From assembly GCA_000697475.1 (NCBI GenBank), contig JNEU01000824.1, positions 143,012-207,011 of the forward strand: a stretch of 64,000 bases of DNA, read 5' to 3'. The notes under the pieces were generated by a model. That model ran no database searches, was not told where the DNA came from, and saw nothing but the letters and a program-made list of their open reading frames with translations. Origin of the DNA: Lichtheimia corymbifera B2541 (Eukaryota > Mucoromycota > Mucoromycetes > Mucorales > Lichtheimiaceae). The translations under genes and the position numbers were made by a program. The stretch's first letter is position 1; every line of letters begins with the position of its first letter. Below, one piece after another: positions 1 to 64,000 of the stretch.

Positions 1-60
1 AAATGGGTATTCGTGTCACGCCAAGTTGGATACAAGCAACAGCTAGCCATCACGGAAAGC

Positions 61-1167
61 TTAATATCGTAAGCCGCTCGGACGGCATGATGTAAACGGA
101 TCACGGCGTTTGGGTAAATAGCTTCGTGGTCGCAAAGGGCCGACGATTTTTTGTGCTCGCATCATGTTAGCCTCGGCTACAATCATACGAAGATGATCAC
201 TATTGACCCGGATATCTCGTGCATGGTGATGATGCTTTAAGGGGTTCTGTCGTTTGTTTAGCTTCTTTTTCCCAGAGCTGGAACAAGGTGATGATTTGGT
301 ATTGGGCTTGATTGTTGCCGTGTCGTCGTTGTTGGATCGAACAGTGTCGTTCATATCGCCATCTATCGTGCATGATGACGATGGCAGTGATTGCGTTGAT
401 GGTATCGACGAGAGTTGGTTATCGTCTTCGTCATCTTCTTCGTCATCCAGTATCGGTGTCCAGTCAGTAGGACTCTTCCAAGCAAACCATCTCTCATCAT
501 CATCTGGTGAAGGTGCTTCGAATATCCGAAAGGTCTCCAATGGTACACCCTTGTTTTCCACGTCGTGGGTTTCTTCCTTCTCGGCACTAACTGTTGCAGT
601 TGACCTTTCTTGCACATAATGGTCGCACAAAAGATCTGAAAGGGCTAATGTGGTATTGGATGTGGTGGGTGGATTTGGTGATAATGTCGGTGATGAAGAC
701 AATGCAGCTGGAGCTGTATTTTCACTAATAGTCGATAGGCTACTGCTGGATGCACTGCTAGCTGAGGTGCTCAAGCTACCGCTAGATGATGAGCTGGTAC
801 TTAAACAGCTACATGCATCATCACTGCTTTCGCTGGTTGTACGAGAGATGGTAATGGGAACACTGACGTCAAGCGGCGTGGTGGGTGACGGGGATCGAGG
901 CATGAATCCAACAGGTGATGATGGTTCCTTATTGACATCGGCATACGATGATTCCGAGAAATGTGCAAGAACACGATTAAACAAAGATACAAGAAACGTT
1001 GAATCGCCTTCATTGGCATTTTCAAAATATGGATAAGGTGCCTGTTTCCGTGGTGATGGTGGTGATGACCATGCTCGTTTGTGCTGATGTTCTTGGCCCT
1101 TCTGCTTCTGTTTTTGTGAAGTGTCAATTATTATACATGTTGTTTTATCGCGTTTAAGCATCATCAT
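61..1167 (-). CDS. Hypothetical low-complexity protein
   Basis: I do not recognise this protein. It is a single open frame of 368 codons from the first ATG (three ATGs in a row at 1167-1159); the frame stays open upstream to about 1227 but without an ATG, so a 5' exon or a GTG-led extension cannot be excluded. The middle is rich in Ser/Thr/Pro and has an acidic run (DDEEDDEDD). The last ~60 residues are basic and ordered-looking, with a poly-His stretch, then HARDIRVNSDHLRMIVAEAN and a tail rich in Arg and Pro. That tail is the part most likely to be conserved. No signal peptide, membrane segment or catalytic motif is visible after the chosen start. Its length and sustained frame over a Ser-rich stretch favour a real gene, but repeats of TCA/GAT codons can also keep frames open. 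Confidence 0.55.
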   Translation of the reverse strand: MMMLKRDKTTCIIIDTSQKQKQKGQEHQHKRAWSSPPSPRKQAPYPYFENANEGDSTFLVSLFNRVLAHFSESSYADVNKEPSSPVGFMPRSPSPTTPLDVSVPITISRTTSESSDDACSCLSTSSSSSGSLSTSASSASSSSLSTISENTAPAALSSSPTLSPNPPTTSNTTLALSDLLCDHYVQERSTATVSAEKEETHDVENKGVPLETFRIFEAPSPDDDERWFAWKSPTDWTPILDDEEDDEDDNQLSSIPSTQSLPSSSCTIDGDMNDTVRSNNDDTATIKPNTKSSPCSSSGKKKLNKRQNPLKHHHHARDIRVNSDHLRMIVAEANMMRAQKIVGPLRPRSYLPKRRDPFTSCRPSGLRY

Positions 1168-2061
1168 TACACCGACGCACACAACCACTAATGCACTTTT
1201 TGGTCCCGCTCCACTCTCTTCTCTCACTCAAATAACATCTACATTTATTGTGCTTTGAAAGCAGCAGCAATACATTCATTCTAAAAGAATAATGCTAAAA
1301 CAACAGACGTCAATGCGCCCGTTGTCATTGCACGCCACCCATCGATAACCACACCAACCCAAAATATCCAAAAACACCCAAAACTTACTTTTCTGGAAGA
1401 ACGCCGTGTCGGGATCGTGCCGTATGGTACAGGTGCATGTGCAGTGATTTGTTTGGCACGATGACGATATACATCGCGAGTCAAACTCGCAGGGATGTCG
1501 AGGCTGCTGCTGTTGCTGCTGGTACTTTTTGTGCGTGGCATTGAAGGAGAATATGTAAAATGCAAGCGGGGATGAAAATGATAAGGAATAGAAAGAAAAA
1601 GGGTAAGACAAAGAGTGCAAATTGAAAGTTGAATGGATGCTTTTAAATAGGCAAGTTTGGTTTTCCTCTTTCGGAATAGCGATAAGGGTAAGGGGGGTGG
1701 ATGCGGGGATGGGGGTGAATCAAAAAGCGGTGATGGGAGGTCACGGGTTGCCTTTCATATACTTTCATCACACCGACAAAGACTTTTTACCTTTTCTTAT
1801 AAACAAAAGCACACCATTCAATGTTTATGCAAAGCTATATATTAGCCATAGATGGCTTTTCACACGCATGGCGCTCGTAAACATAAACAATATATATATA
1901 AAACACTTGTATGCGCCTCCTCTTGAATCCACGCCAGGGAGGAAAGGAGAATCAAAAGGATAGCCAATGTCAGGTTGCAGCGTGCGGAAAACTTTATTCA
2001 ATGTCCTGACAAATAGGGGTCTCCTTTTTTCACTCTTTATCTTGCGGCATACTCGTACGTG
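1168..2061. other. Intergenic, no gene seen
   Basis: This is the gap between two minus-strand genes. Short frames on both strands (longest 114 codons) overlap each other, and none shows a domain. The part around 1880-1910 is AT-rich (ATATATATATAAAA), which could be promoter or 3' UTR sequence; nothing firmer can be said. Confidence 0.5.
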
Positions 2062-3208
2062 CTAGCTGACAAGAATGTTGGTCGTCATCAATAACCCCAA
2101 CACCAAAAGGGATGCCGTTGCTGCCGTGTCTTTAGTAATGCGTGAGAACCGATTGCTAATACCATTACTACTACTACCATGCTTTGGATGCATACATAAG
2201 CTCTCAACTTGATTATGCTTCTTTTCCTGCTGTAGCGTAAGTACTGTTTCCGGTAAGCCAGTTGTATTCGAGATCCAATCGAGATGCTGGTCAATGTTGA
2301 CAAAGGCATTATAAACGGTCTTTCCATGGTCGGGTACAGGACACGTTCCCCTGCTTGGGTCTTGGTCATGGACATTGAAAATTCGACTGAGAACACCCGT
2401 CATCAACAATGCTCCACTTTTACTAGCTATCAGCAGCGGCCCTCCTATTTTGGATCATTGTCATCAGTATTAAATGGCGTTGCTGTACGCACTATGATGC
2501 AAAACATGGAAACAAAGGAAGCCATGCAGGGTTCATAATTAAGCTACCTGAGTCTCCATGGCAAAGCGCCGTGTTGTGTGAAAAGGTTGTAGTCATCCAT
2601 AGGCGATTGGTGGTATATCTTGGGTACGTCATGAACGCCATTTGAATGGTATCGGGTAATTGATTGTCATTTTCATAGCCCACCCCCACAAAACGAGCAT
2701 CGGTACCAGTGTCATCCATCGTGGAACCAATAGCAATGCAATGCTTCACAGGTAATGCAAGCTGCACGAGACCAAGGTCATATACGGAATTTTCCAAGGC
2801 CGATTTTTCACTCTTGGATTGCGTTGACGATGACGACGATGATGATGGAGCTTGGGCTTGTTCATTGGTGGAGTAGGTTACAAAATTCGGGTGGATGATG
2901 CTCTGCGTAATGCCAATCTTTTTACTTTTTTGTCGCCAATGCTTGTCATTGCATGGATCGCCGTTGTCATCATCATCAACCACATACACATGCTCAGCTG
3001 AAATTCCAGGCAGTAAACAATGTGCAGCCGTCAACACCCATGCTGGATCAGTGGATATCAATGAACCACCGCATATGATCTGGTCCCCAAAAACAACAAA
3101 GAAGGGGTATTCATTCCAATCACTTATGGCTGTGCCTTGGGAGATGGCCAATGCGTCTTTGACCAGGGACAAATATACAAGCTGCATCACTGTTGTTTTC
3201 AAGTGCAT
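2062..3208 (-). CDS. Secreted trypsin-like serine protease, possibly GPI-anchored
   Basis: S1 (chymotrypsin-fold) protease of 347 aa in two exons, 3208-2548 and 2444-2062; the 103-nt intron (GTAGCT...AAATAG) interrupts the GDSGGP motif after the first base of its first Gly codon following the Ser, and joining the exons restores GDSGGPLLIAS exactly. Residues 1-21 (MHLKTTVMQLVYLSLVKDALA) form a signal peptide. The catalytic triad is His in TAAHC, Asp in YDLGLVQL and Ser in CHGDSGG. A Ser-rich insert precedes the Asp. The mature start is AISQGTAIS rather than a clean IVGG, so activation by N-terminal cleavage is uncertain. The C-terminus ends in a short hydrophobic stretch (ASLLVLGLLMTTNILVS) with no cytoplasmic tail, as in GPI-anchor signals or a single tail anchor. 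It probably acts outside the cell or at the cell surface. Substrate is unknown. Confidence 0.85.
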
Positions 3209-3640
3209 GACAAAATTGAAATGGTAGATAACGCAGATCGCGGCTTTTGTGCGACATCCTTACAAACAATGCATGGCTGCTAATTATATATAAGCATATC
3301 TTCTAGGAGGACAATGATAACACGTGAGAATGAGCAACGATGATGTCGTTTATGCAATCGCAAGTGTTTGATCTTCCAAATCAGAGATAAATAAAGCAAC
3401 TGAAATGTGCCCCATAGCATTATGACTGATACAAAAGGATGGATTTGTGCTGATGTAGCCAATGTCATGTTCTCGCTCAACGTTATCATCCTTGGTGACT
3501 GCATGAAATATCATCGAAACTCTGTTTTTGAATGGTATAGCTGTCAAGCTGGAAAGATTACAAGAAAAGCTAAGTACATAATGAAAGTTGATAATCGTAG
3601 CAGTTTAATCGAAAATACAAAGTGATTAATTAGGTCACGT
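3209..3640. other. Intergenic, no gene seen
   Basis: This is upstream sequence of the protease and downstream sequence of the LKR/SDH gene (both on the minus strand). Only short overlapping frames of 65-74 codons occur, without recognisable motifs. It probably contains the protease promoter; no specific element could be identified. Confidence 0.5.
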
Positions 3641-6600
3641 CTAAGCTGCCCACAATCCACTACCAGTAGCATCAGAAAGTGGTCTACGATGTCCTTCAAT
3701 TGTTTGTTCAACGAAACGCACGCCTTGTTCTTCGAGCTGATCCAGAATAGGCAAGTATACGTCAGGAGCGATGGGTCTCAAGACACCACGATCGTGGATC
3801 TTATTGTCAAGAATAAGCTCAGTGGCCATTGCTGCTGGTAAGCCGACCGTTTTTGCCATAGCTGTCTCGCCGTTAGGAACACCATAATCGATCAATGTAG
3901 AAATGACAGTCTCCTATGATAGATTGCAAATAGTGATGTTAGCCCCGAAATACTCCCATATAGATCAATGATTATTGATTTACCGTTTTGTTGGTGACCC
4001 TATCTTCAATCACAAATTCGTGCTGCATGGCCGTCATATCTCGCTCGCCAGGTTTATAAGCCAATCTATTAGCGAGGATAATCGAGAACGCATCGAGCGA
4101 TGTGGGTGCCTTGTACATGCTGTCGGGAACACCTGAAGCGAATAGGAAGCGAATTGCATCAACGGTGCGATCAATCACCGGGTTGTCTTGATCGAGATGC
4201 AGCATGTGTGCCAATGCCTTCTTATCACCAGCTAGCACATCGTTCGCATGTTTACCCTAAAGTCATACTATATCAGTAAGCGAATACACGATTGGAATGC
4301 AATGATGCTTACCCAAGATGAAACAAGTGATGTGAAGTCCTCTTTCAAAGAAAGGAAACCAAGCTTTCTAAATGCATAAAGCAAATCAGAGTATCCCTGA
4401 AGTGATATACGATTTCTTTGTTAGTGCATAACCTATGTGAAAGCACGCACCCGTCATGCATACCTGATATCGCAAGGTACCACGGAACATCGTGTCCATG
4501 TCATTCAAGTTTCCTAGTCCATAGATATCGGTGTACTTGAGCGAATCTCGGTTGGCTAAGCCTTCAAAGGTGAATCCTTGGAATGGTGTGCGCACCGATG
4601 GGAAATGTTGCTTGAGCAAATCAACGCCAGCGATATTGTGTTGCTAATTTAACGATACCAGGTATATAAGTCTAAGAGGCTGTAGAAGAAATGGTATATT
4701 GGAAAGCTTATTTACCTTGCCGTCGGCCCAATAGACAGCGTCATTGCCACTGGCAGTGAGCACTCCACGAGGTGACCAACTGAACTTGTAACCCAATGGC
4801 ACATTGGATGCTTCAGGTGCTGGGAGACCACCACACCAGGACACAAACGAGCGCACCTTGAATTATGATGATTAGGTCACAAAAGAAAAGGGTGATGCAT
4901 GAATTGATTTACCTTTTTGCCATGTGCCTTTGCATAATCGATGATTTTCATTGCCGACATGTGATCGATACCAGGATCCAGCCCGACCTCGTTCATGATG
5001 GTGATTCCTGCACGCTTAGCACTAGACTATGCATTAACTTTCCGCTCTTCATTTGCTTGTTGTAATATACTTACTCGTCATCCAACTTTTCCATCTCTGG
5101 AGACACGTAGCTTGCTGTCACCATATGCTTGCGGTGGTCAATGCAGGTTTTGGCAACAGTGTCATGCAAAAATGCAGGTACCAAACTACGATATCCATGA
5201 GTAAACCATCCAAAAAGTATTCATACACATTGTCTATATACATACCTCACAACAACATCAGCTCCAGAAACAAGGTTTCCAAGTTTTTCCTTATCAGAGA
5301 TATCCAACTGCACGGCTTCCGTTTCACCACCTTCCTGGTTATTGGCTGCCTGGCATTGAGCAGCTAAGCTTTCAGCTTCGCTAAGGGCATTGCTAGCTAT
5401 TGATATTACATACATAATGAGCTAAAAAGTTAAAAGAAAGAATAAACGCATTACCAATGACAACGCGCACGTTGGATCGACGAAGTAAATGCTGGACTAA
5501 TGGACGAGCCACCATGCCCGATCCAAGTAGTAAGACGGTTTGCTTTTCCTTTTGCTGGGCGATATGGGAATTGAGAGAGGAGTGTTCACCGAGTAGCTTT
5601 CCATTGTCAGCGATAGTGGCATTGGCAAGGACCGATGGCAAGTTTTTGAAGTCGTTGGCGGAAGGATGGATCTGCATTGACAATGAGCGTGGGAAGAAAA
5701 TCACGTGATGTGGAATGAAGGGACTTACCAAATCCTTGATGAATGGATACAAGACCTGGCTGAAATGCTCACTGCTTTCGATTGGAAGTTCAGCAGGAAG
5801 GATGTCGATACCCATAACTTGAATGCCATCCTTTTCAACACTACAAATTATATGTCAATTAGCTTGATGCTATCACAATAAATTCAAGGCCAAGTCCTTA
5901 CTTTTGATGTTCAACATTCTTAATCGCATCGTAGTAGTAAAAGCCATCTTCAATATTGGTTGTACGAGACAAGCATTCAAATGCACCCTGTATTACGCTG
6001 TTAGATATGACCTATGAGAGTTTGGAGAGGATATACATACCCTTGGGTCACACACAATATCCACCAGCGACATCATTTTGCCCTTATCGATTGAACCTTG
6101 TTTTTGTAGTCGTTGGAATTGGGCAAGGTCCTCATTGCTCATGAGTCGTGGATAGCGCTGATCCCAATATGCTCCCGTGACAACCGAGTTGACATATGGT
6201 GCGATCTATTGAGGGCGATGCGTGGGAGAGAAAGGGGCGTGGGACACAATGACCGTGGGGATTAGTTTTCCAAATGTGGAATGCACTCGAGTATATCATG
6301 TACCTTTTCAGAGAAACACGACTCATAATTACTCGGGTTTGCCAAGTAATCGTGATGCGACGCTAAAGGTGCACCCGTCTTGTAACGAATATAGTCTTTT
6401 GTTTCCAGTTGCACACCATAAACCTTCTTTAATCGGGGATCTGCAGATTTGGTTAATACATTGGCTACTCATATCACTCAATGCTATACTTACTCTTATC
6501 CTTTACGAGCTTGGGCAAATCTTCAGCGGGCACAAACTCATGGGGAAGTTCCTTGAAAATCTCCAAGGCACCCTGAATGACGTAAGGAAATATAAGACTC

Positions 6601-7591
6601 ACACGCTTGCTATTCTATCAAAATGATCGCGCCACAACGCTGGTTGATGCCATACCTGAGCCACGTTTCCAGAACCAGTGAATCCAAACACGAGTGGACC
6701 AAAATCACTAGGAGTACCTTCCTCTTCTATCAGATTACCAGCTTTTCGTACTGCAAGTTTAGCTGATGCTACACTGCGGTAGCTATGAGCCATGGATAGA
6801 TACTATAGAAAATGCCAATGTGAATAAAACATGCTCAATCGTCTCCCATAAAACAGCCATTTACCATCAAAGGCATGTTATAACCAAGCCCAAGGAAGCG
6901 GTGTGCCATGCCGTGCAAACCATCCACCATGCCTGCATTTCCTGCAAAACGCCCAAATGCCACCAATCGCTTGCCAGACTCGGGATCCTTGATAAGCTCA
7001 TAATCGATCAAACGTATTTTCTGTTGCATCATAAAAGTAAATAAACAATCCTTCTTACGACATGAAATTTATATTTCACCTTATCCAGGATATCCTTGAG
7101 CATAGGCATGTTCTCCTTTTTGCCCTTGTGCGTATGTGAAAAGAAGACATAGGTCTTTCCAGGCAACAATTTGGATGTTGGCACTTCCTTGATTCCCAAA
7201 ATAACATCGGCAGGCGAGAGATCTTCAGTCAACGTAGCACCTGCCTTTGGTAAAAAGTGTTTTGTTTCAGCTATTGTAATGATATTACAATTACTGGATG
7301 TACCTTGACATAGGCATTGTCTGTAAAGATGCGCTTGGTACTCGGTTGAATATAGACTTGTGCTCCAGTTTGCTCAATAAGATCCTTAACAGCCTCTGGA
7401 GTCAAAGGTGATCTTCTTTCCCAACGGCTCTTGTCTTCGCGGCGGATACCAACGCTAAGAAAGCCCGTTCTTGAGACGTTATCACCTGAACGCCACACGT
7501 AAGAATTGGAGGAGATGGATCGATAACCAAGTTGTCGAGCAAGTGCATAAGACTGCCTTGCAGCTGGAAGTACACGGGTGAGACCAACCAT
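3641..7591 (-). CDS. AASS: Bifunctional lysine-ketoglutarate reductase / saccharopine dehydrogenase (AASS-type)
   Basis: This enzyme degrades lysine in mitochondria: the N-terminal LKR half condenses lysine with 2-oxoglutarate to saccharopine, and the C-terminal SDH half splits it to aminoadipic semialdehyde and glutamate. I read about 18 exons separated by 50-90 nt introns, giving roughly 930 aa. The start at 7591 gives a basic, Arg/Ser-rich presequence ([20 protein letters not shown]). LKR landmarks are [62 protein letters not shown] and [13 protein letters not shown]. The SDH half starts with the dinucleotide-binding loop [14 protein letters not shown] and contains [36 protein letters not shown] and [20 protein letters not shown]. 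The last exon is 3913-3641. The domain order LKR-SDH is the animal/plant arrangement; yeast biosynthesis uses separate Lys9 and Lys1 proteins. No frameshift or missing domain is seen. Individual splice sites in the middle were placed by family continuity only. Confidence 0.93.
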
Positions 7592-8535
7592 AAGGCTAAT
7601 ATATATGAAAGGAAAAGAAATACACAAACCTGCACGAAACAGCATCCAAATGTATAGTACTTGAGGTTGAGAGCGTGGGAAAGGAGGGGCATCATGCGAT
7701 CGGCGGAGGGATGTGGGGACGGTTTCACTACTGCGATTAGGATCCTTTCTTTCACCTTTCCATTCTGCCGTCATAGAATAACCAACCAGGCTCTAATATT
7801 ATCATGGCACCGATAACTGGTTTGGAGTAACACTCAAAATCAGGAATCTCACCATGACCAGTATCATGCATGTCAATGTTGGTTTGCATGAATTTTCGTA
7901 AAGCGCGTATATCCGAATAATTCAGTATGCTTGGTCCCATTGGCATGGATGAAATAAATCAACACAGCTTGCCAATCAAGGTTATGCTACCACGCCTCGA
8001 GAAAAAATAGCCCCTATTTTAACCATACCTGTTGCGTAGCAACCACCTTCTCTGCAACTGATGACCCCATTTCTCACAAGTGGACCCATTCTTCGATGAC
8101 AATACGCTTTTCAATACTCAAATAGCTGATGGGTTTATTGTGTCTTCATTCTAATTGTAATCCAATTCTTGCACGTGGGTATAGGAGAGCTGCATGACCG
8201 ATCAAATGGTTTACCACTACTAGTAGCATAGCGATGATGGATCAGCTATGATTCAAGCATACCCAAATCGCTTATTATCCACATACCAGTATTGGATTGA
8301 TAAGATATTGGTTGCATAGAGATACGTTAAAGCCCTTCGTTTCCAAGACAAGTGGTTGATCCAGTATGTAGGCATGGCATCCTCGGCGTAGTATCTTTCG
8401 CTGATGCTGGATCGTTTTGTGACGTAATGAAACTCCGGTAAGGCTGCCAGTGCTGCCAACGGGTTGTCGTGAAGGCCAAGACCACCGCATTTTTTACACT
8501 TATCCTTTTACCCCAACTCCAGCTTACCCCCCATT
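7592..8535. other. Divergent intergenic region with a possible decayed minus-strand ORF
   Basis: This is the region between the LKR/SDH start (-) and the Snf7 start (+), so both promoters should lie here. On the minus strand an open frame at about 8459-8253 starts MAALAALPEFHYVTKRSSIS and reads PTYWINHLSWKRRALTYLYA further on, which looks protein-like. Further downstream on the same strand, about 8120-8025, a frame reading SIEKRIVIEEWVHL then a TGA then EMGSSVAEKVVATQQ is also plausible coding sequence with a stop in it. Together they may be a decayed gene or a poorly resolved multi-exon gene. I could not name a family and do not call a CDS. Confidence 0.3.
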
Positions 8536-9471
8536 ATGAACTTGTTCGGAAAAGCCAAGTCCAAGACATCAGCCAAAGATGCAATCTACAAATTACGAGA
8601 AACGTTAGACATGCTCGAGAAACGACAGGCTTTCCTGGAGGCCAAGGCCAACAATGAACTTAAAACAGCCAAGGTCAATGCGACCAAAAATCGACGAGGC
8701 AAGTGCAATCCCAATACGCCCAGCTATGCCATGAAGCTAATCAAGGGTCTTGGACTCTTTATTTATTGTTGAAACAGTGGCACTACTAGCGTTGAAGAGG
8801 AAAAAAGCATATGAGACCAATATTGAAAAGATCAATGGTGCCCGTATGACGATCGAGACACAGATGATGGCTATCGAGAATGCTAATGTCAACCTGGAGA
8901 CGATGGGAGCCATGCGAGCTGGTGCCGAGGCAATGAAGAATATCCATGGATCAATGTATGTATTGCCTGCTGGGTGGGAGACAAGGAAAATGAGGGGTGC
9001 GGGAATCTTGGCTCTCCGATTTCCGATTAGGATTATGCCATGAAGCAAGCAAGCTCACACTTTCCATGATTGTTTATAGGGACATTAATAAGGTTGATAC
9101 AACGATGGATGATATCCGTGACCAAATGGATATTGCCAATGAAATCTCGGACGCTATCTCTAGACCGGTTGGCATGGGCGAGGAATTGGATGAGGATGAA
9201 CTACTCAATGAACTTGAGGAATTGGAACAAGAGGAATTGGATGCAAAGATGCTCGATACTCCTGCACCGGCTGTTATCACGCCAGATGTCCCTGTACACA
9301 AGCCATGTAAGTTATCAAAGAAAAGAGAAGAAAGAGAGAGAAAATATGATATGAATGGATGCATCACTAATCACGTGCTGCTTTTCTCATTTAGCCAAGG
9401 GTTCTGTATCAGAGGATGAAGAGGAGAAGGAGCTCAAGGCTTTACAAGCTAGTATGAGTATGGCCATGTAA
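8536..9471 (+). CDS. SNF7: ESCRT-III subunit Snf7/Vps32 (CHMP4)
   Basis: Core ESCRT-III filament subunit that polymerises on endosomal membranes to drive multivesicular body formation and membrane scission. Four exons (8536-8698, 8778-8955, 9080-9306, 9395-9471) join to exactly 214 aa, the usual size. The N-terminal helical hairpin reads MNLFGKAKSKTSAKDAIYKL and continues with ALKRKKAYETNIEKINGARM and ETMGAMRAGAEAMKNIHGSM. The C-terminal half is acidic (VGMGEELDEDELLNELEEL) with a Pro-rich linker and ends in EEEKELKALQASMSMAM, the terminal helix that recruits Vps4/Bro1 in the family. The first intron (8699-8777) has a GC donor, CGAG|GCAAGT; this is the only junction that yields the conserved NRRVALLALKRKK sequence. 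The next gene lies 138 bp downstream on the same strand. Confidence 0.95.
8699..8777 (+). other. GC-AG intron in SNF7
   Basis: The donor is AG|GCAAGT and the acceptor GAAACAG|TG. Using any nearby GT donor breaks the frame or the conserved VALLALKRKK block, so a GC donor is required. GCAAGT is the known strong context for GC donors. Confidence 0.85.
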
Positions 9472-9609
9472 AGTTAGCATTTCTTATTATATCACAAGGA
9501 TGAGGAGGGATTAAAGCACTGGATATATCACAACACAATACTATCATAATAGAAATGTACCATTGTTTCTACTCTATAGTTGCTAAATGACTCGATTGCA
9601 TGATAATTA

Positions 9610-11696
9610 ATGCAGGTTCTTCTTATGGATTTGAGCACAACTTACCCGACATGTGACACAGGCGATATGATTGTGCCTCAATCCCACTTTCAAAACGTCA
9701 CACCCTTCCTTTGTCCGATGCTACATCAACTCAAGTTGCCCAATGGGCCCAACACCATCACACTCACATACGATGGACTTGGTCTTCGTGTCGAAGGTGC
9801 TGTCGACGTTGAACAAAAAGGTAGGCTAACCTTCATTCGCAATAACAGTGGGTCCTTAGAAATGCTCATGTTTACGTTTCTCGTGCCAAGCAGGGAGCCG
9901 ACGTACACTGTCCGACCTGACTTTACTTCCTATCGCCAAGGTTAACGTCTTGAACGTTGTACTCGATTCGTCTCAACGTGTACTTCGTATCCATGCATTG
10001 GTGCCTCGCAAACAGGCTGTTCCTGACTCGCCCCTCGATCTTTGCATTTTCAGTTGTCCTGTTGACCAGTCAAAAGTTTCCGAAGCCCAGCATTTTATTC
10101 AATCTGTCATCGACCACGTCTATCAAGGTACTTTTAACCGGCTGTAATGAATGATGGGCACCATAACCAACGTATAATTCGATATAGATGCCAAGCATGA
10201 GAAACGACTTAAAGTGCTTATCAATCCATTTGGAGGTCAAGGCTTAGCCAGAAAGATATTCAGAGAAAAAGTGGCTCCTGTTTTCGAGAGTGCAAGATGC
10301 AAGGTGGATGTACAAGGTGAATAATCTTTAATTCTCGTATTAGCTCAGTCGATATCCTAACTCGTGTCATTATCGTATCTGGTAACACAAAGAAACCGAA
10401 TATCAGGGACATGCAGTTGAGATTGCCAAGGAACTCGATATCGATGCATATGACGCCATGGTCACAGTGAGCGGTGATGGTGTCATTCATGAAGTAATCA
10501 ATGGATTTTGTCAACGTCCCGATGCTCGTCTGGCTTTGAAGAAGGTTCCCATGGGCGTGATTCCTGGAGGCACTGGCAACGCTCTCAGTATTTGTATGCT
10601 TGGTGAAAAGTTAGGCTTTGATGCAGTACACACAGCTCGTCAAGTGATCAAAGGTATTATTACAACAACGATTTTTTTTAATTTGGCTACATTGGGTCTG
10701 ACATTATATGCGTAGGTACACCCATGGCCCTTGATCTTTGCTCAGTGACATACGATGATCACCGATACATGTCTTTCCTTTCTCACAACTATGGCATCAC
10801 ATCCTATGCTGATTTGGCGACTGAAAATCTTCGGTAAATTTACTTTTTGATTCACCCACTTGAATCACGTAACTTACCCATGTTGTCAGCTGGATGGGTG
10901 ATGCTCGCACAATCCTTGGTCTCCTACAACAGATTTTCACTGGACAGACCTACAGCGTTGAAGCAGCAATCCAAGTCGTTGAAGCAACCAAGGACAAGAT
11001 TAAAAGCAACTTTGCCAACGAGGATAAGGTGAACGCTACAACCGAACAAGGAGATGGTCCCATCCAAGATACGATCCCACCTCTTTCTGAACCTGTGCCA
11101 GATGATTGGACAACAATCAAGGGTGATATTTCACTTTTCTTGACTAGCAAGACGCCATGGCTTGCACGCGGCATGTTGAGCCATCCTTGCGCTGTCCCAA
11201 ACGATGGATTGCTGGATCTTTTGCTTGTTCGTGACAATCACAGTATGTTTGCAAAGCTCGACATGTTTGGCAAGGTGGAGTCAGGACATCATATTGATTC
11301 GGATGCGGTAAGTCTAATGATGATATCAACAAATATGGTTGCTGATTGACGCGTCTATAGGTTGAATACTACAAAGTTCGTGCCTTCCGTATCAAGCCCA
11401 TTCCCAAGCCCGGTAAAAAGGCATACGTAGCAATCGATGGTGAACATGCTCCAGCAAAGGAATTTCAAGTGGAAGTACATCCTGGTCTCGCTTATGCTCT
11501 GAGTTTGTATCCAAGCTATGAAAACACTCGTTCGTGGAGACCTTCAAATATGCAATCAACCTCAGATTCATCGTTCAAGAACAAGCTAAGAGCCTTCAAG
11601 AACAAGATTCACAACACAGTAGCCTATATCCTTTCCATCATACGCCATTATTTCGGCGGCATCGGACGTGTATTTCAAAGATCGAGCACACGATAA
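9610..11696 (+). CDS. LCB4: Sphingoid long-chain base kinase (sphingosine kinase family)
   Basis: Lipid kinase that phosphorylates sphingosine, dihydrosphingosine or phytosphingosine at C1 and so controls signalling and sphingolipid breakdown at membranes. Seven exons (9610-9820, 9894-10127, 10188-10316, 10393-10653, 10716-10833, 10890-11307, 11361-11696) give exactly 568 aa. The DAGK-type catalytic domain begins KRLKVLINPFGGQGLARKIF, followed by TVSGDGVIHEVINGF (nucleotide loop) and GVIPGGTGNALS (substrate region). The later conserved parts are WMGDARTILGLLQ, LARGMLSHPCAVPNDGLLDL and AIDGEHAP, the GE site near the end of the fold. An N-terminal ~170 residues precede the kinase domain, as in fungal Lcb4/Lcb5. 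A basic C-terminal tail follows. The second ATG at 9625 is an alternative start. The symbol is by family; Lcb4 and Lcb5 cannot be told apart here. Confidence 0.92.
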
Positions 11697-12227
11697 CTAC
11701 TTTACGTTACTTAATAAAGCATTGTATCAAACATTCAGCTTAACTGCTTATAATAATTCCTTACTCCCATGACAGCAACAACTGGTATATCCCAACTGAA
11801 AATGGCGATTATGGGGAGAACGAGAGAGGTCACCTGTGTGATATATTAAGCATTATTAACATACACTCGTAAATTTCGGTCCCTTGTTGAGTGAGTTATG
11901 TAACACTACCCATGAAGCAATGGTCTTACACGAAATATAATAAAGATATACAGGAACCTGCAACTTACAATAAGGGGCTATCTTTAAAACAAGCTGCCAG
12001 CTAATAGCCTCATCCTCCCACTGCCAACTGTTGTCCAATACACTGCATGCCAGCAAATCTTTTGCTTCACCCCATTATTCCCATCCTTCAATTATCTTGA
12101 TCCGAGAGGGTTTGACCGAGGTACCGAGAAACACTCTAACAAAAGAAATATCGACTCATAGACAGTACACCCTTTCTATGTCCAGTTCGTTTAGTGGAGC
12201 ATGTCGCTTACATTTGCACCCTCCCAT
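11697..12227. repeat. Start of repeat block A, with one ~190-bp-type unit
   Basis: About 11990-12160 carries a diverged copy of the unit seen three times at 15368-15935: GCTGCCAGCTAATAGCC, then CCAACTGTTGTCCAATACACTGCATG, then CTTGATCCGAGAGG and TTTGACCGAG. No coding signal was found. The preceding ~290 bp holds the 3' flank of the kinase gene and nothing recognised. Confidence 0.6.
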
Positions 12228-13225
12228 ATAAAATCATCATAATCAACCTTGGGGACATTATGAGAACAAAGTTGATCAGCATGATTGAGAGTATCTTGTG
12301 TGGAAGTTTCAGTTTTGAGGTGGGCAATCTTGGGGACGTTCCCGTCCATTCATCGTCTCTCCTACATTTAGGCCCTCACACTCAAAAAGTTTTATAATGA
12401 AGCATGCGGTTGTTAAATGAATTGAGTTAATCAGCGTGTCCCAGAGAACTTTCTTACCAAGTTTCATGTTCGAGATGGGCAATCCCAAGGTAATTCATAC
12501 TACTTCAATAAACCATGAGATCCGACGGATACCAATTTCCGTCCACCATAGTCAATCTCATATTATACCCTCCCATTCCAAATTCTTAAAATGAAACATG
12601 AATTCTTTAATAAAACAAATTTGATCAGCGTGTCCAAAAGCATCTTGTGTGAAAATTTCAAGTTTGTGGTGGGCAATCTCGAGGTTATGGGCCGTTCACC
12701 GTACATATAACACCGTTTATTCATCGTCGGACGCTCCCATTTTATGTCACACAATGAAGCCTGCGACTTTTATTTGAATGGAGTTGATCAGCATGTCGAG
12801 GCCCACGGCCTGACCAAGTTTGACGATGGAGGTGGACAATTGCGGGGGTGTGCACTATGCACCCTACTTGCGCTCCGTCCGTCCTGTATTTGGACTGCCC
12901 GGTTCATTGAAACATCATAATGAAGCATACGGTTTTAAAATGAATGGAGTTGATCAGTATTACTCAGAGAACCTTCTTACCAAGTTTCAAGCTTGAAATG
13001 GGGAATTCCAAGATAATACATAGTAAATGACATTTTCATAAATCCGGCGCTTTCCCAATTACCGTCCGTTATAGTCAATCCCACGTTATGCCCTCCCATT
13101 CGAAATTTTCAAATGAAGTGTGGGTTCTGTCTTAAGACAAAGTTGTTCAGCATGTCCTAGAGCATCTTCTCACCAAGTTTGAGGTTGAAATGAGCAATTC
13201 CAAGATCTTGGATTGATATATAATA
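12228..13225 (+). repeat. Six degenerate ~165-bp tandem units (copy A)
   Basis: Six related units are visible, starting near 12245, 12390, 12585, 12750, 12912 and 13105. Each begins with ATGAAGYATG-like sequence, then has GTTGATCAGCATGTC, then AAGTTTCA, then GGGCAATC, and ends before CCTCCCAT/CATTTTATGTC. Two subtypes occur: one reads TTAAGACAAAGTTGATCAGC with AGCATCTTGTGTG, the other TTTAAATGAATGGAGTTGAT with AGAGAACCTTCTTACC. Spacing varies from about 140 to 195 bp. Related units occur at 45905-46530, 51040-51660 (minus orientation) and 52390-52860, and inside the two foldback cores. Not CRISPR-like: no short identical repeats or unique spacers. Confidence 0.85.
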
Positions 13226-13239
13226 TTCATGGATTTGTA

Positions 13240-13770
13240 GGGCAGTGCCTGATCTATTTAATTTCCACCTCTTCCACTTCCAGCTGCTTCCCTCTTCTCA
13301 GTTCAACTGTTGGTGCATTCAACTACAACTATAACCTGCGAACGATTGCCCTGCTTCAACCCATCATGTCAACCCTACACTTGCATTGATCCGATTGTCT
13401 TTGACTAAACGGCAAGTCCATGGCGTGTGCACCCCACTACAACACCCGCCTTCTTCGATACTGCACACTCCTCTGCCACAATCAAACGAAACAGCATTCA
13501 TTCCAGCAGTTACTATTAACAATGACTTTATTGTCTCAAGCAGGATTCACAATCTTGTCACTCTACTACTACAACACGCTCCTCTGCCACAACCATCTCG
13601 TAACAGCAGCTGCCATTAGCAAGGTCTCCATTGTCTCAAGTTACTTGCGGCCTCTTCACGTGGACAGCTGATAGCCATTGTATAAAAGCAACTTTATTTA
13701 CGTGTGGCAAATTCAATGATGCATACGACTTCTAATAGATGATCCCATATCAACTATCAAGTATCCCGCA
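13240..13770 (+). repeat. Shared ~0.5 kb module 2, copy A
   Basis: This block starts at TTTAATTTCCACCTCTTCCAC and contains CTGCGAACGATTG(C/T)CCTGCTT, CATCATGTCAA, GGCAAGTCCATGGCGTGTGC and CACCCCACTACAACAC, then ends near TTTATTTACGTGTGGCAA. The same order is found at 15925-16310 (+), 46575-47095 (+), 50470-50985 (-) and 52905-53330 (+). It contains only short frames with many His/Cys codons and no stable reading frame between copies, so it is probably non-coding or long decayed. Confidence 0.85.
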
Positions 13771-13807
13771 ATACAAGCACTCTTCGCCTTATTGAACTGC
13801 ACTGAAA

Positions 13808-14158
13808 ATGACCAAGAAAAGAGAGAGACCAACACCCGGGTGGAAAAGGAAGCGTAACAGCAGCGATCACAGAGGCTCTTTGTTATTGGACTTGCAACGG
13901 TTGTGGATGAATGGACGGATGCAATCAAGTGCAGCAATGTGGAATCCTGGTATATTGCTTTGGCTACTTGGCGCGTCGTCAGCATTCAACGAACACGTGG
14001 ATACGGCTGAGGATGATGATGGGTTGGATGAATTGGATGGCATGGATACGAGGGCTTATATCTTTGACAAGAGAGGATTTACCACCATGGATGATATTGC
14101 AACATTCAAGTCAATGCATGCTGCAGCTATTTTATACTCGTGGATGAGGATGCTATGA
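13808..14158 (+). pseudogene. Decayed coding module of the repeat family (copy A)
   Basis: A 116-codon frame follows module 2: MTKKRERPTPGWKRKRNSSD, later MWNPGILLWLLGASSA, an acidic stretch EHVDTAEDDDGLDELDGMD, and FKSMHAAAILYSWM. The block at 50511-50119 (-) holds a related reading in which MWNPGMLLWLLGASSA is followed by a frame shift, and KSMHAAAILQSWMKGALTA is read in another frame. Fragments also follow module 2 at 47176-47367 and 53500-53660. The protein family is unknown to me. Shared peptides but different frames suggest an ancestral element protein that is now broken in most copies; copy A is the longest intact frame. Confidence 0.5.
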
Positions 14159-14359
14159 CGGCAGCAACCAAGAATACAATGACACAACGACACCTGCTGA
14201 TTCTTTGTGATCCACTGGTTGGCATCTGGAAGGAAAGGAAGGATAGAAATTTGAAGGCCGGAAGGGGAGATTGGATTATACCCCACATCATTGTATCGAG
14301 ACGCTCTTGTTCCTTCTGTCATATTACATTCATTAAAGCTTCATTGTTCATATGCTGAT

Positions 14360-14790
14360 TAGACGATGGGTAGTGCCAATAACTGATTGTATACATGTTT
14401 AAATAGACCCTTGTATTTGCAATGTTAATAAACGCATAGTGATGGTACCCAACAACCCTGCTTGTTACGGAGGCTTGATCCATTGTAAGCTAAATCACTA
14501 GATGAGCTCTGTGGCACAAGTACATATATATCATAATGCTTACCTATGACAACAGCCCTATCAGCATGATCCACCTGTTATGTATAGCCTTATATGAGAA
14601 TGGACCCTAGAGACAAACAATACCATTACCGCTCATAGTCTTGGATGCACTGATCATTTTGGCTTGTTAACCATATCATCATAGCACCTTACTATTTAGG
14701 GATTGTCTATCATGCACTCTCCACCAATAAGAAACCTTCAAACCTTGCCCCTATGAGTTTTATTGCACGAGTCCCTCTGTATCTTTTGTA
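14360..14790. other. Unassigned sequence between repeat modules
   Basis: AT-rich, with stops in all frames; I see no gene, tRNA or clear repeat. Confidence 0.4.
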
Positions 14791-15268
14791 CTATCAGGGT
14801 CAAGCTATTTAACAATCAGCAAAGACCACTTGTCATACAGCATGCATAAGGAAATCATAAAGACAGTCATATCTCAAAACTTTACAATGAAACGTGGGCT
14901 CTTCAATCGAACAAAGTTGCTCGTCGGGGTGAAGCGCACCTTGGGTGCAAGTTTCACGATCAACCTCGTCGATCCTAGATTTCGCAATGTCACCACCCAC
15001 CAAGTGAATCGAGGGTCGACCTCCTGAATTTTTTTTTTCAACTTTGGCTGGTGGTGACATTGAGTGAATCTGAGAATGGCCACGACGATCGTGAAACTTG
15101 CACCCAAGGTGCGCTTCACCCCGACGAGCAACTTTGTTCGATTGAAGACCCCACGTTTCATTGTAGAATTTTTAGTTATGGGCACCTTTATGTTTTACAT
15201 ATGCTGTAAGCGTGATGCTATATGACAAGTGGTCTTTGTTCATTGACAAGTAGCTGGACCCCAATAGG
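14791..15268. repeat. Foldback (inverted repeat) element 1
   Basis: A ~480-bp imperfect palindrome centred near 15030. The left arm has CTATCAGGGTCAAGCT, AAAGACCACTTGTCATA, ACAATGAAACGTGGG, AACAAAGTTGCTCGTCGGGG, TGAAGCGCACCTTGGGTGC and AAGTTTCACGATC; the right arm repeats these as reverse complement. The turn is a GTCGAC followed by a run of T. The arms are themselves diverged versions of the ~165-bp tandem unit (compare AATGAAGCATGGGTTCT, ACAAAGTTGATCAGC). The same core sits at the centre of the large palindrome at 51721-52330. This architecture is MITE-like or foldback-like; no transposase gene is present in it. Confidence 0.85.
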
Positions 15269-15367
15269 GCGGAAGATGCGCAGGGGCGTGCTTGTGTAAC
15301 TGGGTTTAAAAAGTGAGGGTTTCAGGGACAATGCATGACAGGCACAAACTGTATTTGCAGGTGGTTT

Positions 15368-15935
15368 ACTGGCAGCTAATAGCCACTTTCGTCCAATCAG
15401 TATTGTTGCGAAAACCACATGATAGGAACGATGCTTCTGCTCCAGCTGAGCATTTCCATTCTTGAATTTTCTTGATCCGAGCTGATTTGACCGAGCTACG
15501 GTCAAACACAGGAATATCATCCAAATATCAGAAAAATCAAGTTGATTAATTATTCTTAAACTGCCAGCTAGTAGCCCCTCCCTCCTAACTTCCATTGTTT
15601 CCCAATCCACTGCATATGAACGATGCTTCTGCTCCAGCTGAGCATCTCCATCCTTCAAGTTTCTTGATCCGAGCTGATTTGACCGAGCTACGGTCAAACA
15701 TAGGAATATCATCCAAGTATCAGAAAAATCAATTGATTAATAATTTGTCAACTGGCAGCTAATAGCCCATCCCTCCCATTATCAACTGCTGCCCAATATA
15801 CTGCATGTGAACGATTCTGCTGGTCCAGCACAACACTTTCATCCTTCAACTTTCTTGATCCGAGAGGATTTGAATGGGCCACGGTCAAACAAAGGAATAT
15901 CATCCAGCATGAGAAAAATCAACTTGATTTCCAGC
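15368..15935 (+). repeat. Three tandem ~191-bp units
   Basis: Units start at ACTG(G/C)CAGCTA(A/G)TAGCC at 15368, 15560 and 15751 (period about 191). Each contains TGAACGATGCTTCTGCTCCAG (or a variant), CATCCTTCAA.TTTCTTGATC, CGAGCTGATTTGACCGAGC, TACGGTCAAACA.AGGAATAT and AGAAAAATCAA.TTGATT. Unit 3 runs directly into module 2. A fourth, diverged unit is near 11990-12160. Confidence 0.88.
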
Positions 15936-16340
15936 TCTTCCACTCCCACTTTTTTCCCCTCTTTCTCCCATTCCCAACCGTTGGTCCATTCAAGTACGAT
16001 CACCACCTGCGAACGATTGTCCTGCTTCAACCCATCATGTCAAGCCTACGATTGTCTTGATCGGATTGCCTTTGACTGAATGGCAAGTCCATGGCGCGTA
16101 CACCCCACTACAGCAACCACGTTTCTTGACACTCCATCTTCTCTTGTACAATCCTCGACCACAATCAAACGTAACGGCAGCTGCCATTGGAAAGTCATTG
16201 CTCCATTGTCTCATGGCACCCGTTACAGCCTTTTTCACGAGAACAGCAAACAGCCATCGCATAGAAGCAGCTTTATTTACGTGTAGCAACTTGATTTAAT
16301 ACATACGGATTCTATGGATATGGATATGGATATTGCTTTG
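15925..16340 (+). repeat. Shared module 2, copy B
   Basis: This reads CTTGATTTCCAGCTCTTCCAC, then CACCTGCGAACGATTGTCC, TTCAACCCATCATGTCAAGC, GGCAAGTCCATGGCG, and ends with AGCTTTATTTACGTGTAGC. It matches the blocks at 13240, 46575, 50470(-) and 52905. The decayed coding module found after the other copies is missing here. Confidence 0.85.
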
Positions 16341-17177
16341 ATGCATGGGATGGAAGGATTTGGATGTATATAACGCGTGAAAAGGAGTCTTTGTACTTAT
16401 GTATCCATTGTCAACTTGAACATTATGCTTGTGCTGTCATCCTGAAGAATTGGTGCAAGCAATTACCGCTACTACATATTATCATCATTGTTTGTGCAAC
16501 CTGTCAACCATCTACAACCCTCATTACCCAACATCATCCTTTGACCCATCATGCAAATATTTCGCGACTCCATCACCTTTGCACAGTGAACGCCCAAAAG
16601 ATAGAAACCTTCCAATGACTCAGATATCATAATAGCGACTTATCAACGAGAATAAACTATAAATGGCCACATGTATTAGTTTAATTGACGGGGTTTCGGG
16701 AACGGTTAATCGTCGGGATATGCACATAAAACGTTGGCCTTTTATGGCATAAGCAATCAAAAGTGAGGGAAGAGATGTGTGGAGTAGGATGTGCCACACC
16801 ATGCCTTTTCATGTGTATGGTGATTGAGTGAGCACAAAGAAAGAATGATAAGAGGGGGGTGATGCATGATTGTAGCTAAAAGGGTCCATGAGCTGATAAG
16901 GTCTGATTCTCCAATGAGCATAGATACATATGATGATTGTCCATGGATGAGGCAGTTGCTGGTAACATCTATGAATAGAGCCTGTTGTCACGGTATCTCT
17001 TCCAACCATCTATGCTATTCCTATATAAGCACATCTCCATCACAAAGAGAGATGTCATTGTCAGGCTCCCTCTTAGATCCATTTTAGTGGTATATTGTAA
17101 GCAACAATGATCCAATACTATGATATCTATCAGCCATTTTAAACCACAATGCATCAGCAAAAAAAAAAAGCTCATTT
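16341..17177. other. Intergenic, no gene seen
   Basis: This begins with a short GGATATGGATATGGATATTG repeat and contains only short frames. The end, near 17160, has an A-run just past the ALKBH1 stop codon (transcript 3' flank). Confidence 0.45.
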
Positions 17178-18483
17178 TTATGGTGGGAAAACCTGTCGAA
17201 CATTGATGTTAATTCGTGAAGTCTTTAGAAATTTGCTATACAACTCCCAGTCATCGTTCTCGTCGGTATCAGATAGTGGTGCTGACAAGTACTCTGGTAA
17301 TGTATCCTCTATTATCCGCGGTACTCCTATGATATGAAGGAGTTGATAAAGATGTCATTAGAGATAAAGCTATGAATGACTTACCATGGAAGAATTTACG
17401 ACAAGGCTTAGTCATGACAACAATATCACCACTATGCAATGCAAGCGGCACAGGCTCTGTATCTTGGGTAGTGCCACCAATAACATAAATACAGGAATTG
17501 CCAAGACTAGAGACATCATGAATAAAGGTGCCATCCACGATAACCAAGATATGCGCCTGCTTACCTGATAGAAATAAGGGGCGCATCCATATTTAATTCG
17601 CTTCTATCCACGTGACCCATCAAGGCATCCCGATATTGATAATAGTTGATCACGCCAGCTTCAGCCTTAAAGTCTTCGCCACGATATGTGTTCTTCCAAG
17701 CACCTTCATGTCCAACACCATCAACAGCGTATGCTATAGCCGATGTCAGCTGATCAACCAGCTTTGGCATTGGATATCGTTTGTCAAAGTGATAGGTCTT
17801 GGTGGGCCAATGATACTGATAACCAAGAGTGACCCAGCGCATACGATGCATTAATTCGAAAGGTTGTAATAATGGCATGGATTCGACAGGTGGTGGATCA
17901 TGTTTTTCCGAGTCGTTGGTCTCAAGTTGCCATTCCTGTATGGTTTTTCGTGGTACCACAAAAGATGGATCAAGCTGTCCACGATGTTCTTTCTCGCACA
18001 ATGGCCAAAGACCTTCGTCAGGGATAGCGTAATGTGTATCAAGGTTGGATGTGTTGGGTGGTCGAGTGTACAACGAAAGGCATTCACGAATCAATTGCCG
18101 CTGTCCTTTGTGAGAGAATGGATTTAGAATAATCACGAGACCTACAAACATTCAAGGAGTCAATGGCCGCCCGATTCTAAGCAAGAAACAAATGATAGCT
18201 TGCCTGGTATATCATGTAACACATATGCTCGAGAGGGTTGGTTTTGTTCGAAAAGTGGAAAAGAGAGATCACAAGCCAAATCTACTTTGAGAGCTCGGTC
18301 GTGATTGGGATGCTGGTGTAAATCGATGACCTTGGAGTAATCAGGGGGAGGGACTCTTGACTTGAAGTTACGTTCAACATAACGAAAAGGGGATTGGTTC
18401 ACATATGTTTTTGTATCCTGCTTCAGTTGAGCAGCCTTATGTTGTTGACGTTCAAGGATTTTACGTTGGCGACGAGAAGACAT
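17178..18483 (-). CDS. ALKBH1: AlkB homologue 1-like Fe(II)/2-oxoglutarate dioxygenase
   Basis: Dioxygenase of the ALKBH1 type, a family that oxidatively demethylates nucleic acids (tRNA m1A, and DNA 6mA has been proposed). Four exons (18483-18204, 18141-17565, 17506-17385, 17326-17178) give exactly 375 aa. Family marks in order: IPGLVIILNPF, RWVTLGYQYHWPTKTY, FKAEAGVINYYQYRDALMGH followed by VDRSE (the HxD iron ligands), ISISLGNSCIYVIGG, ALHSGDIVVMTKPCRKFFHG with VPRI (distal His and 2OG-binding Arg), and FLKTSRININVRQVFPP at the end. The first intron uses a GC donor, CCAG|GCAAGC; the joined IPGLVIILNPF supports it. The chosen ATG is only 10 nt downstream of the YIPF-like stop codon; an in-frame ATG at 18516 would add 11 residues and overlap that gene by 23 nt. 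There is no room for its own promoter except inside the upstream gene. Confidence 0.92.
18142..18203 (-). other. GC-AG intron in the ALKBH1-like gene
   Basis: A 62-nt intron with donor AG|GCAAGC and acceptor TTTGTAG|GTC. Exon joining gives DIPGLVIILNPF, matching the family's PGxxxIxNPF block. No GT donor nearby keeps this block in frame. Confidence 0.8.
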
Positions 18484-18493
18484 TAATTGAGCT

Positions 18494-19745
18494 TTATTGG
18501 CTAGGCTGGGCTGCATTTCTAAAATCGTAGTTGTAGAAAGCAAACTTCAGAATCAATGCAAAGCCGGCATGAGCACCAAGGATCGCCAATAAAAGTATAC
18601 GTGAAGTCTTTGCATCCGTTTTTGATATAACAATATACAAGTTCTTGACAAGGAAATAGCCTATGCAATACCTTAGTTATCTACCCATCCACCCTTCCGA
18701 TTATTATCACTTACCAGTCAACAATGCAGCCACCCCAACAAAGACCCATCGTGCAATATCAAATGGCATAACACATAAAATCTACCATGATTGGATTAGA
18801 TAACACATATCAAACCTACGTCGAATATTATATCCTTACTGAAACGGGGATCCACACTGTTAAACCGTAACCATAGTAATTGACGATCTCCAATAGACTA
18901 GGTTGACAGCCAAAGTACTTTGTAGCCAACCAAACCAAAGCAGGGCAGAGGAATCCATAAGAATATACGACACCGACAGCATAACTAAGTAATCGGAAAT
19001 CGCTTTGGTGTGGGACGTCTGCGATATAGGCTGCCAAGGAACCGGCTAGTGAGGAGCATACGAACATGGCAAATACTACTGTTGTCGCGATCCAGAATGG
19101 TCCATAGAGATCAGGTTGATTGTTCAATGTGTCCGAAGCAAAATCACCAACAGGATACAAGGTCTTTAGGCACCTTTCAATGACCTAATGTTTTATAGTC
19201 CAAACCAATCAACATGTGCTTGCAACCGTTTCACCCATCGAAATCATTCATACCTGTGAAGTATCCACATCGAAATATTGTGAATAGTAGTCTAACGACC
19301 AAATTGCCTTGTTTGCTCCACTACGCCGTGATTCCTGTGTATCAAAGAAATTGGTTGTGCTTGACGCAGCTGGTGGTGGCGGTGGAGGAGGTGCTACATA
19401 TACATAACAATGAGTTATTATCGTCGACAACACCTTGAAATATATCCTCCATCAGCCCTCTCCTTCCTTACCTGATCCATGTTGCCCTGTGTTGCTTGAA
19501 AAGTCTATGGCGATGTATATAGAGTCAAAAAGCTGTTGAGGTAGAGAAGAGAAACTCTCCCTTTGGATATACCTTGGAACTCGAGTCCATCGCTTTCGAT
19601 CGTTGCTGGCTAAAGGGGGTACAATGCCATGGTCAGTTATGATAAGAAGGTGTATATATATCACGTGAATGGGAAGGGTGTTTACCTGGGTATAGCCAGC
19701 CTCATCCATGTCGACTAGGACATTGTACTGATTCTTGTTGCTCAT
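18494..19745 (-). CDS. YIPF1/YIPF2-like Golgi membrane protein (Yip1 domain)
   Basis: Multi-pass membrane protein of the Yip1/YIPF group, which works with Rab GTPases in ER-Golgi transport. I read about seven exons. The N-terminal cytosolic part starts MSNKNQYNVLVDMDEAGYTQ (exon 19745-19686) and includes a poly-Pro stretch before AASSTTNFFDTQ; then IWSLDYYSQYFDVDTSQV leads into the Yip1 domain: LYGPFWIATTVVFAMFVCSS, LLSYAVGVVYSYGFLCPALV, VNYYGYGLTVWIPVS, FDIARWVFVGVAALLTGYFL and ILLLAILGAHAGFALILKFA. About five membrane segments are visible. The last exon ends FYNYDFRNAAQPSQ and a TAA at 18496-18494, similar in position to the human YIPF1 tail. The ALKBH1-like gene starts 10 nt further on. 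The head-to-head gap to the insulin-degrading enzyme start is about 415 bp, so a shared promoter region is likely. Confidence 0.88.
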
Positions 19746-20159
19746 GGGTTGCCAAGCGTGGTGGTGCGGAAAGACAAGTTGTCGTGATTGTAACCTACAA
19801 CTATTTAAGGCAATGACGTACAGGTATCTGAGCTAACACGTTGGCCTTTAGCAGCTACATATACACACGCTTACTTGCACCGTTCTTTCTTTTCCCCCCA
19901 CTGAATGCCAACATTGGCGCCACGTATTCTTAGTCTATTGAATCGTAGGTGCTCATCCTTGAATTTGTAAGTCTGGACTTGCACCGATCGCGTGGTTATC
20001 CTGATCACTCTTCTTCCTCTTCTTTTTTTTTCTCCGTCTTGTTCTCTTAGCCATCTCTACTTGACTCGAACGAACACGACTTTTATTAGCACTACTACAG
20101 CGCATCGTCAACAACCACTCACTACAAAGCGTTTCAGTTTTATACGATCAGTATCCACT

Positions 20160-23100
20160 ATGCCAGGCCCAACAACAGCCGAATCACCTTCAGACTGGGC
20201 ACTCTCCAGCAACGGCAAATATTGGACCTTCACTCGTCCTCTTGAGCAGTCGGATAACGATGATAGAAAGTATCGACTCATCAAACTTGCCAGCAATGAT
20301 TTGCAAGTGCTACTGATTCATGATGCGGATACGGACAAATCCAGTGCAGCACTTGATGTTCATGTGGGCCACCTTAGTGATCCAGTAAGTTTTGTGTTCT
20401 TTGTATTCTTTAGATGGGGGTGGAGGGGGAGGGAATGAACCTTATAGGAAGGCAATGATGTAATAGAAGCTCGGAGCACAAGGACAAAGGGGTAACATGT
20501 GTGTAGTACACCAAGAACTCATGGCTCTCTCTCTTTACAGGATGATTTACAAGGCCTGGCACACTTTTGTGAGCACTTGCTGTTTATGGGCACAGAAAAG
20601 TATCCAAAGGAAAACGACTACAATCAGTATTTGGCCGAACACTCGGGCTTCTCCAATGCTTTCACAGGCGTAGAAAACACCAATTATTACTTTGAAATCG
20701 GTCACGAATACCTCGGCGGTGCATTGGATCGCTTTGCTCAGTTTTTTATTTCACCCTTGTTCTCAGCCAGCTGCACTGAACGTGAATTGAGAGCCGTCGA
20801 TTCAGGTGAGTCAACAACAACAACCAATAACAAATATTCGGCTGCATGAATGGGTAACGCTAATATACCAGAAACGGTGTCCGCCTGCTAGAACACAAAA
20901 AGAACCGACAACAAGATAGCTGGCGTATGTTTCAGTTGGAAAAGTCATTGAGCAACCCAAATCACCCTTATTGTCATTTCGGCACTGGCAACTTGGAAAC
21001 CTTGTATGACAGCCCAAAAGCCAAAGGCCAAGACATCCGCGCTGAATTACTCAAGTTCCATGACAACTATTACTCTGCCAACATCATGAAACTCTGCATA
21101 CTCGGTAGAGGTATGGAATTGTTTTCAATCGCCATTCTAAAAAAAGTAATGCTAATGCATATATATATAGAATCACTTGATCAACTGACTGAATGGGCTG
21201 TCGACAAGTTCAACGATGTGAGGAACAAGGGCATTGAACCACCAAAGTTCCCAGGTCACCCTCTCACTGAAAAGGAGCTCATGGTAAGCAAGGAAGGAGA
21301 TCTTTGATGAATGCAGAATGGTTAATTGAGAAATGCCATGTAGAAACAAATCTTTATCAAGCCTGTCAAAGACGTGAGATCCTTAGAAATGACATTCCCT
21401 TTCCCAGATCAGAGACCTCTTTACGCAATTCAGGTACATGTTTATTTACATACTCATTCAATTATCGCTCACTCTTGATATATATTAGCCTGGTCGATAC
21501 ATCTCTCACCTCATTGGACACGAAGGCGCTGGATCTATCCTGTCTTTGCTCAAGAAGAATGGTTGGGCTAATTACTTGCAAGTCGGCTCTATTCATGGTG
21601 GCATTGGGTTCGAATTCTTGAGAATCAGTATTGATTTGACTGAAGAAGGTTTACGTAAGTATCCATTGTGGGGGACCGACGGGATTGTGTATTGATTTCA
21701 GAGTTTAGGCTCTTATGAGGATGTTGTCGTATGCGTATTCCAGTATATCAACATGCTTCGACAATCGGGTGTACAACGATCGATCTTCAACGAGGTGCAA
21801 TCTCTTGCGTCATTGGCCTTCCGATTCAAGGAAAAGTATCCACCATCCCAATACACCTCCCGATTGGCTGGTCTTATGCAACACGGTTATCCAGCCCCAT
21901 TCATTCTAAGTGGCCCAAGCCTGATCCGTGAATACAACGTCGATATCATCAATGAGAACCTTGAATATCTTCGCCCAGACAATTTCCGAATTATGGTCGC
22001 ATCCCAACAACCACCTAATGGAGCACAATTCACCATGCGTGAAAAATGGTACGACACCGAATATAATGTGCTTGAATTCAGCGATCAATTGAAGAAGGTA
22101 TTGGGCAATAGTCATGTGAGCTATCACTGGAATTTGTTTATTCATGATCTATTACATAGACGCTACAAAATCTTCAACCGAATGATGCATTGTACTTGCC
22201 AGGCAAGAATGATTTCATCCCCACCAACTTTGAGACCCACAAGAAGGAGATTCTTCAACCTGCCAAGAAGCCCGAGCTCATCTTGAACAACCCCAAGACA
22301 AGGTTATGGTACAAGAAGGATGACACATTTTGGGTCCCAAGAGCCAACGTATGGATCCTTTTCCGAAGCCCTCTTGCATACGCAACACCTACCAATTGTG
22401 TGAAAACGCGGTAAGTTGGCAACTAAGTGCATGATTGAGGCGGCAACTTACATTTTGAGATAGCCTTTTCACAGATTTGCTCAAAGATTCGCTGAATGAA
22501 TATGCATACGATGCTGAAGTGGCTGGCCTTGCTTATAACATTGAAAACCTTTTAGAAGGAATGCTGGTAAGAGAAGATGGCATTGATATAAGGGACATGT
22601 ATTAATAGCTTACGTCTGTGAAAATAGCTTGCAGTCGGTGGTTACAATGATAAGCTTTCAGTGTTGTTGGAGAAGGTAGTTCAAAAGATGAAGGACCTTC
22701 AAGTGGATCCTGAGCGATTCAAGCTTTTGAAAGACCAGGTAAGTTATTTGCAGGAACAATATTACACCGTCTATCTAACTTGGGTTATTCTAGTTGCGAA
22801 GATCATACAAGAATTTTGCACTTGAGCCACCTTACCAGCACGCTTTATACTATCTCTCCTACTTTACACAAGACAAGATGTGGACGAATGCTGAGAAGCT
22901 GAGAGAACTTGATGCCATCACAGCTGAAGATATTCAGGCCTTCTACCCAACGATCCTCTCGCATTTGCACTTAGAAGCTCTGGTACATGGCAATGTCCTT
23001 CAAAAGGACGCCGAGGATATGATGAACACGGTGATCAATATCTTGAATCCACGCGAATTGCTTCCCAGCCAACTTATTGGACATCGCAGCTTGATCCTGC

Positions 23101-24256
23101 CACCTGGTTCTAAGTGGGTGTACAACCGACAAGTCGAAGATCCACACAATGTGAATTCTGGTATCGAATATTTGATCCAAGTTGGCAATGTGACACAAAC
23201 ATCGTTGCGCGCTCGTTTAAGCTTGTTGGCACAAATTGCTCAAGAACCTTGCTTTGATCAGCTGCGTACTAAGGAACAACTAGGTGAGTGAGTGCTATTC
23301 TCGATAGGGACGTTTACTGAAACATAAACTAGGCTATTTGGTTTTCAGTGGTGTACGCAAGCAAGCAGGATCTATGGGAATGCGCTTCATTGTGCAGAGT
23401 GAGCGAGATACGATTTACCTGGAGAACCGCATCGAAGAATTCTTGATCAAGTTGAGGAGTATCATTGTCAACATGTCAGACGAAGAATACCAGGCACAGG
23501 TGCAATCACTCATCTTCAAGAAGCTTGAAAAGGACAAGAATTTGGGACAAGAAGGTGGCAAATACTGGACACATATCCATTCGGGATACTATGAGTTTGA
23601 TCAAGGTAGGAAAACGCTTTCAAAACAAGGAAATGGATGACGCTTATAAGAGTTTATTAGTGGACAAGGATGTCAAGGAGCTTAAAATGATTTCCAAGGA
23701 GTCTTTGCTCGAATTCTTTGACCATCACATTGACCCAGCATCGGATAATGTGCGGAAGATTGCTGTGCACATTCAATCGCAAAAGACACCACCAGCCCCC
23801 AAGTACAAGGTCGATATTGAATCCTTACACACATGTTTGGTTGCACAAGGCGTGAATCGAGTGAGCATTGATGATTTGCGTACAGCAGTGGAAAAGGGCG
23901 AAGCTGGAGAAGCATCCATGGAAGCTGTTTTACGCGAGATGTTGATCGATGAAAGCAAGGGCAACGAGGAGGAAATTGAAGAGCTCATGTCGAAATTGGT
24001 CACTGCCATGGGAATGACAGAAGCAGCTGCACAAGGCAATGGTACTATCAACGGCACGTTTGTTACGGTAGATAATAAAAAGACGGCCCGTCGATTGTCA
24101 GCAGTCGATGGCGATTCATCAACTGATAGCGGTCAGCAAACTCCTATCAGGGATCATTCATCGCTACCCGAGGGTAATACTATCATCACCGATCCTGTTG
24201 CATTCAAGAGTAGAATGGAACTTAGCCCAGCGGCCGTGCCGCTGATTGATTTTTAA
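20160..24256 (+). CDS. STE23: Insulin-degrading enzyme-like M16 metalloprotease (insulysin/Ste23)
   Basis: Large zinc peptidase that degrades short peptides; the yeast relative Ste23 helps mature a-factor. The inverted zinc motif is in [20 protein letters not shown] (HxxEH). Other family marks are [60 protein letters not shown], and [20 protein letters not shown] near the C-terminal half, with the exon junction inside. About 13 exons are needed; the protein is around 1,050-1,100 aa. The start at 20160 is the only ATG in the first exon frame; the frame is open upstream, with a basic Thr-rich sequence but no ATG. At 23606-23660 a 55-nt intron (GTAGGA...TTATTAG) explains an apparent frameshift. 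The last ~150 residues after [13 protein letters not shown] form an acidic, Ser/Thr-rich extension beyond the usual IDE end. The 3' end is 71 bp from the convergent malic enzyme gene. Confidence 0.93.
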
Positions 24257-24327
24257 TTCAATAAACTTGTTCGTAGCAATCATTGGTCTCTATCTAATAT
24301 AATATTGATGTCTCTATTAATTCCAGC

Positions 24328-26682
24328 TTATGCTTGATGAACCAACGGCACATATTGAGGATCGTACATTGAGTTGGCCACAATATCCTCCAGTAGCTCG
24401 CCCTCTCTCAGACGAGCTTGAGCAACACCTTGTTCAAAGGCAACCTCGCATACACGTGTAGCAACCTTTCTAGAGACTTCACGTAAATGGGTGACGCCAG
24501 GGTATAGAATACCTTCCTTGAGTTGAGAGGGTGTCGCCATATCTGCAATGACTCTTGCAGTCTCCAAGAACATTTCTGAAGTTACACTTGAAGCCCGTGA
24601 AGTAACCACGCCCAATCCCAATCCCTATATGGTGCTTGATATAAGCATTTTCTTGTGATTATAATTGACAAACGTTGTACTTACGGGGAAGCTGTATGAG
24701 TTATTGCATTGGTTTGTTCTTCCGATTTTTCCATTGGGTAGGGTGACATCCTTGAAGGGGCTGCCGGAAGCGAAGATAGCACGGCCATCCGTCCATTTGA
24801 AAGCCTGCTCAGCAGTGCATTCAGCATGGCTATCAGGATTGCTGAGAGGAAAAATTACAGGTTTCTCCTGATATTGTGCCATTGTGCGTATAGCTTTTTC
24901 AGTGAAAACACCAGGAATTCCAGTAAGCCCAAGCAAGATTGTAGGTTTCACTTGCTCAACCACTTGTTCCAGAGAGAGTCGATCAGCCATATCGCGCTTG
25001 ACATATCGCAATTGTCGCTCATCCAAAGAGTATTTGGCACGTTCTGGACCTTGCACAACGCGTGTAGGATCGCCTGCTGCAATTGCCGAGTTGCCTAGCA
25101 ACCCATGCTGATCCAACATCCAAACTTGTCTATATGCTTCCTCACGTGTTTTCACCTTGCCTTGAGCAACGATACAATCAACGATGCCTTCACACACGCC
25201 TACAAAATGGATATGAACATTAGAACATAAATGATAAAAAATAACAATAAAGGAGATTCGCACCAATCCCGGCACTTCCGGCACCAACGCAAACGATGCG
25301 CTCATTGGCTAACGCTGCTGGATCCAAACCACGAGCCTTCATTGAAGCCAAAAGACCTGCCAAAGTGATGGCTGATGTCGATTGAATGTCATCATTGAAG
25401 CAAGTGATACGGTCACGATCTGCAAATGACAAATAAAATGTGGGTGAGTATGCAGCTTGGTGCACAAGATGATGGACAGCTTACATTTGTTCAGCAGATT
25501 ATATGCATGTGGATGCTTAAAGTCTTCAAATTGTATCAAAGCATCTATAATACCAAACATAACGCATAAGCAACATGCTCAAGCCGTCAATAAGAAAATA
25601 CATACTAGGCCATCGAGTAAGAATAGCTGTGACCCATTCATCCACAAAGGAATAATACTCATCACCATCCAGGCGAGGATGACCCATACCCAGATACAAT
25701 GGATCATTCAAGAGCGCTTCATTGTTGGTGCCAACGTCAAGAACAACGGGCAAGACCGCGCGAGGCCTAATACCACCTGCAGCAACGTACTAGTGAAATT
25801 TGTGTTATCACTCATCTTCGAACCATTTGGGTGTTAATTGCTGTTTACGCCCACTTACCAGACTGAGTTTGCCAATTGGGATCTACACCATATACACTGC
25901 GGTAAGCACAATGATCAGCCGACCCCCTGATGTTGCATTGTTTACACTTTACCTGCATGCCATTTGCCCCCAAGTCTCCAAGGCCAAGAACACGAGAGCC
26001 ATCCGTCACCACAATCACATCCACTTCATCATGGGGCCAATTGTAAACCATAGCTGACATGTTGCCTCGATCTTGGGTTGAAAAGTACATGCCTCTGGAG
26101 CGACGATAGATGCTATGGGATTTCAAGCTGGCAAGACCCACTATATTACATGAAATAAATACTCATGCTTATTCCCGATCCTCTTGTATTCTTACCAGTA
26201 GGCGTATAAATGATACCAGCGAGTTCCTCGAGATATTGGATGATCAATTTGTAAAACAGGGTCTCGTTTCGATCATGCAACGCTGTCAAGAAAATAAACT
26301 TTGCCAATGGTGTATCACAATGGTCCAGATTACGCTTGACTCGTAGCAGTTGCTTGTCCATTTCTTGGCAACGTGGAGGTACTAATCCACGAATCGAAAG
26401 ACGTTCACGCTCATCGATACTAAACGCCGTACCTTTTTCAAACGACATCCCCTTTATCCATCAGCATCATTGGATTGAAAAATATCATATGGGCAGTCAT
26501 TTACCTTTTGAAAGTAACGGATCGTGAAGTACACCCACACCTCTTGAATGAGTGACTTTGACAGTTTTTTCTCTAAGAGGTTCGTGGTACAAAGAAGAAA
26601 GCTGTCTTGCAAATACACTTGAGGTGCGGAGATAATGTTGATGACGATGAAGAAGACCACGACTCGCAGCACCAAGTAGCAT
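24328..26682 (-). CDS. Mitochondrial malic enzyme (NAD-type)
   Basis: Oxidatively decarboxylates malate to pyruvate. About eight exons encode roughly 600 aa. The start at 26682 gives a mitochondrial presequence ([20 protein letters not shown], then [10 protein letters not shown]). Domain marks in order: [77 protein letters not shown] (malic signature), [52 protein letters not shown] (dinucleotide loop), [20 protein letters not shown] and [20 protein letters not shown]. This pattern is the eukaryotic large-subunit type. Cofactor use (NAD or NADP) cannot be fixed from sequence by eye; the presequence favours the mitochondrial NAD form. The 5' leader contains a long CT/GA microsatellite just upstream of the ATG. 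Confidence 0.93.
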
Positions 26683-26704
26683 TTTGTCGGGAAAGTGGAT
26701 AGAA

Positions 26705-26708
<4 letters not shown>

Positions 26709-26774
<66 letters not shown>
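26709..26774. repeat. (GA)n microsatellite in the malic enzyme 5' leader
   Basis: About 33 uninterrupted GA dinucleotides lie 27 bp upstream of the malic enzyme ATG; as read on the gene's strand this is a CT tract. CT-rich tracts are common at fungal transcription starts, but this length is unusual and should be length-polymorphic. Confidence 0.95.
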
Positions 26775-26776
<2 letters not shown>

Positions 26777-27326
26777 GTGAAGGTGGCGTTGTTGTGGAGA
26801 GGAGACCCCTTAAATAATACTGCAATAAATGCAGGCTCATTGCTATTTTCCCTCTCTGGTGAAAAGTGGGGAAAGGAGGTTTTTGTGGTCTGACCTCCTT
26901 GCTGTACTGAGCTTATTCCTTTTCCAACATGGGCGTTTTTTCCATCGGGTAATCGTTGATCAATCGTAATAAATGCCACACATCACACGGACCTGTCATG
27001 TATTTGGGCTTTGTATGTATCACCATTGCTGGCAGTCGGGAATAGGCGGACTCAAAAGTGGCGTGGCTGCATAAACTGGATGTCCTCGCAATTAACGCTT
27101 AACGTGCTATTCGACCGAAGCCATTCATACAATCAGAGTCTAGTAATTGGTTATAGACTGCATCCTTTCATGTCACGACACTGGCAATCCAATAAAATGA
27201 AAAATGTCACAATGGACAAGCATGCATTCTTTATATGTAGTATACAAGTATGGACAACGACTACAATAACGGTCTCGCAATAAGAGAGATAAAAAGTGAT
27301 GATCAAGTCACGTGGATTTTGCTGTT
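26775..27326. other. Divergent promoter region, no gene seen
   Basis: This lies between the malic enzyme start (-) and the hydrolase start (+). Only short frames are present. A CACGTG box occurs at 27309-27314, 13 bp before the hydrolase ATG. Confidence 0.45.
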
Positions 27327-29568
27327 ATGCCGAAGAGGGCTGCGCATGTGAATCATCTGATCGCGTGCATAAAAAAAGTGGGGTTGGTTACTGTCATCAT
27401 TCTTTTCTCTCTCCAACGAATCTCTTACGCAGCAACCCTTTTTCTCCGTTTATCTTCAGCATGGTTCTTTGTACAATTGTATGACATCAGCATGTTGCCT
27501 TCCAAGTCTACACCGGCCACCATCAAGATCACTGCAGTTCATGTCGATGCTGTCAATGAAGTCAACACTGGATTGGAATGTAAACCGAATGCGACTATTG
27601 AGCTTGCACGGCATATACCGAGACAACGTTGGTCGATAAAAGATCATACAATGGCAGCCAGTATGCTTACTTGGATGCGGCTATCAGCAGCCCATGGATA
27701 CATGAACAAGACGACGTCAACGTTTACTGATCCTTTTTGGAACTATTCGACAAAGGCAATGGCTGAAAGCGAGTCTACCCGAGTGTTTGTGAATGGCGAC
27801 GTGATTATGAGCATCAAGGAGGATGTACCTTCTCTCGCAGCAGCAAGTCTTAGTGAGTTTCAGCAACAGCATCCAGCATCAGTTTCCTTTGCAACCAATG
27901 ACACAACTAGTTCAAGTAGCATGATCCAATCCAGTGATCCGACTCAGCAATCGGCTCATTCATTAGCCAGTGGCATTGTACAACAACACGACAACATACC
28001 ATCATCTATTATGTCATGTGGTCAATCATCATCATCCACCAATAAGCACAATCCTGTATTGCCTCGGTTACCATCCACATCCACATTACAACATATCCAA
28101 AGAAACGACACCAAGAAATCACCTGCATCTCTCTTTCAATCAATCAGCAACTTATTTACTACTACGAAAAAGGAAGAGGAACAACAACAACAATCATCTG
28201 ATTACCCAGCATGGATCCAACATTTGCATTCAAGACTGACATCCCTTGTCGAGGATTTAAAACCGGGTCATCAAGAGAGGGGCACTTATAGACACAAAAT
28301 CGTCATTGTTGGTATACATGGTTGGTTTCCTACAAAGGTAAATAGTGATATATAAAGGAAGAAGCGCTTGTTGTTGATAATAACATGAATTGGATATGCG
28401 TAGCTGGTTCGAAGCATGATTGGGGAACCCACTGGGACATCACAAAAATTCTGTCAACAAATGCGGATTGCCCTTGGACAATATTTCCTCACAGAACATC
28501 AGCTTGCATTACCAGAGGACGCAATTACTCTTATACCACTTGAGGGCGAAGGCAAAGTAGAAGAAAGAGTTGACAAGCTATACCAGCAACTACTGCAGAA
28601 TACGGCATGGCTAGAAGCAATATCCTCTGCTGATGTCATTTTATGGGGCACGCATTCACAAGGCACACCTGTATCTGTTATGCTGTTACACCAACTACTG
28701 GAACGAGGTCATATAAGTCCACAACATACATCCATTTGTATGCTTGCTATGGCAGGGATCGGTCACGGCCCATTTGCAGCATTACAAGGGAGCTTGATTG
28801 TCAAGGTAGGTTGAATCTATCTATTTGGGTGGCGGTATCTAACCGACAACTACATTGGTGTGTGGGGGATTTTAGTATGTGGAAGCGGATGCTGCACGTG
28901 AGCTGTTCGAGTTCATGGATTCCAACAGCGGCATCTCACAACGGTTTCGAAAGACGCTTGCCGCCATACTTGAAAAGGGTATAAAGCTCGTTTTGGTGGC
29001 TTCATTGCAGGATCAAGTAGTCCCTCTTTATTCAGCTACGTTGACAAGCATATCCCATCCCAACATCTTGCGTGCCGTATACATTGACAAGCATGTCTAT
29101 GCTGACAACGACTTTTTGATCAACCTGGTGGTGTTCGCTTTACGATTACGCAATGCTGGATTGTCAGATCATGGTCTTTTGGTCCATCTAAGTGAGGTGC
29201 TAGCAGGTAGCATTTATGCGTTTGAAGGAGGACATTCAACGATATACGAAGAGGTGGAAGTGTATTTGACAGCTGTGCGCTATCTCTTTCAACAACCTAT
29301 TGACCATGGTCCTCAGCATGAGCCACACATGGAGCCATTCAAAGCAAGTGCACGACTTAATCCTTTTTACCTTCCGTGGGCTGTTCGAGGGATCTTTGAT
29401 GACACAAGGGTGGTTCAGCAAGCCTTATCTGAGCTAGAGAGATTGCACCAACTGTTTAAAGCTTGGACTCCGACCAGTACCAGGTTACGCGAGATCAAAT
29501 TCCGTCTTGAACCTCTTGCCGATTATTGTTTACCCTGTAAAGTAGATACGCATAATACAATAGCATAG
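27327..29568 (+). CDS. YMC020W-like alpha/beta hydrolase, N-terminal membrane region
   Basis: Three exons (27327-28337, 28404-28805, 28876-29568) give exactly 701 aa. The N-terminus MPKRAAHVNHLIACIKKVGL is followed by hydrophobic VTVIILFSLQRISYAATLFL, so it is probably membrane-bound. A Ser/Gln-rich linker of ~200 residues leads to the hydrolase domain: HKIVIVGIHGWFPTK (first strand and HG turn), then VILWGTHSQGTPVSVMLLHQ with a nucleophile elbow of the type H-S-Q-G, VLVASLQDQVVPLYSATLTS (likely acid region) and FEGGHSTIYEEVEVYLTAVR (likely catalytic His). This matches my memory of the fungal family around yeast YML020W. Substrate is unknown; the fold suggests a lipase or esterase. The ATG at 27327 is the first in frame; the frame extends upstream without ATG. 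Confidence 0.82.
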
Positions 29569-29966
29569 AATAAGACTTAATACATTTTTATTATTACTAA
29601 AGAACCTTTATATATACGAAATCTTTTTATTTGAATGTTTATAATACTGCATGCGATCCTGCTATCCTCTGCATATCCGAGGCCACTCATTATTGAATAG
29701 ACTACCAAGGTGATAATGATGACAACGACCCATGTTCCATCCAAGCTCGTCACTAAGGATCCCTTGTGATAGATAAAGGGTATTTGTTGAATGGATGATG
29801 ATAACCATGAAGAGTTTTATCCAGGTAGGTGACAGGTGTAATGCTGTGTACCTGACATGCCTCGAGACGTGTGACACGAGGAGGTGAATGAAAATTTTGT
29901 ATTTTTGCGATAGTGGAAGGAAGCCTATTCCCATCTTTTCCCTACAACACCGCCTGTTTGGCTGCA
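29569..29966. other. Intergenic promoter region
   Basis: This holds the 3' flank of the hydrolase (AT-rich) and the upstream region of the importin gene. No separate gene is supported. Confidence 0.5.
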
Positions 29967-32900
29967 ATGGACGTCGTAAGTCTCAATGCTCTCTATTCAC
30001 TCAAAGAAATTTAACCCATGTAATATTAGAACACTGTTGAAGATCTCTTGGCGAGACTCGCTGCTGCACAAGATTCTGAGACTGTTCTCAACGTGAGTGC
30101 TGCCTGGCAACAAGCTAAAGCCCATTCTCATCGCCCTCTCATTAGGTCACTTCTGCATTGAACACTCAAGTGTACGCCTCACCCCAATGTGTTCCTGCTC
30201 TTGTACAAATCATTAGCAGCTCTCCGAGAGACGAGGTGCGACAACTTGCTGCAGTCGAGCTCCGTAAACGCGTTTCAAAGTGGTGGTTGAAGGTGGATGA
30301 GTCTACACGCGCTCCTCTTCGTAGCCAACTCTTGCAAGTGGTCCTCTCCGAGCAACAGTAAGTATCCATGAATACCAATGGCGTTGTTATAGGGAATGGG
30401 GGAATACTAATCCATTTTGTGGTTGTATAGTCAATTGACTCGCCATGCTATCTCACGTGCTATTTCATCCATTGCTCGCATTGATATTCCCGAGAACCGT
30501 TGGCCCGAGCTCTTGTCTTTCTTGCATCAAGCTACTACCAGTGCTACTGTGAGCCACCGTGAAGTTGGCATGTATTGTATTTATACCCTTTTCGAGGTCG
30601 TTGCCGAATTCTTCATGAACCAAGCTGCTTCCCTCTTTGAACTTTTCGCAAAGACTATTGTTGATCCCGAGAGCCAGGAAGTCCGTGTCACCACCGTGCT
30701 GTAAGTATTGTCAATGTTTGGAATGACGATGGAATGGACTGATTAAAGATAACCTCTAGTGCTCTTGGTAAGATGGCTGAATTCATTGATCCCGAGGATA
30801 AGCAAGATATTGTAAGTCATTCTGCTATGGATATTATAGGCTTGTTTATTCATCTTGAGCTGCTATTCTAGAATGCATTCAAGCAACTGATTCCTCCTAT
30901 GGTCAATGTGCTTGAGCAAGTTTTGAAGAACAGCGATGAAAAGAATGCCGCCGAGATTTTTGAAGTGTTTGACAACTTGTTCATGTTGGTAAGTTTGGGT
31001 CATTGTGTGGGAGTTTAGTAAAATAAGGTCACTCACCAATACGTAACACAGGATACACCTTTCCTTTCTGATCACATGACCGATCTTGTCAGATTCATGC
31101 TTACCGTTGCTGGTAGCCGTGACTTGGATGACAGCCTCCGTGAATTGGCTTTGTCTTCTTTGATGTGGGGTTCCATCTAGTAAGTGCCTTATTCAAAGTA
31201 CTGATACAACATGCATTGACATCGTACATTTATACTTGTAGTAAGCAAAGCAAGATCAAGTCTCTCAAGTTGGTTGGCCCTATCATCGAAAGTGTCATGC
31301 CTATTGGTACAGAAGAGGATCCCGAGGATGTGGATGATGAATCACCTTCCAGAGTAAGTAAACAAGTTAAGGGGAAGATATGGATCCATTTATTAAAGTA
31401 TCGATTTCATAGGCTGCTTTCAAGGTGCTCAATGCACTTGCATCCAACATGCCACCCCAACAAATTGTGCCAATCATGATGCCCATTGTTCTCAACTATA
31501 TGCAAAACCCCTCGGCTGGTCATCGCAAGGCTGCCATGATGAGTGTTGCCGTGATTATTGAAGGTTGTGCCGAGTTTATCTCTACCAGATTGGGTGAACT
31601 TCTTCCTGTGGTTTGCGCAGGTCTTCAAGATCCTGAGGTGATTGTTCGTCGTGCAGCATGCATGGCACTTAGCTGCCTTGCTGAAGAACTTCCTTCTGAA
31701 ATGTCTGAGCACCATCAAACGCTCATGCCCTTGGTGTTCAACCTTTTGAACGAGCCCAACCCTGAAATCACCAAGCACGCATGCAATGCTCTTGATCCTA
31801 TGCTTGATGGTCTCGAAGGTGAAATTCTCCAATATCTTCCTATGCTTATGGAACGCCTTGTTTGGCTTCTTGACAATGCCAATCACACCGAAACCAAGGC
31901 TACCGCTCTTGGTGCTATTGGCAGTGCTGCTCACTCGGCAAACGAATCCTTCCAACCCTACTTCAATGAGGTCATGCCTCGTATTCGTCAACTCATGTCT
32001 GCCACTTCTGGTAACGATGATGGTTTATTGCGTGGTGTTGCTTCCGACACAGCTGGTGCTATTGCTGAAGCTGTTGGTGCCGATGTCTTCCGCCCTCACA
32101 CTCAAGACTTTATGAACCTTGCTATTGAGCAACTCAACCTTGACAGTCCTCGTCTTCGTGAATGCTCTTATGCTTTCTTCTCAGTCATTGCCAGCGTTTT
32201 CCATGAAGAATTTGCACCTTTTCTTCCTACTATCATGCCTGCCATTCTCGCATCCTGCAAGGCTGAAGAGGGTAACGAACCCAACTTGGAAACCGAGATT
32301 GATTTGACAGCTGGTGGCGAAGATGATGAAGACGAAGATGACTTTAGCGCTCTCAACTTCAATTCGGCTATTGCTGATGAAAAGGAGTTTGCTGCTGATG
32401 CTCTTGGTGAGCTCTTTGAAAACACCCGTACACACTTTTTGCCTTATGTTGAGGAATCCGTTGAAGCTCTTATGGAAGCAACTGGCCACTTGTTCGATGG
32501 TGTTCGCAAGGCTGCTCTTGGTAGCTTGTTCACCTACCTCAAAACCTTCCATGCTCTTTCTGGTGCTGCAGACTGGACCCCTGGTTTGCCTGTCAGCTAT
32601 CCTATCCACGAGAATGTACAAAAGATGCTTGGTATCGTCATGCCCACTGTGATGGCCATGTGGTCTGACGAGGATGACAGAATGGTGGCTGTGCAAATTT
32701 GCAAGGAAATGACACAAGCACTCAAGTTGATGGGTCCCTGCGTTGTTGCTGATCGTGAGTATATCTTGCAAATGAATGGGATCCTTCTAGATGATTAACA
32801 AATTTCCATTTCTGTAGATCTGCAAGAGGTTTCCGATCGTATTTTGGAGATCTTTGAAAAGCGTTCAGCTTGCCAGGAGACTTATGACGTTGAGGATCTT

Positions 32901-33841
32901 GTGGATGAGGATGAAGAGGCTGAATCCGAATCTATGCTTATTGCCGCCGCTGCTGATCTTGTTGCCGCTCTTTGTGAAGCTATTGGTGAAAACTATGTTC
33001 AGTACTTTGATGTGTTCCTTCCCTTGATCGCCAAGAACTACGTAAGTGTGTCTTTGTGAAACGATCAAAATAGGGGTCTCACCATCACCTGCATGTTTAG
33101 AAATCTACAAAGTCAGCAAGTGAGCGTCTCATGGCTACCGGTTGTCTTGGTGAATGCATTGGTGGAATCAAATCTGCAGTGACACCTTACACTGAAAAGT
33201 TGCTCAATCTCTTTGTCAAGGCTGCTTCCGATGAGGATGAAGCTGTGCGAAGCAATGCAGCATTTGCCTTGGGTGTACTTGCAGCTAATACCACAGCCGA
33301 CATTTCACAGTAAGTTGGCTATAATATATCATCAGCGGGGTGATCATTTATCTCATTATATGCTATAGACAATATTCCACCATCTTGACCGCACTCCACC
33401 CATTGTTCGAGAATCAAAGCATGCCCAACACCACTGATAATGCAGCAGGCGCTGTTGCCCGTTTGATCATTGCTCGTCCTGAAGCAGTTCCTTTGGATCA
33501 AGTGCTCCCAGTCTTTTTGAATTCGTTACCTCTCAAGGCTGATTATGCTGAAAACGAGCCCGTATTTAATTGTCTTTTCCAACTCTTCCGCGTCAACAAT
33601 GGATTTGTAAGTACCCTTGTGATCATGTCATGCAGATGGAAGGATACTGAACATGCAATGTGATCGTTCATAGGTTATGGGACACATTCCTCAATTCTTG
33701 CCAATCTTTTCAACTGTGCTTTCAAACGAGGAACAACTCAGCGATGCTACCCGGGGACAACTGGTGGAGCTTTTGCGTGCCCTTAATGGACAATCGCCTG
33801 ACCTTAATTTGAGCTCCACTGACTTGGGACGATTCTTGTAA
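29967..33841 (+). CDS. KAP123: Karyopherin beta of the Kap123/importin-4 type
   Basis: Nuclear import receptor; Kap123 carries ribosomal proteins and histones into the nucleus. The protein is built of HEAT repeats and is about 1,080 aa in around a dozen exons. Exon 1 codes only MDV (29967-29975) and exon 2 starts NTVEDLLARLAAAQDSETVL. The N-terminal importin-beta motif reads SSPRDEVRQLAAVELRKRVS followed by KWWLK. The largest exon (31414-32751) contains YMQNPSAGHRKAAMMSVAVI, PEVIVRRAACMALSCLAEEL and the acidic loop GGEDDEDEDDFSALNFNSAI, which is typical of Kap123 and binds cargo. EFAADALGELFENTRTHFLP follows. Several antisense frames within this gene are shadows. Termination is at TAA 33839-33841. 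Confidence 0.94.
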
Positions 33842-34275
33842 CACCAAAGCGGAATGCACCCGTATCCCGAGGTGATGTAGACTTACACCATCGCCATTAT
33901 TATCATCAACACACGATTGAAAAGTAGAGTATATAGTTTAGTTCTTGTGAAATTACCGTCTATAAATATTTTTGTATGATTTTACTTTCTTTTGTGTCGT
34001 TTAGCAATGGGAGACAAGAGGAGAAAAAAATATGGACTGATGAACTCTTACCCAAAAGAGAGATGTAAAGGGGTAAAGCAGCAGATGATACTTAGTTGTC
34101 AATTTGATCAACAGCACAAATCTCATGTGGGCTCTTTTCTCTTTTTGTTTGCCCCTTGTATTCCCCTAATTGAAGGTGACCGAGCAACTCAACACCTGTT
34201 CTATCCCTTCTCTTTCTCTTTTACCTTTCTCTCTTTCCTCTCGTTGATCAACCTTGCGACTTTCCTTTCTCGGCC

Positions 34276-37200
34276 ATGTGGCTCACCCGAAAACTCGTTG
34301 CACTTGCAACGTTTGAGCGAAAGCCCAAGAAGCAAGAACAGCCATCTTCTACGCCAGACTCGAAACAAAAGTCAACCACGTCCAAAAAACATTCGTTTCT
34401 ACCAACAAAAGATAAACATAAGCAGCAGCAACAACAACAACAAAAACAACAATCTCAACCTGTGGCACCAACAGCACCTTCTATCAAAACAACTACAGCT
34501 CCAACAACAGTAGCAGTGGCACCTGACACAAAATCAACAAAGTCCGGAAGATCTGTTAAAACTGGATCTATCAAATCTACCAACACAGTACGCACCGTAG
34601 CAACCGGTACTAGCACAGGGTCATCCAATGATCCAAAAACAAAACCTCTTCCTCCTCTTATACCCAGCCTACCTCCTCAGAAGGTAATTCGTCATGAAAG
34701 AAATAACAGCACCAAATCATCTTGTATATTGAATTGCCAAGGGGTAGGTCTGTGACAAGACAATTGTCGTTGTCATTTCAGGCACTTTAAACATTGGCAA
34801 GTCGACGTTGATCCGCTTGGGACTTCAAAACTTGACAGCGAATTATGATCCAAAAAACGTAACACGTAAGTGTGCCATGCTAAAAAGTGCTTCGGGAGTC
34901 TCCCATCTAGTCAAAAAACCCCCAACATCGGGGTGATGAAATATTGAATGGGAGATGCCTTTTTGGGGGGTGGGTGATTATATCATGCAAGCTGACGCTT
35001 TATCCATGTGTGTATCACAGAATGGCAGTGTCACCGCACCACGATGGTTATTGATCAAGTTCATTATCCTATGGATGTCATTGAAATTGATGATACAATG
35101 ATCAACACCGACCAGGATCCTCCAGAGTTCCCAGAGGTGAGAATAAATCAGGAGATCATGCTCATTGTCTTTGTTGTCCTCCTAAGTGACTCATTGTCTT
35201 TATGAACAAAGGATATTTCAAACGTCCATGGTGGCCTTATCTGCTATGACACCACCAACCGGGATTCAATGGATTGCCTACCGGATTTACTCAGTAAGGC
35301 AAATATTTACATAACAAAGACAACCATTTTGACTCATTCATTGCTGTACCCTTTCTTTTTCTTCTTCTTGTCACAACAGACGCGTACGTGTCACGCAATA
35401 TCCCATCCTACTTGGTAGGCTTAAAAGCAGATTTATCAAGCTTACGTCAAGTCGACCCTGATCTTGGAAGAAAATTGGGAAACCTATTTGGCGTTGAACT
35501 ATTCGAAGTGGATGCATTCTCAGAGGAAGGCACCAAAAAGATGAAAGATATCTACACTATGCTTGTCAAACGTTGCTTACAAGAACATGGCGACGAATTC
35601 CGATCATTGCATACACAACCAGCATCCACTCTACCTTCATCCTCATCTGCCACCACCAGCATTTGCAGCAGTAATGCCGGAGACAATGAAAGTAATATTG
35701 CTATGCGTGAACGACGTATTTCGGGCGACATAGTTTGTCCCACTACACCTCGGCAGAAAGCCGAGGATGATGAAGAGCCAGTACGCCGATCCAGTTTTTC
35801 AAGCGACACAAGCTACTCTTCAGATTATCGTTTCCCTTCATTGTCATCAAAAAAGAAAGCTGCTGCAGCACCCACAGCCGATACAGCCAAAACAGTAACA
35901 GGCTTTGTGTTTGCCCCAACCAGCAATAAAGCAGCAGCTACAACAGCTCCAACTACCGTGGATACCACCACCACCACCCCAACAAAATCATCATTAGATG
36001 ATAAAAGTTCGGTGCATTCCGTTGCAGTGGTACCAATTGAACGCAAGAGTGGTTTACAAAATAATACTTGCAATGGTAGTCGCCGTGGATCAAAGGACAG
36101 CTGGTACGTCATTCACATAGCGTGGAATAAAAGGGGGGTTGTTGATCTGATATCTTGTCCTTTTTTTCCACATCATGTAGCGAATCAATGACTACGGGGT
36201 TGACAGTCGATGATATCATTGATAAACTTTTAACTGCAGATCCGCCCAGATCAGGTAAACGCATAAACGAGACGATGCACATTAATTATTCAACATGTTG
36301 ATAATCCATTGTAGATGAGCACATTGCCACTATATTTATCACCTTCTTTCGACGTTTTATGAAGCCTGCTGATCTTGCACGTATTCTCATTGATCGATTC
36401 GATAGCGATAGTTTGATTGAGCCACCACCCACACGTCTGCAAGAGCGTATCCAGGCCATCTTCCTTATATGGCTCAACAGCTATTGGAATGATTTTCATA
36501 GCCGCCGTACTCGCAAGCTCATTACAAAGTTTTTGAACCGCATTGCCAAAGAGCAAGTGTTACGACCCATCAGCGATTCGCTACGCCCTTTGATAGGACG
36601 CTTACCACCTGTTGAGGATCCAGATGCCCACTGGGGTATGGTGGATGATCAAGACGATGAAGACGACTCAGACTCAGACTCGGATTCGGATGATGATATC
36701 TTTGAAGAGTGTGAGCCGGTCCCAACAGCTGATGATGATGATGCTGATCAAGAGGAAGAAGAAGCACCAGCAGCCGTGACAAGCAAAAACAAAAAGGATA
36801 GCGGCTATTCGGCTGATTCATTCAGCGTGTTTGGCTTTTTTGGCGTTGGTGGTGGTAGTAACAGCAACAACAATGACACCAAGGATACGCAAGATAGCAA
36901 GTCAATTTCCGAGGGATGTAAATTGGATGAGGCAGCAGCACCACCTTTAAAGCGTACATCCAGCTCAAGCTCGTTTAGCCTCTTTGGTCGATCACGCAAA
37001 TCATCCATCTCATCATCCTTTGGATTCCTATTTGGGTTATCTCCCATGACAGCTGCCAAACCTGAACCACAACAACAACAACAACCTTCAGCACCTGAAA
37101 AGAAAGAAAAGCCTGTGCAACACCCACCACAACCACCAGCAACTCCGGAACCCACACCGGTAAAAAAGGTCGTCAATACTCCTGCTGCTGCTGCACCACC

Positions 37201-38596
37201 TCCTTCCCGACCTAAATCACCAGCATTGAGTATCTCATCCTCCACCCATTCTTTACGCCGACGTCCATCCATTGATGTGCGATCCACCACTGATGGGGAA
37301 AACAGCGATAAGCGTGCCAGTAGAGCTGAGTTTGCTGGAGGCTTGATCAATATCGATTTACATTGTGGCATGTCAACTTCACCTAGTTGGACATCTTTTG
37401 GTGCAAATACGGTGGCATCATCAACAACAAGCTATATGAGTACATTCGGCAATAATAATCATCCAACACAGCCTCGGAATGAAAAGGAAGCCAATAATCA
37501 GATTTACAAGATGATGATGGATATCCCGGATAGTGTGATTGCAAACCAACTAACTTGGATTGAAGCTGAATTGTTTGGCAAAATCAAGGTATTTCTTGTA
37601 CACCACATGTATAGCCTTCCTTTAATTAAGTATATGGGACCAATGTAGGCACGTGAATTCATCCGTAATATTTGGGCCCCAGGACAACAATCAAGGCCAT
37701 CTTCTGTGTCATCTGAGGATCAAATCAAAGCTGGTAGTGCTGTGGTTGCATCGATTGCTCATTTCAACTTTATTTCGGCGTGGGTTGCAACTATGATTGT
37801 CACACAAGCCAAGGTGAATAAGCGAGCTGCATTGTTACAAAAGTTCATGTCGATTGCTGTGGTACGTGAAAAACTTGTTGCTTGTCTTTGGTTGCTACTC
37901 ACACTATGAGAAACTTAGGAACTGAGAAACCACAACAACTATAATTCCCTTATGGCTGTATTGGCTGGTCTCAACAGCGCGCCTGTGCTCCGATTAAAGC
38001 AAACAAGAGAAGCAATGACGGATAAAAAGATATACAAGCAATTCCAAAGCTTAGAGCGATTAATGAGCTCAGATAGGTAAATAATAATCTCATCCCATGT
38101 CTGCATGCAGTATGAAGCTCATCTCCGTTGTTGTAGGTCATTCAGCTCTTATCGTCTTGCATTGAAAGCTTCAGAACCACCCGGTGTTCCTTATCTGTAA
38201 GTATTTGTGTCATTGATGGTTGTGATCCTTTTACTAATTGAAGCTATAGTGGTATCCATAATCAAGATTTGATTTCACTCGCTGAAGGCAACAAGGACTT
38301 TCGAGCGGATGGTACGATTCACTGGGATAAGTTCCGGTTAATGGGTGAATGCATTGTAGCCATGATGAAATTCCAATGCCCAGCATATGATATTGAGCCT
38401 GATGGAAGAATCCTACGTTTCATTGCTGACTCAGAAATCTTAAGTGAAGATGTAAGTTGATTCATGGATGGGATGAGCACGTGAATTCATGCTGAGTTAC
38501 TTGCATTAGGAACAATATAAGCGATCGAACCTGGTAGAGCCACGGTTAAAGTCATCAAGCACCAATCGCTTACGCGATCTTTGGTTGCGAATGTAG
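34276..38596 (+). CDS. Ras-like GTPase domain fused to a RasGEF (CDC25-type)
   Basis: Large multi-exon protein of about 1,000-1,100 aa. The N-terminus (MWLTRKLVALATFERKPKKQ) and a Gln/Thr-rich region are followed by a small GTPase-like domain: IVVVISGTLNIGKSTLIRLG (P-loop GxxxxGKST), GGLICYDTTNRDSMDCLPDL (end of the core, like VYDVTNRxSF) and IPSYLVGLKADLSSLR, where the NKxD motif is changed to LKAD. A Ser-rich linker leads to a RasGEF-N-like part (EHIATIFITFFRRFMKPADL, QERIQAIFLIWLNSYWNDFH), then an acidic and low-complexity insert, then the catalytic CDC25 domain: IANQLTWIEAELFGKIKARE, ISAWVATMIVTQAKVNKRAA, NYNSLMAVLAGLNSAPVLRL, PGVPYLGIHNQDLISLAEGN and WDKFRLMGECIVAMMKFQCP. It should activate a Ras/Rap-type GTPase; the internal GTPase domain may regulate it or be the remnant of an activity. 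The stop is at 38594-38596. Confidence 0.88.
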
Positions 38597-38753
38597 TATC
38601 AAGTATCCATTTCCTATCCTTTATTTTATTCCCCTTTACTTTTCCTAATTGTGCAAGAAGAAAAAAAAGTTGATCCACCCGATAACGCAAAGTGCCTTTA
38701 TTCATGAAATATATAAAAGTTACGGAACCTGCTGTGCTACTTTTAATACAACC

Positions 38754-39929
38754 ATGCTTCTTTCCCACCTCCCCGTTGAAATACTTCACTCTATTGCTTC
38801 CTTTCTTCCACGTTCAAGCATTGCTCAATTGTGCCTTGCTAATCGCCACGTTTATGCAAAGTGTCTTCCAGTGCTATATGCATGCCTTGAACTCAGCTTT
38901 CGTTCGCACATTGAATACATCGTCAATGACCAGCATTCGTTCCTTCGCCATGTGCTTGAGAATCACACGCGACACCTGCACCTTGTATGCCGGCAAAGTG
39001 GGAGTCATGCTATGATAGCCAGTCTTGCACATTGGTTGCCGAATATTCACACGCTCACATTTAGCGACTACCACGTTCTTCCAGCTGATCAACTATGCGA
39101 TCTCTTACAACTGTTTCCCAATATCAGAACTCTTCAATTCCGCTTCTGTCACCTTCAATACACTGGCAATGATACTCATGGAAAGATCAAGGGCACTCTT
39201 ACAAGCATTGATAACTTGGATCTCGTATGGACAGACTTTTCGGATGATGCTATCACCTTACTGCTCGGTAACATGCCCAATCTCGTCCGGGTCCACTTTG
39301 GCACCAACCATAATAGGAATCGTTTCGCGAACAACAATGCGCTTGTAGCCCTTGAAATGCACTGTCTCAACATTCGCAACCTAAGCATATCTCTACAACA
39401 TGTTCAAGAAGATGTCATCTGCGGCGTTATTGTTTCCTATGGTCATCAACTCACACATCTTTCTATACCATGCGAGTCTCCAAGGATATTGGCCGTAATA
39501 GCTACTCATGCATTACAACTTGAGCATTTGATTATCCGGGCAGCGACAACAAGAGAACACGTTACGCACCTGGAAGTAACAAGAAGGAGGCAACCCACCG
39601 CTATCAGCAATACAGTCGCAGCTACAAGTGGATTTTCGCATGCGAGGCTAGGGATGATTCATATTCTACAACAATGTCAAGCATTGGTTTACTTGGAAAT
39701 GACAAGCTGGATGGTGCGAGATATACCATATGAAGTATGGCAATTCTTTCGTCATCAAGAAGGCACACCAGGAATGAATTCAAGCAACAGCTATGAAAAG
39801 TATTATTACCTCAACGATATGGCATGGCGTCGTCGACGTGGTTTACAGCAACATGATGTGGGCTATTTGACCAAAACATTGGCATTGCATACGAGAGAAC
39901 TCTATGAAATCAGAAAGCGCTTACGGTAG
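38754..39929 (+). CDS. F-box protein with leucine-rich-like repeats
   Basis: Intronless, 391 aa, starting at ATG 38754. The N-terminal F-box is MLLSHLPVEILHSIASFLPR followed by SSIAQLCLANRHVYAKCLPV, expected to bind Skp1 in an SCF ubiquitin ligase. Downstream strands such as LPNIHTLTFSDYHVLPADQL, FPNIRTLQFRFCHL, MPNLVRVHFGTNHN and QLTHLSIPCESPRIL recur every 25-35 residues and look like irregular LRRs for substrate binding. The ATG is preceded by a TATAAAAG at 38711 only ~40 bp upstream. The gene is 157 bp downstream of the RasGEF stop on the same strand. The substrate is unknown. Confidence 0.85.
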   Translation: MLLSHLPVEILHSIASFLPRSSIAQLCLANRHVYAKCLPVLYACLELSFRSHIEYIVNDQHSFLRHVLENHTRHLHLVCRQSGSHAMIASLAHWLPNIHTLTFSDYHVLPADQLCDLLQLFPNIRTLQFRFCHLQYTGNDTHGKIKGTLTSIDNLDLVWTDFSDDAITLLLGNMPNLVRVHFGTNHNRNRFANNNALVALEMHCLNIRNLSISLQHVQEDVICGVIVSYGHQLTHLSIPCESPRILAVIATHALQLEHLIIRAATTREHVTHLEVTRRRQPTAISNTVAATSGFSHARLGMIHILQQCQALVYLEMTSWMVRDIPYEVWQFFRHQEGTPGMNSSNSYEKYYYLNDMAWRRRRGLQQHDVGYLTKTLALHTRELYEIRKRLR

Positions 39930-40250
39930 CAGTAATCTACATAGTTACAATCCAAGTTACAATCCAATTATATCAGACAGAATTGCTTTTGGGATAATGT
40001 ATAATAAATGTGAATCTTGAATCCATAGCAACGTTATCGAGCGATCACCATGACATTCTTTTGATAAGACATTTTATATCCACGACCACAACATTTCTAC
40101 ATCCTTTCGTTTATAAATCTTCATGATCTCTTGTAAAAGGTCACGTTCTACCAGTGTAGCTCTTTGCCATACTTCATCGTAAGCACATGTCACGTGACCA
40201 CACGCGAAGAAAAATCAAAAAGAGAACTCTGAAGTCCTTTCAAGGATCAA

Positions 40251-40324
40251 TGCTCACTACAGGGGTCGAACCTGTGACCTTGGCGTTATTAGCACCACGC
40301 TCTAACCAACTGAGCTAAGCGAGC
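40251..40324 (-). tRNA. tRNA-Ile (anticodon AAU)
   Basis: A 74-nt cloverleaf without intron. The acceptor stem GCTCGCT pairs with AGTGAGC (one G-T); D arm GCTCAGTTGGTTAGAGC; anticodon stem TGGTG/CGCCA around loop CTAATAA, so the anticodon is AAT (AAU in RNA, read as Ile after A34-to-I editing). T arm CAGGTTCGACCCCTG with the invariant TTCGA. The discriminator base is A. The variable loop is short. Confidence 0.97.
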
Positions 40325-40643
40325 TTTCCTTTTTAGGCTTGTTGATTTTTTATCGGCGCGGTACATGATATATCACAAAATTTCCATATATAGAAGGTGA
40401 ATCGTTGGCTTCCAGGAAAAACGCACGACATAGCGGAGCACTTATACAATGCAATAATGCGCCTATGAAGATAATATGGGAAGGGGATCACAAGGAATTT
40501 GGGCTAAGGTGTATTTTAAGGAGCTCCGCATCTCAATACGATTGATGATTGCATCTCCCGCATTATGTTCAAACTCAGCGGGCTCACTATAACTCGCTTG
40601 TGGGAGAGCTACTCAGCGACTGAGTGTTCAATTCCTTTCCAAC

Positions 40644-41502
40644 ATGGTAAGCTATATGCATTGCCAACAGCATTTCATTCCACTAACCCTCTCTATCACT
40701 CAATGTAGTCGGTAAGTCTTCGATCGATCAAACTCTCTCATTCAATAACGCTGAATCCACTCTCTCCAGTATTTCCTTCCGCATTTGACCAACGGTAAGT
40801 AAGCGCACGTTTCCAGATCAATCGTGGAAGCTCATTCTCTTTTATTTAAAGGTTGGCAAGTCGACCAGGCAATCCTGTCCGAGGAAGACCGTGTAGTTGT
40901 CATTCGTTTCGGCCACGATTGGGACCCGGTAAGGACTACACTTGCAGCACAGAAACGGATATATTATAAGGTGCTGCTGTGCCACAACGTTCTCACTGAC
41001 TTTTCCATATAGACATGCATGAAAATGGATGAGATCCTTTATAGTATCGCCGAAAAGGTCAAAAACTTTGCTGTCATCTATTTGGTAAGGTCATACAATA
41101 CTATCTTTTATTTGATCTAATAGCCTTTCGTTGTGGATTGAAAAGGTTGACATTACGGAGGTGCCTGATTTCAATAAGGTAAATGGGGGATTTTCTATAA
41201 TGTTCTTCATTTACTGATGATTATCCCGTAGATGTACGAACTCTACGACCCATGCACAACAATGTTCTTCTTCCGAAACAAGCATATCATGGTCGATTTG
41301 GGAACTGGCAACAACAACAAGATCAATTGGGCTCTCGATGATAAATCAGAGATGATCGATTTGATCGAGGTAAGCAAGTTATGATATCAACGTATGGATC
41401 CTAGGCTAAGAGCTATCAATGTAGATCGTGTATCGTGGTGCGAGAAAGGGTCGTGGTCTTGTCGTATCGCTCAAGGATTACTCGACGAAATACAAATATT
41501 AG
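40644..41502 (+). CDS. DIB1: U5 snRNP protein Dib1/Dim1 (TXNL4A family)
   Basis: Thioredoxin-fold spliceosome protein of the U4/U6.U5 tri-snRNP, released on activation; essential for pre-mRNA splicing. Eight exons (40644-40646, 40709-40711, 40770-40794, 40852-40928, 41013-41084, 41146-41178, 41232-41369, 41425-41502) total 429 nt, i.e. exactly 142 aa, the family length. The joined N-terminus is MSYFLPHLTNGWQVDQAIL, the invariant family start. Further marks are DRVVVIRFGHDWDP, CMKMDEILYSIAEKVKNFAV, IYLVDITEVPDFNKMYELYD, CTTMFFFRNKHIMVDLGTGN and NNKINWALDDKSEMIDLIE, ending in a basic tail. The first coding exon is just ATG and the second just TCG. All donors are GTAAGx-like. tRNA-Ile lies on the opposite strand ~320 bp upstream. 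Confidence 0.95.
40709..40711 (+). other. 3-nt microexon (TCG, Ser2) of DIB1
   Basis: The order is ATG|GTAAGC...CAATGTAG|TCG|GTAAGTC...CTCTCCAG|TATTTCC. Both flanking introns (62 and 58 nt) have good signals, and the resulting MSYFLPHL is the near-invariant Dim1 start. Skipping it would keep the frame and give MYFLPHL. Confidence 0.8.
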
Positions 41503-41749
41503 GATACGTGGTTGTTTAAAGACAATATACTTTGTGCGTTTACTTTGGGCTATTTATAAAGTTGATTCTCCTCAGGAGATGTTGTGTGGGAGTTATGGGT
41601 TCCTGTTTATATGGCTATTGATCTGGGTCTATCATCGGTTGTCTATTTCATCACGAATTCTCCATATAGTGCTTCCAACAATGCTTCAATTACTATGCCA
41701 GTGGCTCCATAGAAAGATTATGTTTTATGCCATATCATCAAATCATGTA
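41503..41749. other. 3' flank of DIB1, no gene seen
   Basis: Only plus-strand read-through frames; probably the two convergent 3' UTRs of DIB1 and the small minus-strand ORF. Confidence 0.4.
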
Positions 41750-42019
41750 CTAAGCTCCGGTATTGCTTGGATCGATGCCTGGTGATGCGTTTCGCTTTTG
41801 GGACATTGGATCGTAATAATTGACATCCGGATGGTTCGTGTTTCGAAATGGATCTTTTAGATACTTTCGTTCCTGTGGGGATTGGGGAGCGCTATTGGTC
41901 GTCTCAGCATGATCTTCATTTGAGGTGCGTTTCTCTTCAGCAGTGACCCTCTGTGATCTCTCTTTGCTACTCTCGTGGCGTCTGTGGAAAAGATGGATGA
42001 AATCAGAAGGGGTTCCCAT
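41750..42019 (-). CDS. Small hydrophilic hypothetical protein
   Basis: An 89-aa single-exon frame starting with ATG: MGTPSDFIHLFHRRHESSKE, then a charged middle (RSQRVTAEEKRTSNEDHAET), ending NHPDVNYYDPMSQKRNASPG and IDPSNTGA. The composition is strongly hydrophilic, with no Cys-rich shadow-like character, and it looks like a small disordered protein. It is convergent with DIB1 and has 400 bp of its own upstream sequence. I recognise no family. It could still be a chance frame. Confidence 0.4.
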   Translation of the reverse strand: MGTPSDFIHLFHRRHESSKERSQRVTAEEKRTSNEDHAETTNSAPQSPQERKYLKDPFRNTNHPDVNYYDPMSQKRNASPGIDPSNTGA

Positions 42020-42430
42020 ATTGTGTTTGAAAAAGACAAATTGGATCGGGTGAGAAAATTGCTCGATTATATATCTTCGTTTTCATGGGTTTGAGATCTC
42101 TGCTTGAAATAGAATTTTTGGACAAGAACGGCGAAGGAATTTACTTGCATGAAGCGTGTGATAATGGGATTAGTATTGGTCTAAAAGCATCATCGGTCTT
42201 CTTGCATTCAGGTTTATTAAGCGTAACGCAAATCAAGCGTATGGAGCCGATATCTAACAATTCAGACCTTGCATACGTTGGTGTGGTTTAGCGGATATCT
42301 CGTATGCATGGCTATGGTAGAGCGAAAGATATTATGAAAATAGGGGTATCAATGCATTCATCCTTATTGGCACTGAATCAAGTACAAAGTAACAGGTTCT
42401 ATGTTTATATATGCTCTGATCAACAAAGCT

Positions 42431-44112
42431 CTATTCTACACGTCTCTTCTTGTTTTCATTTACAGCTTGGGACATGAGGCTTTCAATCTCGTCAACCTCC
42501 TTGGGAACGGTGGTCAAATTCACATATCCATCCTCGGTGATGAGAAGGTTATCTTCGATACGGACACCACCAACTGACTTGTACTTGTTCAACATGTCAA
42601 CGTTGATATATTGGCTGGTCTCAGGAGACTTGACCACGGGGTCAATAATGAAATCGCAAAAGTAGACACCAGGCTCCACGGTCACAACGTTGCCAGCAGC
42701 AAGGGTGCGTCGCATGCGAAGGTAACGATAGCTTGGGCGGTTGATACGCTCAACACCAGCAGGATAACCACCAACATCGTGAACATCCAAACCAAGCATG
42801 TGGCCAACTATGTTGCATGGTTAATTACGTCTTCGTTCTCTTAATCAATTGGTGCTACTTACTGCCATGAGGGAAGAACGCGGCAACAACATCCTTTTCC
42901 AAGAGAGTCTGCTTGTCACCAACAAGGATACCAGCCTTCAAAAGACCATCGCATGCAACTTGGAGTGCAGTTTCGTGGATCTCTTCCCATGCAACACCAG
43001 CCTTACACTTGGCGAAACAGGCCTACATTCGATACGACATTCCATTAGCGGGCATGAATAAAGTCACCACGTCAAATAGTTTAAACCTTATTACCTTTTG
43101 CATCTCAAGGACAATGTTGTAAATAACCTTAGCTTCGGGAGTAAACTTGCCATTGGCAGGGAAGGTGCGGGTGATGTCGGAAGTGTAGTACTCATATTCA
43201 GCACCAGCGTCGACCAAGATAACATCCGTTGAGTTGATAGTGGCGTTGTTTTTACCATAGTGCAAGGTAGCGGCGTTTTTACCAGCACCAAAGATGGGCA
43301 AATAAGATTGGAAGAAGGCGCCTTGGCGGGTACATTCTTATCCAGTATGAATTAGTATTAGCCTGTATCCTTCCTTCCAAATCATACGATTGTAGCTTAC
43401 CATTGAGGAAGACAGAGTGCAATTCTCTCTCATTCATATCAGGGCGGCATGCTTCCATAACCTACCATTTCATCCGTTAATATGATATACAACAAAAAGA
43501 TCACCTCAATATATACCTTGGCATGGGCATCGGATGAGATCTTGTTCGATTGACGAATAATGTCAACTTCCCAGTCAGCCTTGATAGCACGAGCCTCACA
43601 GAAAGCAGCATACAACTTCTTCTTATCCTCATCGCCGGCAAGTTTAACACGCTCAGTGTCAAGCAAATCGGTCTTGGCAATAGGGATGGTGTACACCACA
43701 TTGGATTCAGCCAAACGCTTGTTGAGATCATCGACATAAAGAGCTTCATCGACATCATACTTGGATTGCAAGGTCTCAAGGCTATCAGGCAAGCCCATCC
43801 AAATCACATCATCAGGATTGACAGCAGGGGCAAACAATTGAATACGTTGGGTAGCAATATCAATGACAACGTGGAAACCAGGTTCGGCAACACCTTGAAA
43901 GGAAAAAGAATATGCATGAGTTGGTATTGTTGGAATGAGGAGGAGTGTACTTGTATACCTGTCAAATAATAAAAGTTGCTCTCTTGACGGAATGGGAGCT
44001 CGCAATCGGTGTCATCGCGTTCATGGACCACTTGGCCATTGAGGTAAATGGCACCACTGGTTTGACCAAAGTGTTCGAGGATCTTCTTGACGTTTTGGCG
44101 CGTAGGCAACAT
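42431..44112 (-). CDS. PEPD: Xaa-Pro dipeptidase (prolidase, M24B)
   Basis: Mn-dependent peptidase that splits dipeptides with C-terminal proline, recycling proline in the cytosol. About six exons and ~480 aa are visible. The N-terminal domain contains ELPFRQESNFYYLTGVAEPG and DVIWMGLPDSLETLQSKYDV. The pita-bread catalytic domain contains IIRQSNKISSDAHAKVMEAC, FGAGKNAATLHYGKNNATIN, VILVDAGAEYEYYTSDITRT (two metal Asp), [20 protein letters not shown] (metal His), NVVTVEPGVYFCDFIIDP (metal Glu) and GGVRIEDNLLITEDGYVNLT (metal Glu). All five ligands are present. The start at 44112 (MLPTRQNVKKILEHFG) is the first ATG in frame, but relatives have ~25 residues more before it, and the frame is open upstream (KILVQPLFRIFFPRKS), so a further 5' exon is likely. 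The end is a basic NENKKRRVE tail. Confidence 0.9.
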
Positions 44113-45895
44113 GCTTTTGCGTGGGAAAAATATGCGGAAGAGAGGTTGAACAAGAATTTTGCTTGGCCAGAAAATATATTGTGTACACTTTTGACACCGG
44201 TGACACGGGTTTTTGCCTTTGGGACCATGCCAAATACGATGCTGATTAAAGTCTCAGATAATACCTCATGTTGTCAATGCCTACCACCTTCGATACACAT
44301 GCATCATTGCTATTTACAACAAGTGCCCAAACCACTACAATATGCATTGGAACATACAAAAGACATCCAGGTAATCCCAAGTCTCTTTAATACATGGGCA
44401 TGTTTAGTAAAGTTGCGTTGAATAAAAGAGCTAATCCCAGCAACTGGGGGAGTTTTTATTGCGGGAGACCCACCTCGGCTTGAGACGAGCGCTTCTCAAT
44501 CTCCTCCTTTTGTCCCATCCACGGCATCACATCAAAGTATCTACCTTGTTGGCTGTGATATTATTATGGTGCTAAATTTTTATAGGCAAGCTGCCTGATG
44601 GGTGGTTGTAGCAGTGGTCTCTTGTTGTTGTTATGCCACTGCACGCTTCTTGGTGCACCGAGGCACATTCAAAACTCCAGTTTAGGAGCAGAATTTGATC
44701 CATTGAGATTTTACCTTGTATAGAATGTTAGCTCATTTGGCACTTTTCGGCTCAACTACACCACATCATGGTTTTCGGTTTCCAGTAACCATGAAGGATC
44801 TTTATGCATAAATGAAAAAGGCAAGTACAATCATCCAAACAATGAAAAAGGTGCTTATTTTAAATATGTGTTAACAATGAATTAAATAGGCTCCTTATCA
44901 GTCAGTACAACCTTGGCATCATCTCTCCTTAGGATCGGCTCCCAGCTTGTACCTTTGTATTCATTTGACATCATTGCACAATAAGACATGTCGTCCTCAT
45001 GATCTATGATTTTGTGCGTCTCTTTTAGGATCGGGGTGATGGGGGGATACCTCTTGTCTTTGTTGGAAAGGATGAATAAGAACGACTATGGCATCGATGG
45101 TGATTAATTATGTGATTCCTGCAGACTCCTTTCATTGTAGATACGACGATGGGAATTATGATGATGATTTACTATCACATTGGTAGCGACCATGATACAA
45201 GTAATGGTGGTTTACCCTTTCACTCGGCAAGATAGTATTGCACAATGTATATCTCATATCTCGTTGACACCTAAAAGAAAGCATGCAAGTTTCTGTCTTT
45301 TCTTCTATTTGTGTCTTGGACGGTACTCATGTCCATGGCGATTTCGATGGATGAAGAACACCATGGCGAAGGATCCATATAGAAGCATTGTTTATGATTC
45401 GCTTAAGCTTTGCTTGCTTGTTCCTATCTTCTTACTGCTTGTGATTATAGCTTAGATGGTGTAATAATAGAAATGGTTCCGTTAATATCCGCTTTGTAAG
45501 AAAATGAATGCCTTTTCTGATTCTATTGACCTCAAGTCAAAAACCGAGTTTCAGGACAAGTGACCAATCGATATATATCTTACTACTGTCATATCCGTGT
45601 GCATTGCATTGCTTGGGTTTATGAAAATTAGTTTATACAGCGCGACTCCTACTACATACCACCAATATGGGACCATTACTGGTCATGCATATATAAACTG
45701 GTACATCTAATGTATTGGGTGTTGCTTATGTACCTTTCTAAAAGTAATCATCACCCGATTTATGCAGCATCCTGTCAACCAAGCACGTGTAACCACAGGG
45801 TGCTATTTCACTTCAGCTGATTACCTTACCTACAGTGCTCTCGCCACAAGCAATATGCAGCAATCAGCTCCATCACGCTTGTATCACCGTATACC
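44113..45895. other. Gene-poor stretch upstream of repeat block C
   Basis: About 1.8 kb with only scattered frames under 160 codons, mostly antisense or read-through from the prolidase 5' end. A 91-codon frame at 45180-45455 (+) ends in a hydrophobic stretch but has no other support. It probably holds the prolidase promoter and first exon. Nothing else recognised. Confidence 0.4.
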
Positions 45896-46530
45896 ATTAT
45901 CGAAATTCTCATAATGAAGCATGGGTTCTATATTAAGACAAAGTTGATCATCGTGTCCAAGGGCATCTTGTGTGAAAGTTTCAAGTTTGTGGTATGCAGT
46001 CTCGATGTTATGGGCCGTTCACCCTACATATAACACCGTTCATTCATCATCGGACGCTCCCATTTTATTTCACACAATGAAGCCTACGACTTTAATATGA
46101 ATGGAGCTGATCAGCATGTCGAAGCCCGACCGGCTGACCAAGTTTGGAGTTTGAGATGAACAACCGCGGGCGTGTGCACTATGCATCCTACTTGCGCTCC
46201 GTCGGTCCTATATTTGGGCCGCCCGATTCATTGGAACATCATAATGAAGTATGCGATTTTTAAATGAATGGAATTGATCAGCATGACTCAGAGAACCTTC
46301 TTACCAAGTTTCAAGTTCAGGGTGGGCAATCCCAAGGTAATTCATACTAAATGACATTTCATGAATCCGGACAGGGTGCGGGAATTCCGTCGGTCATAGC
46401 AAACCCCACATTACACCCTCCTATTCAGAATCTTTCAACGAAGTGTAGGTTCTTTATTAATACAAAGTTGATCAGCATACCTGAAAGCATCTTCTGACCA
46501 AGTTTGAGGTTCGAGATGGGCAATCTCAAG
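45895..46530 (+). repeat. Four degenerate ~165-bp tandem units (copy C)
   Basis: Units begin near 45912 (ATAATGAAGCATGGGTTCT), 46075, 46241 and 46434, alternating between the two subtypes seen in copy A in the same order as its last four units (including the GTCGAAGCCCGACCGGCTGACC variant). This collinearity shows that copies A and C are duplicates of a multi-unit array and were not expanded independently. Confidence 0.85.
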
Positions 46531-46574
46531 ATCATGGATCAATTACAGTGTGCATGGATTTGTCTGACTGTGCC

Positions 46575-47480
46575 TGACATATTTAATTTCCACCTCTTCC
46601 ACTCCCATTTCCTTGCTTCTTCCTCCCATTCTCAACTGTTGCTCCATTCAAGTACGACTACCACCTGCGAACGATTGTCCTGCTTTTCAATCCACCATGT
46701 CAATCCTAACTGTCTTGATCCGTTTGTCTTTGACTGAATGGCAAGTCCATGGCGTGTGCACCCCACTACTACAACACGCGCGTCTTTTGACACAACACAC
46801 TCCTCTACCATCAACCAAACGTAACAGCATTCATTCCAGCATTTGTTACTAGCGTTCCCTTTACTCCATTGTCTCAAACAGCGTTCACAGCTTTGTCACT
46901 CTTCTACTACAACACATGCTCTTGCACACCCTCGGCCACCACCAAAGATAACAGCAGATTCTATTTGCAAGGTCTTTACTCCATTGTCTCAAGTTAACTT
47001 GCAGCAACCCTGCCGTACAGCCTTTTTTACGCGAACATCAGATAGCCATTGTATAGCAGCAGCTTTACTTGCATGTAGCAACTTGTTTTGATGCATACGA
47101 GTTCCTATGGATGGGATGCGATATCAGCTATCAAGTACACCGCAATACAAGCAATCTTCACCTGGTTGAGCTGCGATGGAAAATGACCAACAAAGGATGA
47201 ACAGCAGCCGGATGAGAAAATCACAGGATGGGCTCTTTCTTATTGGGATTTACAATGGTTATGATGGATGGATGAGCGGCTTTACACGTCGTCAACAGGA
47301 AGGATGGATCATATCACGTGGATACATATGGCAGAGGATGGCGGATTGGATCGAAATGACAAGATAGAACGCGCCGTGGATGAATGGGGATACTCGAGAC
47401 AAATCATGCAGCAACTGATTTGGGATCAAGGATGGGAATGTTTCTGATGGCAGCAACCAACGTACAATGACGCAATGATA
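46575..47480 (+). repeat. Module 2 and decayed coding module, copy C
   Basis: Module 2 (46575-47095) is very close to copy E: about 100 bp from GGCAAGTCCATGGCGTG through ACACGCGCGTCTTTTGACAC and CTACCATCAACCAAACGTA match nearly base for base (46740-46835 and 53072-53160). The following part (47095-47480) matches the coding module of copy A only in patches (GATGCATACGA, TATCAGCTATCAAGTA, CAATACAAGCA, GAAAATGACCAA, CTGATGGCAGCAACCAA); its 63-codon frame 47176-47367 is not intact relative to copy A. Confidence 0.8.
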
Positions 47481-47596
47481 CCCGTATAAGATACCCGATC
47501 CATTTGGTTATATAGTTTCTTTGTGATCTTTATTTTGGTATCAGTAATAAAAGAATAAACTATATGTATCAACTACAATATGTTTTAAGCTTTGTT

Positions 47597-48055
47597 CTAG
47601 CGCTGACTTGTCAAAAGATATGAGTCTAGTTTACATGGAGTGCTTGCTGCTATTGTCCACGATCCAGTAAGGTGCCTTGAAGCAAGTAACGGCAGAGCAT
47701 ATGCAGCCAAGATCAAAGGATGATGCTGTAAGCTTCTAATTGTATGATCCACGGCTATTGCTTGGCTTGGTCGATCACTCGTATACACCCGGCACTGGAA
47801 AGGATATCGCCATATACAGGACACCAAGGTACAGAAGGGATCAAGGTGGGTAGATTGCTGCGATGGGCGTGTCAACAGATCCCATATGCTCACAATGCTG
47901 CTTGTGTTTCTAGATCTACCATATACATCCAGCGGTATCCATGGATACGTTGACGAGTGCACCAATTGGGCTTGCCATGGCGATCTCGAGTCCACAGGAA
48001 AACCAAAGCTTTTAGTCACCCACGCCGCGAGTATATAGCAAGATCTTGGTGTCAA
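47597..48055 (-). CDS. Unrecognised ORF inside the repeat-rich region
   Basis: A 152-codon open frame reading WVTKSFGFPVDSRSPWQAQL, CRVYTSDRPSQAIAVDHTIR and a hydrophobic LILAAYALPLLASRHLTGSW. It matches no family I know. It lies between repeat copies C and D in a region without other genes, so it may be a decayed mobile-element fragment or chance. Confidence 0.22.
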   Translation of the reverse strand: MTPRSCYILAAWVTKSFGFPVDSRSPWQAQLVHSSTYPWIPLDVYGRSRNTSSIVSIWDLLTRPSQQSTHLDPFCTLVSCIWRYPFQCRVYTSDRPSQAIAVDHTIRSLQHHPLILAAYALPLLASRHLTGSWTIAASTPCKLDSYLLTSQR

Positions 48056-48204
48056 TCAACAATAAAAGGCTTGAATGCACGCAATGTAGAAAGGAAGGGG
48101 AACGTGTTAACGATCTGGCTGGTTACTGCTTGCTCCTGTTGTATCATACCCCACATACTCTCCACCCCTTTTCCTTGTGATCCAAATAAACTTGCATATA
48201 TTTT

Positions 48205-48570
48205 ATTGATACCATATTAATCACACGACCTTTCTCTATCTTTTGCAGTATTACTCATGTAAAAAGGATGGGATTTAGTGGAAGAAGCTATGGACAAAGA
48301 AAGGGGGAAAATGACGTGTCGACCAGCTAAAAACGCGATTCTCCACGCGTCTCTCAAACATACACCCACGATATATATATCATATTGATCGCACGACTTT
48401 TCTCTATCGTTTGATATATTATTTGTCCAGAAACGATGAAAAAATGTCACCAAAAGACTCGGGTCCGGGAACTATAAACGCGTTTTTAAGCGTGTTCCAT
48501 CAATATAACCCCACCCGACATTGGTCTCATGTTGACCGCAGCACTTTTATCTTTCATTTGAAGAAAGTTT
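48205..48570. repeat. Three degenerate tandem units, ~145-170 bp
   Basis: The segment CATATTAATCACACGACCTT followed by TCTCTATCTTTTG (near 48213), CATATTGATCGCACGACTTT with TCTCTATCGTTTG (near 48381) and CATGTTGACCGCAGCACTTT with TATCTTTCATTTG (near 48528) repeat in the same orientation. Parts before each, such as AAACGCG and ACCCACGATAT/CACCCGACATT, also recur. This is unrelated to the block A-E family by eye. Confidence 0.6.
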
Positions 48571-48599
48571 ATTATGATTGTACCCAAGACTAAAACTAA

Positions 48600-50040
48600 G
48601 AGGCAATTGGTTTCCACAAGTCTAAAACGACTCATGTACTCACAGGAATGACCACGAGAAGGTTTGCCTCATCATCCCAGCCTTTAGCCAAGGACACCAG
48701 CCTTGACCAAGGCACAGAGGAAGCAGCCCTTAACCAGAACTTGAAGAACTGCAAGGATTTACAGTCGCACTTAAGGAAGCAGCCCTTAAACAGGCCTTCA
48801 AAGACCTGGGAGGTATTACAGTCATCTGTTTACGGAATTGTAACGGTCAGAAGGCTAACAATCACCAGGACTGCTCCCGCCAATCGGTGCTCTAACGAAA
48901 AGAAAAGAAAAGAAAAGTGGGGAAACGCCCTTCTTTTATATCTTTCAATCCCAATTTGACTCCCGCTCTGACGTCGGATTGGCTATTGTGACCTTTTGGG
49001 GCTCTAATCTCATTGGCCGTCAATTCATCGTGTAGGAATCAGTAGTAAAGGTATGCTTTATAGGTGTGTAAAGGGTACTCTTTGAAAGAAATGGTGTAAT
49101 GCGCATGGTGAAACACAGCAGGGAAGCGGAGACATAACTATTCCTTACTCGATATAGTATATTTCAACGCACAGACCAGGGGTTTGTGTATTGAACGACA
49201 CACAGCCCGCATGCTCACTACTCAGCTTGTCCGATTCATTATTTTATTTCCGATTTCAGGGACCATTCAAGTGCATTAACAAAGGGATAAGAGTGTGCGT
49301 GATAGTATTGGATAAAAAACAACAAAGGTAAACAATCCCCATGATCAACCACTACAGCGTGTACACAAGAGTTGACGATACTACATCAAGTACTACTACG
49401 GCTAACTCTAGTGTATGTTACCAGCGACCACCAAGAGACAACTGCGATCCAGTGCTTTTATGATTCCGGTTTACGTTTGTGTTGCGTTGATTGCCGGACC
49501 CTCCTCGATCTAATGGAGCCGAGATCAGGCACCTCCACGCTGTTTGGGACACTGAGTTTGTATGACGGAGCATACCTGTGCCTTCATCCGTCCATTAGCG
49601 GACTACGTTAGGATTGCCGTATGCCTCCATCACCGAAAGCTTTGGTAAATGTTTTAGATTACGATACTGATTTCTTTTCTCACATCATGGTACTGCAGCT
49701 ACTTGCACCCTACAAGCCCAAAATCCTTCCTATGCCATTTTCTCAAGCGGAATAGCTTAAAAGTGCATCGTATTGAAACATGCTTTCACTATTAACGGTA
49801 CCACCTTTATTTCATCCAATGAGGTGTAATCCACAAGCAACAACAAGAAAGGAATATGCTAGCTAAATCCAAGTGGATAATAAACGATGCTTGTAGCTTC
49901 TTCTTTGCCATGGTCGTCTTCATCGATTAAAGTCGCCGTCATTATAGCTACAAACGAGTGGGATCTTGCATGCTTCCTCCTCAAGTATCCATCATCTTGC
50001 CAAGAGAAACATAATAAGGGAACAGTGTTGTATATTGAAT
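48600..50040. other. Gene-poor stretch, possible old mobile-element debris
   Basis: It contains a 103-codon frame (48648-48959) with imperfect internal repetition of CAGCCCTTAA.CAG and GAAGCAGCCC, and a 79-codon frame (49372-49611). Neither has motifs I recognise. No LTR pair or target duplication could be identified by eye. Confidence 0.35.
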
Positions 50041-50985
50041 AAGATACGTGCGATTCACCATCGAGTCAGCAGGGATCATTGTGCTATTTATTCTTGGTTG
50101 CTGCAGTCAAAGCACCCTTCATCCATGATTGCAAAATAGCTGCTGCATGCATTGACTTGAGTATGCCAATAGCGTCCATGGCTGAAAAGCACCTTTCACC
50201 AAGGTATGATCCATTTCGGCAATCCCGTCCAATCCATCAATCATCATCCTCAGCCGCATCCACGTGTTCGTTCCTGCGGACGACGCGCCAAGTAACCAAA
50301 GCAACATTCCAGGATTCCACATTACTGCACTTGATTGCATCCATCCATCAAATCCACCATGTTGGTTGAAAAGAGCCGTGTGATTGCTGCTGATATGCTC
50401 CCTTTTCGCATCCAGCTGTTGGTCTATCGCATTCTTGGTCTTCCGTCGTAGCTCAACCAGATGAAGACTGCTTGTATTGCGGTGTACTTGATATATGATA
50501 TGTGAGCCCATTCACCGGAATTTGTATGTATCAGAGAAAGTTGCTGCAAGTAACTTGAGACAATGGAGTAAAAGACATTGATAATAGCAACTGCTGCTAC
50601 GTTTGGTCGAGGCAGAGGAGTGTACAAGAGCGCGTGTGTAATGGTAGAGTGACAAGGCTGTGAACGCTGTTCGAGACAATGGAGTAAAGACCTTGCTAAT
50701 AGCAACCGCTGGAATGAGGCTGTTACGATTGGTTGTGACAGAAGAGTGTACAAGGGAACGTGCAGTGTCAAGGAATGCAGGTGTTGCTGTAGTGGGGAGT
50801 ACACGCCATGGAACTTGCCATTCAGTCAAAGGCTTTCAGATCAAGCCATTCGTAGCATTGACATGATGGGTTGAAGCAGAACAATCGTTCGCAGATGGTA
50901 GTTGTACTTGAATGCGTCAACAGTTGAGAATGGGAAGAAGAGGAAATAAAGTGGGAGTGGAAGAGTTGGAAATTAAATCTGTCAG
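50040..50985 (-). repeat. Module 2 and decayed coding module, copy D (inverted)
   Basis: On the minus strand module 2 runs 50985-50470, and the coding module follows at 50470-50040 with MWNPGMLLWLLGASSA in one frame and KSMHAAAILQSWMKGALTA in another, so it is frameshifted compared with copy A. The orientation is opposite to copies A, B, C and E. Confidence 0.8.
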
Positions 50986-53035
50986 GCAGTCAGACATATC
51001 TATATATCTATATACACTGATATCAATGCATGATATTGGGATTGCCTGTCTCGAACCTCAAACTTCCACACAATATGCTCCAGGACATGCTGATCAACTT
51101 TCTATTAATAATGAACTCATGCTTCATAGTGAAAATTTCAAAAGGGAGAGCATAATGTGGGATTGACTATGACGGCGGGAAATTGGGAAAGCGCCGGATT
51201 TATGAAAAAGTCATTTAGCATGTATTTTCTTGGGATTGCCCATTTCGCACATGAAACTTGGTCAGAAGGTTCTCTCGCACATGCTGATCAACTTCATTCA
51301 TTTAAAAACCGCATGGTTCATTATCAACATCTTGAATGCCGGCCAGCCCAAAAGTAGGATAAAGTAGGGTCGGCGCTCCTGTTCCCCGAGATTGCCCACC
51401 TCGAACCTGAAATTTTCACACAAGACACTTTCGACCACGCCGAGCAATTTCGTTCTCATAAAGTCCCCAGATTTCATTATGAAAATCTTGTATGTAGGAG
51501 AGACGACGAAGAGATGAAAAGATAAATAGGGTGTACGGCCGTGCGCGCCGATATTGCTCATCGGGACGTCGAAACTTGGCCAGGAGGTGCTTTCGGTCAT
51601 GCTGATCAACATCGCTCTCATAAAGCCTCTACACATCATTATGTATATTTGGATATACAGGCGCCTTTGTGTTTTTACATATGCTGTAAGCGTGATACCA
51701 TAGGAAAGGTGGTGTTTGTTCATTGTGAAGTCGCTTGACCCTGATAGAGCGGAAGATCCAGGCGGACTTCTTTGTGCAACACAGCTCATTTGCATGATAC
51801 TTCCCAATGAACAAACGCCACTCTCCATATAGCACTACGCTTACAGCATATGTAGAACATAAAGATAGCTGTATCTCTAAACTTTACAATGAAACATGGG
51901 GTCTTCAATCGAACAAAGTTGCTCGTATGGGTGAAGCGCACCTTGTGTGAAAGTTTCACGATCGTTGTGGCCAATCCCAAATTTCGCAATGTCACCACCA
52001 GCCAAAGTGAAATCAGGTCGACCTCTTGAATTTTTTTTTCGACGAGGCTGGTGGTGACATTGGGTGAATCTGAGATCGGCGAGGTTGATCGTGAAACTTG
52101 CACCCAAGGTGCGCTTCACCCCGACGAGCAACTTTGTTCTATTGAAGACCCCACGTTTCATTGTAAAGTTTAGAGATACAGCTATCTTTATGTTCTACAT
52201 ATGCTGTAAGCGTAGTGCTATATGGAGAGTGGCGTTTGTTCATTGGGAAGTATCATGCAAATGAGCTGTGTTGCACAATGAAGTCCGCCTGGATCTTCCG
52301 CTCTATCAGGGTCAAGCGACTTCACAATGAACAAACACCACTTGTCATATAGCATCATGGTTACAGCATATGTAAAAACACAAAGGCGCCTGTCCTACAT
52401 ACAAGATTTTCATAATGAAATCTGGGGACTTTATGAGAACGAAATTGCTCGGCGTGGTCGAAAGTGTCTTGTGTGAAAATTTCAGGTTCGAGGTGGGCAA
52501 TCTCGGGGAACAGGAGCGCCGACCCTACTTTATCCTACTTTTGGGCTGGCCGGCATTCAAAATGTTGATAATGAACCATGCGGTTTTTAAATGAATGAAG
52601 TTGATCAGCATGTGCGAGAGAACTTTCTGACCAAGTTTCATGTGCGAAATGGGCAATCCCAAGAAAATACATACTAAATGACTTTTTCATAAATCCGGCG
52701 CTTTCCCAATTTCCCGCCGTCATAGTCAATCCCACATTATGCTCTCCCTTTTGAAATTTTCACTATGAAGCATGAGTTCATTATTAATAGAAAGTTGATC
52801 AGCATGTCCTGGAGCATATTGTGTGGAAGTTTGAGGTTCGAGACAGGCAATCCCAATATCATGCATTGATATCAGTGTATATAGATATATAGATATGTCT
52901 GACTGCCTGACAGATTTAATTTCCAACTCTTCCACTCCCACTTTATTTCCCTCTTCTTCCCATTCTCAACTGTTGATGCATTCAAGTACAACTACCATCT
53001 GTGAACGATTGTCCTGCTTCACCCCATCACGTCAA
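50880..53035. repeat. Large near-perfect palindrome (inverted repeat), ~2.1 kb
   Basis: Two head-to-head arms centred near 52026. The left arm (50880-52025) and right arm (52027-53035) match over module-2 start, TATATCTATATATCTATATA flank, several ~165-bp units and the foldback core. Position sums stay at 103892-103894 from 50991/52901 to 51482/52412, i.e. almost no indels over ~500 bp, and only a few substitutions. The only large difference is one ~157-bp unit (51501-51657) present in the left arm and missing from the right. Outside, similarity continues but drops as copies D and E diverge. Confidence 0.9.
51721..52330. repeat. Foldback element 2, core of the palindrome
   Basis: Same core as the element at 14791-15268: TGTATCTCTAAACTTTACAA, TGAAACATGGGGTCTTCAAT, GAACAAAGTTGCTCGT, the GTCGACCTCTTGAATTTTTT turn, and the reverse complement. 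Its outer arms carry extra sequence absent from element 1 (CTCATTTGCATGATACTTCC; TCCAGGCGGACTTC). Confidence 0.85.
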
Positions 53036-53750
53036 TCCTGCAGTTGCCTTGATCCGAATGTCTTTGACTAAATGGCAAGTCCATGGCGTGTTCGCCCCAC
53101 TACTACAACACGCGCGTCTTTTGACACAACACACTCCTCTACCATCAACCAAACGTAGCAGCATTCACAACCTTGGTCACTTCAGTACAGCACACGCTCT
53201 TGCACACAACCATGCCACAGCCAACCGTAACAGCTGGTGCTATTACTGCCTTGTCTCAGGTTACTTGCAGCATCCTGCCTTGCAGCCTTTATTTACGTGT
53301 AGCAACTTGATTCAATAAATACGGGTCCTTATGGATGATGCCATATCAGCTATCAAGTATATCGATTGGTTGAGATGCAATGATCAAAAGAGTGAGGATG
53401 ATCAACAGCCCGATGGTAAGCAAGCATATCAGGAACCGTATTGGGTTACGATGGATGGGGTCAATCAATTGAAGTGATGAGAAACCTTGGGGCGTTGCTT
53501 TGATTACTTTGCACGTTGACAGCAGGGAGGAAGGATCATATCATATGAATGCGATTGAAGATGATAATGGATGGGACTGGAATGACATTGACGTGAAGGC
53601 TTATATCTTCTGGATGGATATGTTTATGCGGCAGCAACTTGGAATGCAACGACGGAATTATCTCTGTTCATTGTCAGTATTGTTATCTTTGAATAAAAAC
53701 CACTGTACTCATGCAAATCGCATCTATTCTCGACATGTATGATATGGAAA
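52905..53750 (+). repeat. Module 2 and decayed coding module, copy E
   Basis: Module 2 runs 52905-53330, followed by a shortened coding module (53330-53750) that keeps ATGCCATATCAGCTATCAAG and a fragment reading DVKAYIFWMDMFMRQQ. It ends about 200 bp before the INTS13-like start. Confidence 0.8.
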
Positions 53751-53949
53751 TGAAGAGCAGGCGTCGGAGAACATTTTATGTAAGACTGCAGCAGTGGAAT
53801 AGACATATTATTGAATGGAATGCAATACAGCAGGGAGACTATGGGTCTTTCTACTACTAATGGTATGCTTCGTTTTATTGGCAGCATAATGTGCGGGGAT
53901 AAGAAGGTGAACAAAGACATTGATTAGAGGCACATTCTCTTTCCCGACA

Positions 53950-56900
53950 ATGAACGCATCAACCATCATTTTAGACGGGCACCCCTCAGTCTTCACACCA
54001 ACAATACATACTTATGATGCTGACGTGGATAAAACACGTATGATATATATCGTATTCACTCTGTTGACAATCGGCAACTGATCGGTTATCATGCGTAGAA
54101 ATGCTCCCTCCCGTTCCATGGTGGACTTGCATGGTGGACAGTACACAAGAACTATGTCGAATCAGTTGGGCTTTGAACACAAGCAATACGTCGAGTGTAT
54201 GTATGAAGAAAGGATCTATCGAAGAACGCGTTTGCTCATGGGAGAAAAGTAGATCGATGTCATTGTCGCTGACGAGGATCCCCGTTATGTCCGTATGGCA
54301 CACGAGGATAAGGATATCTCCAAGGTAGGAAAAGTAGCAAGCATCACCTATGCTAATGCTAATGATGATAGTAGATGATGGCTGGTTTCTCTCGTTCGCA
54401 ACCACGACATGTTTCACAAAACGATCGTATACAACGTGCATTGGATGCTGCCTGTTCAGGAAAGCCTTTACCGAATCAGCGTATATATTTGCTTCTTATG
54501 AACAAAAATCCAAGCGATGTGGGAACATACATGTAAGGCTTATTGAAGGTATAAAAGTGATCATATATCAAGCCTAATGGACATAAAAAGGTACAGGAAC
54601 GATGATGCGTCCGATCCTCGAGATATTAGAGCTACAGTCCTTCTGGCAGCACAAAAGGCAGCAGATATTGGCAATCTACATGTCGACGTTCTACGTCTAT
54701 GTCAGCACACATCAACTACGCCATCCGCTATATTCAATCAAGAGGTAAGGAATCATGGGATAACGCGACGACGCATGTAGTAATCATTGGTACTAGATTG
54801 CCGATAATATCACTATTTCCATCCACGACATTCCCAATCATGATACAGCACTCAAGATTGCTATGCGGCATTTGGCTCAATTACATTATGGCCTTGAAGT
54901 GATACAAATATCCAACATACCCTCGAACGTACGTGCGTTTTCAAATGCTTGATTATGTGTATACTCATACCACTACTATCCATGTGTATAGCTCTCGGAT
55001 CAAGGCAACAACAACAACCCTATGATGACACAGAATATACAAATGCTCGCTCGCCCTTGTCAGCGGAATTCCAGAATGCAGACTACACACTCAACATCGT
55101 TGTCGATTTCAGATCCAAGCTATCTACAATCCAATATGAAGGAGTTTACATATTTCAAGCAAATGAAGAAGAGTGGAAATGGTAAATGATGATTTCTCTT
55201 AGACTGGTTCATGACTTATTCTAATGCGTTGCATTAAGACGTAGGATGGTGTTCTTGTATGCATACGATGATTCCAGTCAATGTAAGTACAAGAAACGAA
55301 GATATCACACCTTGCGTTGACAGATCTCTTTTGTCCAGCCAGAGGATATATCCAATGGGTTGCTTTTGGCGCCGATGCATCATAGTGAGTATATATTTGA
55401 GCAGTTTTGGAGAGCATGGTATTCATTGAGCTATGGAATAGATAGCGTATTGTATCTGACATCTCGACAAGCGGCTTATGACCCTATCAGATCAGAGGAA
55501 AGCACACACATGTTGAGTGTTGAAGGAGGTAAAATGTTATATTAACCAACATATCCGTGTTTCTAAAACAAATGTAGGTCGAATTCTTCTCCACTGTCTG
55601 GATAAGCTACTGGATGCTCAAACGACAAGGGCTGAACATGATGCGTTCGAGATCAAAGAAGTCAAATTGGAAGGGATGGATGTGAAACCAGCCATTGATC
55701 CTTTAAAAGCAGAGGTAAGCGGATGAAGCGAAAAATAATGATCACATGGCCAACCTGGATGCTTTATAGGAATTCTTTCGAATGATGATCGAGCCAGTTT
55801 CTTTTGAAGATGCACACCAGGCTTCCAAAGTTCACAGCTATGATCCTCTCAAGTATAATTCTCGCTGGTTACTTGTCCCCATCAAACCAGAGCCAACCAC
55901 AACGGATTATGTGGAGCGCATTACCAGATGGTATTCTTGTTTCCGAAGTTGCATGGGCACGGATCGATTCCCTTCCACCCCTGGTCCAGAAAGATCGATT
56001 GAAGATATCGCATTCGAATTGACAGTTGGCTCTCCTTTGCAAACAGGCTTTGGTGTGTTATCGGTAGGTTTTCATACAGATGCAATATGGTAGGTTATCT
56101 AAGCATGGTATATAGGATCTCACGGTGGAGCTGGAAAAGCACTTGGTGAAGCTTATGGATATCTTATTGCAAGACAACGTGAGAGAACAAGATATGGCAC
56201 TTTCGGCAACTAGGGCGGTACGTGTATCTAGGTTTTCCTCGTGTCATCATGATGCCGTCCCATTCATTAAGCTATCATAGGCAATAGAATATCTTGATAA
56301 TGTCCTGACAGGGAAAAGGTTGAAGATTCTGAAGCGACCCATCCTCTCACGACAAGATACTCAGTAAGTTCTCAACATACATGCATGATGCATTCTGATT
56401 AAATCAATTACTTTATAGAGTCTTGGCGAGAAGACTACTTGTGGCATTATATCTTGTTGGAAAGCGGTTTGCGACTCTCTCTGATTCTCACAACGTGGTA
56501 GGTTGAATACGATGAAATTAATTGTCCACATGCTAATATGGCTACGTAGGTATGCACATCCATCAAATCGATGCTTGCGAATCGGGTGACAGGACTTCCC
56601 ACAGCGGGTGAACATATGGTTAAGGACGAAGAGGATACCCCAGAAAGCAAAGGAAGTTTCAGTGCGGTGGATGCGGCTTGGCAGCAGGCGACCCAGTTTC
56701 AGGATATGACGTTTCGAGAACGACAAGACGCCATTGTTTCTACAGGACCACGTGGGAGATCACCTAATTTTCGTGGGCGAGGTAGAGGTGGCAACCTAAG
56801 GAAAATCAGTCTCAATCCACAGTTTAAAGTTCGACGCTATCCTGATCCATCCATTATGGTACCGCATTTGGAATGGACGCCACCTACACTTGAAGAAAAG

Positions 56901-57101
56901 CGGGCAGCGGATAAAAAGAGACAAGAAAGACTTGGTGCTCCTGGAATGCTTCTTTCTGCTTACTGGTCTGCTGAAAAGGCGCTCAAGGTTGGCAGCAAAG
57001 AATTGAGTGATACCTATGACGGCAAAGCACTCATACACAAGGACAACCAATGGAGACGTGTTCAAAAAGAAGCGGATGGCCGAATGCCCAAGAAGAGTTA
57101 A
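53950..57101 (+). CDS. INTS13: INTS13/Asunder-like protein (Mat89Bb family)
   Basis: Homologue of Integrator subunit 13 (Asunder, Mat89Bb), in animals part of the Integrator complex that acts with RNA polymerase II, with a vWA-like N-terminus. About 12-14 exons. The first exon (ATG 53950) reads MNASTIILDGHPSVF, matching the family's VFVVDHCPYM start; after a short intron comes PPVPWWTCMVDSTQELCRIS, like the animal SLWTCSVESSMEYCRI. Joining GTATGT...AAGTAG then gives IDVIVADEDPRYVRM (compare FIVSDSG). Later family marks: NQRIYLLLMNKNPSDVG, IRATVLLAAQKAADIGN, LAQLHYGLEVIQISNIPSN and THMLSVEGGRILLHCLDKLL (compare SHMLSSHGGEIFLHVL). A helical part, VELEKHLVKLMDILLQDNVR, precedes a C-terminal half with a Gly/Arg-rich motif (RGRGRGG) and a basic end that I do not recognise from animals. 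Middle exon borders are uncertain. Confidence 0.75.
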
Positions 57102-57188
57102 TCATATGCTGTTAGAAGGAAATGCTTTTTTTTATTATGTACAAAGTGTTTATGTATGTATTGGAGTATCATGATTAAAGGATAAAAG

Positions 57189-59410
57189 CTATTTGGTTGA
57201 AGTTGACGAGAAGTCAGAGTCATTGTTGTCGCCATTTTGTGTGGAGGAGCTGGTATCTTGCTTATCATCGCTATTTTCTTTGGCGTTGTCTTGGGTATCA
57301 TTGTTGCTGGTCGATGGTTCTTGGTCAGTTGATTCATTCTTTTTGTCGTCAGCAGCTTCCTCTTCATCACTGCTGCTGTTGTCGTTGTCGCTATCGTTTT
57401 GTCGCCGCTTGCGACGATGGTCACGGTCCTTTTGTTTCTTCTCTTGTTTTTGTTTCTCATGTTCCTCTGCTTGCTTACGATCCAACTTGACCTTCTCCAA
57501 GAACTCGGGGATATCATTGAAAAGACGATCGTATAAACCTTCCTCAGGGTTTTCAGCATCAGCTTCCATCCAAAGAGTGATAAAGTAATTCTCGAGTTCG
57601 GCCGTAGTAACATGGTTCTCGGGAAGTGCATTGGCAAACTTCTTCATCAATGATTGCACGTATTCCTTACGCTCACCATCCAACATGGGCTCCAAGGTAT
57701 CAGGATCATGTCCAAAGAACTGCCAGAACATATCTTGAATTTGTCCACGATCAGCGTAATCCAATTTAAGCTTTACATCCATGCGACCAGGACGCAACAA
57801 GGCCGGTGGAAGCTTGGTGATATCATTGCACGTCATAAAGATCACTGAGGGAATCGAAATATCAGCATTTACCATGAATGAAAAGAAACGGGGATTTTTA
57901 CTTACTCGATCCAGATTGACCTTGGATACCATCCAAAGCATTCAACATGCCAGCAACACTAACACCAGTGCGTTCGTGTGACTCGGACAACTTGTGGATA
58001 TAATGATCAAAATCTTCCAGGACAACCAAACAATTGCTGGGGACATCGCTCAACATGTCACTGAATTCAGAATCTGAAAACATGTCAAGCAAACTTGCAA
58101 TGCCAATATCCATGCCCAAATTTGACTACCGAGATTGTGAGTTTTTATGCACACATTTGTTTTGATAAACAAAGAATGATACGTACTGCCAAAGCCTGAA
58201 TCAGTGATGTTTTACCAGTACCAGGGGGACCATACAACAAGTAGCCACGTCTATATGGGACACCACGTGTCTTATACCAGCGCTTTCGGCGACGGAAACG
58301 CTCCATATCTAGCAATAATAACGTATGTATGCATGAGTTGCTATGCTCACGCTAATAACGTATCCATGAATGCTTACCATTAACAATTTTCTCTTTGAGG
58401 CCCGCCTTCAAAGCTACGGTAGAAATGGGTCTTGGATCCATTGATTTGTAATACTCCCAGGAGCTATAGTTGCCCATATATTTGTGGATGGTGATCTACT
58501 AGCAAGTTAGTATCCCTTTCACCTTACTGCCAATCAAAGTTACTATTTACCTCTTCAGTCTGACGATCATTGTAAATATCGGTCCATTCTTGAATAAATT
58601 GTTTCAGCAGATCAAGAGAATCATGCTCCATTCTAATAAATAGTGGTCAAGATAGATGTTCAAACGATCATTTGTAGCGTATCTTCACTTACGAGATTTC
58701 CAATGTGCGAGTGACAAATCTGCCACGGAACATGCTTCCTTCAATAACAGACTCCTCATCATCTTTGGGCTTCTTGATAGTGCGCCACGTCACTCGAAGG
58801 GTGTAGCCCTTGTACTCAATCTCATTGCTCGTTTCCTCGGCTAATGTATCATGGTTATTATATATGCAAAGCACTATCATACCAAATGCTATATGCCTTA
58901 CGTGGATAAAATTGCACCAGAGATTTCTTGTTGTTGTTGTTGCTATCTTCTGTTTGGTCATCAGACTCCTCATCATTGGAATCTTCAAAGGTGGCAAATA
59001 CACGAGTCAAATCAGGGATTGTTCTGATCTTGCGTCGTACAAAGTCATCCACAGCCGTGTATGCTCGATCGTGGGTGATCAATTCCACCGATACAACAGG
59101 GGGCTGAGGCTTTCTCAATTTTTCCAAGATGTGTTGTAATAAGTCGGTCCACTTTGTACGTAACAGAGCTATGATATGGATCCTTGTATCAGCATTGATG
59201 CAACCACTTTTGGGAATGGTACTCACTTGAAATATAAAATACAGCGCTGAGAATCACAAAGTCATTTCCAAAGTAGCGTTTGGCAAGATTGACAAGCCTG
59301 GGGCCCATCATGCTTTCCCAGAAGGACTCATCGAGCACTTTCTCCAACAGAGTGAGCAAGGTGTCGATTGCACGTGTCGACGATTGGATCAATGATGACT
59401 GCGCAGGCAT
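57189..59410 (-). CDS. BCS1-like AAA ATPase
   Basis: Member of the BCS1 group of AAA proteins; true Bcs1 inserts the Rieske protein into mitochondrial complex III, while several fungal paralogues have unknown roles. About nine exons and ~650 aa. The N-terminus [20 protein letters not shown] leads into the BCS1-N region ([15 protein letters not shown], then [19 protein letters not shown] and [20 protein letters not shown]). The AAA module has Walker [21 protein letters not shown], Walker [15 protein letters not shown], sensor [20 protein letters not shown] with the arginine-finger region, and SGSSVIF before it. A long C-terminal tail (about 110 residues) is rich in Glu/Lys then Asp/Ser/Asn ([20 protein letters not shown], later [20 protein letters not shown]), which normal Bcs1 lacks. 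The start at 59410 is the first ATG. It converges on the INTS13-like gene with 87 bp between stop codons. Confidence 0.88.
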
Positions 59411-61253
59411 GGTGTGTGATGATAAAAAGTGCCGTGGGTAGTCTGAGGTGGATGAGCGAAAGAGTTTATCGACTACAGAGGAATGCGACTCCCGCCTTTT
59501 ATACTTGTTATCCTTCTGCTGCGGATAGGTAGTAGTGCGAAATGACTATTTCTGGGCGTAAAGCAAAATGGAGAATATCGACTGCGGTTTTCCAAGCACA
59601 AGCACAAAAGAACAATCCCGCAGCATGGTTTGTGCTTGTTAATGCATGTTCGTGTAACCAGGGCTATTATGTTACCATGGCGACGTGCGGAGATGGTTCC
59701 ATTTTTGGAAATTGTCGTTGCCAATTCTCTTATCCACTTCCATTCTTTGTTGCCAATGGAAAGCGTTGAGATCTACATGTAGCAATACTGTATTACGATA
59801 TTCACTGATATAGATACTCATTAAATGTATTCTTTCTTTATTGTGGCACATATTAAACACTGGGTTGAATATTGGGACGTGGCTGAGGTGTCATGGATGT
59901 TTGCCCGCTCACTGCGGATTTGCTGCGGTATAGCGTTGCATAAAGTTTTGTTTATTCAAGCCTCGGGCGTCGTGTACAAGTGACAATGGCGACAATGGAT
60001 AACTCTTTTTGACCAAAGCCATCAAACACCACCATGAGCGTTAACATTTTGACAGGTTATTGTAACGTCCCACATTGCCATCACATGTGGTGGTGAGTAG
60101 ATCTCTTTTATCATCCTGGGAATGCTTGTGGCACTAGAACCAACCTATGTTATCACGGGGTAATCCATAAGAAAATAAAGATTAGGCTAGTCTATCCACC
60201 CCAGATCATCTTAGGCTTGGCAGAGACGTTTAATTAGCCGCATGCGGTTGTTGTGTCTTTCGTTTACAAAACAAGTAATTTGCGTTGGTCAATACACTGA
60301 CAGGAACCATTGGAATTCAAATGTCCTATCCAGTACCAGTATCCACATGGCTTGTCTGCAAACTGCAAGGGATGGATCTCGTCATATAATTATATAATCA
60401 TATGCGATCCTGCTATTCGTGTACGATTAGCAACACACCATGATAGCCGCTTCGTCCCGCGAGATATCAACATCATTGAAACTGCGCGATCCGCAACTTG
60501 TCTTTGATCAGTGCTATCCAGGTGCATGGACATAGGCAACATGTGGTCGGACAAATAGGGTAATGGTGATTCCTTCAAAGTTGCACAGAGATTTAGCGTT
60601 GTGCAAGCTGCGGGGACATCCGATGAATAGGCGAGATAGGAATGACATAAGTAAACAATCCTTTTCAATCATTAAATTATACGTAACGATGAGATGTGGA
60701 ATGATTCATAAGATATTGATATTCTTGGCTTGGAGCAAATTTGCTGTCTATCTAAGGGAATGGATATAGCGTATGCAGATCTCCCCGGTTACAGGCTATC
60801 GATCGCCGATTTCCACAAATGGACAATTGAGATCGGGATATCATCAACGAAAATCCAAGGCTTATGGAACGCAAACGTAGAACAATAAAAACAGTCAAGT
60901 CGATATTTAGTCGCCAATAGCCAAGTTTAATAGATATCACTCTTATTATGTTGATTCTCTTTGAAGATACTATGATAATAATAAGGATGATGATACAACT
61001 TTTGAAGTGTGTGTTGATGATGACACGGCAAAAGAACAAAAGGAAAGGAAAGTTTGAAGAGAGCAAGGGGTGTGTGAATGAGAGTGATAGAGAGTGTGAG
61101 TGAGTGAGTGAGTGGGTAGTCAATGTAAATGATAGCTGGTATCCAAGTTGAAGCGATGATGGCGACCATCATTTGATTTTGAGTATAAGCTGTGCTGTGG
61201 GTCCCGCCTGATCTTTTTTCTTTTTTTCTCTCCTTGTCTTTCTCACCAGCTGC
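59411..61253. other. Long divergent intergenic region, no gene seen
   Basis: About 1.8 kb between the BCS1-like gene (-) and the GATA factor (+). Only short frames occur. A simple GAGTGAGTGAGTGAGTGGGT tract lies near 61096-61116. It must hold both promoters; long upstream regions are common for fungal transcription factors. Confidence 0.45.
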
Positions 61254-61524
61254 ATGGATATTTCAGCACTGTGCTCTACGTCTTCAGAAGAGTGCGATGC
61301 ATTGCCTTCTCCACATTCGCCAACAAGTCCTCATCGCCCAGACTCGTATGTATACAACCGTGTCGCTGTCATTTGTTGACTCTGCATTTACACCTTGCTG
61401 TTAGAGATGCACGTGCTTTGGAACAACTCGATCATGGAGGACCCAACACCCGTACACAACCCACTCTCCAAATGACTTCCAATGTGCAATTACCAAAGTT
61501 ACGATACCCTTCTTCGGCAGCAGC

Positions 61525-61558
<34 letters not shown>

Positions 61559-62818
61559 ACAACGCCAGTACCCAGTATTCATGAATATCTTCCAGTACCT
61601 TCTGTAAATAGCAGCACCATATTACATGATACATCAAAAACATCCATATCACCCGATACTACTACACCATTACCGCCTTATTCGACTATACAACCATCAG
61701 TGGATTTGAATCAAGTACGTAGTAGCAGAGATTTGGGAATGGATGATAGGAGGTGTGTAGAGCTATGCAGCATCCATCATCATTCACCATTGGTTATAGC
61801 CACGATACTAACACTTTTCCTAACCCCTTCCTCATCTGCTTCTTGTTTATTTTCCCCTGGGTTGAATAATAGATCATTGGGCAATGTGCTACTCTATGTC
61901 AAGACTTGGATCGGTGCAGAGATCAGGATTTGAGATCGCGATCGGAAATTGACTGGCAACAGCTCTTGGACAACGCAGCACACACAGCACAAAGTTTATT
62001 ATCATCTCTGGGAATGCTTCAGGAACACCAATTAAGAACCGGTCAAAAGCGGTCTCACAATGATGCTGAACTAGAGGTAAGAAAGAGAGAGTGATGATGA
62101 TCCCTCATATTGTAATTTAAATGACGTATTCCTCTCTTTATCAGGTCAAGGATTCAGAGTATGCCTTAATTCGTCAGGCTAGACCACCACAAGACGACGC
62201 TATGCGACCAAAGATCAAACGACGTACAGTATGTATTCAACTATACCAAAGCGACGATGACAAACAACTCAATTGAACCATGCGCTCTTTGTGTAATAAT
62301 AGAAGCGGAGCACTGCAGGACAGCGGTGCCATTCGTGTCACACTACAGAAACGCCCGAATGGAGACGAGGACCTGATGGTGCGCGGACATTGTGTAATGC
62401 TTGTGGACTGCGTAAGTTAATTGGCTACTGCTGTTTGTGAGGAGGTGTTACGTTTGCCCATATCTGACATGGTTCCCTTTATAAAGATTATTCAAAGCTG
62501 CTTAGGAAAGGTGCCTTGACGGTCCAATCAGATCGACAATTGCTTGAGAATGGCACAGCTAAAATCAACGCGACACCCATCAATCGGCCGAATATATCCA
62601 TTGTGCACTACCCAATCATTCAAGTACAAGCAAAGCCGGCAGGGAATGGAAGAGGAGATGGGATACGATTCATCAACAGGCAACTCAGCTATCCTCAGCG
62701 AAATGATTCAAAGCCTTACAACCATAGCAATAGCCCATCATCTACTAGTTTTATTCACGATCATCATGTTACTACAGCTAATTCAACAGCACGTATAGTC
62801 GAAATTGAGGAGGAATAA
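61254..62818 (+). CDS. GATA-type zinc finger transcription factor
   Basis: Six exons (61254-61345, 61405-61714, 61873-62076, 62145-62228, 62303-62411, 62487-62818) give exactly 376 aa. The N-terminal part is Ser/Pro-rich ([20 protein letters not shown]) with an Ala/Thr low-complexity run. A helical segment follows ([40 protein letters not shown]). The single GATA finger, split by the last intron, reads [20 protein letters not shown] and [18 protein letters not shown]-x2-C-x18-C-x2-C, of the fungal class with WRRGPDG. It should bind GATA sites. Which regulator it is (nitrogen, iron or light) cannot be told; the finger resembles the WC-2/plant-like class rather than the NGPDGK-type of nitrogen and iron regulators. 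No PAS domain is visible. Confidence 0.9.
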
Positions 62819-62921
62819 CAGATATATTCTATTCAATTCTATTACTCCCTTTTTTTCCCTCATGCATAATCGCGATAATAGCACTTGTATTTGACCCCCT
62901 TAAAAGATGTATTCTGGAATT

Positions 62922-63862
62922 CTAAAACAAAGTGATAACCGCAACGCATCCAATCAGACCTAGAGATGCAATGCATCTGCATACTGAAAATTTTCTCTTG
63001 GATATACCGGTCAACCCAAAATGATCCATCAAGCATGCCATGATTACCTAGAATGGTTGCTTTTATCAATAAATCCACACCCTCATATATCACTTTTTTG
63101 CTGCTTACTTGTGCGCATACAAATATGCTGAGAACGGTTCCTGCCCCATGTTTAGGTACGGTGAGGATGTTGATGACAATATAATATGTTCCAAGGATAC
63201 CACCTTTACGAATGTTAGCAACGACCCCTGTGTGTGTGTGTGTGTGTGATGCATGGGAGTTACTCCTTACCTAACCAGGAATACCAAGGGGATGCTACAC
63301 AGGAACAAGGAATAAAAAGCAGGAGGGGGTTACTGGTTTCGGAATAAAGCGAGAGGATCGGCGCAAAAAAACCCCCTTTAAAATCTCATCACTTACTTTT
63401 CAGTCTTGTGATTGTAGGTGCAGGTCCTCGAAAAAAGACCACATCAATGACCAAGAATAATAAGCACGCAATCGATCCCGTTGAAAAATTCACCACTGAT
63501 GAAAATGCTCGCCCTGCGATATGATTCATTGTAGCATTGGCCCCTATTACGCGAGATTTCATTGATATACCGCCACGGTCATCCCAAACCAAGGTTAACA
63601 TTTTCACTTTTTACTACCACAACCCAACAAGTAACCAACCCGATTGAAAAGCCACTGCACTTCCAGCAGCAATCAGCATAAGGGTGCACATAAAACTTGG
63701 TCCAAGGAAAAATGCTTTTATTTTATGCTTCAAAGTGGTGGTGGCTGTCTTCTCCTCATCGATGGTATTCGGTGCTATCGCTGCTGGGTTTTCATGTTCT
63801 GCCATATCAAGTACTGTGGATGCATCTGTGCTGCTTGATGACTCCCTTGCATGGTTGACCAT
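62922..63862 (-). CDS. YdcZ/DUF606 family membrane transporter
   Basis: Small membrane protein of the DMT-like YdcZ (DUF606) group, known mainly from bacteria and also found in fungi. Five exons (63862-63640, 63543-63397, 63294-63271, 63203-63109, 63047-62922) join in frame to 204 aa. After an N-terminal hydrophilic part (MVNHARESSSSTDASTVLDM) come membrane segments FMCTLMLIAAGSAVAFQSGA, FSTGSIACLLFLVIDVVFF, then PWYSWLGGILGTYYIVINIL, GAGTVLSIFVCAQVIMACLM and DHFGLTGISKRKFSVCRCIA ending in a last hydrophobic helix GLIGCVAVITLF. The PWxxWLGGxxG and DHFG motifs are the family signature. Exon 3 is only 24 nt. Substrate is unknown. The single ~100-residue YdcZ unit is duplicated in many bacterial forms; here only one is visible. 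Confidence 0.85.
63230..63248. repeat. (TG)n tract within an intron
   Basis: A run of about nine TG dinucleotides in the 67-nt intron between exons 3 and 4 of the YdcZ-like gene. Confidence 0.85.
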
Positions 63863-64000
63863 ATTGTGCGCGCGCAAACAAGAGAAAAGAGAAGGGATAG
63901 TAGCCTTTTTTCATTGTCCGGAAGTTTTCAGAGATCAGTGGTATCAAAAGAAGGTTGTTGTGCAACATCCATGGGATCAAAAGCTAAGCCAAACAGACGG

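What the first reader, a model, noticed from the sequence alone, without database searches (positions are those of the whole stretch)
40644..40794. A 3-nt coding exon, next to an exon that codes only the start Met, in DIB1
The invariant family N-terminus MSYFLPHL is encoded as ATG | TCG | TATTTCCTTCCG..., with a 62-nt and a 58-nt intron on either side of TCG. Both have textbook donors (GTAAGC, GTAAGT) and acceptors (TGTAG, CCAG). The total then is exactly 142 aa. Three-nucleotide exons are at the limit of exon definition, and it is striking that it lies in a core splicing factor. Skipping would be in frame, removing one Ser, so the exon could be alternatively used.
Basis: partly seen in the sequence, partly recalled or inferred. 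Interest (0 to 1): 0.8.

Follow-up and report, generated by a model that had tools for sequence, protein, structure and literature searches.

The report
Three-base exon in fungal splicing gene
In a fungal gene for the core splicing protein DIB1, the second amino acid seems to be encoded by an exon of only three bases squeezed between two ordinary short introns; such tiny exons are known elsewhere, so this is a neat new example and not a new kind of thing.

Summary
DIB1 is encoded on the + strand as eight coding exons of 3, 3, 25, 77, 72, 33, 138 and 78 nt; the product is 142 aa and aligns end to end with U5-15kD/hDim1. TCG (Ser2) is the only in-frame internal exon possible between ATG and exon 3 with introns of 45 nt or more. 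Chance gives AG-Ser-GT there in about 0.3-0.6% of cases; no other place in a 259-kb sample has sites as strong. No two-codon ATG-Ser start exon lies in 39000-40769. The Met-only exon belongs to a described class, start-codon introns. Exons of 3 nt, and of 1 nt (one fungal), are in print. Alternative use is unsupported: intron lengths, relative acceptor strength and a near-invariant Ser/Ala at residue 2 favour constant inclusion, but a Rhizopus protein annotated MYF... and the weak acceptor of intron 2 keep skipping open. No transcript data were available, so splicing is inferred, not shown. Verdict: very probably a real, usually included 3-nt coding exon; a new member of a known kind.

The parts
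40644..40646 (+). Coding exon 1: start codon ATG only (its 5' UTR part is not delimited)
   Evidence: no ATG-TCN-GT or ATG-AGY-GT start exon in 39000-40769
40647..40708 (+). Intron 1, 62 nt, phase 0, start-codon intron; GTAAGC...TGTAG, branch-point-like CTAAC 22 nt from its end
   Evidence: donor 9.5 bits (66th percentile of 38 training donors), acceptor 4.3 bits (13th percentile)
40709..40711 (+). Coding exon 2: TCG (Ser2), the 3-nt microexon
   Evidence: only in-frame AG|exon|GT between ATG and exon 3 with both introns at least 45 nt; supplies the Ser/Ala found at residue 2 in 228 of 230 readable relatives
40712..40769 (+). Intron 2, 58 nt, phase 0; GTAAGT...TCCAG, branch-point-like CTGAA (4 of 5 consensus positions) 15 nt from its end
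   Evidence: donor 11.5 bits, equal to the best training donors; acceptor -0.1 bits, below all 38 training acceptors
40770..40794 (+). Coding exon 3, 25 nt, YFLPHLTN plus one base, itself a microexon by a 30-nt definition
40852..40928 (+). Coding exon 4, 77 nt
41013..41084 (+). Coding exon 5, 72 nt
41146..41178 (+). Coding exon 6, 33 nt
41232..41369 (+). Coding exon 7, 138 nt
41425..41502 (+). Coding exon 8, 78 nt with stop TAG

Best explanation
TCG at 40709-40711 is a genuine 3-nt coding exon of DIB1, included in all or nearly all mRNA. A start-codon intron (intron 1) lies exactly one codon upstream of a second intron (intron 2), leaving the codon for Ser2 as an exon of its own. Both introns are of ordinary size for this genome and are most likely recognised one at a time by intron definition; a complex on one blocks the neighbouring sites 3 nt away. 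Once intron 1 is removed, ATGTCG with the 5' UTR is a normal upstream exon for intron 2 (or the reverse order). The product begins MSYFLPHL; Ser2 would allow Met removal and N-terminal acetylation as in other MS- proteins (recalled, not tested). Shown here: the sequence anatomy, the full-length family match, the uniqueness of the TCG solution, the splice-site scores. Inferred: actual splicing, its order, constitutive use, and the N-terminal processing.
For: Spliced CDS gives exactly 142 aa aligning 1-142 with 1qgv. Only in-frame internal exon possible with both introns at least 45 nt. Chance of AG-Ser-GT there 0.3-0.6%, far lower with the site strengths. Lengths 62 and 58 nt match the median of 62 (33 kept introns), while the single-intron alternative of 123 nt exceeds 36 of the 39 raw inferences. 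No two-codon ATG-Ser exon followed by GT in 39000-40769. One DIB1 locus found in the 34.98-Mb assembly. Relatives, all read from annotated or predicted proteins: an Umbelopsis-like JGI protein (P0122) reads ...TFSQ then YFLPHL, that is CAR then TAY, as expected for a read-through intron ending CAG right before codon 3. Rhizopus microsporus P0088 starts MYF, as a gene finder would produce if an intron follows ATG directly and a 3-nt exon is missed. Rhizomucor pusillus P0036 has an unrelated N-terminus up to GW, as expected when a 3-nt and a 25-nt exon are missed.
Against: No transcript was seen. The acceptor of intron 2 is weaker than all 38 training acceptors, and that of intron 1 is at the 13th percentile. 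The training set is small, favours GTAAGT and YAG by construction, holds three poorly supported introns, and two of the 39 raw inferences share one acceptor. P0088 can equally mean a true loss of Ser2 in Rhizopus. In Powellomyces (P0043) the nearby intron seems to lie 1 nt earlier, in phase 2 (my reading), so the intron 2 position is not clearly ancient. No DNA of another Mucoromycota DIB1 gene could be read: viral contigs gave no relative and genome contigs only two loci in bacterial MAGs, both with MSF in one piece and no intron there.
Confidence: 0.85

Rival explanations
1. The 3-nt exon is real but regulated: a functional fraction of transcripts skip it in frame and make MYFLPHL..., a protein without Ser2 that keeps its initiator Met. 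(Not fully exclusive with the best explanation, so the odds do not sum to 1.)
For: Skipping keeps the frame. 283 of 411 Drosophila microexons in the exon-microexon-exon mode are alternatively spliced (PMC8042270, passages). A Rhizopus microsporus protein is annotated MYFIPHL (P0088). Both acceptors are on the weak side.
Against: Skipping needs a 123-nt intron ending in the weakest acceptor, while inclusion uses 62- and 58-nt introns. Ser/Ala at residue 2 in 228 of 230 readable relatives. P0088 is an annotation, not a transcript.
Confidence: 0.12
2. TCG is not an exon: a single 123-nt intron joins ATG to TAT and this species simply lacks Ser2.
For: Both outer sites exist; the annotated Rhizopus microsporus protein has this form; introns over 100 nt were inferred in 3 of 39 raw cases.
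Against: Then an acceptor, the right codon and a consensus donor, with a branch-point-like CTAAC upstream, would lie inside the intron by chance (0.3-0.6% for AG-Ser-GT alone), and this species would break a residue near-invariant in the family.
Confidence: 0.04
3. The N-terminus comes from another upstream exon that supplies a different start, and ATG 40644 and TCG 40709 are not used.
For: The 5' end of the transcript is unknown; ATGs lie upstream at 40565, 40545, 40476 and others.
Against: No ATG-Ser two-codon exon with a GT after it in 39000-40769; the model given already yields the family length and start. Upstream starts with longer first exons were not enumerated in full.
Confidence: 0.03
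4. Introns 1 and 2 form a spliceosomal twin intron (stwintron) and not two introns around an exon.
For: Stwintrons are known in fungi and are excised by consecutive reactions (search listing and starts of abstracts).
Against: Each intron has its own complete donor and acceptor and a whole codon stays between them; no splice element is interrupted.
Confidence: 0.01

Closest known systems
One-nt exon of CYP621A in Fusarium (PMC12940212; first of three parts of the text read)
   Same: Ultra-small coding exon in a fungus, inferred from a conserved motif and an intron about twice the usual length
   Different: 1 nt and frame-essential, confirmed there by SRA reads; here 3 nt, frame-neutral, no reads
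One-nt exon of Arabidopsis APC11 (PMC4674806; first of three parts of the text read)
   Same: Constitutive ultra-small coding exon in a small conserved protein
   Different: Plant; tested with reporter constructs; the base lies 333 nt into a 422-nt interval, so the introns are longer than here
Three-nt animal microexons: homothorax (PMC7392893), RPS24 (PMC11162997, PMC12686416), troponin T and Ncam (named in PMC8042270)
   Same: Exon of one codon
   Different: homothorax, RPS24 and troponin T are described as alternatively spliced (for Ncam the passage does not say); this one is predicted to be constant. Seen only as search listing and starts of abstracts and passages
Start-codon introns (PMC1626468; abstract and passages)
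   Same: Phase 0 intron between codons 1 and 2 in a short conserved protein; reported in fungi among others
   Different: Here a second phase 0 intron follows one codon later
Twenty-nt Xlr2 microexon switch of Trichoderma (PMC11121469; abstract and passages)
   Same: Fungal microexon
   Different: 20 nt and glucose-regulated; regulation here was not testable

Membership tests
DIB1/DIM1 (U5-15kD) family | DIM1 domain over the curated cut-off and full-length match | tested here: met
   PF02966 230.1 bits vs 27; 1-142 to 1-142 with 1qgv, E 2.7e-90
Start-codon intron class | Phase 0 intron directly after the ATG in a short conserved protein | tested here: met
   ATG|GTAAGC at 40647; 142 aa; class described in PMC1626468; by sequence only
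Start-codon intron class | Protein without signal peptide | not tested
   No signal-peptide prediction was run; DIB1 is a nuclear protein (recalled)
Coding microexon (30 nt or less, flanked by two introns) | AG|exon|GT with plausible sites on both sides | tested here: met
   Site scores and uniqueness; by sequence only
Coding microexon (30 nt or less, flanked by two introns) | Inclusion in mature mRNA | not testable with these tools
   No RNA reads are held
Regulated (alternative) microexon | Both included and skipped isoforms made | not testable with these tools
   Only indirect evidence: site strengths, conservation of residue 2
Stwintron | An internal intron interrupts a splice element of an external intron | tested here: not met
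   Both introns have complete sites and TCG lies between them
Microexon conserved among Mucorales | Same ATG|codon|TAT structure in related species | tested here: inconclusive
   Only proteins: P0088 MYF, P0036 broken start, P0122 read-through before codon 3; no DNA of such relatives

The most novel reading that the evidence does not exclude
The Ser2 microexon of DIB1 is conserved in Mucorales as a built-in sensor of splicing quality. DIB1 mRNA needs two consecutive splicing events around 3 nt, so when tri-snRNP activity falls, skipping rises and makes a Met-Tyr form of DIB1 with altered N-terminal processing, which feeds back on spliceosome activation.
Probability: 0.04. Interest if true: 0.75.

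Novelty: new member of a known kind. Interest (0 to 1): 0.36.

Why it matters
If transcripts confirm it, this is a clean natural case of a one-codon exon in a short-intron fungus, useful for testing how two splice sites 3 nt apart are used in sequence without exon definition. It also warns annotators: public DIB1 models of Rhizopus microsporus and Rhizomucor pusillus may have lost or mangled their N-termini here. It does not open a new class.

Tried and rejected
Tried: viral contigs (no relative) and genome contigs (two loci in bacterial MAGs whose N-termini read MSF in one piece) for DNA of related genes. A search with the exon-skipped protein, residues 1-44, to bring out MYF-type relatives: none among the 120 listed of 663 (checked; P0088 itself was not in that list). 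A C-terminal search, residues 72-142 (120 listed of 3162), to bring out mis-annotated Mucoromycota N-termini: P0036 again, and P0226 and P0261, both broken at the start. P0261 (Mortierella alpina): a frame-shift test fits ATG-Ser-Tyr in a row (0 of 500 shuffles fit), but the protein may come from a spliced model, so it does not show absence of introns; left out of the argument. Origin by duplication of one intron: introns 1 and 2 are no more alike than shuffles (286 of 1000 shuffles score as high); rejected. Other ATG|intron|3 nt|GTAAG places in the whole genome: three forward matches, none reverse, and one match of the reversed control pattern. One is DIB1; in the second the GTAAG reads as coding sequence inside an internal exon (by eye), and in the third the 3 nt are a stop codon. 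So DIB1 is the only credible one under that pattern, which covers only GTAAG donors, YAG acceptors and intron 1 of 52-68 nt. One search's chance scan counted this locus five times through overlapping loci; one search replaces it.

Papers: 10 of 10 searches used. Microexon together with mucor, rhizopus or mucoromycota gave 6, 3 and 2 papers, none on this by title and start of abstract; of these, passages of PMC4739763 were opened and were on other matters. The broader searches listed 30 of 51, 30 of 54, 5 of 5 and 13 of 13 papers; no title or abstract start named a DIB1 microexon. None of these searches named DIB1; the one that did (with N-terminus and spliceosome, 5 papers) did not name microexons. 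So absence from print is not shown, only not seen.

Full report
What was checked. The window lies at the end of a 207,011-base contig of a 34.98-Mb, 432-contig assembly. The gene at 40644-41502 (+) splices to 429 nt and 142 aa. The protein is DIB1/DIM1: Pfam DIM1 230.1 bits, cut-off 27, and 1-142 to 1-142 with U5-15kD/hDim1. One locus was found in the assembly: the four matches are exons of this gene. Kin: the three best hits to residues 72-142 are Gongronella butleri, Umbelopsis and Rhizomucor pusillus. Full-length identity is 93% to Gongronella and 92% to Umbelopsis, but animals also reach 92%, so Mucoromycota is likely and the order is not proved.

The 3-nt exon. Between the ATG and the TAT that begins YFLPHL lie 123 nt. 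I enumerated every AG|exon|GT there with both introns at least 45 nt: two exist, TCG (in frame, Ser) and a 7-nt one (out of frame, donor -5.3 bits). TCG gives the family's residue 2. In 298 fetched relatives (the 120 listed of 4463, of 663 and of 3162 hits, with overlap), 230 could be read at this place by my pattern: 218 MS, 10 MA and 2 (P0043, P0122) that look like read-through from upstream; 68 could not be read, among them P0088, which starts MYF, and truncated models. The lists hold many animals.

Is it more than chance? I used 63 of the 78 chaperonin and proteasome matches to infer 39 introns in the same genome, kept 33 (donor GTA or GTG, at most 110 nt; 6 dropped, three of them over 110 nt) and added the 5 other DIB1 introns. 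The inference rewards consensus sites, three of the kept introns score 3.0 or less, and two of the 39 share an acceptor, so the profile is rough. Median length of the 33 is 62 nt. The donors of introns 1 and 2 score 9.5 and 11.5 bits (66th percentile, and equal to the best); acceptor 1 scores 4.3 (13th percentile); acceptor 2 scores -0.1, below all 38. In 259,162 bases (37 sources, both strands) AG-Ser-GT occurs at a rate that gives 0.0034 in the 21 allowed positions; Markov-1 sequences give 0.0061. With sites at the 10th percentile of training or better, the simulation gives 4e-5 for Ser; in the sample no other Ser case reaches that, and five with other codons do. With sites as strong as seen there is no other 3-nt case of any codon.

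The Met-only exon is ordinary. An excess of phase 0 introns right after the start codon is described for vertebrates, arthropods, fungi and plants, in relatively short conserved proteins (PMC1626468, abstract and passages). In this genome sample ATG precedes GTAAGY in 19 of 300 cases, against 41 of 1322 for six scrambled hexamers (Fisher p 0.011); the 19 include ATG codons that are not starts, so this is weak support. A gene that looks like chaperonin 10 (identity recalled) has ATG, a 55-nt intron, then TCT GCT GCC.

How rare is it here? A whole-genome pattern for ATG|GTAAG, an intron of 52-68 nt, YAG, 3 nt, GTAAG gave three forward matches and one match of the reversed control; reading the two others by eye leaves DIB1 as the only credible case. 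The pattern covers only part of the possible sites.

How it most likely works. Intron definition on two short introns, one after the other. Sites 3 nt apart can hardly be held by two complexes at once (inference), so the order must be sequential; removal of intron 1 first leaves ATGTCG behind a 5' UTR exon. Skipping would need donor 1 to pair over 123 nt with the weakest acceptor, so inclusion should dominate. Keeping intron 1 gives a stop after 28 residues; keeping intron 2 shifts the frame (no stop in the 40 residues printed). The product of skipping would begin MYF; loss of Ser2 would change Met removal and acetylation (recalled principle).

Relatives. P0122, from a JGI metagenome contig and one residue from Umbelopsis P0007 over the shared part, reads ...HTFSQ then YFLPHL, consistent with an intron ending CAG just before codon 3, and ...DFNK then VKYHG at the place of this gene's intron 6. 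P0043 (Powellomyces) reads MSYVSTT...SRYFLPHL, best explained by an intron in phase 2 inside codon 2 (ATGTC|GTAYGT...AG|R). P0036 and P0088 look like gene models that missed the 3-nt exon, but P0088 could also be a real loss. These are readings of proteins, not of DNA.

What is known. Three-nt exons are in print for animals and one-nt exons for Arabidopsis APC11 and Fusarium CYP621A. PMC11121469 says in its abstract that functional microexons had not been described in filamentous fungi before it (2024), while a passage adds that they had been tested in S. pombe. A 3-nt exon in a fungal spliceosome gene is therefore a new member of a known kind. The bolder reading, a feedback sensor through skipping, has no direct evidence.

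Noticed in passing
window 40251-40324 (-): tRNA-Ile (anticodon AAT), the only tRNA ARAGORN found in the window, about 320 nt upstream of the DIB1 ATG.
   Followed up: no
window 40770-40794 and 41146-41178: Two further very small DIB1 exons, 25 and 33 nt; the first 31 coding bases are spread over three exons.
   Followed up: partly
window 40565-40708 (+): An out-of-frame upstream ATG at 40565 opens a reading frame that overlaps the DIB1 ATG; a possible overlapping uORF if transcription starts that far up.
   Followed up: no
P0088, P0036: Annotated Rhizopus microsporus and Rhizomucor pusillus DIB1 proteins have no Ser2 or an unrelated N-terminus; possibly missed small exons.
   Followed up: partly
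L041, L042: Eukaryote-like DIB1 genes on contigs of two bacterial MAGs (Crocinitomicaceae, Verrucomicrobiaceae): probable contamination.
   Followed up: no
G000:C55:1816-2438 and G000:C290:88848-89470: Proteasome matches with identical spacing and scores on two contigs, a sign of duplicated or uncollapsed sequence in the assembly.
   Followed up: no
L044 2272 onward: A chaperonin-10-like gene (identity recalled) with a 55-nt start-codon intron, ATG|...|TCTGCTGCC.
   Followed up: partly
window 35298-37645 (+): Of 10 long frames scanned (of 21 listed): a Ras match below cut-off (35298-36188) and a RasGEF N-terminal match (36305-37645) upstream of DIB1, HEAT repeats at 31413-32795, an aminopeptidase P N-terminal domain at 43442-44011 (-) and a BCS1 lid domain at 57192-57941 (-).
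   Followed up: no
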